Assembly (NCBI GenBank): GCA_023053545.1
Contig: JAKZAN010000002.1
Coordinates: 4,076,375 to 4,140,374, forward strand
Direction: 5' to 3'
Length of the DNA: 64,000 bases
From: Lepidurus packardi
Lineage: Eukaryota; Arthropoda; Branchiopoda; Notostraca; Triopsidae
This document shows, piece by piece, positions 1 through 64,000 of the stretch; the stretch's first letter is position 1; each line of letters opens with the position of its first letter. The notes under the pieces are model-generated. The model was not told the DNA's origin and searched no databases. It worked only from the letters and a program-made list of their open reading frames with translations. The position numbers and the translations under genes were made by a program.

Positions 1-3000
1 AAGAATTCCGGAGCTGGTGCAACAACCCCTTGTCCTATCGTTCGTTTTGTCTCTTGTCCAGATTTCTCTCTTTACTGTCTGCTTGGTCTCGTTTTTTATG
101 AGTTTTTCGAAGCTTTTTTTATACCTCGTAGCAGGTAATACTATATTATTACTTGTCCCTAAAAATTGGTCATCTTATGTTTTGATTTTTGTTTCGTGGC
201 ACAGTCTCCAGATTTTTTTTTCGTTTCTCGAATGTTTCCCTTTTTTGTGTGTCGTGAATACCGCGAGAACTGTTTTAATGCAGCGGATGCTTCTTTGGCT
301 TATGCATTTCTGTTTCTGCCGACGCTAGTTGGGCTTGGCTTTGGATTTTTACGTTTATTAGTGATAAGAAAAGGCCCCAAGACCGCAAAATTCCGGTAGC
401 GAGGAGGCACAAGCTTCTGAAAATGCAAATGCCGGTGTGTAATAAGGATTTCGTTAGTTTCTTGTTAAAAACCCAAGATCCCTTTTCTGTCTTTATAGTT
501 CTAGTTTGCAAACAAGACTTTGACTAATAGCTTTTTCTGGCTCGGACTGGTTGAAAATGGCATGCAGTTTTAATTAACTTTTTGCATAACTAACACGACT
601 CCTTGGAGCTCCAAATACCATTCTGTATATAATAACTGTCAAGAATGATACATTCTTACCATGATAAAGCATTGTGGTACAATTATTTGGCCGACTTTAT
701 CACACGTTAGAGGGAGAGGCAGTTAGTAATTATGAGAAGATAAAAACCTTGGCTAGTTTAAAAGTTTTATTTTGCAACTTAGATAAATAACGAAGGCTAA
801 ATGTAAAGTCTACCACGAACCTAAACAAAACAATATTATTGAATTTTGGAAACAGTACGAATACCCTGACCAGGAGACATTTATCTTGATTCCAAAACTA
901 CCTTGTTTGCTAAAGAAGTTTGCTAGGTCTGGAGATTAGAAGGCAGAGATAATGTGAACAGATTTCGAGTTGCAGGTTTAACGTTAGTTCGTTGCATGGG
1001 TTACCAGCCAAGGTTACAGGGTTAGTCACATATATATACATGTCCAGCTGGAAACCCTTAAAAGCTCCATTAGTAGGTGGATATGTCCCTCGGGAGGCTT
1101 AAAGTTAAACCCAAAGTCAAGATTTGGCCGGATCAAGGGGGTAGGGGGTTTAAATATATGACTTGATTCTGGTCATTTCTCTTCCCTCTTCCCTCTCCCC
1201 ATGCCCTCTGTGCCCTTTGGAAAGAGGACATATATCCCCTCTTGTCCCTTATGGCTAGTGTTTCTTGGCATACAAACGTGGTGTATCGGTTCAAGGTATA
1301 AAGTACCTGCTAGCTCCATACGTGCTGTACTGCGATTTGCTAGTTTGACGTACAAGCTCGGTTATTCATAACGGTACTGTGTAATTACTAAGCATTTACC
1401 GTTAGATTATATAATGCATAGTTTGCTGGTTACACAATTCTCAAATAAACGCACACAGCGTACAGATTTATTACGTAAAAGAGGGAAACTTAAAGTGGAA
1501 CTAACTCTCTTACAATTCTTTCTGCAGTGTTTATAAAAGCGAGACCGTAGAAGTAGATAACTCCATCGAATCAGGGACAGAATCAAGTGGTGAGAAATGC
1601 TTTTATGGAGCTTTTCTGAAATGTAGACGGGTCTGTCTGCAAAGCAAGTCCTTGGGTTAAATTTTCTGGTCGAAAATGACTGTGATGGATGGCAGCTCAT
1701 GGAATATGGTGTGTATACTTTCTTCGTGTTTCTCAGTGTTGAAAGAGACACGGGAAAAAGACCAAAGAACCTCGAGTATAATGCATGGAAGATGGGCAAC
1801 TTTTCTTTGTTTCGTTATTCTAGTCCCAGCATGTTTGTTAAAAGCTTTTTCTATGAAAACTTCTTCCCACGGCGACTTTCTCCCCATTTGCAAGTTTCTC
1901 TTGACTTAACTAAAAATTCCCTTGGATTTAGGCTAATCAGCGCCGCTTTTCGCTATCTACTTACTTTTTTAGTAATTTTTTTATCGGTGCAGAAAAAAAC
2001 AGATTTCTCGCAAATTACGAGAAAAACGGCGGTAGCTTGTGTAGTAATTGAAGAGTTCGGCTTAAGCCCCAGGTTATAGTCATGTCATAACATTGGCAAG
2101 CACCATGTTTTCATGACCCTATTAAAAGGGTGGACTCAGGAGTTCCCCTGGTGCAGTTGGCAACCCGCAAAACAGTATGGAACTTGGGCGGTCGCTTGTT
2201 TACATTCACATAACGTAAGTCAAGGCTTAGTTTATGCAAGATTTCATCCCTTTTTATGGCAAAATCATGAAAATCGTGAATTGTGTTTATGCTTGCTTAA
2301 AAGTGGAGGTATCTACCTGTAAAGGACGTGAAATGACTAGACATCCCCCAATTTTTGGGGAAATTGATGACTAAGCAACTTCTTTCATTAAGTTAGCTGA
2401 GAATTTACTAAGGAGAGGCAATGAATGCGTAATAAAGTTTAAAGTAAATAAACTGAAGAAATAGAAAAGGCGAAAAAGGACCACTACCTCGAGATTAACG
2501 CTGGCGTTAAAATAAGAAAAGTAAATAAATTAAATACGAACAGGTTTTTAACAATTCAAGAGTGTTTATGTTATAAATCCTGTTTGCTACATGCTAGAAG
2601 TACTTGTTTTATCCAAGAAGTTTCTACTGTGTAAAAGAACCTTAGCCGTGTCCAGGTTTTAAATTTTAAGTTTGAGATGATAAGATCGTTTTACGTCAGT
2701 TTACCAAAAAAAAGTCCAAGTCTAGGATTTCACCATGAAATACCCAGGATTTCCTCATTATTAGCAAGTTGCAGCATCCTTTTTGCACAAACCGGTATAA
2801 TGATGCAATTGATCCTGTTTCTCTCCTATTATAGTTCTCTTTTATTTACCATCGTATGTTTGTATGCCCCTTGATCATATGATCTCTCCCTTTACAAAGC
2901 TTCCGTCTTGTTTTTTCATTTTTTGCTGCAGGTCTTGAATAGACAAGAAGCCCCAACTGGGAAAGCTGCGGTGCCTAAAGCATGGAATAACCGCTTAAAA

Positions 3001-4600
3001 GGAGGATCCACTGTCAGCAAGTGTTTTTTCGTCCACACGACGCCGATTGCTCTGTAATTTACAATCTTTATATTCAATCCAAGATCCCATTATTCAGTTC
3101 TTTTTATTGTCCTCGTTATGTTTCCTTGGCATTCTCTCCTTTAAAAACAAAAACCCATCATCCCCTTTTTTGCTAATCTCTAAATCAGCTTCGAATTTTC
3201 TTAGGAACCGTTTCCATTGACTCTTCTTTCCTTTTTCCCGAGGTCAAGTCGAGTCGGCGATGAGATTTACAGATCTGCGGCTAAACGCGCAGTTATTTCG
3301 CGAAAAGTAAAGCTAGAACATCTGGGCAATGGAAAACGTGCAAAGTCAAAGGGTCAACCGGACTTGTTTCAACTTTTTCAACTTAAAAAGCTTCTTCAGT
3401 CAACAATGCAAGCAACAGGATTCCGCTTTTACCGAGTCAATGTCGAAGTCCACGTCTCAGCGTGACATAGCAACTACTTTACTCCAAGAAGGCTTTTTAG
3501 CTCACGATCCGAGCTGTTTCGTTTGGTCCTCCTTCTCTTTCTTTCCAAGAATCCCCGTCTGCCCCGTTTAATTGAAGATGCAACAAGAAGTTGTGACGAG
3601 CCAAGCCTGGGAAAAACCAAGAAGCAGTTGCAACTGAGGACCCCTGTGCGAGATTAGGACCAAAGCCTGGATGGCCAAGAGAACCGCGGCTTGGAAACCG
3701 CTCCGTAACACTCCTTGGTAGGGCTGAAATTCCTCCACTTCTTGTTGCTTCGACAACCGAACCATTGTCAAAAATGCCCTCGACTTTTAAAGTTGTGCCT
3801 GCAGGCACAGCTCAAAGACTCCGAAAGGTTATTGCCATCGGCCCACTCGCTCCTTACCATGACCGTTGAAGTTGAAGTACAAATTGTTCAGCCCTGACGG
3901 AACAGCTCAGCAAGGCATGAAGCCAACTTGGCTAGAAAATAACAAACCCCATCAAAGCAGCTCTCACGATTCCAAACACTACTGCGGTGGTTAATCGGGA
4001 ACTAATTACCACCTACTTTTACCTAATTTTCGATTTTCTCTCGTCGACTTGGCCTTGGGTACCGCTGCAAGCGTGGTAATTACGAACGTGGGGGAGAATA
4101 TTATATTTACAGGTATACCATATGTTTCCCATACGAGATACAAAATTAGCTCCCGAGCAGGTCTTAACTTTTTTATATATATATTTTCCCCCCTCCTATT
4201 GTATTGTATTCAAACAGGTGAAGTTAAGATTATTGTTGAGGAAAGGGGGAAGATAATATGTTCTATCTACCGTTGAATATGCAATGAAGCAAACCGCGGG
4301 TTGTGATGTTGTCTGGCATGTTGAAGAGCGCCAGGGGCCGTTAGCTCTTTGCTATTGGGACTTTTCAGTTGGGGCTTTTAGCTGTTTCATAGCAGGGCCA
4401 GCGTATAGCGTTGCTCGCGCAGCTTGTCTTGTATTGTGTCATAGGAGCAGTGTAACGGACGTAACGTAAGTACCGAAGTGCAGTTATACAAACTAAACAA
4501 AAAGAGAAAGGTGTTAATACGGTGTTTTTTAATGTTTTTTTAGATTTCTTTTTCCTCAACACTGCCTTTGCATGCTGCCAATTGGTGGCTCAATTTGATT
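1..4600. other. Upstream region without a recognised gene
   Basis: I see no coding region I can support here. The open frames are short, overlap on both strands and show no family resemblance. Most of the stretch is A+T-rich. The exception is a block around 3540-3890 that is visibly richer in G+C and could hold the promoter or a 5' untranslated exon of the innexin at 4649. A T-tract ending in TAG near 4544 and a CAG just before the innexin start, at about 4641, are possible acceptors for a 5' untranslated intron. None of this is proven from sequence. Confidence 0.4.
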
Positions 4601-4648
4601 CGATTTAGAGGAATTTTGTTTACCATCCAGTGAGCTACAGGTTGCACC

Positions 4649-5932
4649 ATGTATAATATCCTTGCGGGATTCAAGGAATATTTCCGGCGCCAAGAGATTG
4701 TGACGGATAATGCCATCTTCCGTCTTTATTACGTTTTCACCACCGTGCTGTTGATGATCTTCTCGATCATTGTGACCGCATCACAATTTGTGGGCAATCC
4801 GATCAATTGCATCAATGATGGTGATATTCCGATCCATGTAATTAATACGTACTGCTGGATTTCCTCAACGTACACCATGCCGGATGCCTTTTATCGGGAA
4901 GTTGGTAGCGAAGTGCCTCATCCGGGTTTGGCAGCTGGTTACCATCCCCACGAAACTCGCAAATACTACGCCTATTATCAATGGGTCTGCTTTGTGCTCT
5001 TCTTCCAAGCCCTGATATGCTATATACCGAAATGGCTATGGGATGCTTGGGAAGGAGGTCTTTTGAGCACCGTTGTTATGGGTCTCAATACTGGATTGAA
5101 GACATGCGAAGAACGCGATGCCAAGAAGAAAGTTCTCATAAGTTACCTCTTGCAACACTACAAAGTAAAGCCCAATTTCTACAAAAGATTTTTAATCGAT
5201 TTTCTTTATTCTCATCCTTTAGCAACACAATATGTACGTTCTAAGGTACTTTTTATGTGAAGTTTTGGCACTCGTGGGAGTCGTGGGGCAACTCTACTTG
5301 ATGAACCGCTTCGTGGGCGGCGAGTTTTTTTCGTATGGACTTCGCGTGTTATCTCATATGGAGCAAGACCAAGAAAAACGCTTTGATCCTATGGTGTACG
5401 TCTTCCCACGTGTAACGAAATGCACTTTCCACAAATTTGGTCCTTCTGGCACGGTAATTTTCACTATTTGACAAGACCTGGTAAACAATGGAATTTATTC
5501 ATTTATTTTTATGGACGCTTAGATCACTCGCCACGATTCCTTGTGCGTATTGCCGCAGAATATCATAAACGAAAAGACATACATCTTCCTTTGGTTCTGG
5601 TTCATTCTGATGGCCACGTTGTTGTCCGGTTTGGTACTCTATAGAGCATTATTGATGTCAGTTCCCAAATTACGTCCACTGATTCTCCACGCCCGTGCTC
5701 GTTTTGTACCCACAGAGGTAAGAGATCGAACAAAGGTTTGAAATGTGTGGTGGATTTAAGGTTTTTGTTTGTTTTATTCTTCTAGGTGGTGGATGCCATA
5801 TCCAAGAAATGCGAGATTGGAGATTGGTGGCTGCTATACATGCTTGGACGCAATCTAGAACCCATGGTATACCGTGAAGTTGTTTCTGAATTGGCCAAAA
5901 AAGTGGAGACCTACGAAAGTAATAACGCATGA
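4649..5932 (+). CDS. inx1: Innexin gap-junction channel protein, Inx1/ogre-like (4 exons)
   Basis: Coding exons are 4649-5164, 5223-5453, 5523-5717 and 5786-5932 (TGA stop at 5930-5932). All three GT-AG introns are phase 0 and only 58, 69 and 68 nt long. The product is 362 aa, the usual innexin length. Innexins form invertebrate gap junctions in the plasma membrane and pass ions and small molecules between cells. Diagnostic marks: the YYQWV motif at residues 109-113 opening the second membrane segment; four membrane segments (about 28-48, 111-130, 180-200 and 270-290); and two conserved cysteines in each extracellular loop (Cys54/Cys69 and Cys239/Cys257). The motifs MPDAF, LMNRF and [12 protein letters not shown] match arthropod Inx1/ogre better than Inx2 by eye. 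The start was chosen because MYNIL aligns with the family N-terminus. I am confident of the family and less so of the paralog. Confidence 0.95.
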
Positions 5933-6024
5933 CTAGCACGCCCTTATGAAGAACTAACTGCGTCCGTCGCGGAAGCTGAAAAAGAGGAAAGTTTAGCTTG
6001 AATGCTGCCTTTTGTGCAAGAATG

Positions 6025-6472
6025 ATTAAACGACAATTTGACTGTATTGTCAAGCATCAACAAGTGCAAACGATATTTCCTATACTTTTCTATTTTATGC
6101 CAAATGAAACTCAATTTTGTCGTTTGTTGTAGTGGAAGGGATTTATTATTTTCTTGCCATTATTTGATGGCGATAGAATGGAGCGGGTCTTTTTCTACAA
6201 TTTTCTCCAGTTGTGGCAGACTGCCTTTGTAGCTAATTGGTAGGTCCTTTTTAACATATCGCTGCCTAAATGATATAATACTGTATGTTTGATTAGCTAG
6301 TTCGGAAGCTGTAGGAATCTCTCACATACAAATTCCTAAATTTTCATTTTAGAATACAGACATGTTTTATGAATAAGTTGTTTCGAATCTCTTCTTTTTT
6401 GAGATATTATATACAAGTAATGGACTGTACAGCTGTTTACTATATCGTGCGAAATTCGTGAAGATCAATAAA
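6025..6472 (+). promoter_or_regulatory. Candidate innexin polyadenylation signals
   Basis: An ATTAAA at 6025-6030 and a canonical AATAAA at 6467-6472 lie about 95 and 535 nt after the innexin stop codon. Either could end the transcript. The AATAAA is the stronger motif. This rests only on hexamer identity and position. Confidence 0.4.
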
Positions 6473-6639
6473 TTTACCAGATTTTTGCATAGAAGTTCAG
6501 GACATGAAGACCGATGGCGCATGTATCGAACACTGGACAATTTCGTGTAATGGGGTCTCCTACTACGATTCTCTACTGAAGCCGCTATTACCAGAGTGCG
6601 CCAATTCGAAAGGTCCTTTGTATTTCATTATGAAATACA

Positions 6640-7540
6640 ATATAATATTGCAACCTTCTAGAGAATACAAGGTATGGGTTGTACCGTCATTGTTTTATAA
6701 ATCGAACGAAGGATGCTTACCTTTGTATACTATAGTCAGCTCATATTATATATTTATAGGAGTTCAACGTTATTTTAATATAAGCGTATGACCCAGTGGA
6801 TAGGACGCAGGACTAGGGAACGAAAGGACCCCGGTTCGAAACCTGGTCAAGGCATTTTATTTCGTCAAAAAAACGAAATGGTAAATGGCTTTCTTTCTCT
6901 AATACCTTATGCCTTCCAGGTAAGGTTCCTATACCCATATTCGAAATTGTGAAGCTTCGGCATTACGAGCTCGAATATCGTGGATAGGAAACCGAGCAGG
7001 GGAGTTGGGAACAGGGAAAAGGGGCGAGGCTCTCAATTTTTGACGATTTTTTAAGGGGACCCCCTTGATCGTGCAGGGATCCTTATGGAAAAAAGCCCAG
7101 AAAACGCTTTCCCAGCTCGAAAAGGAGCCACGCCCCCTTTTTGGTCCAATCCACCAATAGGATTCGTCCATTTTTTAGGCCCCGCCCACTTTTTAGCGGA
7201 TTTTTTTGAGAAAACACGCAAAAACATTCAAAATGGTCACTTTTATTGCAAAAATTACAGATAATACAAAAAGGATATTTATGGAAACTAGATTTTACGG
7301 GGAACATTTTGGTACAACAAATAAGGAATTCCAGTGGGAAGCAAAACACCTCATTTGCACAATATTAGAATCCCAATTTTCAGAGCTAAAAAAATCACAG
7401 AACAAAAATTCGAACAGATTTAGAAGGCAGCACTAGAACAATGTTTCTGGAGGGAAATATTTTTACAAGAAAAACAAAAAAATATGAAGCAATTCTTCTC
7501 AAAACTTTTTACAATAATACACAACGTCGAACCCACAGGG
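6640..7540 (+). repeat. Dispersed repeat, copy 1 (uninterrupted) with tRNA-like segment
   Basis: This stretch aligns end to end with a second copy at about 11470-11501 plus 13655-14550. The positions from 6931 to 7170 match 13931-14180 at a constant offset of 7000, with 7 mismatches and no gaps by my count; the flanks are much more diverged. An internal segment (6790-6854) resembles a tRNA gene with a B box, GGTTCGA, at 6833-6839. The homology continues about 150 bp upstream of the tRNA-like part, so this is not a simple SINE with a tRNA head at its 5' end. The small open frames inside it (for example the minus-strand frame over 6929-7171) are conserved only because the DNA is. I cannot name the family. 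Confidence 0.8.
6790..6854 (+). other. tRNA-like Pol III promoter segment in repeat copy 1
   Basis: About 65 nt resemble a degenerate tRNA. There is an A-box-like stretch near the 5' end (around CCCAGTGGATAGG) and a good B box, GGTTCGAAACC, at 6833-6843. The paired segment in copy 2 is 13791-13855. The isotype is not resolvable and the cloverleaf is poor, so this is a tRNA-derived promoter in a retroposon-like repeat and not a functional tRNA. Confidence 0.6.
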
Positions 7541-8190
7541 TGCTTTGCAGATTTGGAAGACATATTTGCAAGCCGCCGGATTGTGACACAAGGCCGACGA
7601 GTCCATAATCTTGTAAGGGACCAAATTAAAGTTACGAAAATGACGAGCAAATTGGTCCGATCCTGGACGCTGATTTCAAATGGAGAATCACAATCATTTC
7701 CTGCTTGATCAGATCTTCTGCCTAACAAAAGTTGTGTCATCTACTGTTTGTCGCTCTTCCATTGTAATTCACCATTATTACATCCTCATTTATATGTGAA
7801 ACTAATTCACCTTCTGGAAGCTAGACGATGGAGGTTCTGCGGTTCTCTGACATGCTGCGGACAAATTCGCATCATGGGAACGAGGCAATACCGCGATGGA
7901 TCACTTGAGATTGTTGCTTCATTTCCACTTCAACTATAATAAGATAAAAAAAAGACCAATTAATCAAATTGTTAAACGCATTCAAAAGAAAACTTACTTT
8001 TCGCTTTCCTTTCCGGTCCTGGCAAAGAACTAAACCTGCAGTAGATTCGCATCCCTGGCCATCAGCCAGCGCGCAATGCTGGCGTCTCTCACCTCGTTGA
8101 TGTTGATAATCAGCCAATCCCTCCAGACAGGGTTCCAGGCGTTGTAGCCACAAAAGTGAACTCCGATATCGCAGGACGAACACGGATATC
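7541..8190. other. Interval between repeat copy 1 and the minisatellite
   Basis: No gene recognised. On the minus strand there is a consensus splice donor, GTAAGT, at 7997-7992. The sequence upstream of it (8000-8215) is relatively G+C-rich and runs into the edge of the 80-bp tandem array. This is the proximal end of a possible spliced minus-strand transcript. Confidence 0.35.
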
Positions 8191-8228
8191 GCACTGATTA
8201 GGTTAGCCACCGCCATAATTAACGTTCG

Positions 8229-9245
8229 AACTGCCCGCCAAAGACCGCCACTGCTGTCTATGGTTAGCCACCGCCCTATTGAAAACCTCCAACGATGTTT
8301 TCAAGAGGAATTGCCCGCCAAAGACCGCCACTGTTGTCTATGGTTAGCCACCGCCCTATTGAAAACCTCCAGCGATGTTTTCAAAAGGAATTGCCCGCCA
8401 AAGACCGCCACTGTTGTCTATGGTTAGCCACCGCCCTAATGAAAACCTCCAACGATGTTTTCAAGAGGAATTGCCCGCCAAAGACCGCCACTGTTGTCTA
8501 TGGTTAGCCACCGCCCTATTGAAAACCTCCAGCGATGTTTTCAAAAGGAATTGCCCGCCAAAGACCGCCACTGTTGTCTATGGTTAGCCACCGCCCTAAT
8601 GAAAACCTCCAACGATGTTTTCAAGAGGAATTGCCCGCCAAAGACCGCCACTGCTGTCTATGGTTAGCCACCGCCCTAATGAAAACCTCCAACGATGTTT
8701 TCAAGAGGAATTGCCCGCCAAAGACCGCCACTGCTGTCTATGGTTAGCCACCACCCTATTGAAAACCTCCAACGATGTTTTCAAGAGGAATTGCCCGCCA
8801 AAGACCGCCACTGCTGTCTATGGTTAGCCACCGCCCTAATGAAAACCTCCAACGATGTTTTCAAGAGGAATTGCCCGCCAAAGACCGCCACTGTTGTCTA
8901 TGGTTAGCCACCGCCCTAATGAAAACCTCCAACGATGTTTTCAAGAGGAATTGCCCGCCAAAGACCGCCACTGCTGTCTATGGTTAGCCACCGCCCTAAT
9001 GAAAACCTCCAACGATGTTTTCAAGAGGAATTGCCCGCCAAAGACCGCCACTGCTGTCTATGGTTAGCCACCACCCTATTGAAAACCTCCAACGATGTTT
9101 TCAAAAGGAATTGCCCGCCAAAGACCGCCACTGTTGTCTATGGTTAGCCACCGCCCTAATGAAAACCTCCAACGATGTTTTCCAAAGGAATTGCCTGCCA
9201 AAGAACGCCACTGCTGTCTAAGGTTAGCCACCGCCATAGTGAAGA
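8229..9245. repeat. 80-bp minisatellite, about 12.7 units
   Basis: Direct reading shows a unit of exactly 80 bp repeated from about 8229 to 9245. Each unit includes the segments TTGCCCGCCAAAGACCGCCA and GGTTAGCCACCGCCCTA. The last unit (from about 9190) is diverged, and a degenerate fragment of the unit flanks the left edge near 8199-8228. Since 80 is not a multiple of 3, each 70-codon plus-strand open frame is a frame-shifting shadow and not a gene. Units differ at about five diagnostic sites and are arranged in a higher-order pattern. The complement of the unit at each array edge carries an ATG (ATGGCGGTGGCTAACC) that internal units lack. Confidence 0.97.
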
Positions 9246-9860
9246 CCTCAACGATGCTCGCCTGAAAGAAACAATGAGTAGTAAAAACTTATTAATGTAA
9301 ATTAAAGTGCTACAACAATCACTTCGAAGCTCCCCATGAACTTTAAACTGAAATCGGATTCGTTAGAAGTTGACCTCTTGGCACAGGATTACTTCCTCTT
9401 CCCCTTCATTTCGCCACCGAAAACTAGAAGAAAAGGGAAAAATATCAGTACGCATGAAATCAATTCATAAACAAAATGTTTAAAACTTACAAATACGTGT
9501 GAACAAACACATCCGCAGAGGAAGGCTCCCAAAACGGGTGAAAACGCAAAACGTATGAAAAGGATCAAACTTGTCCTGATTCACGTTTGTAGACTTCCGG
9601 TAACACATAAAAAACAACAACACAAATTGCATAAAACATGTGAAAGCAGAAGGACTATGGAGAAGGAGAAAAACTTACCGAGTTTTGTGTTTGTATACTT
9701 CCGACAGACAAATAAAAAACAACAACACAAGTTGCACACGTTTGAGACGTTCGTCAAGTCGACCTCACTTCTGCATTTCCGGTTCGGTACATCGTATGAG
9801 CGTCGCAACACCCAGTTGTCCTCCCCCTTTCGCCACCTTCCACCCAGTTTAGTCGATTAA
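9246..9860. repeat. Diverged tandem duplication with splice-like signals
   Basis: A segment near 9586-9646 (TTTGTAGACTTCCGG, then AAAAAACAACAACACAA) recurs near 9688-9745, a diverged tandem repeat of about 100 bp. On the minus strand, GTAAGT donors occur at 9490-9485 and 9678-9673. Acceptors with pyrimidine tracts end at about 9424 and 9262. No protein-coding gene is recognised. Confidence 0.5.
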
Positions 9861-11469
9861 CGTTACCAAAGAACCTGCAACGAAACGTAAAATAGAAAAA
9901 AGTAAGTTCGAAATGTATACAAACGAAGCAAAATCTAACGACATGGGAAAGTAAAAGATTATGTTTTACCTCGACTTCGCGAACACTCCGACTTATAAAA
10001 GTTGACTTTAGCATCGCAGGCAATCTTGGAAACACCGCTGAATGCGAAGAAAGCTCACCAAGGGACCAACCCGAAGAACGGTCTATCGCGGCACTTTTCA
10101 CTCTTGGAAACACTGGGATTTGAAGAAGGGGCATGAAGGAATCCCGAAGATCAGGCAAATGGGCGAAACTTCCACAGAAGAAACTTCCATCTGCACTTTT
10201 CGCTCTTGAATACACCGGGATTTGAAGAAAGGGGCATGAAGAAATTGCCTGATCCCAAGGATCAGGCAAATGGGCGAAACTTCCATCCCTGCCAGGGCTG
10301 CGTTCTTCAGTAGAGGCTCCCCAAATCCGTTCACCACCCGTTTACCATAGAAAAGCTTCGTTGTTACCATTAAAGACCTAATGAATGGCAACAACAAAGA
10401 CTTTTCGCCGCCCAGGAAATTAAAAGTTGCGGCAAAAGACCTAACCGGCCAACAACACTTTAACTCCTGGCATACCTGTTCCTTCTGGTTCTCCTGGTTC
10501 CCACAGAAGGTAAGTAGCTACCTCCAAGTAGCAGAATATCAGCTTAGCAGATTAAAGTTGCAAATTCTGTCGACGGCGAAGGATGATGTAAGGCAGGGAT
10601 GAAGTAGAGAGCACACTTAACACCAACACATTTTTTGTTTACTGGCGTAGGCCTGACCAGAGTTTTGCCGAACACCACACTTAACACTTTAAACGCGCAC
10701 TTGAATTGACTCCAGGTTTTGGAAGATCCAATTCTTAATGTTTTCGAAGATAACGCTTAATCCGATTGTTAATGTTCAACATGCTTGGTAATGTTTAACT
10801 ATAAACTCACTACTAACTTTCACAAGGTCGCTGGAGAAAACCAAGTCTGCACTGATTGCTTGCTAGGGAGCAACTGACGTTATAGGGTTTCTTCAGGGTG
10901 CACATCCGTTCATAGGCAACAAACTTGTGGAGTCGTTCTCTTGAAACTATCCGGACACGGTTTGATGTTTATAAGAAAAACACATGCAGTGATACGCAGC
11001 TTCGGTTCGGGTTCGTCAATCCATGGTAGCGAACCAGAGAACGGCTTCCCAAACCGAAACTTCTGGCGAATTCTACTACGACGTGGGTCGAGGGCCAGAA
11101 CCGAGACACTTCTTATGTCTTCGCTTTCTTCTAATGGACGGCGTTTAACAACATAAAGGCACAATGTCATTGAAATGTTGTTAAGTAATAACGCAGGGAA
11201 TCCAATGGATAGCCTATTTGAATAAAAACAACAACACTAGTATAAAGAATTACAAAAATTAGAAGTCAAAACTTACTCCGCCTCTTCATCACCACACCCG
11301 AATATAACGCCCTTTTCCTGCTGGCCTCACAATGCACCATCCTCCACAGGCCCCACAATGCACCCGAACCACGCCCACCAAAACCCAGAGAAGTTCAATT
11401 TCAACAAAAAAAATATATATAACTATATATATTCGCCAGGCTTGCATTAACTTTTAAATATAATACAAA
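9861..11469. other. Interval with a 102-bp tandem repeat; no recognised gene
   Basis: The stretch 10091-10192 is repeated at about 10193-10295 (shared: GGGATTTGAAGAA, then ATCAGGCAAATGGGCGAAAC). The period is about 102 bp, a multiple of three, so minus-strand open frames of 99-171 codons run through both units. Another minus-strand open frame, 11170-10910 (86 codons, ATG start), has no recognisable domain. A minus-strand GTAAGT donor lies at 11276-11271. These could be exons of an unrecognised minus-strand transcript, but I cannot assign a product. Confidence 0.4.
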
Positions 11470-11501
11470 GAAATAAATACAATGCAAACTTCTAGGGAAT
11501 A
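11470..11501 (+). repeat. Left fragment of dispersed repeat copy 2
   Basis: The bases just left of the Tigger element (GCAAACTTCTAGGGAATA) match copy 1 at about 6650-6669 (GCAACCTTCTAGAGAATA). This shows that the transposon landed inside the repeat. The outer limit of the homology is uncertain. Confidence 0.75.
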
Positions 11502-13654
11502 CAGTGGAGTCCACGTAACTTCCACTCGCTTAGCGTCATAACTCGCTTAATGTCAATCTTCAGTCAAGTCCCATTTCATTCCCATTGAAATTCAATGGAA
11601 ATAGACTCGTTTTACATCGACTCTCTTAACGTCATAACTTGGGTTTTCTTCATACTGTTGTCATTCCCCATCGGGTATCTTACAATGATAAGTACGTTCG
11701 GTTAACATCCGACCGTCATGCGCAACAGAAATCCTAAGAAAACATCCTAAAAAGTGGGACGATGAAATGACCTATTCCAGGAAGCGCTTTCGGAAGCTCA
11801 TTAAAAAAATGTATTTCATAACAAGGCTAACCTTTCACCTCTTACAAACTTTCACCTGTTACAACAGTTCTGTCTTTTTCGATATTCTTAACAGTAGTTC
11901 TCTAGTAAGGGAGACAGTAAAATGTCTAAGCAGAAGTGTAAAACTTTAACATTAGCGCAACGTGTAGAAGTTATATCCCTTTTGGATAAAAACGATACCC
12001 AAGTGTCAATTGCGAAAAGGTTTGGTGTTGATCAAGGAGTGATTTCAAAAATACGCAAGAACAAGGAAAACATTTTGGAAGACTGGCGGAATAACTCCAA
12101 TCCAAACCGGAAGCGCAAAAGAACTGGAAAATCGGAAGATGTAGAAGAATCTTTGCTGCGATGGTTCAGCCAGGCTCGAAGCAGGCAGCTACCTATTAAC
12201 GGACCGCTTTTAAAGGAAAAAGCCGAACAACTCGCAAAAGATCTTGGTGTAGATGACTTTGTCGCAACAACTGGATGGCTCGATCGGTGGAAGAAAAGGA
12301 ACAACATCGTATTCAAGAAACAGCATGGAGAAAAGCAAGATGCCGACGACGTGGTTGCAGAAAGATGGGTAAAAGATGTTCTGCCCGACCTGATCAAAGA
12401 TTATAAACCACGCGATATTTACAACGCTGATGAAACTGGTCTCTACTGGAAGGCGATTCCGGATGGAACACTAACTTTTAAGGGATTAAAAGTTTCGGGA
12501 GCTAAAATATCCAAAGAGCGTATAACTTTACTGCTGGCTGCAAATATGGACGGATCCGATAAACTGGAGCCGCTCATAATAGGGAAAAGCAAAAAGCCGC
12601 GATGTTTCAAAGGTATAAAACACCTGCCCGTTTTATATGAAGCAAACAGCAATGCGTGGATGACTTCGGTTTTATGGGAAGAATGGCTCGGTAAGGTTGA
12701 CCGCAAAATGAGACTCGAGAAGCGCAAAATACTTTTGCTGTGCGATAACTGTACGGGACACACGAACAATCTTCGCCTCACAAATGTGAAGCTTCTTTTC
12801 TTGCCACCTAACACAACATCCGTAATTCAACCTATGGACCAAGGCGTCATTGCTTGCTTCAAGCGACAGTATAGATCACTTATTCTGCGACAGCTGGTTT
12901 CGATCATGGATAATGAAACTGGCACACGAGCTGCGGAGCTGGCTCGAAAAATATCGCTTCTAGAAGCTCTTCACATGGTACGGGAAGCTTGGCGCAAAAC
13001 TAGTGCGACAACCATTGCTAACTGTTTCCGTCATTCTGGAATAACGAAGGACTTGCAGAATGAAGAAGCTGGCATCGCCAACGTCTTGCCGAATGCCTCG
13101 GAAGTCAACACTTTGGAATACATGGACATGACCGAGTTCAATCTCTTTGTCGCTATTGACGAAAAGCTCCCAACAGAGAGCGAAGAATTCGAGCCTATTG
13201 CCGTGTCGGTCACAGGGAACGACGATGAAGACGTAAACGACGATGAACCTCTGCCACCTCCACCGTTGATGGCTGTAATCGAGGCGATACATACTATTCG
13301 TCGATACGCTGAAGTTACCGGTTTCACCCCGTATGAGAGACTATACGATTTGAGAGCTGACCTGGACGTTCACAGCATAAAGAAGGCTAAACAAAGATCA
13401 ATAACAGACTTTTTCTTAAAGAAATAACTTTTAAAGCAAAATACTGTAACTTCTGTCTACGTTAAGAAAACTTATTAAATTTATATTAATGATACTGTAT
13501 ACTTAATACACGCGTCTGAATATCTATTATTGTTTTTTTTTCCTCGTCAGTATTTCTGGTTGTGAAAAACACCCACCTCGGCTAACATCCTATCTCGCTT
13601 AACGTCATACTTACTGGTCTGTCCCGAGCCCATGAACTTAAGCGAGTTCCACTG
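11502..13654 (+). mobile_element. Complete Tigger/pogo-type DNA transposon (Tc1/mariner superfamily)
   Basis: The element is 2153 bp. It begins CAGTGGAGTCC at 11502 and ends with the complement of CAGTGGAACTCGCTTAA at 13654, the typical start of Tigger ends. A TA target duplication flanks it (11500-11501 and 13655-13656). Sub-terminal copies of CTCGCTTAA/AGCGTCATA motifs recur inside both ends (11525-11640 and 13575-13645) and are likely transposase-binding repeats. It encodes one intact transposase and interrupts an older dispersed repeat whose uninterrupted copy at 6640-7540 shows the empty site. Intact reading frame and clean ends suggest a recent, possibly autonomous insertion. Confidence 0.95.
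11922..13427 (+). CDS. Tigger-type transposase (CENP-B-like DNA binding plus DDE_1)
   Basis: This uninterrupted 501-aa frame has an ATG start with no introns. Domains in order: an N-terminal psq/CENP-B-type helix-turn-helix (about residues 5-55, AKRFGVDQGVISKI); a second Tc5/CENP-B-type helix-turn-helix (about 75-140, with GWLDRWKKRN); and a DDE_1 catalytic domain (about 165-380). The likely metal-binding triad is Asp170 in YNADETGLYWK, Asp275 in LLCDNCTGH and Asp306 in QPMDQGVI, the order and motifs usual for Tigger/pogo enzymes. The C-terminus ends KQRSITDFFLKK, a PIP-box-like peptide often seen in pogo relatives. The enzyme cuts at the element ends and integrates at TA. All catalytic residues are present, so it may be active. 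Function is known from the family; activity is inferred. Confidence 0.96.
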   Translation: MSKQKCKTLTLAQRVEVISLLDKNDTQVSIAKRFGVDQGVISKIRKNKENILEDWRNNSNPNRKRKRTGKSEDVEESLLRWFSQARSRQLPINGPLLKEKAEQLAKDLGVDDFVATTGWLDRWKKRNNIVFKKQHGEKQDADDVVAERWVKDVLPDLIKDYKPRDIYNADETGLYWKAIPDGTLTFKGLKVSGAKISKERITLLLAANMDGSDKLEPLIIGKSKKPRCFKGIKHLPVLYEANSNAWMTSVLWEEWLGKVDRKMRLEKRKILLLCDNCTGHTNNLRLTNVKLLFLPPNTTSVIQPMDQGVIACFKRQYRSLILRQLVSIMDNETGTRAAELARKISLLEALHMVREAWRKTSATTIANCFRHSGITKDLQNEEAGIANVLPNASEVNTLEYMDMTEFNLFVAIDEKLPTESEEFEPIAVSVTGNDDEDVNDDEPLPPPPLMAVIEAIHTIRRYAEVTGFTPYERLYDLRADLDVHSIKKAKQRSITDFFLKK

Positions 13655-14550
13655 TACAAGTCAATGGGCAATGGGCGAACCGTCAAATTTCTATAAATCG
13701 AACAAAAGAAGGATGCTATCCTCACACTGTACACTGTCTGAGTCCATACATTATAGTTATAGTTTCAACATGTATATAATATAAGTCCATGACCGCGTGG
13801 ATAACTCGCACGACTGGGGACCCAAAGGTCCTCGGTTCGATATCCGGTCGAGGCACTTTATTTCGTCGAAAAAACGAAATATTTAATGGCTCCCTTTCCC
13901 TGTACCATATGCCTTCCCGGCAAGGTTCCTATTCCCATATTCGAAATTGTGAAGCTTCGGCATTACGAGCTCGAATATCGTGGATAGGAAACCGAGCAGG
14001 GGAGTTGGGAACAGGGAAAAGGGGCGAGGCTCTCAATTTTTGACGATTTTTCAAGGGGACCCCCTTGATCGTGCAGGGATCCTTATGGAAAAAAGCCCAG
14101 AAAACGCTGTCCCAGCTCGAAAAGGAGCCACGCCCACTTATTGGCCCAATCCACCAATAGGATTCGTCTATTTGTAGAGGCCACACCCTTTTGGGCAGAT
14201 ATTTTGAAAATATCGCAAAAATTTCGCAAATTTTCGCTTTTATTTAAAAAAAAATAGAAACCGTAATACAAAAAGGACATTTTTGGAAACTAGATTTTAC
14301 GGGGAACGTTTTGGGCACAAGCAGTAAGGAATTCCGGTGGAGAGCAAACACCTAATTTCTATAACCTTACAATCCAACTTCTGAAGCTAAGAAAAGTCAC
14401 AGAAAAATCTTCCAACAGATTTGAAAGGCTGAGCGATAGAGCAATGTTTGAGAGGATAAGTTTTACAAACAGAGCAAAAAACTGGGAAAATAAGCGTTAC
14501 AATTCTTCTCAATTCTCAAATCTGCTACAATAATACAAAGTTAAACCCAA
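13655..14550 (+). repeat. Right part of dispersed repeat copy 2, with tRNA-like segment
   Basis: Homologous to 6668-7540 of copy 1. The tRNA-like part is 13791-13855 with B box GGTTCGATATCC at 13834. The core 13931-14170 is nearly identical to copy 1, while sequence on both sides has many substitutions and indels. The minus-strand open frame 14186-13929 is a by-product of that conservation. Confidence 0.8.
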
Positions 14551-15445
14551 AAGCTGCCAGGGCCCTTCCTGTGTCAATCTTGTCTTACAATACAAACAGC
14601 CGCAGTTTAAAGGTTAATAATTGATATGTAATGCATCTACCACCGTTTTGCACAGCCAGAAGATCCATTGGTACGTGAAAAGGAGCAGGAATCTTATTGA
14701 GTGTCATTCAACAGCTTTCTCCTCTTTCCGTATATACCCAACCAGAAAGCCACGAAAGTTAAACAACACCTATGGTAAACACATTAGGTCTCAAATTCAT
14801 CTTTCTGAAGTACATGACAGCAGATTTTATATTACCAAGAAATTGGTGCAGTTACGGCTGTGGCGCAAGTTATTCCAGCTTTAAATTGCACAATCCAATA
14901 ACTTATAATCTTGACCGTGATACAGCAATCTTGTCCGTGGACACAAGGACACTTCGATAGAAGAATGACATGTACCTAGCCTTCTCAGGAGCCAATGGCA
15001 TAGCGAGTTGAGGAAATCTCTGCTCATTAGCTCAACACGCAGCGATTCAAATATTTTTAAAACCGCATTAATAATTCTGTCATAAGGACGACGGAGCCCG
15101 ACCTTAGGGATCCCGTAAATATGTAAACAAAATAAGTTTTGTACTATGATTGATAACGTTGACGTTTACTGGACGCAATGTATTGGATTGCAGTAGACAC
15201 AACAACGTCGAGTAATAGAAGGTATTGCAATAATTCTCGAAAAGCGTAGGTTTTTTTTAATAAACCAGTTATAAATTCATTATCTCCCTTTTCTGAAAAA
15301 TTAGCAAATTAAGAAGCCCAACGCGCAATTTCAGGTTTGGTTACATTACGATTGCCATTCCCTAAATTAATGGAGCATAAAAGAAAAGACTTTCTTATCA
15401 AGAACGTTATGTACAGATCCTCTTTCCCTTCCTTTGGTTACTTAA
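14551..15445. other. 3' flank of the kinase-less DDR-like gene
   Basis: No gene recognised on either strand. In particular I looked on the minus strand for kinase motifs (VAx[20 protein letters not shown]) that would extend the DDR-like gene and found none. A minus-strand ATTAAA at 15261-15256, about 185 nt past that gene's stop, is a candidate polyadenylation signal. Confidence 0.45.
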
Positions 15446-15526
15446 TTAAAACGCCGTCAACTGTACCATATTAGCTGTCATTGGCCTCGTAATTTCCATG
15501 GCAAGATCCCCAGATATCTCAGGTAA
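15446..15526 (-). CDS. Terminal exon of the kinase-less DDR paralog
   Basis: The acceptor TTTTGTAG precedes 15526 and the frame enters in phase 0. It codes for 26 residues and then TAA at 15448-15446. It aligns with exon 11 (34716-34591) of the full-length DDR gene: LPEISGDL with VPDRGELL, and TANMV with AENMV. In the full-length gene NMVV is followed at once by the start of the kinase; here NMV is followed by five residues and the stop. Reading on past the stop gives no kinase remnant. If this exon were skipped by intron retention, the frame from the previous exon would still stop after seven residues, so no kinase results either way. Confidence 0.75.
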   Translation of the reverse strand, partial: LPEISGDLAMEITRPMTANMVQLTAF

Positions 15527-18500
15527 CTACAAAACAATAAAAACTCTCAGTATTTCGTTCAAAAGTTTAACCTTCGACTCACATTTAAAATATCTGTCGC
15601 CGCGTAATGATTTTCCTTTCTCTGCTTGTCTCGGTCTCTCCAAATATGAGGCTGCTTGGGGTACGCACCACGGCTGAGAGTAAAGACTACCGCAGGCACC
15701 TCGGAGTCGATATCACCTGCACACAATAATTCGATTACAACTCGAATGAAGTCAACGTCATACCGACCTGAGGATAATTGATTAGCCGTGGTGGCTAAAT
15801 GGCACCGAGGGGAATTTCGCGGCAGTAGTGCCCCATACTCAATATCAGAATCTTCTTGTTGTGGACCTAACTGGCATCCCGGATAGGGCTCATGGTACAA
15901 GAAAGAAGAGGATTCGCTTTCTGACTCCGGAAGACCCAGTTCTTGGCTACGACTCTGCGAAGTGGAGTGATAAGTGCCGGTAGGTGTCAGGAAACGGCCC
16001 GATCTGTCTCTTTCGGGAGTATTGCACATGGCAATGCTGCTCATGTGACTGCTGGGAGACACTTTGGGAAAATTAGCTGCTCTACGTCGGCGTCTCAAGC
16101 CAATTATGGCCACAACAATTATGGACATGACTACTATTGCTGTTGCAGCACCTGCGACTGGCTGTGTCCAAGCTGTGCTTTCAGATTCTATAAAAAAGAA
16201 TTTATTTAAGGTTAATAGCCACTAACAGGGGACAAAAAGAGTTCTATAAAATAAAAATAAAGACTAAATCTTATTTCTTTTTAAATTTTTCTTTGCCTAT
16301 TACTTAATCTATTAAAGAAATAAGTATACGAAAGATCACGCGGCTTTCTGATGCGAGTATCCACGGCATCATATTAACTGCTTTAAGTACATAAACAAAC
16401 AGTAACCATGGTAATACCTACGTAAGCTACGCCATGACACGGGCATGACGTTACGATCTAAAGTTTACATACCAAAGTTTGGGAACTGGTATTAAAATTA
16501 AAAAAAAAACAGAGTTCTTAGAACAACTAGACAGAAGCATACATTAATAGTCCAATATGTAATTTTGGTAGCTATTGCCTTTTAATAATAAGTTATTTGA
16601 AATTTGTATGAAGCTGTAATTAAATAAAAAGGGCTTTTGAGTTCATATCATACCAGCATTGGTCGAACTGAAAGTACCGAGCGTAGTTTCTTCGTCCACA
16701 ATCAAGAACCGTTGCATAGACAGATAACTACTTTCGTTGAGCATTACACTGTCTAGAGAGCAGAGGAAATTAACACCCGGTTCTCTAATTTCTTCTCAAA
16801 GTTTACTTGCAGCGAAAGTGACTTCCGTGAGAAGCAACAGACTCTCACTGTATCGAAGTTGAAACCTCACAAATTTCCCAATCCGCTGTCTCAAGGGCAC
16901 CGTCAAATTCAGGCTACCGTCATTGCTCGTGTAATGTAGCGCATTGGGATAGTAGACTTCTCCATCCAGACTAAACTCGATTACGACTTGCAGTACCTAG
17001 AAGGGAGAAAAGGAAAACATAACCTTGCATTTAATTCAATTAAAAGGGAGATAAAATATGGTTTCCTTTAGCCGTACCGAAGGAAGCGGCTTGACGTGTC
17101 TAGCAGCCAAGAAGAAGGTAACGGAAGTGAAGACGTAAGGTTGAACAAACTCAAAAACGAGCCATACAGGCTCCTGTGCTTGAACGTTAACCAACGGCGG
17201 TTTCCCAACAGCGTTGGAAGCTTCGTTAGCTCCATTTTCCTCTTGAGCATAGGCTAATACTGCCGGAGCCAGTAGCCGTCCATCGACTAAGTGTCCCAAT
17301 CCTCCTTGGTATGCGTGGCTCGTCGCCATCACTCCATCGTAAGCTACGTCTTCAAGCAGTAGCATGGACGGGGTCCCCGTCCCATTACTAGTCCCTCTGG
17401 ACACTGCGTAGGAGCGCACGCCGTCTGCTCAACCAATAATAACATCATCACAAACCATTGAGTAGCGTGTAAGTTTAATCGAGCTGCTCTTTTCCCAAAA
17501 AACTTACCGGTATATAAACATCCGTACAACTCCACACGCATACAAGCCGTCCTCGGATGTTGACTATAGGGAATAAACCGCACTCTTTGGGCAATGAAAG
17601 GCAACTCGAGAGTTTGCGTTTGAGCAAGCCAAGGATTCCAATTCCCTCTCAGTACCTACGATAGCCCGAGACGGAAGATTTAGGACCCAATATATAGGTT
17701 TTTACTGCTATTCCTAATGTCCATCTTCCTTACATCTTCACTTCGGGAATCCTTATATCGAACCCATCGATTCAAACTTTCGCGCCAATACTCCAACAGA
17801 AAGGCTTCGGCAAACTCCTGGCCTTGTCCGTTACCGAATCTGCCTTGAGTTTCCACGGCAGTAATGCGATATTCTGTATTCAACACAATCTCCAACCACT
17901 CCTTCACGTTATGCTGAATAGCCGGTCGGGGGCACCAGGCACCACCCCCTCTCTCCACCCGAATCCTAACCCGAAATATGGAAAGGATGGTTAGAGAAGA
18001 GCCATAACTTATTCCTGGCCAACCTTTGACTTTAATCAACTGAAAATCATAATGCACACATCTAACAAAAAGGCAATGAGAATGAGATTGGGAAACTACT
18101 AAGGGAGCATTCATTTGCATCAAGTCAATCTGATCCCAAAATTCCCCTTCCTGTTCCTCATGAATACGACGCCAAAGGCCCCGGCACAAGCAAAACGCAT
18201 AAGCAAACGACATCGATCGACACCTTCATCATCCTCCTTTACTTGCGCCTTTCTCTTCTGCATAAGAACGCTTCCCTTTGTGCCTTCCGCTGTTACCTGG
18301 GCCAACACTGGCCAGCAAGGCCGGTTCGATCGATGGATCAAAAACCCAGATTTCCCCCTCCCAAGTACATTAAACCGATGATGTATGATTCCTATCATTT
18401 TTTCTTACTTTTACTCAAATTTATTTAGTTATTTATACCTGCCATATTCCGGACCCACACTCCTCGCGTAGGACGACGAAGCCGACAACGCCGAATCCGG

Positions 18501-19154
18501 TATTAAGCCTGATTCCATTCCCAAAGGCGCATTGCAAACTAGTTTGTCTTCTTCTACAAAAAATGAATAAACTTAATAAGGCAAAACGTAAAATGTAGTC
18601 TGTAAAGCAACAGCCACCCCAAAAAAACACACACTTCACTTTAAAAATAGCGCAAAAAGTATAGTTCCTCATGGTAATCTTTCTCTCCATTATGCCCAGC
18701 GCAGTAAAATGAGCTACTAAAAAAATTGTAAATAAATCGTTTATCAAAACCTCAAGCAGCAAGGTAAAGTAGATTTTGTTATTAAGATATTTTTTTAGAA
18801 AAATAATTATTCAATTATCTCTTTCTGGTTCTTTTAATTTCTTGTTAAAAGTTTATGAAATTACATTGAGAAAGGTTATGGCACAAGTGCCCTCTTCTGG
18901 CCAAAACATTATCAACTACTTGCACTACACCGTGGCCTTAATGAACCTCATCCGTATTAAACTTAAAAAAAAAATACGTCACGAAATGTTTCATACCACA
19001 AAAAGCTTAGGTCAAGATTACCCCATGCAGAAACGGCTTGTAAAGTAAGACAGGATGAAATACGATCCAGGTACATACCTGTTGCGTTAATCATAAAGAC
19101 AGTAGCTATCGCCCACATAAAAACATACACTTCCCATCGCCAGGACGCGGTCAT
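15446..19154 (-). CDS. Kinase-less discoidin domain receptor paralog (10 exons, 613 aa)
   Basis: Coding exons, 5' to 3' on the minus strand: 19154-19079, 18553-18439, 17965-17734, 17655-17508, 17424-17078, 16996-16807, 16752-16654, 16187-15768, 15716-15583, 15526-15446. They sum to 1842 nt with no stop inside. Residues 1-25 are a signal peptide. About 33-187 form the collagen-binding discoidin domain ([25 protein letters not shown]) and about 190-370 the discoidin-like domain (DVAYDGV, GGLGHLVDG, a glycosylation site NLT). The membrane segment is about 413-433, followed by RRRRR. The roughly 180-residue cytoplasmic tail has several tyrosines (TYHS, LYHEPY, EYG) and no kinase. The last exon, ending in TAA, resembles the exon that precedes the kinase in the neighbour at 31119-43737. 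Likely a plasma-membrane collagen receptor without catalytic activity; decoy or dominant-negative function is inference. Confidence 0.9.
16370..16600. repeat. Fragment of ACGTCA-type inverted-repeat element in an intron
   Basis: Lies in the 466-nt intron of the kinase-less DDR paralog. It shares AAACAGTAACCATGGTAA, CCATGACACG and TAGCTATTGCCTTTTAA blocks with copies near 38.7, 40.9, 51.7 and 63.5 kb. It is a diverged copy of a short interspersed family. Confidence 0.55.
19079..19154 (-). CDS. Signal-peptide exon of the kinase-less DDR paralog
   Basis: The ATG at 19154-19152 opens 25 codons with a hydrophobic core (VYVFMWAIATVFMI), then a donor ACAG|GTATGT in phase 1. The exon is 76 nt, the same length and phase as the signal-peptide exon of the neighbour (43737-43662). 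An in-frame ATG further upstream at 19256 is separated by a strong acceptor-like CTCTTCACAG ending near 19206. That suggests a 5' untranslated intron, so the downstream ATG was chosen. Confidence 0.75.
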
Positions 19155-22100
19155 TTTCGCTAAGCTGAGTAAGCTGGGAATGAATCGGGACCAAGCACCA
19201 TCTGTGAAGAGAAAGGAAAACAAAACAAAAAGAACCCAATAAGAAGAATGTCTCATTAATGTCAGGTCATGACATTTATTTCTTGTCCTCAGATGCTGGA
19301 GTTTTAGAGTGGTAGGTCACGATTGTATATACGAGCTAAACAACCAACTTTTCAACAAAAAAAATAGAGAAAAAAATAAACGGAGAAAAACAGAGAGAGA
19401 AAAAGTAGCATAACAGTCCGGACACCAAAAAATTACTCCGGGCAAGTTTTGAATTCGCTAGGGCACTTTGTTCAATGCTCGCTTGCCAAGGGTGGATTAC
19501 ATTTAGATCCCAAATTGTCACCTGTCACGGCACCCCGCATCGACAAACTTTGCGAGCAAGAGACGCATAAAAACCAGATTACCCTTCTTTAGCTCGCTGT
19601 CTTTCTGTCTCCTCGGGAAAAGCCGCAGCACCACACTAGCTTTTTTAATTTATTTTCTTTCTTCGTCAATTTTTCACGAAGAAAAATCTTTTCCACGACC
19701 AAAATATGTCTTAGTTTTTCGCTGTCTCAGGTCCATCACACGTACGGGCCAGACGACTTATTGGGGACTTAGTATAAAATTCCATGGGGATTTCTGTTGA
19801 ACTTTTTATTTTTAACTTCTGACATTTTCTCTCTTTCTTCTGTTTTTTGAATATAAAGAAAACTTTGTGAAGCTCACACCATAGAAATCAATGAAGGCCA
19901 GGAGCTTCTATCCCACGCCGTCTTCGTTCTTACTCGTAAAAACGAGTAAGAATATTTAAGCATATCTTAGAAAGATGAAAGATAGGGGCAAGTGTAACTT
20001 ACCTCCAAGTTCAAAGCCATTGCTTGGCTTTGGGCAATCTTTCTTATCAGTCTCAATGGACTGTTAATTAAACAGATTGAAAAAAGCCAAGAGATAACTC
20101 CGGATCATTTAAGATCCGTAACATTTCTTTTTGTAAACTTGACTCGCTGGCAGTCATGCGAGTAGAAAAGAAGAATAACACAGAATAAGGTAAAGGGGGG
20201 GGGGGGGGGGGCTTTTCCCATCCCATCAAACAGATCTCTTTTAACGACAGATGAGACTGTAATGGGCAATTTAGGAAGAGTAACTTCGCCCTTTTTGTGT
20301 GTTTCGGCTCGGCGTTGGAGTATTGCAAGAGAGCTTTTTTCAAATGTCGGATCTAAACGATCTCTACCAAATATCCCCCCAAAACTTCAAAGTAAGCAGA
20401 CAGCAGGCGGTGAAATAAAACAGGCCCAAAGAAATAAAAAATCAAGAAACACACAAAAAAGAAAGGAAACGGAAGAGCGAAAACTAAAATTGGGAATTAA
20501 TAGGAGAAACAAAATAAAAGGGACACATAAATCCCTCGACCAAATTGGGAAAGATGCTATCACCAAGTAAATCAGCATGGACACGTGCCCATACTTCATG
20601 CCTTACGCTCTATACAAAGGTAGTCATAAAAGAAAACGAAAAAAAGTGAAAAAATAATAAATAAGAAGAAATATATACTACTAGGGCGAAGTTCATTGTT
20701 GCCTCCGGAGGACACAACAAATCCGCATAGGATATAGAATATATACAACAGCGGGGAAAGTAGTAGCAAACCTAATAGCATCCACAGGACCCCGCGCACA
20801 AGACTATGAACATATAATCTATCAAAGGACAATAAATCAGATAAATGGAATAGTGAAAGCATTCTGGTCTTTTCCCATAGTGTAATTCCATGCGGAAAGC
20901 ACTAAAAGTTGTTAATAGCTCCCGTCCAACTGTGCGCGCATAAACATAAAAATTGTTGGAAAACAAATGCGGCAAGAGTCTTACTTGGCATCTCATTAAG
21001 AGCTTGGAACTGAAGGGAACTGAAACTGGAACTCGAGCACAATACACGACATTTCGCTTGGCAGACCAATTTACACCATTCTGCTGTAATGAAACGGGCG
21101 CTCGCTAGTTGCAGGTTTCTCCTGCTTGTCCGTAAAATGCTTTTCCCCACTCAGCTCGGGAAAATGGCAAGTGTGTGTAAGCTCTGGAAGAGAAATGCGC
21201 TTTAATTAATGGGACTTTTTACGGGACAATTATTTAGAATCTTGAGTGAACACCAAAAACGCTTACCTTTATCCTTTCCCGCTTTTTCTTGCACAAGTGA
21301 GTTTCAGAGAGATTTTTTCCACCCTCCTCTCTTATTTTTCAAGGGATCGTATGTCGTGGAGCACAACGCAAGGTAATAATCCAAAAAATATGGTGATGAA
21401 GCTTGACACCACAAGTGCGAGTACGAGGGGGTTCCGGAACGTGCGTCTTGTTGGCAGGCACGTTGTCAATAGACTGATGCTGCTTCTTTCCATTTACAAG
21501 TTGCAGTGTGCAGTGCAATGCAGGCTCCCATTTACGAAAAGCAGCTGGAGTAGCGCAGCCTGGAAGAACAAGGCGGTGCAAGGATATACGAGCACGGAGC
21601 AACCAGGACCAAAGCCAACTGGGGCACACCTTTTGGCAAGACGTTTGGTCCCCTTGAATGTCAGAATGATCTTCATTCCGAATTTAGGAAGGCGTAGGAG
21701 GCAACTTCAATTCAACTACATCCTCCATTCGGAAAAATTTGGTTTTCCTGGACGATTTTAAATGTTTCTCTTCATTTGCTCCAAACTACAAACGAAAAAC
21801 ATACTATGGAGTCTTCCGATACTGAATTATAACATGAATAATATGCTAGAGAGTGCTGTGACACTGTTTACATATTGACGGTCATCGGGGATGCTTTGTG
21901 AGCGAATTACACAATGTTTACGTTAAAGACTTTATTCTATCTCGTCTATCTTATTATATCATCTATCTTATCAACGCTAAAACATAACATACACAAAGCA
22001 CAGCACTTAATCATGAAAAAAATTTGGATACGAAAAACAAAAGGAAAACAGGATGAGTTCAGGCTCGAAGGCGAACCTCAAATAATGGTTTCGTGATATA

Positions 22101-25100
22101 CGAGACGCAAATACAAATTTAAATTCCTGGGGTTTAATATGACATCCTAAGCAGAGTCCATATTTGCATTTGCGCTTAGAATTTCTCTTCCCAAAGATTC
22201 TCCCAAGCTGGTTAAAGCACGGAGGCAAGCATGGAGGTGTCGGTATCGCGGCGTTGCGCAAAGCCAGACCCTTATTGACCAAGGCAAACTCCGGTACTTT
22301 GGCGGAGGGAGAAACAGCGCAACACCCTGGGCACACATAACACATTACCACACACCTACAAATATCCCCCGAAAAAAAAAAAAAACTTTTGGCGAACCCA
22401 GGGAGTGAGTATAAAAGCCGGACAACACCTTCCCATAAAACTTGCAATTTCCTTTCTGGGTCCCTTATAAAGGTTTTTAGAGGACATTTAACCGAATCAA
22501 ACAAAACTTGTTTAGGATCATGTTTTCCCCCAAAGTGTTGGACCCGTTTTCGGGGAGAGAACGCACCAACACTCCCAGAAAAGAAAAAGTTTTTCGAGGT
22601 AAGAGCAAAACTTACGTTCCAACCCAAATGAGATACTTGCATATATGCCGATGTCTTTCTACTTCTGGGATTACTTTACGCTCTAGTATAAAAACAGATC
22701 CGGAGACGTTGGGAGGGTTGCTGCGTCTATTTCTTCCTTTTTAGGACCCAACCATGAATATAAAAAGGGGCCAGGGGATTGCTATTGTCACACAAACACA
22801 CCGAGACACATGCAGAATGTTAGCACACACCTTTACCAAGCTTCCTCATGCGCAACAATCGAGTTTACGCCTACAGGAGGCGCGGAAGGTAAAGGTTAGG
22901 GGTCTTATCTAAACAATTGTGGTGTTTGCTTGGTCAATTTGGCGAGTGGCGCAAAATATCTCCCTTTTCTTTCTACTGACGGTCCCATAGATGAAGGGAA
23001 GGATGGGATGTAGCAATGCTGTGCGACTTTCTTCGGAACGTATACATCTGTAGTAATACAAGAAATGCTTTATGGGAGTCTGGGGACCCGAGAAATACTG
23101 AAATGCTGGGGGAAAAGCCTATAGCGCTTGGGCTCTGGAGTGGCTAGACGAGGAAGAACAAACACAAATATCACGCATTTCGCTTTTCTTGGGTGAGAAG
23201 AAAAAACAAGAGAAAAGTGTTTTTTCATTCTCTTAGCATCCTTACTCCCCCCTTGCCTTTGTATGCTTTCTGTTTAGCCGTATGTCTAGGCTGCAGGGAT
23301 TTTTGCATGGGATGCATGGGAAAGCTAGCTCCATACGTCAGTAAATCTCTAACGACTAAAGCAAAGAAAATGTCACCTGACGTCATGCTCACGAGCGTGT
23401 ATTTTAGCTGGAGATTAGGCTTAGCAAATACCCAACTTCTTCCCACGCATAAAATCTCACAAGTCTTACTAGACCTAAAAAAAGAGAAGGTAAAAAATAA
23501 AAAGTTTGTCATTTTGAGCTGGAGCCTTTGAGAAACCAAACATGAAATGGGAGACGGGACTGCTTTGTATACGAGTCTTAATCTTAAGGCAACAAAAAGC
23601 GCACAATCTTACCTCTGATGCTACGGAGATCCCTCTTTTCTATGGCCATGGAAGACGGAGGACCTAAAAAATGGAGAAAAAGAAAAAGAATAAACGATTG
23701 GTTCCAACACAAATAGTTATCAGACCAGGATGATTCCAGTTTGACAGGCCATTTAGACAGAACGTCAATCACAACTCGGGTCCATTTTGAAACGGCGCTC
23801 GATTTTTATTTTACATGAAGACTATTGAACCGTCCAACCATCAAACCAACGTGTTTTTGATCGCTTTTGTTGGCGTTTGACGTTTGTGACAGGAACAAGG
23901 CACACGCCATGCCAACTTGGCGTGCTGTTTGGTGTTTGGTATCGGTGCTATGCACATGGAATTAATTAAATCAAAGTCAAACAGCATTGTTGTTGGATGC
24001 TGCTCCATTGTTCATTAGCCAGGCTTTCGCGCCCTACGCACTTGAGCCAACACTGATAATAAAACTCGACACAATGGTATGTTTTTCTATGCAAATTCTG
24101 CTATTATTGCACTGTTTATCTCTGTCACCCAGACAAGGAAGCACACACCACGCGGTAAACATACACAACGTGAAACGAGTACAGCTGGCTCTGTACTAGG
24201 CTTAAAAGAACTACATTCGCCATCTAGTAACAAGCCTATGCATGTCGTATACAATATTACCTGAGCTTCAGGAGCAAAGGAGCGGGGAAAAACGGCATTC
24301 ATAGATATATTGCTTTGGACTGAGTGGAATATGGTTTTATTATGCAGGCAGCTCAACCGCAGTCATATCTCACGCAGCACAAGACAGGAAAGTTTTTTCC
24401 CCTACATTTTGAACGAGGTATATACATGCTCTTTGGTCATTGTATAACATCCCGCATATGAGGCGCAGCAGAATCCATTACCGCTTATGGCTTTTTTTGC
24501 GTCATATATGGAAAAGCCAACGTACGCTGACAAACATACCAAGTGCTCTCTAAGCTCTTTGCTCTCCTGGCGCAAACAAAACCTTTCGTTCCATTCATCT
24601 TGAAAAGCCGACACCTTTGGAGCTCTTTTCTTTTTGTTCAAGGGATAAAAAGCACCCCATTTCTTTTCGACACAAGGAAAAAACGGACGAATGCACACAA
24701 CCTCAGATTTCTCACCCGTCCCCGTGACGAATGCTACACCTGCTGCGGTCCAAAAAGGTCGAGTTCCAACAATTTCTTTCTATTCCATTACGTGATTACC
24801 AAGCCAGTCGAAGATAAAGGAGTCAATGCAGAGACTATCAGCATCTTTCACTCGGTTACATTACGGTGCATAAATTTCCCCTTTAGCGAATAACGATTGG
24901 CGAAACGATTCGATATGTAAGCGGATTTCTGAATCTGGGGTCTCCTTAATTCTGCATTAATTTCCCGTTTAGTGGCGTAAAAAGGTAATAAAATGTTTGA
25001 CAAGACACCGGGGACTTGCTCTTTCTTGTTGTTGCCAGTGCTTAGAATTGTTACAAGTTGAACAGAAGTCGTGCTGAGACGTTCCCATGCATGGATGTCG

Positions 25101-28100
25101 TTCATTCCCCATTGCTATGTCGAGGTTGCACGCGAGGGAGTCATCTATTAACACCGACATTTGCGATGTGATCCAGCTGCGAGAAGTAACCACAAGCTAT
25201 TCGCATCATTTCCATAACGCTCAAACACTCCTTAAACGTAAGGCACCGATGTCTTTTCCCCGTTCCGACGCTTCAACTTGGATTATCCTAGCGGGAAAAA
25301 TAGACGCAATTCATATTTCTCTCTTTCTCTTCCCTAATACACTCTCTTACTTCCCGAAAATATATCATCGATCTTCCTTCGCTTTTTAGATCGATGCTTT
25401 CAATGCCTTTGCGTGCGAGTAAACAAGGCGAGGCCAATCAAGGTGAAATGTCCTGTCATTGAATTTTTTATAGGGATTCCTCCTTCCAATTTGTGGAGGG
25501 GACGGGGTTCAGGTGGTTTTTCCAATAAATCCTACCATATAGGCATTATGTAGGAATGATTATGGTAAAAGTAAAGGAAAATCACCTCCCCGATGCTATA
25601 CAGTAGATGGAAGCTAGCACCCACAGCTTATTCTTCATGATCCTTTTGCCAGCCTCACTCGGAAAAGCTCCCGGACCCGTCATCCATCATAGCCGATGTC
25701 AAATTTAGGGAGGATTTCTTGCAGTAGCCCATACAACCAACCCGAGACGCAACACAAACTCAACCTTCCGTTACATTCGACTCCTTAATATCAAGAGAGG
25801 GGGTAGCTCTGAACACATGAAGGGCAGCTTGGAGTTGGAAATGAGGAATTGCCTTTATCGACCACGAGCTCGCTTTAATATGATTCTCTCGCTCTCATGG
25901 TTTCGTTTGCGGAGGAAACCGACATCCCGAGCTTCATACGACTCCCGCTATAATGCTCACAAAAACTTAGACATAAGATGAATAGCTCTACGATAACGAG
26001 TTTACCTACGGTGAAAAAAATTAAGAGTTAGATGACTCGGTTAAAACTAAAGTAAAAAAAGGATTCTTTTTCAAGAAAAGTTAAAATACGCCCCAAAAAA
26101 AGCAACTTTTCGGTGATGTATAGCAAGTGGACTGGAGAAACTGGGAACTCTGGGGGATGGAATGAGAGGTACAAAAAAGTAGAAGGAATTCAAGACAGGG
26201 ACGGTTGCCTCTTCAACAAATGACATTGGTTGGGTGAAGTGAAGGAACACAAATGACACTTTGCATAGTGGAATGGAACGGAACTGAACTGTGTGGCACG
26301 ACTCCTTGACCTTTGAGAGTGTGAAGGTGAAGCCGGCCGAGTGTGATTTTTCTTGTCCCTTATTCAAAACCGCTGCCAGTACGTCACAAGTCCCCAAAAC
26401 GAACCATCCATCAATCCACGGGTGACATAACTCGCATCTTACTGCAAGCACAAGTCTAATCGACAATCTCCTGTTTTTCCTTTCCCCATTGCCCACACAC
26501 ACACCATCAAGCATAAGTGACACTCTGAATAAGCAGAGGAATGAGGGCTTCAAATCCTTTTTCCTCTTTTCCCCTCGGTACTCTCTAAATACCCTCACCT
26601 TAAAAGACTCGTGTGGCGGAGCCCAAAAAAAGGCACATACTCCAATCGTATGTGCTTTAGTATTGATCTCTCATTTCCCCCATCAAATGCCGCTGTCTCC
26701 ACTTCAATAGGGATCCCGGTCCCCCAATCTTTACTTAAGGTTTCCCTGGGCCGTTTCTCCATCGTCCGACTATCACGAACATCAAGGAAACCCTGCAAGA
26801 TTTGATTTTGACTTGCCCCGCATGGCGCGTGCACTTAAATGGCTCTTGTATCTCTCCATAGCTTATAAATGTATGATTAGAAAGTCCCTCGTCGTTACTT
26901 TATCTGTCCCCTGTAATTGTTATCTGGAATAAACCTCAAACAGTTTTGGGAGGTTAAAGATAATGTAGTTTGTTTCATGGTGATGGCCAAGATGGTAAAG
27001 TTGGGGAAAAGTTGGAGAGGTTAAGTTTTGGTGAGCCCCGAAGTTTGAACGGCTACATATTGGATCACTCCTTGAAACAATAATTAGAATTTTGGAGGTT
27101 GGGTGCAAAGACACGTAGGAAACTTTATTTGACTTGCTGCGCGAGCGAAGAGAAGGGAACTTCAAGTTTTTATCAACAATCTTAAGTAATGTGCAGGAAC
27201 CGAAATGGAAATACTGGCTGGCAGCAGGGGTACCAAAATCTTCTTGTGCCAACTTCAAATCAAAAGAAAGCCCCCGATATGGGCATCGTTTTAACGAGGA
27301 GCTTCCTAGCACCATCATTGACGTTAATTAAGGAGCTAGTGAAGGAAAGGCTTGCAGACAGACAGTAATATTATTAGTAATTCATGACATTGGGCCACAT
27401 CTTATATATTAATATAATACCTTTCATAAAGACCAACACTTCAGCTCAGCTGGTCCTCAACGGTGCTGAGAAGCCTTGGAAAATAAGCTTCATTATGCAT
27501 GCAGCAAGTGTATAAAAACCAGGGCTTCACTCATTCCACGTCCGTGTATATATATCTTCTTCCTTCTCCGTATAATAACGTTGCTTTGCTCCTTTAGCTA
27601 GCCCCAAAAGCGCCCTTTTTTCTCGCAGTTTCTTGCCTTCAACTGTCTTGCTTCTCTCTGTGCTCTCGTCTTTGCCTTGCATAACAACTGGGTCGATAAA
27701 CAAACAACGTCGCTAATTAAAAACATAGCCCCCCAAATCGTGCCAAGAACCTAGTAAGGCAGGCAGGGAGACCTACTTCAAGAAAAGCAACAAGAGCTAG
27801 CTTAATTTTTACTTCTTTTCCACGTTCCTTTTCAAAGCAGCGAAATGATATCTCAGCCCAAAACTTCCCCTGTAATGAAAAGGAGGGGGACTCTAATATA
27901 TCTTGTATTAATGTATACTCTTTGGTATGATCCATGGGGGAAAAAACTTTTACGCAGCCTAATAAGGGAACTGGAGTTATTATTAAATAAAAGGTGTGAA
28001 AAACATGCCTCGTCACCGAATTCGTCTGGATTTGCAACGCAAACGCAACGTAATGCTGCGGGCTCCCTACAGGTCCCCTTTTTAGTAGCGTTTTCTATAG

Positions 28101-31100
28101 GTTATATAGCCCATTGAAGAAGAAAAGCGGGGCAAGCTCTCACTTCTGCGTCTTTTCTTCGATGCTTTACCAACATAATTCAATGGTGTCATGGTGCCAA
28201 AGAGCAAACTCGCCTTCCTTTTCGGTAAAAGAATATGCCAACTCTTGGTTCTATCCTACGTATACTGTATACACAACAATAGCGCCATGCACTGCTAACG
28301 CTTCTTTCTTCAAGTGGGACTGCTGGGAACTAGAAACTCTTGGACCGTTGTCCTATAATGCAAAGGTCGGTTCTATCGCACGGAAAAACAAGCGTAAACA
28401 GTCCTCAGTAATAAAAAAGAGAGAAAGGAAAAGGAAACGACCCAGTCTTACAGCCATCAACATAATTTTTACTTGGGACCCCTTAAAACTCCGTCGTTGT
28501 TGTGGTCTATTAAATGAATCCAAGCGAAGGATTTTTATATACAGTGGCTTGCAATAAGTTGTGTGCAAATTCTTCCCTATAATATGCTTCCAGCACCCCC
28601 TCTTCTTTCCTTTCTTGCCCTCCATTAAGAACAAAAGGGTGGGCAGTTAATGCAACGTCGATTTTCATCGGCGGTTATATGGCCAGCACATGAGCACACA
28701 CCAAAGACCCAAAAGCATCGTCTTTCGCTTATGGCTTTTCTCGCCCGCCATACATTGTTACAGTATAGACTGCAATGCCCTGCTCAAGTTTGAGGGATCG
28801 AGGAGGGGAGAGGAGAAAAAGAGACGAAAAGATTGTTCCATAGACGTGCTGTACGTCGTCGCCCACTTCTTTGATCGATGCGAGATGACTTCCGTCCCAT
28901 CGCCACGTCCACTCCTTTGGCCGTCAATCTAATGCCAAGTTAACAAAAAGTGGCTTCCGTTAGAAAATCTTCACTTCTATTCGCTTCTGCTCTTTCATTA
29001 GCCCGTCACATCCTAACTTGAAAGTCCACTCTAAGGCTGTAATAAAAGAGAAAAGATTTAAGCAAGAAATAACGGACCTTTTTTTTCTTCCGTATACAAG
29101 TTTTACACTTTACCTTTTTCTACGGCGTCCAGGGGGTCCTGTGCCTATCTTGGAAAGGAAAGAAACGCAGACGCAAGTGGGGTGTAACGGAATGGCCCTC
29201 ACATGTCTCCCTGACCTGTACTATTCACGATCAGAACTTTGTCTCCCGAGACGACATCAACATCCGCAGCGGGGAAGATCCATATCGGTTTGTATCCTCT
29301 CCTTTGCTCTTCCGCGTGTTGTTTTGTCTCAAGTTGGTCTTGGCGAAGGAAAGTTCTTCTCCAGTGGCAGTCCAACTCCGAAACTTCATTAGGATAATGG
29401 AGAAACTCTTGGGCAACGGCCCATTTCCTCAACGTTGTTGCACTTCTTCACGGTGCCAGTCGCACAAAGTAAGGCGACACCAGAATCAAAAGCCACTCAC
29501 AATTTCCTTCCTTTTTAAAAATAATATTTTAATAAGAAAAAAAGTCAAGAAAACTCCGTTACGCCTCAAACAGAACATGAAGCCTTAACAAGTTTCTTCC
29601 TCGCATACTCGAGAAAAAATAAACAAAGTTGAAAGTTTGTGAACCAGATAACATTGATTACTTTTCCTTTGAAGCTCTTGGAAGGGAAACTTAGCCGCAT
29701 TAAGCCTGTTTATCGATTTTTAACGACCTAACCCCAGCTTCCTCTAAACTTCCCCACCAATTCCGATACAAACCGCCCAAGATGATGAAGGACAAGAAGA
29801 AGAAGGCGTATTGTTAAGGTGGTTTGGTATCGTTGATAATCAGCAAAATTACCATCCGGTCTCGAGTCACTCGCCTCGCGTTCCAAATCTCCCTACAGAG
29901 CCTTTAGTGCATATCTTTCCTAATCTCGCTTGCTTTTCGCCAGCAGAGCAATAACAGACCCGGGGTAGGGCGAAAAGGGTCTACTCCTACTGTTCTATGT
30001 GTCCAGGGAGAGCTGTCATCAGTAGGCCTAATCACGTTCGTAAGTCTTGCTTTGCGCCTGCCGTTGCTCTCTTACTTTGTCTTGGTTATCAAGGAATAAG
30101 CGTATATAAAAGGAAGAGAAAGAGTAGTTGTGTGTGTGCCATAAAAGCACAGAGCTAGTGTGTAAGGCGCATAGACGGTTTTACTATACCAAAGGCGTGT
30201 GGTAATCCTAGTGGATTCTGCAGGATCAGAGCTTGCTCCGCTAAGCTCCTTTCATCCTCAAGGGTCGTCGCGGGCAAAAGCAACAATAGACCAGCATGCA
30301 GTGCTTCTTGCACTAAAAAGAAAAAGGGGGGAAACTCTTTCCCTTTTTACTCGGCTCCCATAAAGCCGTATTGATTGCGCAATTTTTCTTCGGTTGCTCG
30401 GTAGACAATTTCTATCCATGCAGATAAATTTCAGATCCACTCTAGCCGAAGCTTGTTGGGAACAAAAACTAGAAGAAGTCCCTTCCTTTTTATTTTCTTC
30501 TTTTTTGTCGTGTAAGAAGGGTCTTATATTAGGCGAACGGGAAGGGAGGTATTCTGTATACAGCAGTCCAGTGATCACAGGGCGAGCACGAGCACAAAAA
30601 TAGTGGCTGATTGCAATGATTGATTGAATGGTTGCACGGTTGAGAGCATTGCAAATGGCTGGAGTGTAGCGGTAATTCAGTAATTCACACTGTTGCAATT
30701 AGGGACATGTCATTGAGCTGTTTGGGAGTATCGAAGGCCCAAAACATGACTCGCCAGGATATAAAATTGAAAAATAAAAGTGAAAAAAAGGGAGAAAAAA
30801 AGAAAACGTTCTACAGGAGGTGTGATATGTCCATAGTCCATACATTTTGGCGCGCACGGATAGAAGCAAAAAAAATAAAATAAAAAATTACATCTTTTTA
30901 AAAATCTTACACGAGAATCACTAAAATATCTTGCAGTTTCTTCAGACGATATGACGTAGTGCAGTTTGCTCACACGTTTAAGTACCTTATACACGTTTTT
31001 TGGGAAAAAAACATCAAACTTCCCAGATCCGCAGCTTCCTTTATAGCATCATTACCATACTCTGTCTCTATGTATATACAAAGCTGTACATTTCTTAGGA

Positions 31101-31118
31101 TGACTGCAATTCGTTGCA
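19155..31118. other. Interval between the two DDR genes; no recognised gene
   Basis: About 12 kb separates the start of the kinase-less paralog from the stop of the full-length gene. It presumably holds the paralog's promoter and untranslated exons and the 3' end of the full-length gene. Many short open frames occur on both strands; the longest (22642-22007 minus, 211 codons; 26598-26071 minus, 175; 21246-21761 plus, 171) begin with non-ATG codons or overlap antisense frames and show no domain I recognise. A 17-nt G tract lies at 20195-20211. I found no third discoidin or kinase exon in it. Confidence 0.45.
20195..20211 (+). repeat. Poly-G tract (17 nt)
   Basis: An uninterrupted G run on the plus strand, C on the minus strand. 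It is one of four G/C homopolymers of 15 or more in the window. Confidence 0.95.
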
Positions 31119-34100
31119 TCATGACGGCGCATAGCCCAGATTCTTGCGTTGCAAAAACAAATGGATTTCGCGGAACGTTGGGCGTTCAGTCGGGTTCTTC
31201 CGCCAGCACTCGCACATCAAATCGTAAATGTCTCGCGGACAATGGGCAGGTTTCTGCAAGCTGACGTAGGACGCGTGGTCTACACTGGCTAAGCGTTCCA
31301 CGTTCTGCACCACAGCTTCGTCACTCAATTCCGCGTATGGTCGTTGCCGGGCCATCACTAGAATTTCCCACAAGGTGACAGCAAAGGCCCACACGTCACT
31401 CTTCGTTGTGTATTTGCCCTACAACCCCATGAAAAGAACGAAAAAGAAGAAACATGAAATTAAGTTCCCCCCAAAAAACCAGCAAGAATACGAAAGTTAT
31501 CCGGCAAGTAGGCCCAAAAGTTTCGAGGTCTCGTAGAGCAAATCAGAAAGTCTTTTCATTAGATTCGGTGAGCGGCGGCAAACAAGCCTCTTGTCCCAAT
31601 TGTTTTTTCAACGCCGAAGAACGCGAACGAAACCAAAAAGGTTTTCCATGAGAGACCGACAGTTCCTTTGTGTCAACACGAGGATATTGGAACTGAACAA
31701 CGCTCTTCTTCTACTTACCCCCGTGACTCGGCCCAAAATAAGACATGTCTTTCGCTTTTACACGGAGGTTTGCCCACAAATAAAGCGAAGGAGAGAAAAG
31801 AAAGTGCGAGAAGAGCATCCTTACCTGAAGTAGAGATTCCCAAGCCATCCATCGTATGGGTAGACCCAGGGTTTGATCATCCACTCTGTAATAATCCATG
31901 ACGTATGCGTCGGAATCGGTTCCAAAGTCGCAAATCTTTATCTGCAAGGCTTTTCCCACCAATACATTCCTACGAAACATAGAAAACATAGAAAAAAAGT
32001 CTTATAATCCTAAAGGATTCAGGAAGCATGACATAACACAAGCTCATTAGGAGCTAATCAATCCAAACAATGTAATGGATAACTGAAAAATATCGGTATC
32101 CGTGCTCTGTGACTCCCCACGCATTAGCAATGACCAAAACTCTTCGACTTTCCTGGAGCGCAAGCGTAAATGTGTTAAAAAAAAGAATCCAGAGCAAAAA
32201 GAGGCATCGCATTCCACTTAAATCTTCCGTGAAGAGGAGAATAGTATGGGGAAAACGAAGAGAAAAAAAAAAGAGAAAAAAAAGAGAAAATTCCGCCCTG
32301 CACCTGCTTCATGGAATACACTTTGAAAATGTGGATGGCAGATCATGTAACTGCGGTTTTTCTGCTCCACAAACCGACCCCGAACTTTAGCACAAGAGGG
32401 GGACAGGGGGGATGGAAGAATTATTAAGGATGTCTTCATAAATTGTCCATTAAAAGTCTTCAAATGACTCATGTCTTTCCCTCGGTTCTTCTCTTGGAAG
32501 TACCGAGTTCCTCTCTCTCTTTCTCTGTCTCTAGTGTGTAGCTTGCTGGCAAAGGAAATGGCACGCTGCCATGCGTTCTTTTTCTTCTCTCAAGTTAAAA
32601 AGCGTTCTTGGAGTTACAACAATAGTCAGCAAGACGTAGGGAGTTTCGTGGAATGCCAATCTACGGTGCCTATTTTAACTCTTCCTTCAACACCGTCTCT
32701 TCGCCCCCTTGGGGGGAAAATTTTTCCGTTCGTTGCGTGGTCGAAACAACTAAGAACTCCGAAACTTCCACGAAACTTGTAACTTGTGCTCGGCTCCTTG
32801 CCTCACATTAAGATTACCTGACTAGCAATGACTAAAGGGCAAAAGACCCGATTTAAAAAAAATATATAAATAAAGAAATAAATTTAAAAAATCGTAATTA
32901 CCTGGCGGCGAGATCGCGGTGCACAAAGTTGAGGGCTTCCAGATAACGCATACCGGAGGCGATTTGTCCCGCCACGTAAATCAAGCTCCCCAAACTGGCA
33001 CAAAAAAAGAAGACACACATTCATAAACGACATAGGACTTCGTTCACCACAAATCATTTAAAATGCTCGGAGACTCCCTCGCCAAATTTCGGGGAGCATA
33101 ACGGCGAACTACTTTAGCTCCAAATTTACAACTCGACTCCAGAATAGAAAATGACAGAAGGCAGGGGAAATGAAATAAAAATGAACCCCTCCTTTTTCTT
33201 AATTTTTTATTTTTGAAACCTTGTTTTCCCTTTTACCTGAGAATGTCGTCGTTGGCGATTCCGGGCTTGCCAGAGAGATTGGAACGGCTACCCAGCGCCC
33301 CACCCACCATACCGGTACTTCCGCTATTGTAAATATGATTGCTGGGATCAGTTACCAGACGTCTGGTACGCAGGAATTGATGCAAATCGCCGTGTTCCAA
33401 GTACTCGAGCACGACGCAAAAAGGCTCTTCAGCGGTACAGACGGCCAAGACGCGGGACAAATTGACGTCATCCAGAGCAGCTAAGAGCCGCACTTCTTGG
33501 TAAAAGGAGACTCTGTAGCGACAACCAAAACACGAAAAGCCATAAGTTAACCACGCATACGCAATCACCCATAGTCTTATAGACATACGCAGAGATTAGT
33601 ACTATTCTTTCAAAACGAGCGCCCAGGGACGTGGAAGCTATTAACATTACGAAACTTGCTCTCCAAATTGAACCTGTAGCTCGTCGATCAATGTCAAGAA
33701 ACTTTAAACCCCTTCCAGACAATCCATGACAGCGAAAAAGCGGAGCAACGATAGCGTAACATAAACAACCTTCTTATACACAAAAAGTCAAAGAAAAACT
33801 GCCCAACAAATGCTCTGGGGCACGGTTTTTCAAAAATAGGAACTCAAATAAAACCGTGGGAGAGCATTTTACGGGACTAATAACACAACACAAGACTAAA
33901 ACATTGAATTATATGGTCCATGGGTGCCAATTTTCTTGTTCAAATCATAAATAAAACGACTCCTAGTGTCAAATCCCCGCATTAATACTTGTTTTCTTTC
34001 TTGTTTTTGTTTTAAAGAAGTTTAAATCACAGGCTTTTATTGTTTGTTATTCATCTTGGCACACTAAAATGCATCTGCATCTCGCTTTTCATCCTCTTAA

Positions 34101-34716
34101 ATACTGGACATGATTTATAATGATTGGAGTTAGCTTTTCTCGCGCTTGGAACGAAAGACTCCTAAACAAAAACATCCTGCACAAAACGCCATGTAAGATG
34201 TATGCCAAAAGGTTTACAGTCAACGTAACTCGATCCCAATGTACAAAAAGTTGTCTCGGTGTATACGAGACAGCGAATTGCCATTGATGTATCCCTACCT
34301 GTCTTTCTCGGAAGTGTGTGGCAAGTACTTGGCGGCTACCAAGCGCTTGGCTGCTGGACATGTGGCGCCATAATCTGGGATGCCTTCAGCCTCCGCAGTG
34401 TACACCTGCGAAAAACGGAATGCCACTCTTAATTAGCCTTTTCTTATCTCCCCTGCTCCGCCCCAGCAACGGTGCAGAGCGAAGAGCCCGAACGCTAAGG
34501 AAAACATCACACATCAAGCGTCGCCGTAATAAAAATAAAAATAAGAAGCTACAAAAGCTACACCCTTGCCAGATAAGAAATGTCACTTACGGTGCCAAAC
34601 GCGCCGCTAGCAATCCTCGTATGCAAATGGAGTCGGTGACGTGGCAATTCTGGCACGACCATGTTCTCCGCTCGCACTCGCAAGGCGGCCAGCAACTCAC
34701 CCCTATCTGGCACGAC
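31119..34716 (-). CDS. Ddr: Kinase-domain exons (11-16) of the DDR gene
   Basis: Six exons carry the tyrosine kinase domain. Exon 11 (34716-34591) ends in the glycine loop, exon 12 (34405-34299) has the ATP-anchoring Lys722, exon 13 (33512-33237) has the alpha-C glutamate region ([10 protein letters not shown]) and a Gly/Ser-rich insert typical of DDRs. Exon 14 (32994-32902) ends in the catalytic loop HRDLAA, exon 15 (31969-31825) has NVLVG, DFG and the YYR activation-loop motif, and exon 16 (31418-31119) has [12 protein letters not shown] and the stop. All catalytic residues are present, so the kinase should be active despite the altered first loop position. Confidence 0.93.
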
Positions 34717-37700
34717 CTAAAAGCACAAAGAAAAAAAAAACGAGCCATGATCACGGGTCAAGACTACACTGTCATAACCTTGCGACTCTTGTGTGTAAAA
34801 TCGCAATGAATAGGGAGAAACATAAATCTTTGTCGTATCAAAATTTTCGTTCAAAATTTCTTCATCTCAATGGAAATACAAGTCATGAAGAAATGCAGGC
34901 GGAATGTAAACAATGAGGCGAGGCCAGTATTTCTTTTCCCCTGATAGACAAGGAACACTAACACACAGTCAAAAAATAAACAAATACCTTCTTGGCGGGC
35001 GATTCCGTGCTTTGACTGCCCTTGGAAGAATTCCGCGACACGAGGCTATCTTTGTCCTTATCAGATAAGGAAAGTAACGGCGGTGGCGGACTCGCAGCGG
35101 GCGGTGATGGATACCGCTGAGGCGCTCCATTACTACTCCGTACTTCCGGCACCGCGTAATCATAGGTATCTATCAAAGCAAATAAACTGTGTTTTTATGC
35201 CGTCATAACTCTCACCCTATAATATAACAATCCCGTCCTCTTCTCTTTTCTGCTATGTATATTGCACTTATCCCGTCCACACTATTAGGCTACCGACGTT
35301 TCCCATAAGGTCAAGCGGGAACTCGTAGCGTTACTTCGCTCTGCCTTACTGCCACACTATTAAGCTCCCGATGTTTCCCAAAAGGTCAAGCGGGAACTCG
35401 TAGCATTAGTTCGGTCTGCCTTACTAGTAGCACTAACAACGCAATAATGAATCATGGAAAAGCTGCCAAGCGAATAAACCGGGCAACTCTTGAACATAAC
35501 CGGGTACTCGTACGCTTTCTCCGGCTTTATGGTTACCAAACTTCGATTGGTAGCTTTTCTTTTCATTTTTGGGACCGAAATAGTAACATTGTAATTCTCT
35601 TTTACTTCCTCTTTAAGTTCCCAGGTTTATTTCCGTCTTTTCCCAGGTTTATTTCCCTCCTTTTCCCAGGTTTTATTTCCCTAATCCGGAATGAAAACCG
35701 CAGCCTAAAAACCACACAAACGATGTGGTTTACCCTCCGAAGAAAACTCACCTGAGGCTAAGTGATGAACCCGACCTCGATCAGGGGATTCGAGGCCTCC
35801 GCTGTGGCCGTTACCGGCTAGAAGCAACGTACTATAGCTGTAATACGGCGAAAAGCGCAGGGCGTGATACGGCTCCTGGTACTCGACCGCTTTCAACGGA
35901 ACGCCCTCGGGGCACGCCACAAAGCTGCCCATGGTATGAGATGTCCCGCCCGCGTGATGCAGCAAATGATTGGCCGTCCCAGCAGCGGTGGCGCTCGGGT
36001 CTGTCAACCGGACTTCCGCGTACGGTAAAGACCCGGCTTTGGAGAGCAACTTGGAGTGGGCCGTACTCCCTATCTCGACTCCCATCAAGGGATCGTGATG
36101 ATGCGGGTGCAAGCGCGGACTGCCCGAGGCCGTCGAACCCCATAAGGATTTGGCCGGTAAAGGACTGCCAAGGTTTTTGCGATGCCGGTGCCGCCAGATC
36201 ATGAAAAAGATCGCGGCAGCCAAGATGAAACTCACGGCTACCAAGATGCCGATCACAATGGCCAAATAAGCCTGATTGTCCCCGGCCGTAGGAGGGGTAG
36301 TGGGATCTATAATCCGCATTGAATCAAAGTTAAAAAAAGCTTTTAGATCTCCAAAGGACTTTTGATCAATACTTCTCACTTTAGCCACCTACGAAGTGCA
36401 GAAAAGAACCTTCCTTTACATTGAGATATAAGAAATTTCAAGAAATACTTCTTATTCTATTTTTTTCTCATCTTGAACCAGATAAAAGTGCTAAAAAGAA
36501 CCTTCCTTTACACTAAGATAGAAAAAATTTCAAAAAATACTTCTTATTCTTTTTTTAGAGATGAAAGTAAAAAAAAATAAAAAAAGGGAAGTCATTTTTA
36601 TTTTCATAAAACATATCTTGTTGCGGTAGGAAGGCGATCAAGTGTGCTTACCTTGGGGATGAGCCGAATCGGCAGTAGCAGCACCTACGCCCCACAAAAC
36701 TTCAGGCTGGAGTTGTGGTGGCGTCAGCACGGAAGCTGTCGAAGTAGCCAGTTCGGCTTCAATCTCAGACGTATAATTACGAGCTGCTGCCTCTGCAAGA
36801 AAGTTTTTTTTTTTTTTGCTTTAGCCACAATTAATTCCAACTGTTTGAGCCTAAGATGAGTTCCCTTCGCTTTCTTTATAACAAGCTTGTGATTTTTTTT
36901 AAATTTTTTTTTTCTTAAAGAGACGAGCTAAAAGGCCAGGAAGGGAGATTGAAAGTAGAGAAAATAGAAGCATACCTGAGCGGAACGACACTTCGCTGAT
37001 GAGGATCCAGCGCGATGCAAAGAAGAGGCGGAGCTTGACAAATCGCCCAACACGATGATGAAGTTTGACGGAAATATTGCGAGGCGTCTCGAAAATGCGG
37101 TCTTCTTGAGGCAGGTACGTAATGGGCTCGCCCGAGTAGACACGCCCACTTAAGCTAAAGAGCACTTGCACTTCCGAGAAAACCTGCCATGGAAAGTGCA
37201 GTAAAAGGATATTGCTAGGAAATGGTTTCGAACCACACAGGTAGAAAAATACTATTAGTGTTATTATTACTACTCCTAATAATAATAAAAATAATAATAA
37301 TCTTAATAAATATTATTAAATAAGAAAAAGAAAAACGATAAGAAAAATTAAAACGAATTGGAACTAGAATGAGAAAAAGATTACTTTTTATTATGCAGCA
37401 AATGAATAAGAGTAGTTAGAAAAAAAGTGAAAATTAAAGAAATAAAAAAATAAACTTTGACTTACTTGTACTTCCCGCATAAACTGATTATTGGCGTAAA
37501 GACTGAGCAAGGTGAAATCTCGGACCGTATCGAACTCGAAGACGATCTCCACGGGTTGGCCCTGGCGACTATCATTCTTCCATCCCACCCATCCCAGAGC
37601 TAGAAAGACGTATCACCCAAGAACACAAACATACATAAGTAAGAAAACGTAACAAGACCAAAAAAGAGGAAAAAAAATGCGGCGTTGCGTTCCAACCTCG

Positions 37701-40700
37701 AATCATGAATCAATGCCATCACTAGTATATAGAGATTCGCATGCTCTCATAAATCACTTCGTACTTTCCCTCCAGGGGGTCCCATCATCTTTTTCCCCCC
37801 CTACCCCCCCCCCCCCCCCCCCCCCCAATGCCAAGGAAGAAAACCCAGGCAGGCAAAATTGCAAAAAAATATAATAATAATAATAATAATAACAACAACA
37901 GAACAAAATAAAATAAAGCCGTAGGAAAAACAAGCTTTATCGACCAACAAAGTCCTTAATACCTCGGTCGTGCTCATAGTAGCCATTCTTGAAGTTATCA
38001 GGGCCCAATTTGGCATCGATGAGTTGGCCTAAACCTTGGCGTAGTACATTTCCATCCCACACGCCATCATAAGTCGCGTCGTAAAATTGCCATCCTGATC
38101 CACGCTGATCACCTTGTGGCATGGAATAACTCACGATTCCCTCTACAAACATAAAGAAAAAAAGTAATAAATTAATATAACATGATCTAACATTCCACCA
38201 GAAACCAAGCCTGACCACACAATCGTTAGTTTCTGAACACGAAAAAGCTCCATTCGCATTTTTAAATTGTTTAAAAAAAAAGACTTTTCGGGGAAAGAAA
38301 AATGATAATGTACCTGTCCAAGGGCATCCATAAATCTCCACGCGCATGCAAACGGTCCTACGGTGATGACTGTAAGGTAGAAATCGCAATCGCCGAGCCA
38401 GAATGGGCGGATCCAAGTCGCGCTTTTCAGCCAAATACGTATTGCTATTTCCGGCCAATACCTGCAAAAAAGTTTGAAACTCAACTTAAAACGCAATTAC
38501 TGCAAAATCAAACCTTTATCCTACAAAACGAGCAAAAATAATATATTTTCTAATGATATTTTTCTTTTCATAGTATTTAATAAGTGCTACGTAAGTACTA
38601 CTATAGTAACTACTGAAAGCTATTTCAAAAATTGTATCAAGTAGCTTTTTCGAGTCATAATGTATCGATATCTATACTCGAGAGCTTTGTTTACTATTTG
38701 AAGCACTTGAGTAAATAGTAACCATGGTTACAAACGCGTAAGCCATGCCATGATACTTTCGTGACATTTATGACCCAATTTTCCATGCGAATAACTCGTC
38801 ATCGTATTTCTTGAAAGATTTGAAAGAAAGACTCGAAAGCAAAGATTTGAAAGAAAGTTCGTCGCTTTTGAGATCCGTGTAGCCAGCAACTATCGTACAC
38901 AATCGCAACATGTGATTTCGGTGGCTATGTCGTATAATGCAATTTCCGTCTAACATGTAGATCCAAGTTAATAAAGCAGAGAGAGAGCAAACATCCCAAT
39001 AGTTTCGAGGTAAACTTGAGAGCATGGAATCATGTCACGTTCAACATACTAAGTAGGTCAATCAACAAGAAACCCAAGTGGCTATCTTTCTTTCGTATAA
39101 TACGTCCAATTAGGACAATCAATTCCTTCATTAGCTTATTTTTTCGTGTGTCTAGGCTAACTATACACGTCTCTTGTTCTTTTCCCAAGTTCCTTGAAGC
39201 ATCCTTACCGCAGACTCTGTCGACTGAGCTCCGTTTATTTTTGCATCTTTTTCTTCGGCAACTTCCTATTTTTTCTCTCTTATACCCAGCTCATGCATTT
39301 TTTATCTCTTCATCTCAATGATATTTATGCCACGAGCTTAAGTGCATGTTGGCGTGTGTCAAGAAGTACGACAAATTCTCCATTCGCTTTTCTTTTTTTG
39401 CTTTTCTCTACTTTGTGAAGATTCTTTGTTTTGTGTTTCGCTTCCTTTTCTTCTAGGGTGCTGCGCTATGCTCTGCCTGGGTCCCAATTACTATTCAACG
39501 GGAAAACAAGCTCAATGCGCCCATTTAAGACAAGTCCTTATAGTTCCCCGACACGAAAGAGAGAAAAAGATCGAACACGGGGAAAATGATCGTCACGCAC
39601 ACATACACAACTACACGGAATAAAAGGATGCGACTAAAACCGAAAGAAAATCAGAGTTTAGTACCTCTTGTAAAGAAAATAAATACCACACTCCCCCCCC
39701 CCCCCCCCCTTCTTTTTTGCTTTGTAAGGTTGCTTGACGCACCACAGCATCTTCCATCATCGTGCGTGTAATGCAAAAAGGGTGTGTGCACACGGTTCAA
39801 GAAACACGCCCACTAACGAGCCCCGCAACTCTCCCCTTCCATCTTGTCCTGTGCTCAAGACCAGGATAAATTGAAGAATTCAAAACATAATGTGTGCTGT
39901 GATGGCCACGCATGGGGGGGTTGGCGCTCAGCTGGAAGCTTTGAGCAATCATCTATATAGCTTTATGTGTTGGATGCAACAACATACACCAACAACCCCT
40001 GCATCCATATGATCAAAGCTATTCCAACTTGTATAGCCAAACTTGTCGAAAGCCAAAAGCAGTGGAATTAACAAACGACCTACAGAATCATAAATCTTCC
40101 CATGAAACAACAAGAGCCTAAGCAGGACTCAATAGCTCCAAAACTTCGCCTTCTTAATTGGCAAAAGGCAATGCTCATTACGCTCTCGCCAACACCGCTT
40201 GCAAACATAACATTTTCATTTCAATCCCAAATAAGCGTAATTTGTTCATTGCCCAGCTAAATAAATAATGCCGCACACAGCAACTACGAAAAAAACATGA
40301 ATATGAACCACGCCGAGTTTATTCTACCCTTCTCACCAAGCTTAAACTTAAACATAATATAGAATTCTTGAATGAAAATTCTCTCCAAAAAGAACATGAA
40401 ATGAACCTCGCCGACTTTCTTCTTACCCTTATCACCAGGCTTAAACTCAAACATAACACAGAATTCTTGAAAATAATGAATATGTAAAAGAAAATATTCT
40501 CCAACAGGATAAACCCCTTCTCACCAGGCTTAGACTCAAACATCATACAGGATTCTTAAAATAATAATTCTTGAAGAGACAGTTTCCTCCCAAAAGGAGA
40601 ACTCCCTACACGTGTAAAAAGGAACATTCCTTTCTAAAAAAATTCTTGAAGGTTTAAATATTCCCACGTTGACCTAATGAACGGAAACCAGAGACCAACA

Positions 40701-43700
40701 TCAAACACTATTAGCAAACTTGAAATGCAGCCTTGATCCTGAATAAAAAAGAAAAGAATTCATTTGGTAACTTCTAGAAGGTCGTTTCTGACGTCACACA
40801 CGCGTCCATTAACACGGTATCGAAAGCTTTGTTTACTGTTTCTAGCACGGAAATAAACAGTAACAATGGTAAAGAAGCGCCTTAAGCCACACCCTCACAC
40901 GTTCGTGGCGTCATGATCCAAAGTTTGAATGCCAGTAACTTGTGAACGGCTAATCAGAGAAGATGTGAAAGAAAAATTCATCCTTCTTAGCCTCCATCAA
41001 AATCTCAACATGTGATTTCGAAATTGGTGGCTTGGCCCTTTAACAAATGCTCCTGCTCTCAAGTACCAGGATCTCCAACTCCAAGAGTACTCAATCTCCA
41101 AGAGCATAAAACCTGGCAAGACTACCAAAAAAAAGCGCAAACCGGTGGATGGGATTACAAGACACTTCCCTCCTTTTCCTTTAGATGATGTCTCTCTACA
41201 GTAATAAGGCCGTGCGAGCAACTTGAACTGAGGATTGCTCAAGGACGTCCTCGACTTGTCCTGTGCGTCCTAAAGAGCATATCAATATGGACGTCGTTAA
41301 GGGCTTTCTATATCGCCAGCAATCCTCTAAGGGAAGCCCACAAATTCGATATCTTTTTTTCTCTCTCTTCGACATGTTTTGCCTTTTTTTGTATTTTTCG
41401 GTTGCTGTCCTTTGGAGTGATGATATGTGGCTTATTGGTTAGGAAGCTGTGCTTCATGGAGAAGGCTTGTGGAAGAAGCTTTTCAGCACCGCCTTAGTTT
41501 TTCTCATCCCGGAGAGTTCGCCTTCTTGCTTTCCGGCTTCTTATTACTGCCGAGCGGAAGAAAAGTTCCAAGTTTTTGGTAGACGCAAAAGCTTGTTATT
41601 TTGGTAGTGGTGGTGGCGGCTCCCGCACAAGAAAGCATGTCATGTCAAGGCGTGAAAAAAGACTTGGCCCCTCAAAGACGACCATTTCTCCAAAGGTTTT
41701 TTTTTCCACTGTGAAAGTGAACCAAGTGCAAGGTTCTTCTTTCTTTGCTCTCTTTCCTCTGCCGCTCTTTAATTGAATTGTGACGAGACCTGAAACTTTT
41801 TTTCCCTTATTTACTTCGTTCTTCCTTTTACTTCCTCCAACACTAAGACCCCCTCTTCTTCGAAGAAAAATAAAATACACAAATTCTTTGATGATCATGC
41901 CCCCCCTTGATCTAACCAGCATTACTTTCGAAAAATCCTTCAATATCATTAGCATACACCGTGAAAGGAAGCAAACCAACAAGTTACCTCATCGCTTTTC
42001 GCGTCTTTGTATCGCACCCATTTGCCCAAGGCATCGCGCCAATATTCCAGCAAAAAATGCTCCGCAAATTCTTGTCCTTGGCCGTTGCCAAATCTGCCTT
42101 GGATCTCCACTGCAGTCAAAGTATGCACCACATGCAAATCCACCTCCAACCAGTCACGTGGCTGATGAGTCGCTTGTTGACGTGGGCACCATGCCCCACC
42201 ATTGCGTTCCACTCGCACCCTGAAATGAAAAGAATAAGACATTAAACTCCATCCAAATATCCCAAACTAAAATAAAAACAAAAAATAAAATGAAAAAAAA
42301 CAATAAGACATCTATAGCGGGGTAGGATATGATAAATTGACAATTTCCTTTCCTCTCTCTCTGTTTCTCTCCCTTTCACTGCTCCGCCTAATACAAAAAA
42401 GGAAAATATACAAGGTCCTGGCAAGAGAGTCAGCGAGTCCTGAATAAATAATTGCTTTCCATTATTCAAAAACCTCGCAACACCTGACCCTCACACTTTT
42501 GGTGTGCTTTTGGTCTCCTAAACTTTTTACCTATGCTTTGGTGCAAAGCGTATACGGTAGACCTATGTATATATATAGAAAAAGAAGGAGAGGAGCAAAA
42601 GTGAGAACAAAAGGTCGGGCCACATGCACCCCCTAATTTTTCATCTGACAACGCGAACCCCATTTCTGACAATACGCTCGCCTGCCTATTTTTTTATAGT
42701 GCTTTATTCTATGCCCTTTTTCCCTTAAAATAAGAAAGAAAAAAGAACAGTCTAGAATAGTGCGAACACTATTCCTACCTTGCTCATGCATGTGTAATGA
42801 CAGGAAAAATTCGAGCAGACCTGAAACTGTTTTTTCTTTTTTAAAATTATGGAATAATTCGGTTATGGAATAATTATAATTATAATTATAATTATAATAT
42901 AATTATAATATATAATTATAATATATAATTATAATAATAATTATGGAATACCTCGCATTGTGTGGGCCTACGCTCGCACCATCGAAAGATGAACTCGCTG
43001 TAATATCCTCATCGCGAATTCCCCCGGATTCCATACCCAAAGCTCCAATACACTGGCCTGGAACGAAAGAATTACCAATCAAATGAATTTATGACACGAA
43101 TTTTAATTAAATAGAAGAAAAGATTCAAATAAACTACTTCTTAGGTTTGAATTAGATTAAACTACGGACTAGAAGTGAAGTTACTTATTGTTAGATTTCT
43201 TAACTAAATTCAACTATATATATATTTCTTAATTAAATCTCTTAGATTTCTTAACCAAATTCAACTGTATTTATAACTGTATACATAGAAGAATCGGATG
43301 AAGTGCACAGGAGTAGAATTAATGTTTAAATTAAGTGAAAAAGTATTTTTTTAGATTTTAATCCAACTAATTTAATTCAACAGAAGAATCGAACTAATTA
43401 CTATTCTATAGCATTTCTTTAGAATACAATAAACTAAATCCGTTTTAGATTTTAATATAAGCCAGTTACTGATGCGTTGTTACTATAGTAATGGAATCGA
43501 ATGAGAAAATGACGCGAAAAATAGTCGTATGAAATTGCATAATAATAACTCAATTCTTAACGCTTATTATGGTTTCTCATTGCATTTGGGGATGATTTGG
43601 GAGTAATATGTGGCGTTACGGCTACACGGAGTGCTAATAAACATAACAATAGGCTACTTACTCGTGTCCAATGCGTGTGCAACTGTGAAGGTCCATTGGC

Positions 43701-43737
43701 AAATGAGGTAGATAAGGACAATTTGCTTCATCTTCAT
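31119..43737 (-). CDS. Ddr: Discoidin domain receptor tyrosine kinase (16 exons, 1002 aa)
   Basis: Coding exons, 5' to 3' on the minus strand: 43737-43662, 43057-42952, 42219-41988, 38461-38314, 38142-37963, 37599-37466, 37183-36976, 36792-36652, 36306-35752, 35169-34988, 34716-34591, 34405-34299, 33512-33237, 32994-32902, 31969-31825, 31418-31119. They sum to 3009 nt in one frame. DDRs are single-pass collagen receptors that autophosphorylate on collagen binding. Signal peptide 1-22; discoidin domain about 28-185 ([25 protein letters not shown]); discoidin-like domain about 190-365; membrane segment about 422-446; long juxtamembrane region with [10 protein letters not shown]; kinase about 680-1000 with Lys722 (VAAKYL), HRDLAARN 849-856, DFG 869-871, DYYRV 880-884 and PIRWMAWE. 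Length and insert pattern fit the family. One oddity is Ala in place of the first Gly of the nucleotide loop (ASGAFG). Confidence 0.96.
35281..35430. repeat. 75-bp tandem duplication in DDR intron 9
   Basis: The unit starting ACTATTAGGCTACCGACG at 35281 recurs from 35356 as ACTATTAAGCTCCCGATG. Both carry GGTCAAGCGGGAACTCGTAG and CTGCCTTACT. A small local duplication with modest divergence. A three-fold repeat of about 24 bp (TCCCAGGTTTATTTCC) follows at 35618-35685. Confidence 0.85.
36408..36560. repeat. Tandem duplication in DDR intron 8
   Basis: AAGAACCTTCCTTTACA and AATACTTCTTATTCT occur in order near 36402-36462 and again near 36492-36555, a two-unit repeat of about 92 bp. It is close to the exon 9 acceptor but outside coding sequence. 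Confidence 0.75.
37466..43057 (-). CDS. Ddr: Extracellular discoidin exons (2-6) of the DDR gene
   Basis: Exons 43057-42952, 42219-41988, 38461-38314, 38142-37963 and 37599-37466 encode the collagen-binding discoidin domain and the first part of the discoidin-like domain. The third coding exon carries GGAWCPR and [22 protein letters not shown]. The fourth carries [20 protein letters not shown]. The domain cysteines are kept. The loop that in human DDR2 carries a collagen-contacting Trp (ASSQW) reads ASSSF here, and the equivalent in the kinase-less paralog reads ASSSY. The human comparison is from memory. Confidence 0.9.
37804..37826 (+). repeat. Poly-C tract (23 nt) in DDR intron 5
   Basis: An unbroken C run on the plus strand, which is a G run in the DDR pre-mRNA. 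It is flanked by an AT-rich (ATAAT)n-like run at 37870-37900. G runs of this length can form quadruplexes. Confidence 0.95.
38640..38780. repeat. ACGTCA-type inverted-repeat element copy in DDR intron 3
   Basis: Contains GCTTTGTTTACTATTTGAAGC and AGTAAATAGTAACCATGG with a CATGCCATGATACTTTCGTG block, matching the family described at 55424-55760 and 59580-60050. Confidence 0.55.
39693..39709 (+). repeat. Poly-C tract (17 nt) in DDR intron 3
   Basis: An unbroken C run on the plus strand, G in the DDR transcript. It is the second such tract in the gene. Confidence 0.95.
40300..40580. repeat. Three-unit tandem repeat in DDR intron 3
   Basis: A unit of roughly 90-115 bp containing TTCTCACCAAGCTTAAACTT and then AGAATTCTTGAA occurs three times, near 40330, 40430 and 40520, with small indels between units. 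Confidence 0.75.
40790..40960. repeat. ACGTCA-type element copy in DDR intron 3
   Basis: Contains GTTTACTGTTTCTAGCAC, AAATAAACAGTAACAATGG, CACACGTTCGTGGCGTCA and CAGTAACTTGTGAACGGCTA, all shared with copies elsewhere in the window. Confidence 0.6.
42864..42945. repeat. (AATTAT)n microsatellite beside DDR exon 2
   Basis: About 80 bp of AATTATAATTATAAT repeats, some interrupted, lie within about 10 nt of the donor of DDR exon 2 (42952). Confidence 0.9.
43662..43737 (-). CDS. Ddr: Signal-peptide exon of the DDR gene
   Basis: ATG at 43737-43735 opens [17 protein letters not shown], a clear signal peptide, ending at a GTAAGT donor in phase 1. A second in-frame ATG lies two codons on. The next intron is 604 nt and contains A+T-rich low-complexity DNA. 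Confidence 0.85.
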
Positions 43738-46300
43738 GGTTATGTTTGGCGCTATTGATGTTCCTGGTTCCTGGAGTTGATGGAATGCGTCTCTCTGCAT
43801 GCATCACGTTTTCAATCAAAACGACTGCTGTGCAGCAATAACCAAGGCGCCCATCGAAAGCAACCCCTCTTGCTTCGCCCCACTTAATGTTCGAAAATTC
43901 CCCTCGAGCCACTCGCCAAAATACACGACAGCAATACGTTTTTCAGCCTACAAAACAAATCAGGAAATTCACTTCAGTCCATTGAGACATGTTGTATAGT
44001 TATACGTTGTATGATACGAAAGTTTATAGAGAGCAATAAACGCGATTTCATCCTGATGGGAAATTTGGCACTGATACGCAACCCGACTGGAATAAGCTGC
44101 TTACAAAAATGGAAAAAATAAATAAAAGAAAATTGAAAAAAAAGAATCTATGTTTATCACGCAACAAGAGCAACATGCTTCAGTGCTGTGTTGATACGCA
44201 GTTGCTAGTGCCCCAGCCATAAATGATTACACTGTGCTCTGCTGGAGCTGTAAGTGTGCTTCCCTGCATGAGAAGACTGCAGCAATCAGCTATCAACAAT
44301 GTGTGGGAACTTGCCCAGATGCCGAGTTCCAACTACAACAGCCCACAGATACAGCGCTCGAGTGCAGTGCGAATAACAGGTGCCATTTTCCGAGCTCTAA
44401 AACTCGTCATTTCACTTTTCCTTCCCGGACTTCTTAATGCAGGGAGGGGCAAACTTGAAAATTTGAAACCTTGTGCTCCGAAACCTTTAATTTGGTGTCT
44501 TTACACAGGTTTCCGAGCGCTCTACAACATGCAAAACCTTAACTCCGATGAAGGTTTCCCAACTTCATAGAACCTTGTCATTACACTTGTAGGACATTGC
44601 ACACGCCTCTTGCATAGACCTTTAATTGAGACTTTTGAAAAGGAGCACGCGGATAGGAAAGGCACCACCGACAAACCCCATATTTGGGACCTTTTCTTGG
44701 CCTGAAATTATATTTTTTAAAGGAAAAAAGGGCTAATTGGAAGTAGTCATAAAAAAGGAGAACCTGTCGGACCTGTTCATAGAAACGCACAATAAACTAC
44801 AAATCTTGGTGGTTGCTTTTTAGATGTTGAACTTTTTTATTATTTTTTTTTCCTGAAAAGAAAATTAACCTCGAATTCGGGGGAATTTCCACATAAATCA
44901 AAGCGTTTCACCAAGCTTTCTTCTGTATATACTTGAACCGTTCCGATCCGAGTTACACCAATAAACAGTTGACAAAATAAAGAATAAAAAAGTTATTCCA
45001 TTGATTATTTTTTCTTTACCAGAATTGAAAATTTTGCACAATGTTCACATGTAAGCTTGACAAGCGGGGAAGGACAGATTCGGAAAGATAATTTTTTTAA
45101 AGTAAAAAAAAAAATAAGAAAAAATTGTTTCCTTCAAGTCAAAATCTTTTCAAAATGTTGCTAAGTGAATTTATGAAAGCGGGAAAGGAAGATTTAGAGT
45201 CAGGAAGAGATTTTTTTCAAATAAAAAACTAATTTAGAAAAATTAAGAAAATATAGGGACGGCAATTCAACAAGTTGTGCCATTCACGAGGCCGTAAACG
45301 TATGATATCTGCCTTTTTAAAAGGACATTTTATGGGACTGGGTGATAATCATGATGGATGCTTTGTTAGGCTGGCCTGTAGCGCTATAAATGACACCCCT
45401 CTGCAACCCTGACCCATAAATCCTCGCGGGTTTGTGGACCAAAAGGGAAACCCTCCTAAATGAGTTCTATATACTGTTTGGTCGCCGTTAACTGCTTACG
45501 TTTTGTAACAAGTCGCGCACGTTTAGCTGCTGTATATGAGAAAGGCTCGGTGTCTTGTATAATATAGACGAAAAACCACCCCCCTAAAGTTAAGCGTACA
45601 AGGGGCGAGAATGAGGGAGGTAGGGAGGGATGATATAAAAGAAGCTCATTTGCAGTGTCACGTAGAAAAGGGGAGAGAGTTATGAAGGTATAGGCTCTCT
45701 TCTCTGTCTGGGCGCGAACAGTAAACCCGTAACGAAAGCTGAATATTTTGAGACTCTTCCGGCCCCCAAAAGCACCGATTTGGTAACTCTCGGACGACAC
45801 GGAAGACCGAAGACTGAAACCGTTGACGCAGTCAAGAGCTCTTGTCCATGAGTCAAAGCTTGCGCTAATACGTGGACTTCACGGGTTACAGTATCCTTTT
45901 CCTGACCCGTGACCTTCTCCATTCCTATCTCCGGTAATAAAACGGGGGACCTTTTCAGGTCTTTATGTCAGAGGAAGTTCATATTATCTTTTTCTTTTTA
46001 CTTAAAGGGATGTTCCTTCACATTAAAGAAGAAGACAATTGCCACCGAAACCCACAGTTTTAAGATTGTGAGAAAGTTGATAGTCTATGATGCCAGAATT
46101 GTTTGAAATTTCATTCGTCAAGGCTCCAATTCACTGCAAGAAATTCTTTGGGATATTTTTCATATTTTTCACAATAAAGTGAAATCTTTGTAGGATGAAG
46201 TAGATGAAATCTTTGTAAGATGAAATAGTAGTTTAAATTTGAAGGCACTTTCATGCAAAATATGTACAATTACAATCAAAATATGGGAATGGTCTTGCGG
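43738..46300. other. 5' flank of the DDR gene; no recognised gene
   Basis: Presumably contains 5' untranslated sequence or an intron of the DDR gene. One short plus-strand frame, 44234-44437, is unusually cysteine-rich (CWSCKC, CVGTC, then two more Cys), but has no family match I know and is probably chance. No other structure stands out. Confidence 0.4.
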
Positions 46301-46303
46301 CAA

Positions 46304-46526
46304 CGCAACACAAGGACGACTCGACAGAAGGACTCCGTGTACCCGACACGGACAGAAGGATGCCAGGTCCATAGTTTTTTAAGGGACTAATAGAATTTAA
46401 AGTGTCTGCTCATTGGTTAAGCACCAACGAGATTAGAAAGTGCTTAAGCCGGATTATAAATTCGTCACAAGGTTAGGTTAGGTTAGATTAGGCGTCCTTC
46501 TGTCGGGGTCCGGAGTCCTTGTGATG
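46304..46526. repeat. Short element with imperfect terminal inverted repeats and TTAGG run
   Basis: CACAAGGAC, GACTCCG and CGACAGAAGGA blocks at 46310-46361 recur in inverted orientation at 46491-46526. The left arm carries a partial internal duplication. The inner part holds GGTTAGGTTAGGTTAGATTAGG at 46471-46492: four TTAGG units, one with a mismatch. This looks like a small miniature inverted-repeat element. Confidence 0.55.
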
Positions 46527-48403
46527 TATTTTTTTAATACGATAACATGGCACGGTATGGCACATGGCACGATAGCATGTCCACTATGTTAGACATGTGG
46601 TTCTAAAGTTGTCTTGCCGTTTAGGCACATAACGTTTGCGCATTCATACAGACTAAAAGCCTACTTACTATTTCGCGCATAATGGAAAGAATGGTATCAC
46701 TAGCAACTAGATTTTTTGCTTTTTTTCTAAGGAAATGTTGATATTTTGGCGACTAACTGTCCTCTATTGAAGGAAAGACTAGGATAAGCAGGCCCAAGTT
46801 CAAGTGCATCTTGGAATATCTTGGAGAGTCGTTCCTGCCCCGCAAGATTGCAAGTGTCCACCCTGTGCGGTTACGGCTCAATGGAGTTCAAGCGAACAAA
46901 AAGGCGGAAGCTTAATTTCTGGAACCCATGTGTTTCCTATCAGATAGGGATCTGGAATTTGCATTCAAAGCATCTGCCAGCCATTCTTGCCAATTAGTGT
47001 ATGTGTGAGGGAGGGGGGGGACCCCCCGAAACATTTTTACAAGCTTTTAAAACCTTCAATTCAACAACGAGAGAAAACTCATCCGCAGCACGTGCCCATA
47101 ACGTTCTTCTACTAACAATTCCCCATCAAGGCATCACTAGACTTAATTTCCGCCTGCCAAACCTTCCCTTAACATCCTCTTCCCTACCCCTAGCATTCCA
47201 TATGTGGCTTCTGTAAAGCACTATCTCAAAAGCATCCTCCCTTTAACCATTTCTGAACTTTACAAACCCTTTGACATGCTCGGTGCTTCTTTACAATCAG
47301 TTGCACAAGGTCTGCGAGTTATTATCTCCACTTTCTATTTACAACTTTCCACAAATTCAAGATCCCCAGTTGAGAAGAAACATCCCCAAATTAAAAAAAA
47401 AATCAGCGTTTTGTATACCACCGTCGTGCTCATTAGTGCTCGATTTGGAGCCTGTCACAAGCTAGCCATGGTGTCATCTTTCACTCCAGGCTGCCGCGAG
47501 CCTTATAATGGTATGCTTTGGCGTAAGCAAAGTCGCGAGGAAGAGAGAAAGACCTTTTTACCAAAAAAGAAACCAAAAGCCAGTTTTTGGCTGCTCTTTT
47601 TACGCCTTGGAGAGTCTCTCGCTACTTAGGAAACCAAGCCAGAACCCCCCCCCCCCCCCTCCCCCCAAAAAAAAAAATTCAAGAAAAGATTTTTTTTTAA
47701 GTTCTTAGAGTGGGCCAGAAAAGCTTGACACATTCCACTGATAAAGAAAAGGATAGACAGACAACTGGTTGCCATCTTTCCATGCTCTCGATATCAAGAG
47801 TGAAATAAAAGGGGCGAAACCTGGCGATTGCCAGACTCAATTAAGTTTCCGGCAGACCAGAGAGTGAACTGTTGGTTCACACCACTAAAAACAACTAGCT
47901 TCTGGCTTTCTCGGCTGGCTACATATATCTAGTAAACTCTATAAAAAGCTTAGGCCCGATAAAAGTTTCTTCCCGCCCGAAAACTAAGACAGCAGTTCAC
48001 AGAACAGAAGCCTTTTGGAAAGGAAAACAGCCACGCATCAAACGTTAACTAAAAAGCGACTGGGGTATCTGGCTATTTAGAAGCGTTTTTGGATGGCGGA
48101 TCAGCTATAAAACTCAAGCTTCCCATATGCTTCACAAGCTTATAATACTTTGGCTAAGCTGCTAAGAGTGAAACAGATGCTCGCGCTTTTTTCTTGTATC
48201 TTACAAGGAACGTCGCACTCGTGGCGTCTGCTTAAGCTTTTCCTATAGTCTCTGGCCAATTTTTTCTGGGACTTACAAACTTGACGCGCGTGGTACTTTC
48301 AAACAAAAACTGGAATTCATCCAACAACTACTAGCCAACTGGGAAAATCTAATTGTCAAGTTGAACTGAACTAACATTATATCTAGACATAAACTATATC
48401 ATT
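46527..48403. other. No recognised gene; homopolymer tract
   Basis: No coding region supported. A 15-nt C run at 47645-47659 is followed by T and six more C. Otherwise no structure found. Confidence 0.4.
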
Positions 48404-49313
48404 CTATTAGATGTCGCTTATTGTGATCACGTTTGTCAAGTGAATATTGATTCTGTTAAGTGGAGATTCTAATAACTGAAAATCGGAAATTTGAAATGAT
48501 TGATCATTGCAATGAATGCTACGATTGATCGGCATTGAAACAAACTGGCTTGTTTAAACCAAAGAAACAAAGCATCGCCTACTTTTTGACACTCCCTCAC
48601 GCTTGCTTTTTCTAGATTCACTACACCCACTTTTGTTTATAGAAATCGAATCTTGAATCTTGGATTCTGCTAGCTTGAACCTTGAGTTCTTGATTTCAGT
48701 GATATGGAATATTGAGTTCTTGAATTCTGCGAACTGTTGATTCAAAATCGCCGAATTCAAGAAATCGAATCTCGAGTTGTTGAATTCTGTCATCTTGAAT
48801 CTTGAGCTCTTGATTTCTGCGATCTTGAATTTTGAGTTCATGAATTCTGCGATCTTGAATCTTTGGAATTCAGGAATTCAAGAACTAACACTGAGCCTCT
48901 GAAGTCTACTTCTCCGCTTAAGTAGGGTTCTCAACACGATATCCCTTGTAAATTTCCCAGTAAAGTAAAGGAACGGGTCATTCAATTGAACAACCTGCTC
49001 AATTAATTGACTGGGGAGTTTAGCAGGGTTTTCCCTCTAAGCGTAGTAGTAGGCTGGAAATGTCCGGATGGGTCAAAACGACTTACAAGCAATGTCATTG
49101 GTCAATATGCAAAGTCCATGTAGCAATCACGACTGTAGTTTCGTTACTGTACATGTGAAGATTCTTTTGACACTGATTCTAATATCCGAAAGTGTGATTC
49201 TAATAACCGATTCAGATGCTTTGAATTTTATTATTTTGAATCGGTCCTTTAAAATTTGATTCCATAAAGCGGCTGATTCTAATAAACAGTTATCACAATA
49301 GCGGCATCTACTG
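48404..49313. mobile_element. Non-autonomous TA-flanked DNA transposon, copy A
   Basis: The left end (GATGTCGCTTATTGTGATCAC near 48409) and right end (complement of CAGTAGATGCCGCTATTGTG, ending at 49313, followed by TA) are inverted repeats of each other. The body matches copy B at 61635-62186 over several hundred bp (for example CTGGCTTGTTTAAACCAAAG). The interior is filled with diverged short repeats around GATCTTGAATCTTGAGTTC. It has no transposase. CAGT ends and the TA target point to the Tc1/mariner superfamily. Confidence 0.75.
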
Positions 49314-51639
49314 TATATTATATCATTCTTATTTTTATTCTGAGATAAGTTTAATTCAATAACAATAACTTCACTTTTGCCCCTTTTACCACTTCCCTTT
49401 TAACTTCTACCCGGTTTGATCATACTTCGCCCGGTAGCCTTTCTTTTCGACCGGGCTAACATTTTCTTCATATAACTTTAATTCTATGAACTAGAACTCC
49501 CGTTTCTTTCGAACTGGTCAAAAGCTATATATGCAATGGTTAAACTTCAACGGTTCAAGTAATGGGAACTTCGGTCCAGTTCAAATTACCAACATCGTCA
49601 AAACCTTTTTCTTTTCCTTTTTTTTAAAAAAAAGTAGAAAGAAAGGGAACAGGAGCGTCAGAGGGAAGACCCTGGGTATAAGAAGACACCATGAGGCACT
49701 GTAAAAGGCAGGAGAGGCGGGCTGACGGATTCTCTTGTTAACGTAATTCGAGCTCTGCTCATTAAAAGTAAGGGCACACACTGAACATATACACAAAAGC
49801 CATACGGCCAGTGGAGGAGAGCGAGTGCATATGGGTATCTATTTAAAAACACACGAAACCGTAAGACGAACCCCCCAAAAATGTTCTCCGAAATACTCCG
49901 AAAAAAAGATCAACTTGCTTTATCCTTTAACATAATGCCCCGGGAGCAATCTAATGGAATTATCGAATCTCTTTCTCATAACTTTCTTTCCTTTTTTAAA
50001 TCTTTATTTAGGATCAAGGAGAAGTTAGATCCATACGACACCTAAATGTAAACTGAAGGCTTTGTGTTCTCCCAGGAATCTCGCCTCTTCATCTTGTCAC
50101 GTGATATCCTGGATTTCAATCTCGAGTCAAAAAGACACAACAATTGCGTTGCAGACGCTCTTATACTCGTCTTTCAGGTTTCTCAAGTAGAGTCGTCGTC
50201 TTGTTAACGTTTTTCGACAACACAAAGCCAGACAAATTTCTTTTTTTTTTCTTCTTAATTAAGCAAGCCGAGGAAAGGTAAAGTTAGAATTTACAACAGG
50301 TATAACAAAGCGAAAATTTTCCCCAAAACTTGTCGGTTTCTTCCGTAAAAAAAAAAAAATTTTTCACGAATTTTCTCCCCAAACGATCTTGCGAATGGAC
50401 GGTCGGGTAACATAACAAACGGCCTTTTTTGTCCCTCTTAAGACTGCCCGCTGAGAGACGAGATGGAGACCCATAACCGCAAAACGGTTTCCTCATCAAT
50501 GAGTATACGGACCCCGAGAAGAACCCCGAGAAGGACCCCGAGAAACAGGTCTTTTTCTCGAGAACCAAAACGTTCGAATTCTACTACGGGGGAACCAGCA
50601 AGTAAAAGGAAATAAAATGAAAAAAAAAGTAAAGAAACTTTTCTAGACACGCACAATTAAAAACATTAAAGCGCTTTTAAACGCTCATGTTAGAAAGCGA
50701 CCTTTTAGACCCACCCACCCCTAAAAAAATAGTGAATTTAACGTTAACGTTTCATGATTTTTTCCACCCCAAAAGGACATCTTGATGGCAACGGCTGACA
50801 AGGAAATGGAAAAATGAAAAATTTTTCAGATTTTTGGGTCAACTTGAAAAACCTTGAAAAAATATGCCGAGCCTACTCAAAATTCAAAAATTTTTGGTCA
50901 AGCTAGGGCGGAGTACAAGATTTCATTTAGGGGGGAAATCCTGAAAGTCGTGGGGACATTTCGCCACAGAAAACGTTTCAAAATTCTTCAAAAATAACAC
51001 AACTTGCCACTCAGTCATTCTCTTGACTTCTGAGCACGAGCTCCACCCCCCAAATTCAAGAGGGAGAGAAGTGCAGTAGTGCAGTACTGCCCAGAATGCA
51101 CAGAAATACAAGGACACGGTTCTCATTGTTGTCAAACCACCCTTCCCCTGGAAGGAATCGAGTGGGTCAGGGCGGAGACCGGGAAGCTCATCAGTTTTTC
51201 CGCAAAAATATTTGAGACTATATTAGGGACACTCTGCCATGGACATTGGTCACTGTCACTAGTGCTAGCACTATCGTTGTCGCAAATCGAAAAACCAAAC
51301 GGACATGAACGCCCACCCAATAGCGAATTCATTGTTAAGGGTTGCCGAAAGATACACAAGGATAAAATGGGAAAGGTGTGGCCAGGAAATGTACGAAAAG
51401 TATTTTGTGAATTTTAAAGGACACTTGCCCCTAAACGACAAACTTGGCTACGAAAAATACAGCTTGAAATCTAATTTCACGTGATATATTTCTTTCATCC
51501 TATGATAAATAGTAACTATTAAGATTCTTTTTTTTTAAATGGTCAAGTGACTATTCTGACGACACAAACCTACCAAGATCGTAGGAGAGCTTTGGATTAC
51601 GGAAATAATATTTTTTTAAACTAATTTAATAATGACTCA
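49314..51639. other. No recognised gene
   Basis: Nothing coding that I can support. The longest frame (51079-51417, plus) shows no domain. A short tandem repeat (about GGACCCCGAGAA, three times) lies at 50510-50548. Confidence 0.4.
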
Positions 51640-52215
51640 GTTTTATTTATTTCTGTAGTTACGGAAATAAACAGTAGCCAAGGTGCGCAACCCACACCAT
51701 GACACGTTCCTGACGTCATAGGCTAATTCCTAATTCTAAAAATTCTGAGATTTTGAAGAATTTCAAAGAAAGAATTATGAAAGAATTTGAAATTTCGAGA
51801 ATTATCGAAAGATTTCAAACAAAGAATTTCGAAAAGGACATTTTTCAAAACTTCCAAAATTTTTCAAGAGTTTTAGAAATTTGAATGGCAATAACTTGTG
51901 AACGGAAAAAAACATTACTTCCTCAATGCTGCATCTACTCCTGCCCTTATCTTCACCCACTTCCCAACTCCCTCCCAATTCGTTATTAAGTTTTTTAAAG
52001 AACTAAGTCATGTATTCATGATTTCTTTGTTTGGCTTAAAAAAATAAATAAGTTTGGCAACAGGCTTTAAAAGCCTACGCACGGTATTAAAATAATGAAT
52101 TTTTTGAAATACAAGTATTAAGTTTTTAATTCTTGGAACAAAAGTTTAGGAGTCTTAGAATATGAAACCATGACAAACCTTAAACTTGTTATTTTGGTGG
52201 CTTATCGCCTTTTAA
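51640..52215. repeat. ACGTCA-type element copy, extended
   Basis: Contains GGAAATAAACAGTAGCCAAG, CCATGACACGTTCCTGACGTCA, TAACTTGTGAACGG and, further right, TTGGTGGCTTATCGCCTTTTAA. The blocks occur in the same order as in the 16.4-kb and 63.5-kb copies. The middle is filled with GAATTTC-rich simple sequence. Confidence 0.55.
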
Positions 52216-55200
52216 GGGATCACCGTTTTTTGACACCTGCAAAGCATATGAGGGTCGTAAATAATACTCCCCAGCACTACTTTCGGAGTCAAATATGTGT
52301 GCACAATCCCGGAATTCTTACAAGAAAAAGAGGAAAAACTTATGTTGGGGAGGGAAAATAACGTGTTTGGGTTGGTGGTTGTACGCGGTTTTACGAGGCG
52401 TCGAAATAGGTAACAATAGGAACCCTGTTTTATACTCGCAAGAGGGGCTTTCTTGTTTCTCCCCCAAAGGGGGGGAAAGAAACTTTCGAGTGCAAAGCGG
52501 CAAAATGCAAAAACGCCCTAAAAGACAAGAATAGAAACCTAAAAACCTCCCAAGAAAAAACTAAAAAAAAATTATAGCGACAATGCTATCCCTTGCCCGT
52601 ACATGAGACTTGTAACTTTGAAAGTTTTTTTTTTTTTGCATTTTTGCCCGCAAAGTGCTGCAAGGACAGCAATAAAGCAAAGCCTTTCGACGACAAACGA
52701 CATCCGTGACTCTTACTACAACAATGACAATGCCGTTTTTTGCACCTTGTTAGCTTTCTTCACTTGAGCTTGTGTTTTCTTTAGCACAACGTGTTCAAAG
52801 GGAAGATCCTAATCTGTAAGCCTTAGCGCTCGTCCGCCAATCCCCCATAAAAAATTGCCAACTGTCGACACTGACTACGCTCAAACGCTTCCCGCCTGGA
52901 CATTAAACCGTTTTTGCTAAGGCGTAAACCTGGAGACAAGTTTCCATAATGGGCGCGCTATGATGTACAATAGTTTTCGGGAAGCTCTCTTTGTTTTTTC
53001 TTATTTTTAAACATTTTTTTACCCTTTCTTTACCTTTTTAAGGAGTCTTTTCCAATCTCAGTTCTTTTCGGTGTCCACGCACAATAAAAACGGCAAACAC
53101 CTGGAACTTCCAGTTAATTAGCCACTTAATCTTTCCTTAAAGGACACTTTAAATGACTTTCCCAAGTACCAGACAATGTGGAAACTGGTTTACGAATAAA
53201 ATCTCAGTCGATGGTAGAAAAAAACGGTTTAAAAAAATTTCGTGAACCAAAATCTTGATCTTATTAGCTATTTCCGCACTTTGTTAATCCAATCGGTCTT
53301 GATTTCAATTAATTAATTAATCCTTATACGAGCACTAACACAGTAGCACAGAGTATTATTTTCACCGTCACACACTTCGATATTGCGAAAAAAATTGGAT
53401 TTTTTAGACTATTTTTGGTCAATTGTCTTGCTCCAATAATATTGCCAAGTTGTCGCCTTCAATGGCTGCACTGTCCACTGAAGACCACGCCGTCACGCGA
53501 AGAGCACCAACGACCGACTGAGCGCTGTTTCTGTCCGAGGCAGCGGGTCTATGCCAAAGCCGAAACTGAAGCCGGGCAACGGGCAGGCCGACTCGCACAG
53601 ACGCCGACCGAGTCGACTAAACTGTAGAGTATAAGGAAGCCGGAGCCCGGGGGAGTGTGTATACTTTTGAGTCAGTCCGGGGCACTGTGTGTGGGAAAAG
53701 CTGGGTGTCTTTTCATTCTATCAGGGGGCTACAGGGAAGCTCACGTCATTGACATGCAAAACAGATCACATGGAATGCCATCCCCAACTCAAAACTTGCA
53801 ACAGGGAGGTTCAACAATGCTTGATTAGGCCCCTCACCCTCACCGAAAGCCTGTGGGTCCGCAATTCTTCCAATTCAATCAATTTTCTTTTATTCCCGAG
53901 TCAACATTTGAGCTCGTTTGACAGTCCCAGTTCCAGCAACTTCTCCCAAACCCCTTTTTCTGGATTATTACATTCTAGAACTTTTAAACCGAACCGAATT
54001 GAATCACGACTGGCGTAAAAAAATGGGCCTCAAATCAGAAAGCGCTGTGCGTCGTCATTATTTCCCTTCCTTCGCCAAAAAAATAAATAAAAAGAATCCA
54101 AGTTCAATGAGTCGCAAAAAAATACGCATAGCTACACAACACTGAAGAAACTAGTTTAAAAAGATTTTTTTTTTCCGGTATAGATAGAACTATCCCAAAA
54201 TTTTTGTCCTGCGACAGATCAGGAATCTTGATTAAGCAGAAATTCAGTCTGGGAAGAAATATTTCTACATGAATTCTCCTAATTCTATCAGTCTATGACA
54301 TCAGAATACTTTCCGCCCCTGTAAAACTCAATTCAATTACCTTAATTGGCATTGGAAAATATCCAATTTGCAGGCGCTCGCTTGGTGGAAACGGTCAGAA
54401 ACCCCCAAATCCTTTTGAACCCTGGGTATCCCCCTCTGGATGGAGTTTGGATCCATTCGCGATGCGTCTTGGCATGCAAAGTGACTGCTGCAGTGAATGC
54501 TTGACGCTGTGAAGAAGGGAACGAATGGATGAGTTCGGATTTATCCACGTGTTTTCGATAATGGCCTATGAAATGGATCTCGTCAGGGGGTGGTACCACC
54601 AATTTCCAGATAAAACACCTGCAGTGTCGTGTCCTGGTGCTCAGCAATCGATTCTCGTTCTTCTTCCATTCCATTCCGTTAGAAAGACTTTTTGTTAAGG
54701 GAGGATTTTTCGAAACAAACCTCGTTTAGAGAGTTGGTCCACGCCAAAATGTATTCCCAAAGTTACTTTTTGGGGAGACCAGGTTTTCGCACCTGTATTA
54801 ATGGCTCCCCGCATGCTCGTCCGCCCATACCCACCACAAGTTTCCAGCGTATAACTCAGACACTCAACTGACCATGAATCTGACTTCAACGATCCTGTTT
54901 GTTGACTACTCCTCCTTCCTCCTCTTTACTTCTTTGCTAGGCTACAAGTCTACGACAGTTATAAAACTCCTTACATGAATTCACGCGCCAGTAAGCAAAA
55001 AAAAAAGCACAAAATAAAATGAGATAAGATAAAAAAAAGAAGGGGAACGAGCAGTGATCCATGCCATGCATGGTCATGGACTGTGCACGGAGGAGTTAAT
55101 TGTGTGGTTTTGTAACGAAACCACTGCTCATTACATGGCCAAGTAACGCAGCTCGTAAACAAGAAACCCCAGACGCAAAAAATAGTGATAAAAAGTACAA

Positions 55201-55260
55201 AAGAAGAATACAGTACTTCCATTATTGGAACACAAGTCAATGGATAATGCACTCGACATT
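52216..55260. other. No recognised gene; one G+C-rich island
   Basis: Mostly A+T-rich with no supported coding region. The island at about 53440-53660 stands out in base composition and could be the promoter of the minus-strand DDR gene, about 9.8 kb upstream of its start codon. This is inferred from composition and position only. Confidence 0.35.
53440..53660 (-). promoter_or_regulatory. G+C-rich island, candidate DDR promoter
   Basis: Markedly richer in G+C than its surroundings, with several CG dinucleotides (GACGCCGACCGAGTCGAC). On the minus strand it holds a TCAGT-like initiator and a TATACTC string. No other gene nearby would explain it. Confidence 0.25.
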
Positions 55261-55270
55261 CAATTTTTTC

Positions 55271-55329
55271 AGTCACACATTAAGAGTGTGCTTGTATAGT
55301 TTATACAAGCACACTCTCCATACGTGACT
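55271..55329. repeat. Perfect 16-bp-arm hairpin with outer stem
   Basis: AGAGTGTGCTTGTATA at 55283-55298 and its exact complement TATACAAGCACACTCT at 55302-55317 are separated by GTT. An outer AGTCAC/GTGACT pair (55271-55276 and 55324-55329) extends the stem across a small internal loop. Confidence 0.9.
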
Positions 55330-55423
55330 AAAAATAAAACCAATAAAACCAAGCGCAATGAACTTTGTTTCACGTTTTAGGAATAGCCGTTCAGGATTTA
55401 TGAGCAGGGAAATTTTTGGTCCT

Positions 55424-55556
55424 GACGTCACGGACGTGTCATGGCGAGGTTTTTACAGTGCTTCTTTGCTCTTATCTACTTCTTTACTTCTGTAACCGAT
55501 GCTTGAAACTGTAAACAAAGTTCAGGAAACACGGATAGTGACACGTCCATAACGTC
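55424..55556. mobile_element. Miniature inverted-repeat element of the ACGTCA family, unit 1
   Basis: Begins GACGTCACGGACGTGTCA at 55424 and ends with the approximate inverse GTGACACGTCCATAACGTC at 55556. The body is about 133 bp. It is followed at once by a second unit in the same orientation. Confidence 0.7.
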
Positions 55557-55597
55557 CGCGCCGTTCATCAGATATGGGCAGGCAAACTTCCCGTCAT

Positions 55598-55760
55598 GAC
55601 GCCACGGACGTGTCACGGCAAGTTTTTACGTTGCTTCTTTCGCATTGCTTAACTTCTCTATCCCATACTTGAAACTATAAACACGGCTTTTAGGTAACAT
55701 AGTGATAGACGGTAACAGGTTTAATCCTACAAGCATAAAAAGTGACACATCTATGACGTC
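55598..55760. mobile_element. Miniature inverted-repeat element of the ACGTCA family, unit 2
   Basis: Begins GACGCCACGGACGTGTCA at 55598 and ends AGTGACACATCTATGACGTC at 55760. The body aligns with unit 1 (CTTCTTT, ACTTCT, CTTGAAACT and AAACA segments in the same order). Confidence 0.7.
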
Positions 55761-57584
55761 AGCAAAACACGTTAAATCACTTTTGTTTCTATAGAATATC
55801 TTCATTACTACGCTCACATAATTGAAAGTAAAATATGACAGGAAACTAGGTTTTCAACTCTATTTTTTAGGATAGTGTTTTTTCTCGTTGTTTCTTTTTT
55901 GGGTGGTAACTGTCTTCTAATGACTTCTTCAAAGTTGTGGTAAATGTGTCTTCTCGAATATTATAAAACAATTGCCTTTGTTGCCCAACACTCCTTCCTC
56001 CCAAATTCCAAAGAAACTCAAATGAAAGTATATCCAACATGATGGATTCAGAGGTCCTCCAAAATTCGGCTCCAAATTATTGAAGGAAACCGGACGAGTT
56101 TTGGGAAGAACGTGTGTTGAAAAATGGAAGGATACTCTGAATTCAAAATAAGGGACGAAAAAGACAAATTTCTTTTGTTACCTTCGCGCGATTGTGACAC
56201 GCTGGCGTCCCTTATTCTTCTTCTGTGAGCTGCTGCTGTTTCCACGCAAGAGTGGAAGTAACAAAAAAAGAAACGTGGAGGCTCCCAGGTCTTTTGTCTT
56301 TGGTGGCACCTAACAAATGGAGGTCGGGACCTCCGAAAAACGAAATAACAACGGTCTTTCTCTCTTTCTGTCTTTCTCACTTCGGTTCGTGTACATACAC
56401 ATATATACACTGTATATAGAGTCCTTCTCTCCTTCGCTTCTTCCTTTAGCATTGAAAGATCCCCGTTTATAGTTAAGAGCCAGGTTATTTCCACACATTC
56501 CTGTTAAAAACAACTGTTATTTTGTCAGTTTGGGAACTTGAGCTATACATTCTCTCCCTGTCTTACATGCTCTGCTTGTCTAGTTAAGAAACAAACAAGA
56601 CAGAACACATTGATTCCCTTTTGATTTGATGCTCTTCCCTTCTTTTCTTCTTTTCGAAGCCCAATATCGTGGCCATGTATCAATCGTAATTGGTACTATC
56701 ATCCCATGCAAATGAGCCTGTCGCTATTAAGGACATTAACAGGAATGAATGTGCCTGCGAGCTTTTGGGGGATAAATATTCACGCGCGTTAGGACTCGAA
56801 TCTCACGTTCTTCAGTTTCAGTATCGGAAGAACATGAAAGCTGTTAAATTAAAGAGAAAAAAGTGATTGCCACCATACGCGTCCCCAGTTGGTGGCAGCG
56901 GGAGCATATTCCCATTAGTTTGCTCTTCATGCTCATAAATTATGGACTGGAGTTGTAAACGCTCCTGGGAAAGTGGGCAGGTCCCCATTTGGGAAATTCT
57001 TAAGTCTTTCTGTGTTCTGTTTTTTATTTTATTATTTTCCCCCCTTTCGATCTTGCCAGTTGGGAACCAAACTACTGCTTCGTGTTTAGCTACTGGCAAT
57101 CTCCAGTATAGTATAGTATAGCATACATTCCATGTCGTGCGAAATTGACCGTATATAAACATGTACACACATATTTATACGAATAAAAAACCATAAATTC
57201 TAAAGTATCCTAAAGCCACTCTCCGCGCAATAAATTGCTTTATTACAAATGATGAAGACTTTACTTTCAGGAGACGCTGTACTATGAGCTTTTGTAAAAG
57301 CCTCGCTCTTTTTCTTTTTTTAAGTTGTGCTCCTTTCTTAGATTCATTATGGAGCTGTGTAAGGGTGTAGAGGTCCCCAAAGCCGGAGCATGTCATGTTC
57401 CTTTTTTTTACCGGCTTTTTTTTCTTTTTGCTTCTTTTGGCAAGGCCCGGAAAATGAACATGTCGTAAACCATCTTCTTTTGTCTTCTTTGTCAGCTGTT
57501 GTTTTGCATTTCGCCATTGCGTCGAAAAAGAGCGACCAAATATAGCATGGACAAAAAAAAAATACCCTTTTATGTTTCTTACCA
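55761..57584. other. No recognised gene
   Basis: No coding region supported. Open frames on both strands overlap and lack recognisable domains. Confidence 0.4.
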
Positions 57585-57710
57585 ACAAATGTTATATATA
57601 TATATATATAACATTTGTTATATATATAATCTTTGTTATATATATAATCTTTGTTATATAATCTTTCATTTCTTTCATTTCATTTCATATATATCTTTCA
57701 TTTCAAATCC
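57585..57710. repeat. AT-rich palindrome and ATATAT/CTTTGTT repeats
   Basis: A 34-nt palindrome centred on a (TA)n run (ACAAATG...CATTTGT, 57585-57618) is followed by repeats of TTGTTATATATATAATCT and CATTTCATTT simple sequence. Confidence 0.85.
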
Positions 57711-59579
57711 TTTCACGAAGTCGAGCAACAAACGTTTCTTTCTTTAGCTCCTTAGAGGAATGATTAAAAAAGCACTTTAATTGTCCAAAGCGGTGACGTC
57801 ATTAGATTTCTCATTTTATTATTTATATTTTTTATTTAGAATTTTCCTTCATAGCTTCACTCCGATGCATGAATATATGTATATGCCGTTTGCTTTACCG
57901 CAGGAGAATGTTAAGATACCGAGCAAGTTCATTAACCAGTTGGGAGGAGGAGAAGATTGTCGGTTTTCGGACAGGATTTATTCATGTTGCCCCTATGATT
58001 CGTTTCAATTAGCGCGTTCCAGACTGCCTTTTAAGGCGCCAGGGCTTGTCACGTTAAAGGTGACAAAAGCAGACCTCTCGAGGAGCGAATCAAATCGGAA
58101 AAAAATAGAGTTCCAGAACTTTAGTGAGACACTCCAAGAAACAATAAAAAATCACTCACTGGACTCTTCTAAGAGTGTTCATGGTCTCGGATACGTGTCT
58201 CGCATATTCAAACAGTCGCATGCCCCTTATAACTCGGAAGAAACGGTCAATGCTCACATCACATGGTCTTGGTCTCCAAAAGAGGGTGCAAGGAAGGTGG
58301 GAGTTATATATTTCTTCCCTTTATGGCTTCGATTTCTTGTTTCTTTTTCCTTTATTTATTTAGTTTTTCAGGCTACCCAAGAACTGTGATCGCGAATGCA
58401 AGGTGACAGAAGGTTAAGAAATTTAAAGGGTTTTGTTGCGAGAGTTGTTCGGTCGCGGTCCCCAGCTGCTGTAAGCCTGGCATATACGACACAGTGGACA
58501 CGACACGACAGGATACGACAGACAACCCCCCTCCAACAATAAAAAAAGAAGCCAAAAGGCATCAGATTGCCCATGTGCGAGGTTTTCTGAAGGGATCAAA
58601 GACGATCATGGTATATATCCTTTCTCGCAGCAGGTTTCGATGTCACTTTAACTTATGCACAACAAGAAGCTTTTGTCTTGATGACTCCTCACGCAACAAA
58701 ACACACTAACGGCACAAGTCCTTTTTCTTCCCTGGTCTCTCCCTATGTTTCTCTCTCCCTCTTTTTATTTGACAACTTTGAACGACAGCGAGAAATCTAC
58801 TCGACACAAACACACACGGGATAGTAAGAAAAAGAAAAAAAATGCTAAGTCCCAGTTAATGAAGGGGAAGGATGAAAGTTGAAAGCTTTGTTCCTTGTTT
58901 AAGTACAGGATTATTGAAGGGCGGGGGATAAAAAAAAAACTAAAAGAAAACGAAGAAAAAACGGATGAAACGTTATGAGAACGCAACGTCAGGACCCCAG
59001 TTAATTTTTTGCTTTCCACGACTTTGTAACTCCGGAATCAAAGTCGAGTTCATGATACCCGGCTTATAGACAAGACATCCCCGCCCTAAAAAATAGAATT
59101 AAAAAAATTGCATGGGTGGCATGGAGGGCCCGAAGAAAAGGTGGAAAAGTCTTTTGCTGATCGTCTTGGAAAAGAAGCCGTATTGTGACGTGAGACTATT
59201 TCCTTATTATTCACGCCTGACGGTGCAAATTGTTGTTTTTCCAAACAGAAACTTAATGGCCCATTTTATTTCTTTTCATTTCCCAGGTGCCAATGAAGTT
59301 GATGCACATTGTCTCAACTTGAGCTTGACTGCGGCTCGGCTTCGTTGACCATTCAGACACCATGTTTAAGAAGTTAACAAAGTTATGGAAGGCAGCCAAG
59401 TGCGAAACTGTAACACCATTATAACAAACTACGGCCACCCACGATCCTTAAAATAAGATAATACAAATAAAAACGAGGTAAATTGAAAAAGTGCCTAAAA
59501 AGCGACCAAAACCCCCATCTGGAGATTTTAGTAGAATATTTTATTATGAACATGTCCGTTTCAAATTTGTGTCATTAGC
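57711..59579. other. No recognised gene
   Basis: The longest frame (57781-58389, plus, 202 codons) opens with TTG, has no domain I recognise and no comparative support, so I do not call it a gene. Confidence 0.4.
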
Positions 59580-60050
59580 CGTTCTTGGCATTCAAATTCG
59601 GGACCATGACGTCACGAACGTGTAGTATAGTATAACTTACGATGCTTTCGATGTTACTAAGGTCGGTTTTTCCCACCTGTAGCACAGGAAATCCGTCCTT
59701 GGTGACACTTGATCTCTACAAGCCGTTGGGCGAGCGAATTTCTAAGCATGGAAGTAAACAGTACCACACTAACGCCATGATACTTCAATGACGTCACGGA
59801 AGTGTGAAGGTGTTAACAGTGGTTGCTGTTTATTTCCATGCTTGGAAATTCGCTCGCTCATAGGTCAAATGTCACTAAGATCTACTTTTTCCCTGCTTAT
59901 AGCACAGGGAATTCGCCCTTAGTGACATTTGATCTTTACAAACCTATGCGCAAGCGAATTTCTAAGCATGGCAGTAAACGGTAACGCGTAAAGCATCGAC
60001 ACGTCCATGAGGTCGTGAGCAAAAAGCCTACTAGTAACTCGTGAACGACT
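59580..60050. repeat. Composite of ACGTCA-family copies with large palindromes
   Basis: Arms 59730-59761 and 59826-59857 are inverted complements with 2 mismatches in 32, around a central TGACGTCA. A second palindrome has perfect 15-bp arms TCAAATGTCACTAAG (59865-59879) and CTTAGTGACATTTGA (59918-59932), with an inner CCCTG/CAGGG stem. A third copy of the GCGAATTTCTAAGCATGG block follows in direct orientation near 59955. Matches the copy at 63390-63620. Confidence 0.85.
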
Positions 60051-61634
60051 AACTAAAAAAAATCGGAAAAAAGTCTTTCTTTAATAAGGAAATTCGCGAA
60101 ATAATGTGTTTCGCGCTTGACAGAAAGAAAAATATAATGAAATATTAGACGTTTTGCTCTTTTTAGAAAGCGAATTCTCTTTTTTTGCTTTTAGGCTTGG
60201 TACTTTAAGCACTTGAAGATGAATGTTGGTCGCCGAACTGAAGCTGTATATGAAAGTGGAGTTTTAGCTGGAGAACTAAGCTTACGAGTAGTGCCAAGAA
60301 AAAGTTGCAAGTGGCAGGGACCATTTTTGATGGGATTTGTCGCATTACGGACTTATATAATGCTGCGGACGCTGGACGCCAATCCAATCGAATCTGTCAT
60401 GCGGAACAACCCCATGGATCGCATGGGGGCCGTTCACATATCCAGCGTCAGTCAGCAGAGAGGCAATAATGCCTGTCGCTTATTATTATTCACTTGTGTG
60501 CTGTGCCAGCACGCTATTCTTGCCTTCTGTTACACCCAAAATATAATACAATATGAACTCCACTACACTGTACTACATCTCATTCTCCCGCGCTCGTCGT
60601 CATCAAAAGAAAAGAGAACAAAAAGGGGCGAAAGTAGGGTGGACAAGAGAAGGGGGGAGGTCACCGAGAAAATGGACTTTTGCTCGCCTGGGACAATAGG
60701 CACGAATTAGGACACCGACCATTCTTTCGGATCCTTTTCTTTTCTCGCTTTCTGTAACCGCCCATTATTGCCATCCAACACGTTTATATCGTAATCAGCG
60801 CTCTCTAATCAACATCCGAACCCCCTTAAAGTGCACCTTAAACAGCGCCTGCACTTGCACCTGCTTGGCCTCAGGACACCCTCCTCCCTTAATCTCTGTC
60901 TCTTTTCGAAAAAGCAACAATGTCGAGAAAGTTGACACGATGGCTCGCAACTTTTTCTCACACACAAAGCAAAAAAAAAAAAGAAAAAATGACACGAACC
61001 CTCCCGGAAAGCGCTTTCCACCTATAATTAAGTTTATAACTTAAAGTCGACTTGATCTTTTCTTGGATATAAGGGTTTTATCCCAGAAACGAAAACAAGA
61101 AATAAAATAAAAAATATAAATACTTTTCTTTCTTAGAAAAAGATGACTTATCAGGAGATACAACGCTTTTGAAGAACATCCCATGGTCTCAAAAGACGAG
61201 CCGAACTCAAGTATGCGTAAATGATGAAATAACTTGAAATTAAGCAAGACTTTCGAAAAAGACGCCTAACAAAGTCCTAAGAGAGAATAAGACACGAGAA
61301 ATAAGACTTAGATTTGAAAATAAAAAAATACATAAAAACTCCAAATGTCACATAGCGCTTGCGCGTTCAAACACACATGTCACGCGAAGTTTTCTTTTGA
61401 AAAAAACATAAAATAAAAAAACTGACAGCATGTCTTCATTCATCTTCTCAGCATTCACACCGCACTCATACACTTCTTTTAACCTCATAAGCATGTCAAC
61501 TCAACCTCAACCTTGGCGTGTTAATCTTCTTCTCAAAAGTAATATTACTAAGCACAGTATCTAGTAAGTAGAAAAACCCTTACTTTTATGGTAATTATAA
61601 TAAATAACTATAATATAGTTAAAATTATTATATA
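60051..61634. other. No recognised gene
   Basis: A plus-strand frame (60213-60710, 165 codons) follows an acceptor-like TTTTTTTGCTTTTAG near 60195, but I recognise no domain and see no matching donor-exon chain. The remainder is A+T-rich. Confidence 0.35.
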
Positions 61635-62186
61635 CAGTAGATGCCGCTTATTTTGATCAGGTTTGTCAATTGGATATTGATTCAATTACGCAGAGATTCT
61701 AATAACCGAAAATCGGAAATATGCACTAAAATACTACGGTTAATCGGCGCGTGCAAGGAACTGGCTTGTTTAAACCAAAGAAACAAAGCATCTTCTACTT
61801 TTTGACACTTTCCCACACGTTTCCTTTTTCACAGATTCACTATACCCACTACTGTTTATAGAAATCGAATCTTGAGTTCTTGCATTCTGCGATCTTGAAT
61901 CTCGAAATCTGCTATCTTGAATCTTGAGTTCTTGAATTCTGTGAACTCAAAGTGCAAAATAGCAGAATTCAAGAAATCGAATCTCGAAGTTTTTTAGTTC
62001 TACGATCTTGAATTCCTGAGTTCTTTAGAATTCCTTGAATTTGAAATCCGCGATCTTGAATCTTGAGGTCTTGATTTTTGCGATCTTGAATCCTGAGTTC
62101 TTAAATACCCGACCTTGAATCTTTTTTATAATTTGATTCCATGGCTGATTCTAATAACCAGTGATCACAATAAGCAGCATTCACTG
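61635..62186. mobile_element. Non-autonomous TA-flanked DNA transposon, copy B
   Basis: 552 bp, starting CAGTAGATGCCGCTTATTTT at 61635 and ending with CACTG at 62186 (inverse CAGTGAATGCTGCTTATTGTG), with TA on both sides (61633-61634 and 62187-62188). It shares terminal and internal sequence with copy A, including the GATCTTGAATCTTGAGTTC-type internal repeats and TGATTCCATGGCTGATTCT near the right end. No open transposase. Confidence 0.85.
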
Positions 62187-63389
62187 TATATCATTACATC
62201 AACTTGTGGTTATTCATTACATCAACTTCTGGTTATTCTCCCTTATTGCTGCAATGGTTTTTCCTAACAAAAAAAGAAGAAAAAAAGCCGTTTGTTACGA
62301 AGGTTCATTTAATCCTCCGAAAGCTCTGAACGTTAAAGCCCGACAGGGAGATACACGAGTCCTAAATTTGCTTCACTAATAGGAAAATGTGTTACGTTAA
62401 ATCTAGCCTACCCATTTAAGAGTGAAACGACCTTTTACAATTTAGCCTCCCCGATCCGTCATCCTGGGGGCCCCAAAGCAAAAGCGGGTAAGATTCTATC
62501 AAATTCCAATATCCTTCACAAATACCCCAAACTCGCAGTTATTTCCCTTCTCTCCTTCTCCAACAAACTTATTCCAATGAATTCCGAGTGCGTTCGTGTA
62601 CCGCAAGGCACCTTTCACGTGGGAAAACGTGAGAGAGTAATGCGAGATGGCTTTTCAAAACCTATAATGCTCGTATCTCTTTGGGGCTCCTGTGAGCTCC
62701 CGTATATGCTCGTGATACTCCTCGAGTTCTTGACTTGTGGTCTGCTGTGTCTTTTTCCCTCAAACGTTGCAACATTGCATATACAAGATCACTTTCCCAG
62801 TCAGGAATGATCCATCGCTCCTGACCCGCGACAAGGCAAGGGGAGAGAGGCGGAGCCTAAAGGGAGTTGAAGGATGGATCGAGGAGGGCAAAGTTGACAA
62901 TCTGCAAAAGTCGCGTCAAGCATGCGAAAAATATCCTTCAATGTTTACTTGCGAACCGCAACCGTTAACGCCTAATGAGGCAAACGTTCGGAGCCTGTTG
63001 TTACACTGTACAGACATGCGTAGCTTCTCTCCCCAAATGTCACGTTTACTGGCGGCAGACGGGACTGACACAAGACTTTTCATTTGACACCTCCAAGTCT
63101 TGGTCGCATTCCCTTTCCGCCTACATCCTTTGCCATTAACATTGCGACATTGTACGAATATCTGCGTTTTATGTAGCATCACGGGCTTAAACACATATCT
63201 TTAAACGCTATAATTGGAAGACGCTGCCAAGAAAGTGCCTTTTCAAGGCCACGTTTGGGCTTTTTTGTGAACTCGACTTCTTCGGGATCCTTGTTTTGCG
63301 TATGAACCTTTCGCATTATTAAAAGGCATCAACAAATAGTTCCTAGTGATATTTTTGCTTATATCAGGAAACTAGCAACATGACCTATC
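62187..63389. other. No recognised gene
   Basis: No supported coding region. A pair of overlapping plus-strand frames at 62577-63087 shows no domain. Confidence 0.4.
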
Positions 63390-63740
63390 AAATAAATTTC
63401 TGCAAATGGGATCGCGTGACATCACACAAGGACTCGAGATGTTACTAAGGTCGCTTTTCCCTACCTGTAACATAGGGAATTCGTCCTTAATGACATTTGT
63501 TCTTTACAAGCCTATGGGCGAGCGAATTTCTGAGCATGGAAGTAAACAGTATGGTACTTGCATGACGTAATGAGAAAATAAATCTGCCAATACTTCGTGA
63601 ACGACTAAGTAAAAACAAGTGAGAAACGTTATTTTTTCCGAGAATAATGCCGACTACAAACCAACTTTATATTTTAAAATATAATTTTTCATATTTGGTT
63701 TGGCTGGCTATTGCCTTTTAAAAGCCTAACGATATGAGGG
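63390..63740. repeat. ACGTCA-family element copy
   Basis: Contains GTTACTAAGGTCGCTTTTCC, CCCTA/TAGGG inner stem, GCGAGCGAATTTCTGAGCAT, AAGTAAACAGTA, CATGACGTAATGAG, TTCGTGAACGACTAAGTAAA and GGCTATTGCCTTTTAA, in the same order as the 59.6-60.0 kb and other copies. The last 260 bases of the window show nothing further. Confidence 0.7.
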
Positions 63741-64000
63741 GGAAAATGGCGTTAAGACGTCAAGCTAAAGCCAGTAAGGTTCTTAATGGGAGCGTCGACA
63801 AAGAGATCAAAGATCCCGTTTTCATGGTTTGCATCTCCGCTTTTGGATCTTAACGATTTAATTAGAAGTTTTCATAGTTACGGGAAGTTAGGAAATCCAA
63901 TCTGGTGTCAAGCTCGGCTGTGTGTGTATGTGTGTTGGCGCGTTCCGGCGAAAAATAGCTTATGAATGCAAGGCTTTGTTCCTCTACTGTGCTTCTCGCT

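Follow-up and report, generated by a model that had tools for sequence, protein, structure and literature searches.

An intact gene for a kinase-less receptor derived from discoidin domain receptors in Lepidurus packardi, beside a catalytic-looking relative

Introduction

Can a discoidin domain receptor (DDR) that has lost its kinase persist as a maintained gene and, if so, what might it do? The question is raised by a gene, here called gene B, in a 64,000-nucleotide window of the Lepidurus packardi genome. The original prediction, made from the letters of this window, placed gene B next to a full-length DDR kinase (gene A) and proposed that the kinase-less protein could titrate collagen or poison signalling.

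That DDRs are activated by clustering and by phosphorylation between dimers was established in work on human DDR1 made artificially dead by mutation. A kinase-dead DDR1 is reported to be phosphorylated on a juxtamembrane tyrosine by an active neighbouring DDR1 following collagen; the receiver can do without kinase activity of its own, DDR2 can also act as donor to a signalling-defective DDR1, and the trans-phosphorylation requires the transmembrane domain (PMC5489314). Since a dead DDR1 can be phosphorylated by a working neighbour, poisoning is not the sole possible outcome of placing a kinase-less receptor beside an active one.

Results

Gene B encodes an uninterrupted receptor

The exon chain of gene B was rebuilt from the sequence. 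Ten exons on the minus strand, running from 19154 to 15446 and separated throughout by GT-AG introns of consistent phase (1, 2, 0, 1, 0, 1, 1, 1, 0), join into 613 codons and a TAA at 15446 with no internal stop and no frameshift. The predicted 613-aa chain of signal peptide, discoidin domain, membrane segment and tail was thus recovered in full, with the domains identified by Pfam and the signal peptide judged by eye. The ectodomain and tail of a paralog, gene E, threaded through the region scored 854, whereas none of 60 dinucleotide shuffles exceeded 83, so that the match is not a chance one. This E-guided alignment leaves exons 1, 7 and 10 uncovered, and these therefore rest on splice signals and frame.

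Exon 1 (19154–19079), placed by its GT donor and frame, holds the start codon and a signal-peptide-like segment (aa 1–25), a hydrophobic stretch recognised by eye. The discoidin (DS) domain starts in exon 2 (18553–18439; splice sites and frame, paralog comparison and E-guided alignment), continues through exon 3 (17965–17734) and ends in exon 4 (17655–17508). The latter two were placed by splice sites and frame, paralogs and Pfam, and their lengths of 232 and 148 bases are the same in all five paralogs. Exon 5 (17424–17078; splice sites, frame and Pfam) encodes the DS-like domain in a single exon, split into two in the A, C, D and E models, and exon 6 (16996–16807; splice sites, frame, Pfam and E-guided alignment) completes it. 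A 39-base in-frame piece of exon 5 (17388–17350), which the E-guided alignment excises, is taken as an insertion in B. Exon 7 (16752–16654; splice sites and frame only) supplies the extracellular juxtamembrane linker. The transmembrane segment and a tail with YHEP and EYGALLP motifs follow in exon 8 (16187–15768; splice sites, frame, E-guided alignment, hydropathy and motif scan), more tail with a HYAATDIL motif in exon 9 (15716–15583; splice sites, frame and motif scan), and the last 26 codons and TAA in exon 10 (15526–15446; splice sites and phase only), which is where the kinase would follow in a kinase-bearing DDR.

Pfam detects F5_F8_type_C (PF00754) at aa 49–184 (65.4 bits, 7e-18) and DDR1-2_DS-like (PF21114) at aa 192–368 (66.6 bits, 3.1e-18). 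The best solved relatives in a PDB search are human DDR2 (6.8e-41) and DDR1 (8.3e-39), mainly via the discoidin domain. A single hydrophobic segment (hydropathy peak 2.76 at aa 413–431) is followed by RRRRR starting at aa 434, from which the tail extends 180 residues to the end.

The 51 bases of intron 8 keep the frame and contain no stop, and the E-guided alignment runs through them; possible retention of this intron would give a 630-aa protein. Reading through exon 9 with intron 8 retained meets a stop after 611 residues, and neither of these tested splice variants reaches a kinase. An ATTAAA polyadenylation-like hexamer lies 185 bases past the stop on the minus strand (15256–15261), a pattern match that is weak evidence. 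The downstream plus strand carries an innexin exon and a frame for a pogo/Tigger-like transposase.

The kinase is missing from the locus

Pfam finds no kinase domain in the B protein. The four kinase models from this genome (A, C, D and E) were threaded through the 25,445 bases that follow the B stop, 15,445 of them within the window and 10,000 beyond it. Their minus-strand scores of 135–151 are at the level of their shuffles (eight each, means 139–157). Scores with the same four models were similar or lower on the downstream plus strand (152–167) and on the minus strand of the interval between B and A (89–125), both scored without shuffles. A tblastn search for kinase over the window and the 10 kb beyond it gave matches at E < 1 only at 31.1–34.6 kb, in gene A, and there are no N bases in either stretch. 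The earlier statement that no kinase is encoded and none detectable downstream is thus upheld. On the basis of the blank threading and tblastn results, and within the reach of these searches, the kinase is absent from the B locus rather than skipped in splicing. A kinase missed downstream or lying in an assembly gap is rejected within 25 kb by the shuffle-level scores, the tblastn result and the unbroken sequence.

Gene B groups with gene E and not with its neighbour A

Searching the genome with PF21114 gave 13 exon matches, all 13 in five loci on a single contig (C2); this and our other genome-wide statements cover one assembly. That assembly fits an arthropod: for the cuticle family Chitin_bind_4, all 150 candidates scored, out of 266, are matches. 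Besides A and B in the window, the DDR-like loci are E (10.40–10.41 Mb), C (11.18–11.19 Mb) and D (11.20–11.21 Mb), with gene B at C2:4091820–4095528 and gene E at approximately C2:10404.6–10411.6 kb, 6.3 Mb from B. Automatic spliced alignment supplied the A, C, D and E models, in which errors are possible at some DS-like splice ends and in the opening seven residues of the E ectodomain.

Gene A lies upstream of B on the same strand. Its ectodomain exons are at 43052–42952, 42219–41988, 38461–38314, 38142–37963, 37599–37504 and 37170–36968 (minus strand; spliced alignment with E), its transmembrane and juxtamembrane exons within 36280–34642 (minus strand; frame reading and motif scan), with YQEP at 35881, and its kinase exons within 34641–31122 (minus strand; spliced alignment, Pfam and alignment with human DDRs); the model is without a first exon. 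From the last kinase exon (31122) to the B start codon (19154) is 12.0 kb, in agreement with the predicted full-length DDR 12 kb upstream.

Proximity does not reflect descent, and the accompanying idea that B stands in tandem with this kinase as its duplicate must be given up. In the discoidin domain B is 72–74% identical to E, 59.6% to A and 47–48% to C and D. The DS tree joins B with E (aLRT 94.1, UFBoot 91), and a full-ectodomain tree of the five genes recovers the same split at 99.9/100. Elsewhere in the DS tree the position of A relative to C and D is not settled (7.2/45) and C and D pair at only 91/73, so that the B and E split is the one we use. The C and D models were E-guided in the DS alignment and tree, and A-guided in the full-ectodomain tree and the relative-rate counts below. 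A kinase tree gave no firm placement of E, A and the human DDRs (60.4/59) and was left out of the ancestry argument. Trees and identity together reject B as a tandem duplicate of A; "tandem" describes position only.

The tails of B and E carry a common block, YHEPY...EYG-L-P, with 53% identity over 36 codons. An intron three residues past ATD/TTD occupies the identical place in both, in phase 0, and the preceding intron is in phase 1 in both at a roughly matching place. The equal lengths of exons 3 and 4 and these matching tail introns argue that a kinase-bearing ancestor was duplicated at the DNA level and that the B copy then lost its kinase exons. In the DS-like region B also has one intron fewer than is modelled for A, C, D and E.

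The ligand-binding domain is kept while the DS-like domain has drifted

Across 152 discoidin codons, 64% of third positions differ between B and E, against 18% for first and second positions, with a dN of 0.20; dS is saturated (NG86 gives no value), and we therefore claim no dN/dS ratio. Relative-rate counts of changes unique to B and to E in this domain were 10 and 12 with A as outgroup (chi2 0.2), 10 and 7 with C (0.5) and 15 and 8 with D (2.1), so that B shows no significant excess of change over E with any of the three. The gap-rich alignment of the DS-like domain gave 32 and 14 with outgroup A (chi2 7.0), a less clear 24 and 13 with C (3.3) and no excess, 22 and 19, with D (0.2). A W-x-GWK segment that A, C, D and E have in common in the DS-like domain is lost in B. 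The relative-rate counts indicate that the ligand-binding domain has been kept while the DS-like domain drifted, and the drift is compatible both with a new role and with lost signal coupling. The analysis thus supports B as an intact receptor gene of DDR origin that encodes no kinase and whose ligand-binding domain appears constrained.

The transmembrane segment and tail are 31% identical between B and E over 178 codons. Within this region, Y[HQ]EP recurs in four of the five paralogs (A, B, D and E) and YAATD/YATTD in three (B, D and E), as counted by a scan of unspliced frames, from which intron-split motifs would escape. Human DDRs presumably have YQEP and HYAEADIV at the matching places.

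Human DDR2 is reported to contact collagen through W52, T56, D69, R105 and E113, with a C73–C177 bridge, and its W52A ectodomain does not bind collagen; an earlier study of the matching DDR1 mutation, as reported in the same paper, saw no effect (PMC2807035). In DDR2 numbering, counted by hand on the alignment, R105, E113 and both cysteines are kept in all five paralogs, and none of the five has W52, T56 or D69: these positions read Y or F, V and G, respectively (Y, V and G in B). B therefore departs from the human DDRs just as A does.

One canonical-looking kinase and three predicted pseudokinases

Kinase exons are present in A, C, D and E, and the joined models pass the Pfam kinase cut-off; the A sequence used here lacks two residues assigned by the automatic model to a four-base exon that is spurious. 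Motifs were read from an alignment of the four with human DDR1 and DDR2, in which the lysine calls depend on the alignment of a gapped stretch. A has the lysine (in VAAK) and the helix-C glutamate as well as HRDLAARN and DFG, with ASGAFG in the glycine loop against GEGQFG. The full-length kinase domain of E keeps the glycine loop and changes VAVK to VIAR, FLKE to FLRD and DFG to DFA. C has VLVR, DIA for DFG, GTCKYG as its glycine loop and SAVW for SDVW, while D keeps loop, lysine and glutamate and has HFG for DFG. HRD is present in all four, and only A combines it with the ATP-site lysine, the helix-C glutamate and DFG. By motif, A looks canonical and E, C and D are predicted pseudokinases, so that most of the DDR family in this animal may work without catalysis.

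Discussion

What, then, might a constrained receptor without a kinase be for? We tentatively prefer to see B as a maintained, non-catalytic ligand-binding receptor from an E-type kinase-bearing DDR, possibly a substrate ("receiver") of A, a reading that seems to us quite possible without reaching an even chance. A DNA-level duplication would have produced the B and E lineages, after which the kinase exons and one intron of the DS-like region would have disappeared from the B lineage. If expressed, the B protein would combine a discoidin domain under constraint, on the ligand side, with a membrane segment and a tail that carries tyrosines; A, as the donor kinase, could associate with this protein and phosphorylate its tail. 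Because B has the ligand domain, membrane segment and tyrosine tail and A has the donor features, a receiver or co-receptor is preferred over a decoy, with modest confidence. The transmembrane sequence of B is by eye unlike that of A, which counts against a receiver. Two further observations count against it: the tail and transmembrane region is only 31% identical to that of E, and the DS-like domain shows excess change with outgroup A.

The decoy or dominant-negative of the original prediction, in which B would bind matrix ligand or pair with A and so lower A signalling, is possible but rather doubtful. It accords with the missing kinase, with constraint on the DS domain as the DS-like domain drifts, and with the reported inability of truncated kinase-less DDR1 to serve as donor (PMC5489314). 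A plain decoy would, however, have no need of a tail, and some 180 residues with the family's tyrosine motifs are kept; dead human receptors are phosphorylated within clusters (PMC5489314), and the replacement of W52, T56 and D69 in all five paralogs means that ligand sharing cannot be assumed. Somewhat less probable still is a kinase-independent receptor for matrix adhesion or mechanosensing that acts without A. It gains from the finding that three of the four kinase-bearing paralogs (E, C and D) appear catalytically impaired by motif, such that the family may work mostly without catalysis, but the retained tail tyrosine motifs point to phosphorylation.

We think it improbable that B is a decaying gene whose remainder survives by chance or is barely expressed after loss of the kinase. 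That the DS-like domain shows additional change when A and C are the outgroups, and that its W-x-GWK segment is lost, would suit decay, yet ten exons have stayed free of stops and frameshifts despite saturated synonymous divergence from E, and the DS domain has no significant excess of change. An overlooked kinase exon, whether at a great distance downstream, joined by trans-splicing from A or concealed by an assembly error, would be helped by the fact that exon 10 is backed by splice signals only, but is very unlikely given minus-strand kinase scores at shuffle level over 25 kb downstream, the lack of N in the window and 10 kb beyond, and an innexin exon on the opposite strand in the downstream region.

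Returning to the receiver, a broader version extends it to the family as a donor/receiver system, in which the one catalytic DDR, A, would serve B and the three predicted pseudokinases, four receptors without catalysis that bring different ligands, tissues and tail substrates to it. We regard this extension as speculative and unlikely. A genome in which dead-looking receptors occur naturally next to one live-looking kinase provides a natural test of how such proteins act: as substrates, as decoys or in adhesion. A single genome with one catalytic-looking DDR and four non-catalytic ones is more unusual than the kinase-less gene itself. Limited searches of the open-licence literature turned up no report of such a genome, and among the crustacean and Daphnia discoidin or kinome papers listed there no title concerns such genes.

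The Drosophila melanogaster gene CG34380, known as smoke alarm (smal), bears on how new gene B is. It is described in a 2013 paper on dipteran receptors as a kinase-less DDR paralog, and D. mojavensis has duplicate collagen receptors (PMC3863949), from which the kinase loss in flies may be recent or the annotation incomplete. A study that links CG34380 to thermal nociception reports lethality of its CRISPR mutants (PMC7193564). B resembles it, by its published description, in having DDR homology without a kinase domain. With CG34380 on record (PMC3863949), the earlier impression that no described arthropod gene of this type was known does not hold, and a kinase-less arthropod DDR paralog is not new as a kind. 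In a barnacle, a DDR2 is listed among positively selected genes, in passages that do not mention kinase loss (PMC7077169).

B shares with human DDR1 and DDR2 the DS domain, the membrane segment and a long juxtamembrane tail, and with DDR1 also part of the DS-like domain, but differs in lacking a kinase and in having Y, V and G for W52, T56 and D69 of DDR2. Mammalian DDR1d and DDR1e are C-terminally truncated splice forms without kinase activity (PMC4789497); as described there, they are frame-shifted products of a kinase-bearing gene, whereas at the B locus no kinase exon was found that could be spliced in. Gene E is the closest paralog, with the shared tail block and matching tail introns, and unlike B it retains a full-length kinase domain, albeit with altered motifs. 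The complete loss in B and the differing motif changes in C, D and E suggest that kinase function has apparently been given up by several routes.

Predicted pseudokinase paralogs and exon structure of gene B

Three other discoidin receptor (DDR) paralogs, E, C and D, on the contig that carries all five DDR-like loci (C2), retain a full-length kinase domain in which the catalytic motifs are changed. The DFG motif is replaced by DFA in E (C2:10404644–10406779; L022 and L023), by DIA in C (C2:11183059–11184209; L018) and by HFG in D (C2:11202103–11203475; L020), and in two of the three, as aligned, arginine takes the place of lysine. On these sequence features, E, C and D are predicted to be pseudokinase DDRs.

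In gene B, the kinase-less receptor gene, the DDR-specific (DS-like) domain is encoded by a single long exon (17078–17424, minus strand), whereas in A, C, D and E it is modelled as two exons; gene B has apparently lost an intron here. Intron 8 (15717–15767, minus strand) spans 51 bases, preserves the reading frame and contains no stop, such that its retention would lengthen the tail by 17 residues.

Genomic surroundings and other contigs

A Pogo/Tigger-like DNA transposon (11500–13656, plus strand) lies 1.8 kb downstream of the end of gene B, with imperfect terminal inverted repeats (11500–11522 and 13634–13656) and a transposase frame open over about 500 aa, containing DDE_1, HTH_Tnp_Tc5 and CENP-B_N domains. 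Also downstream, on the opposite strand to gene B, is an innexin (gap junction) exon (4634–5260, plus strand). Elsewhere in the assembly, discoidin or kinase reading frames occur on many small contigs (C138, C144, C167, C179 and others numbered C73 or higher), including a 922-aa single frame with five F5/8 matches on C138; these contigs are possibly contaminants from other organisms.
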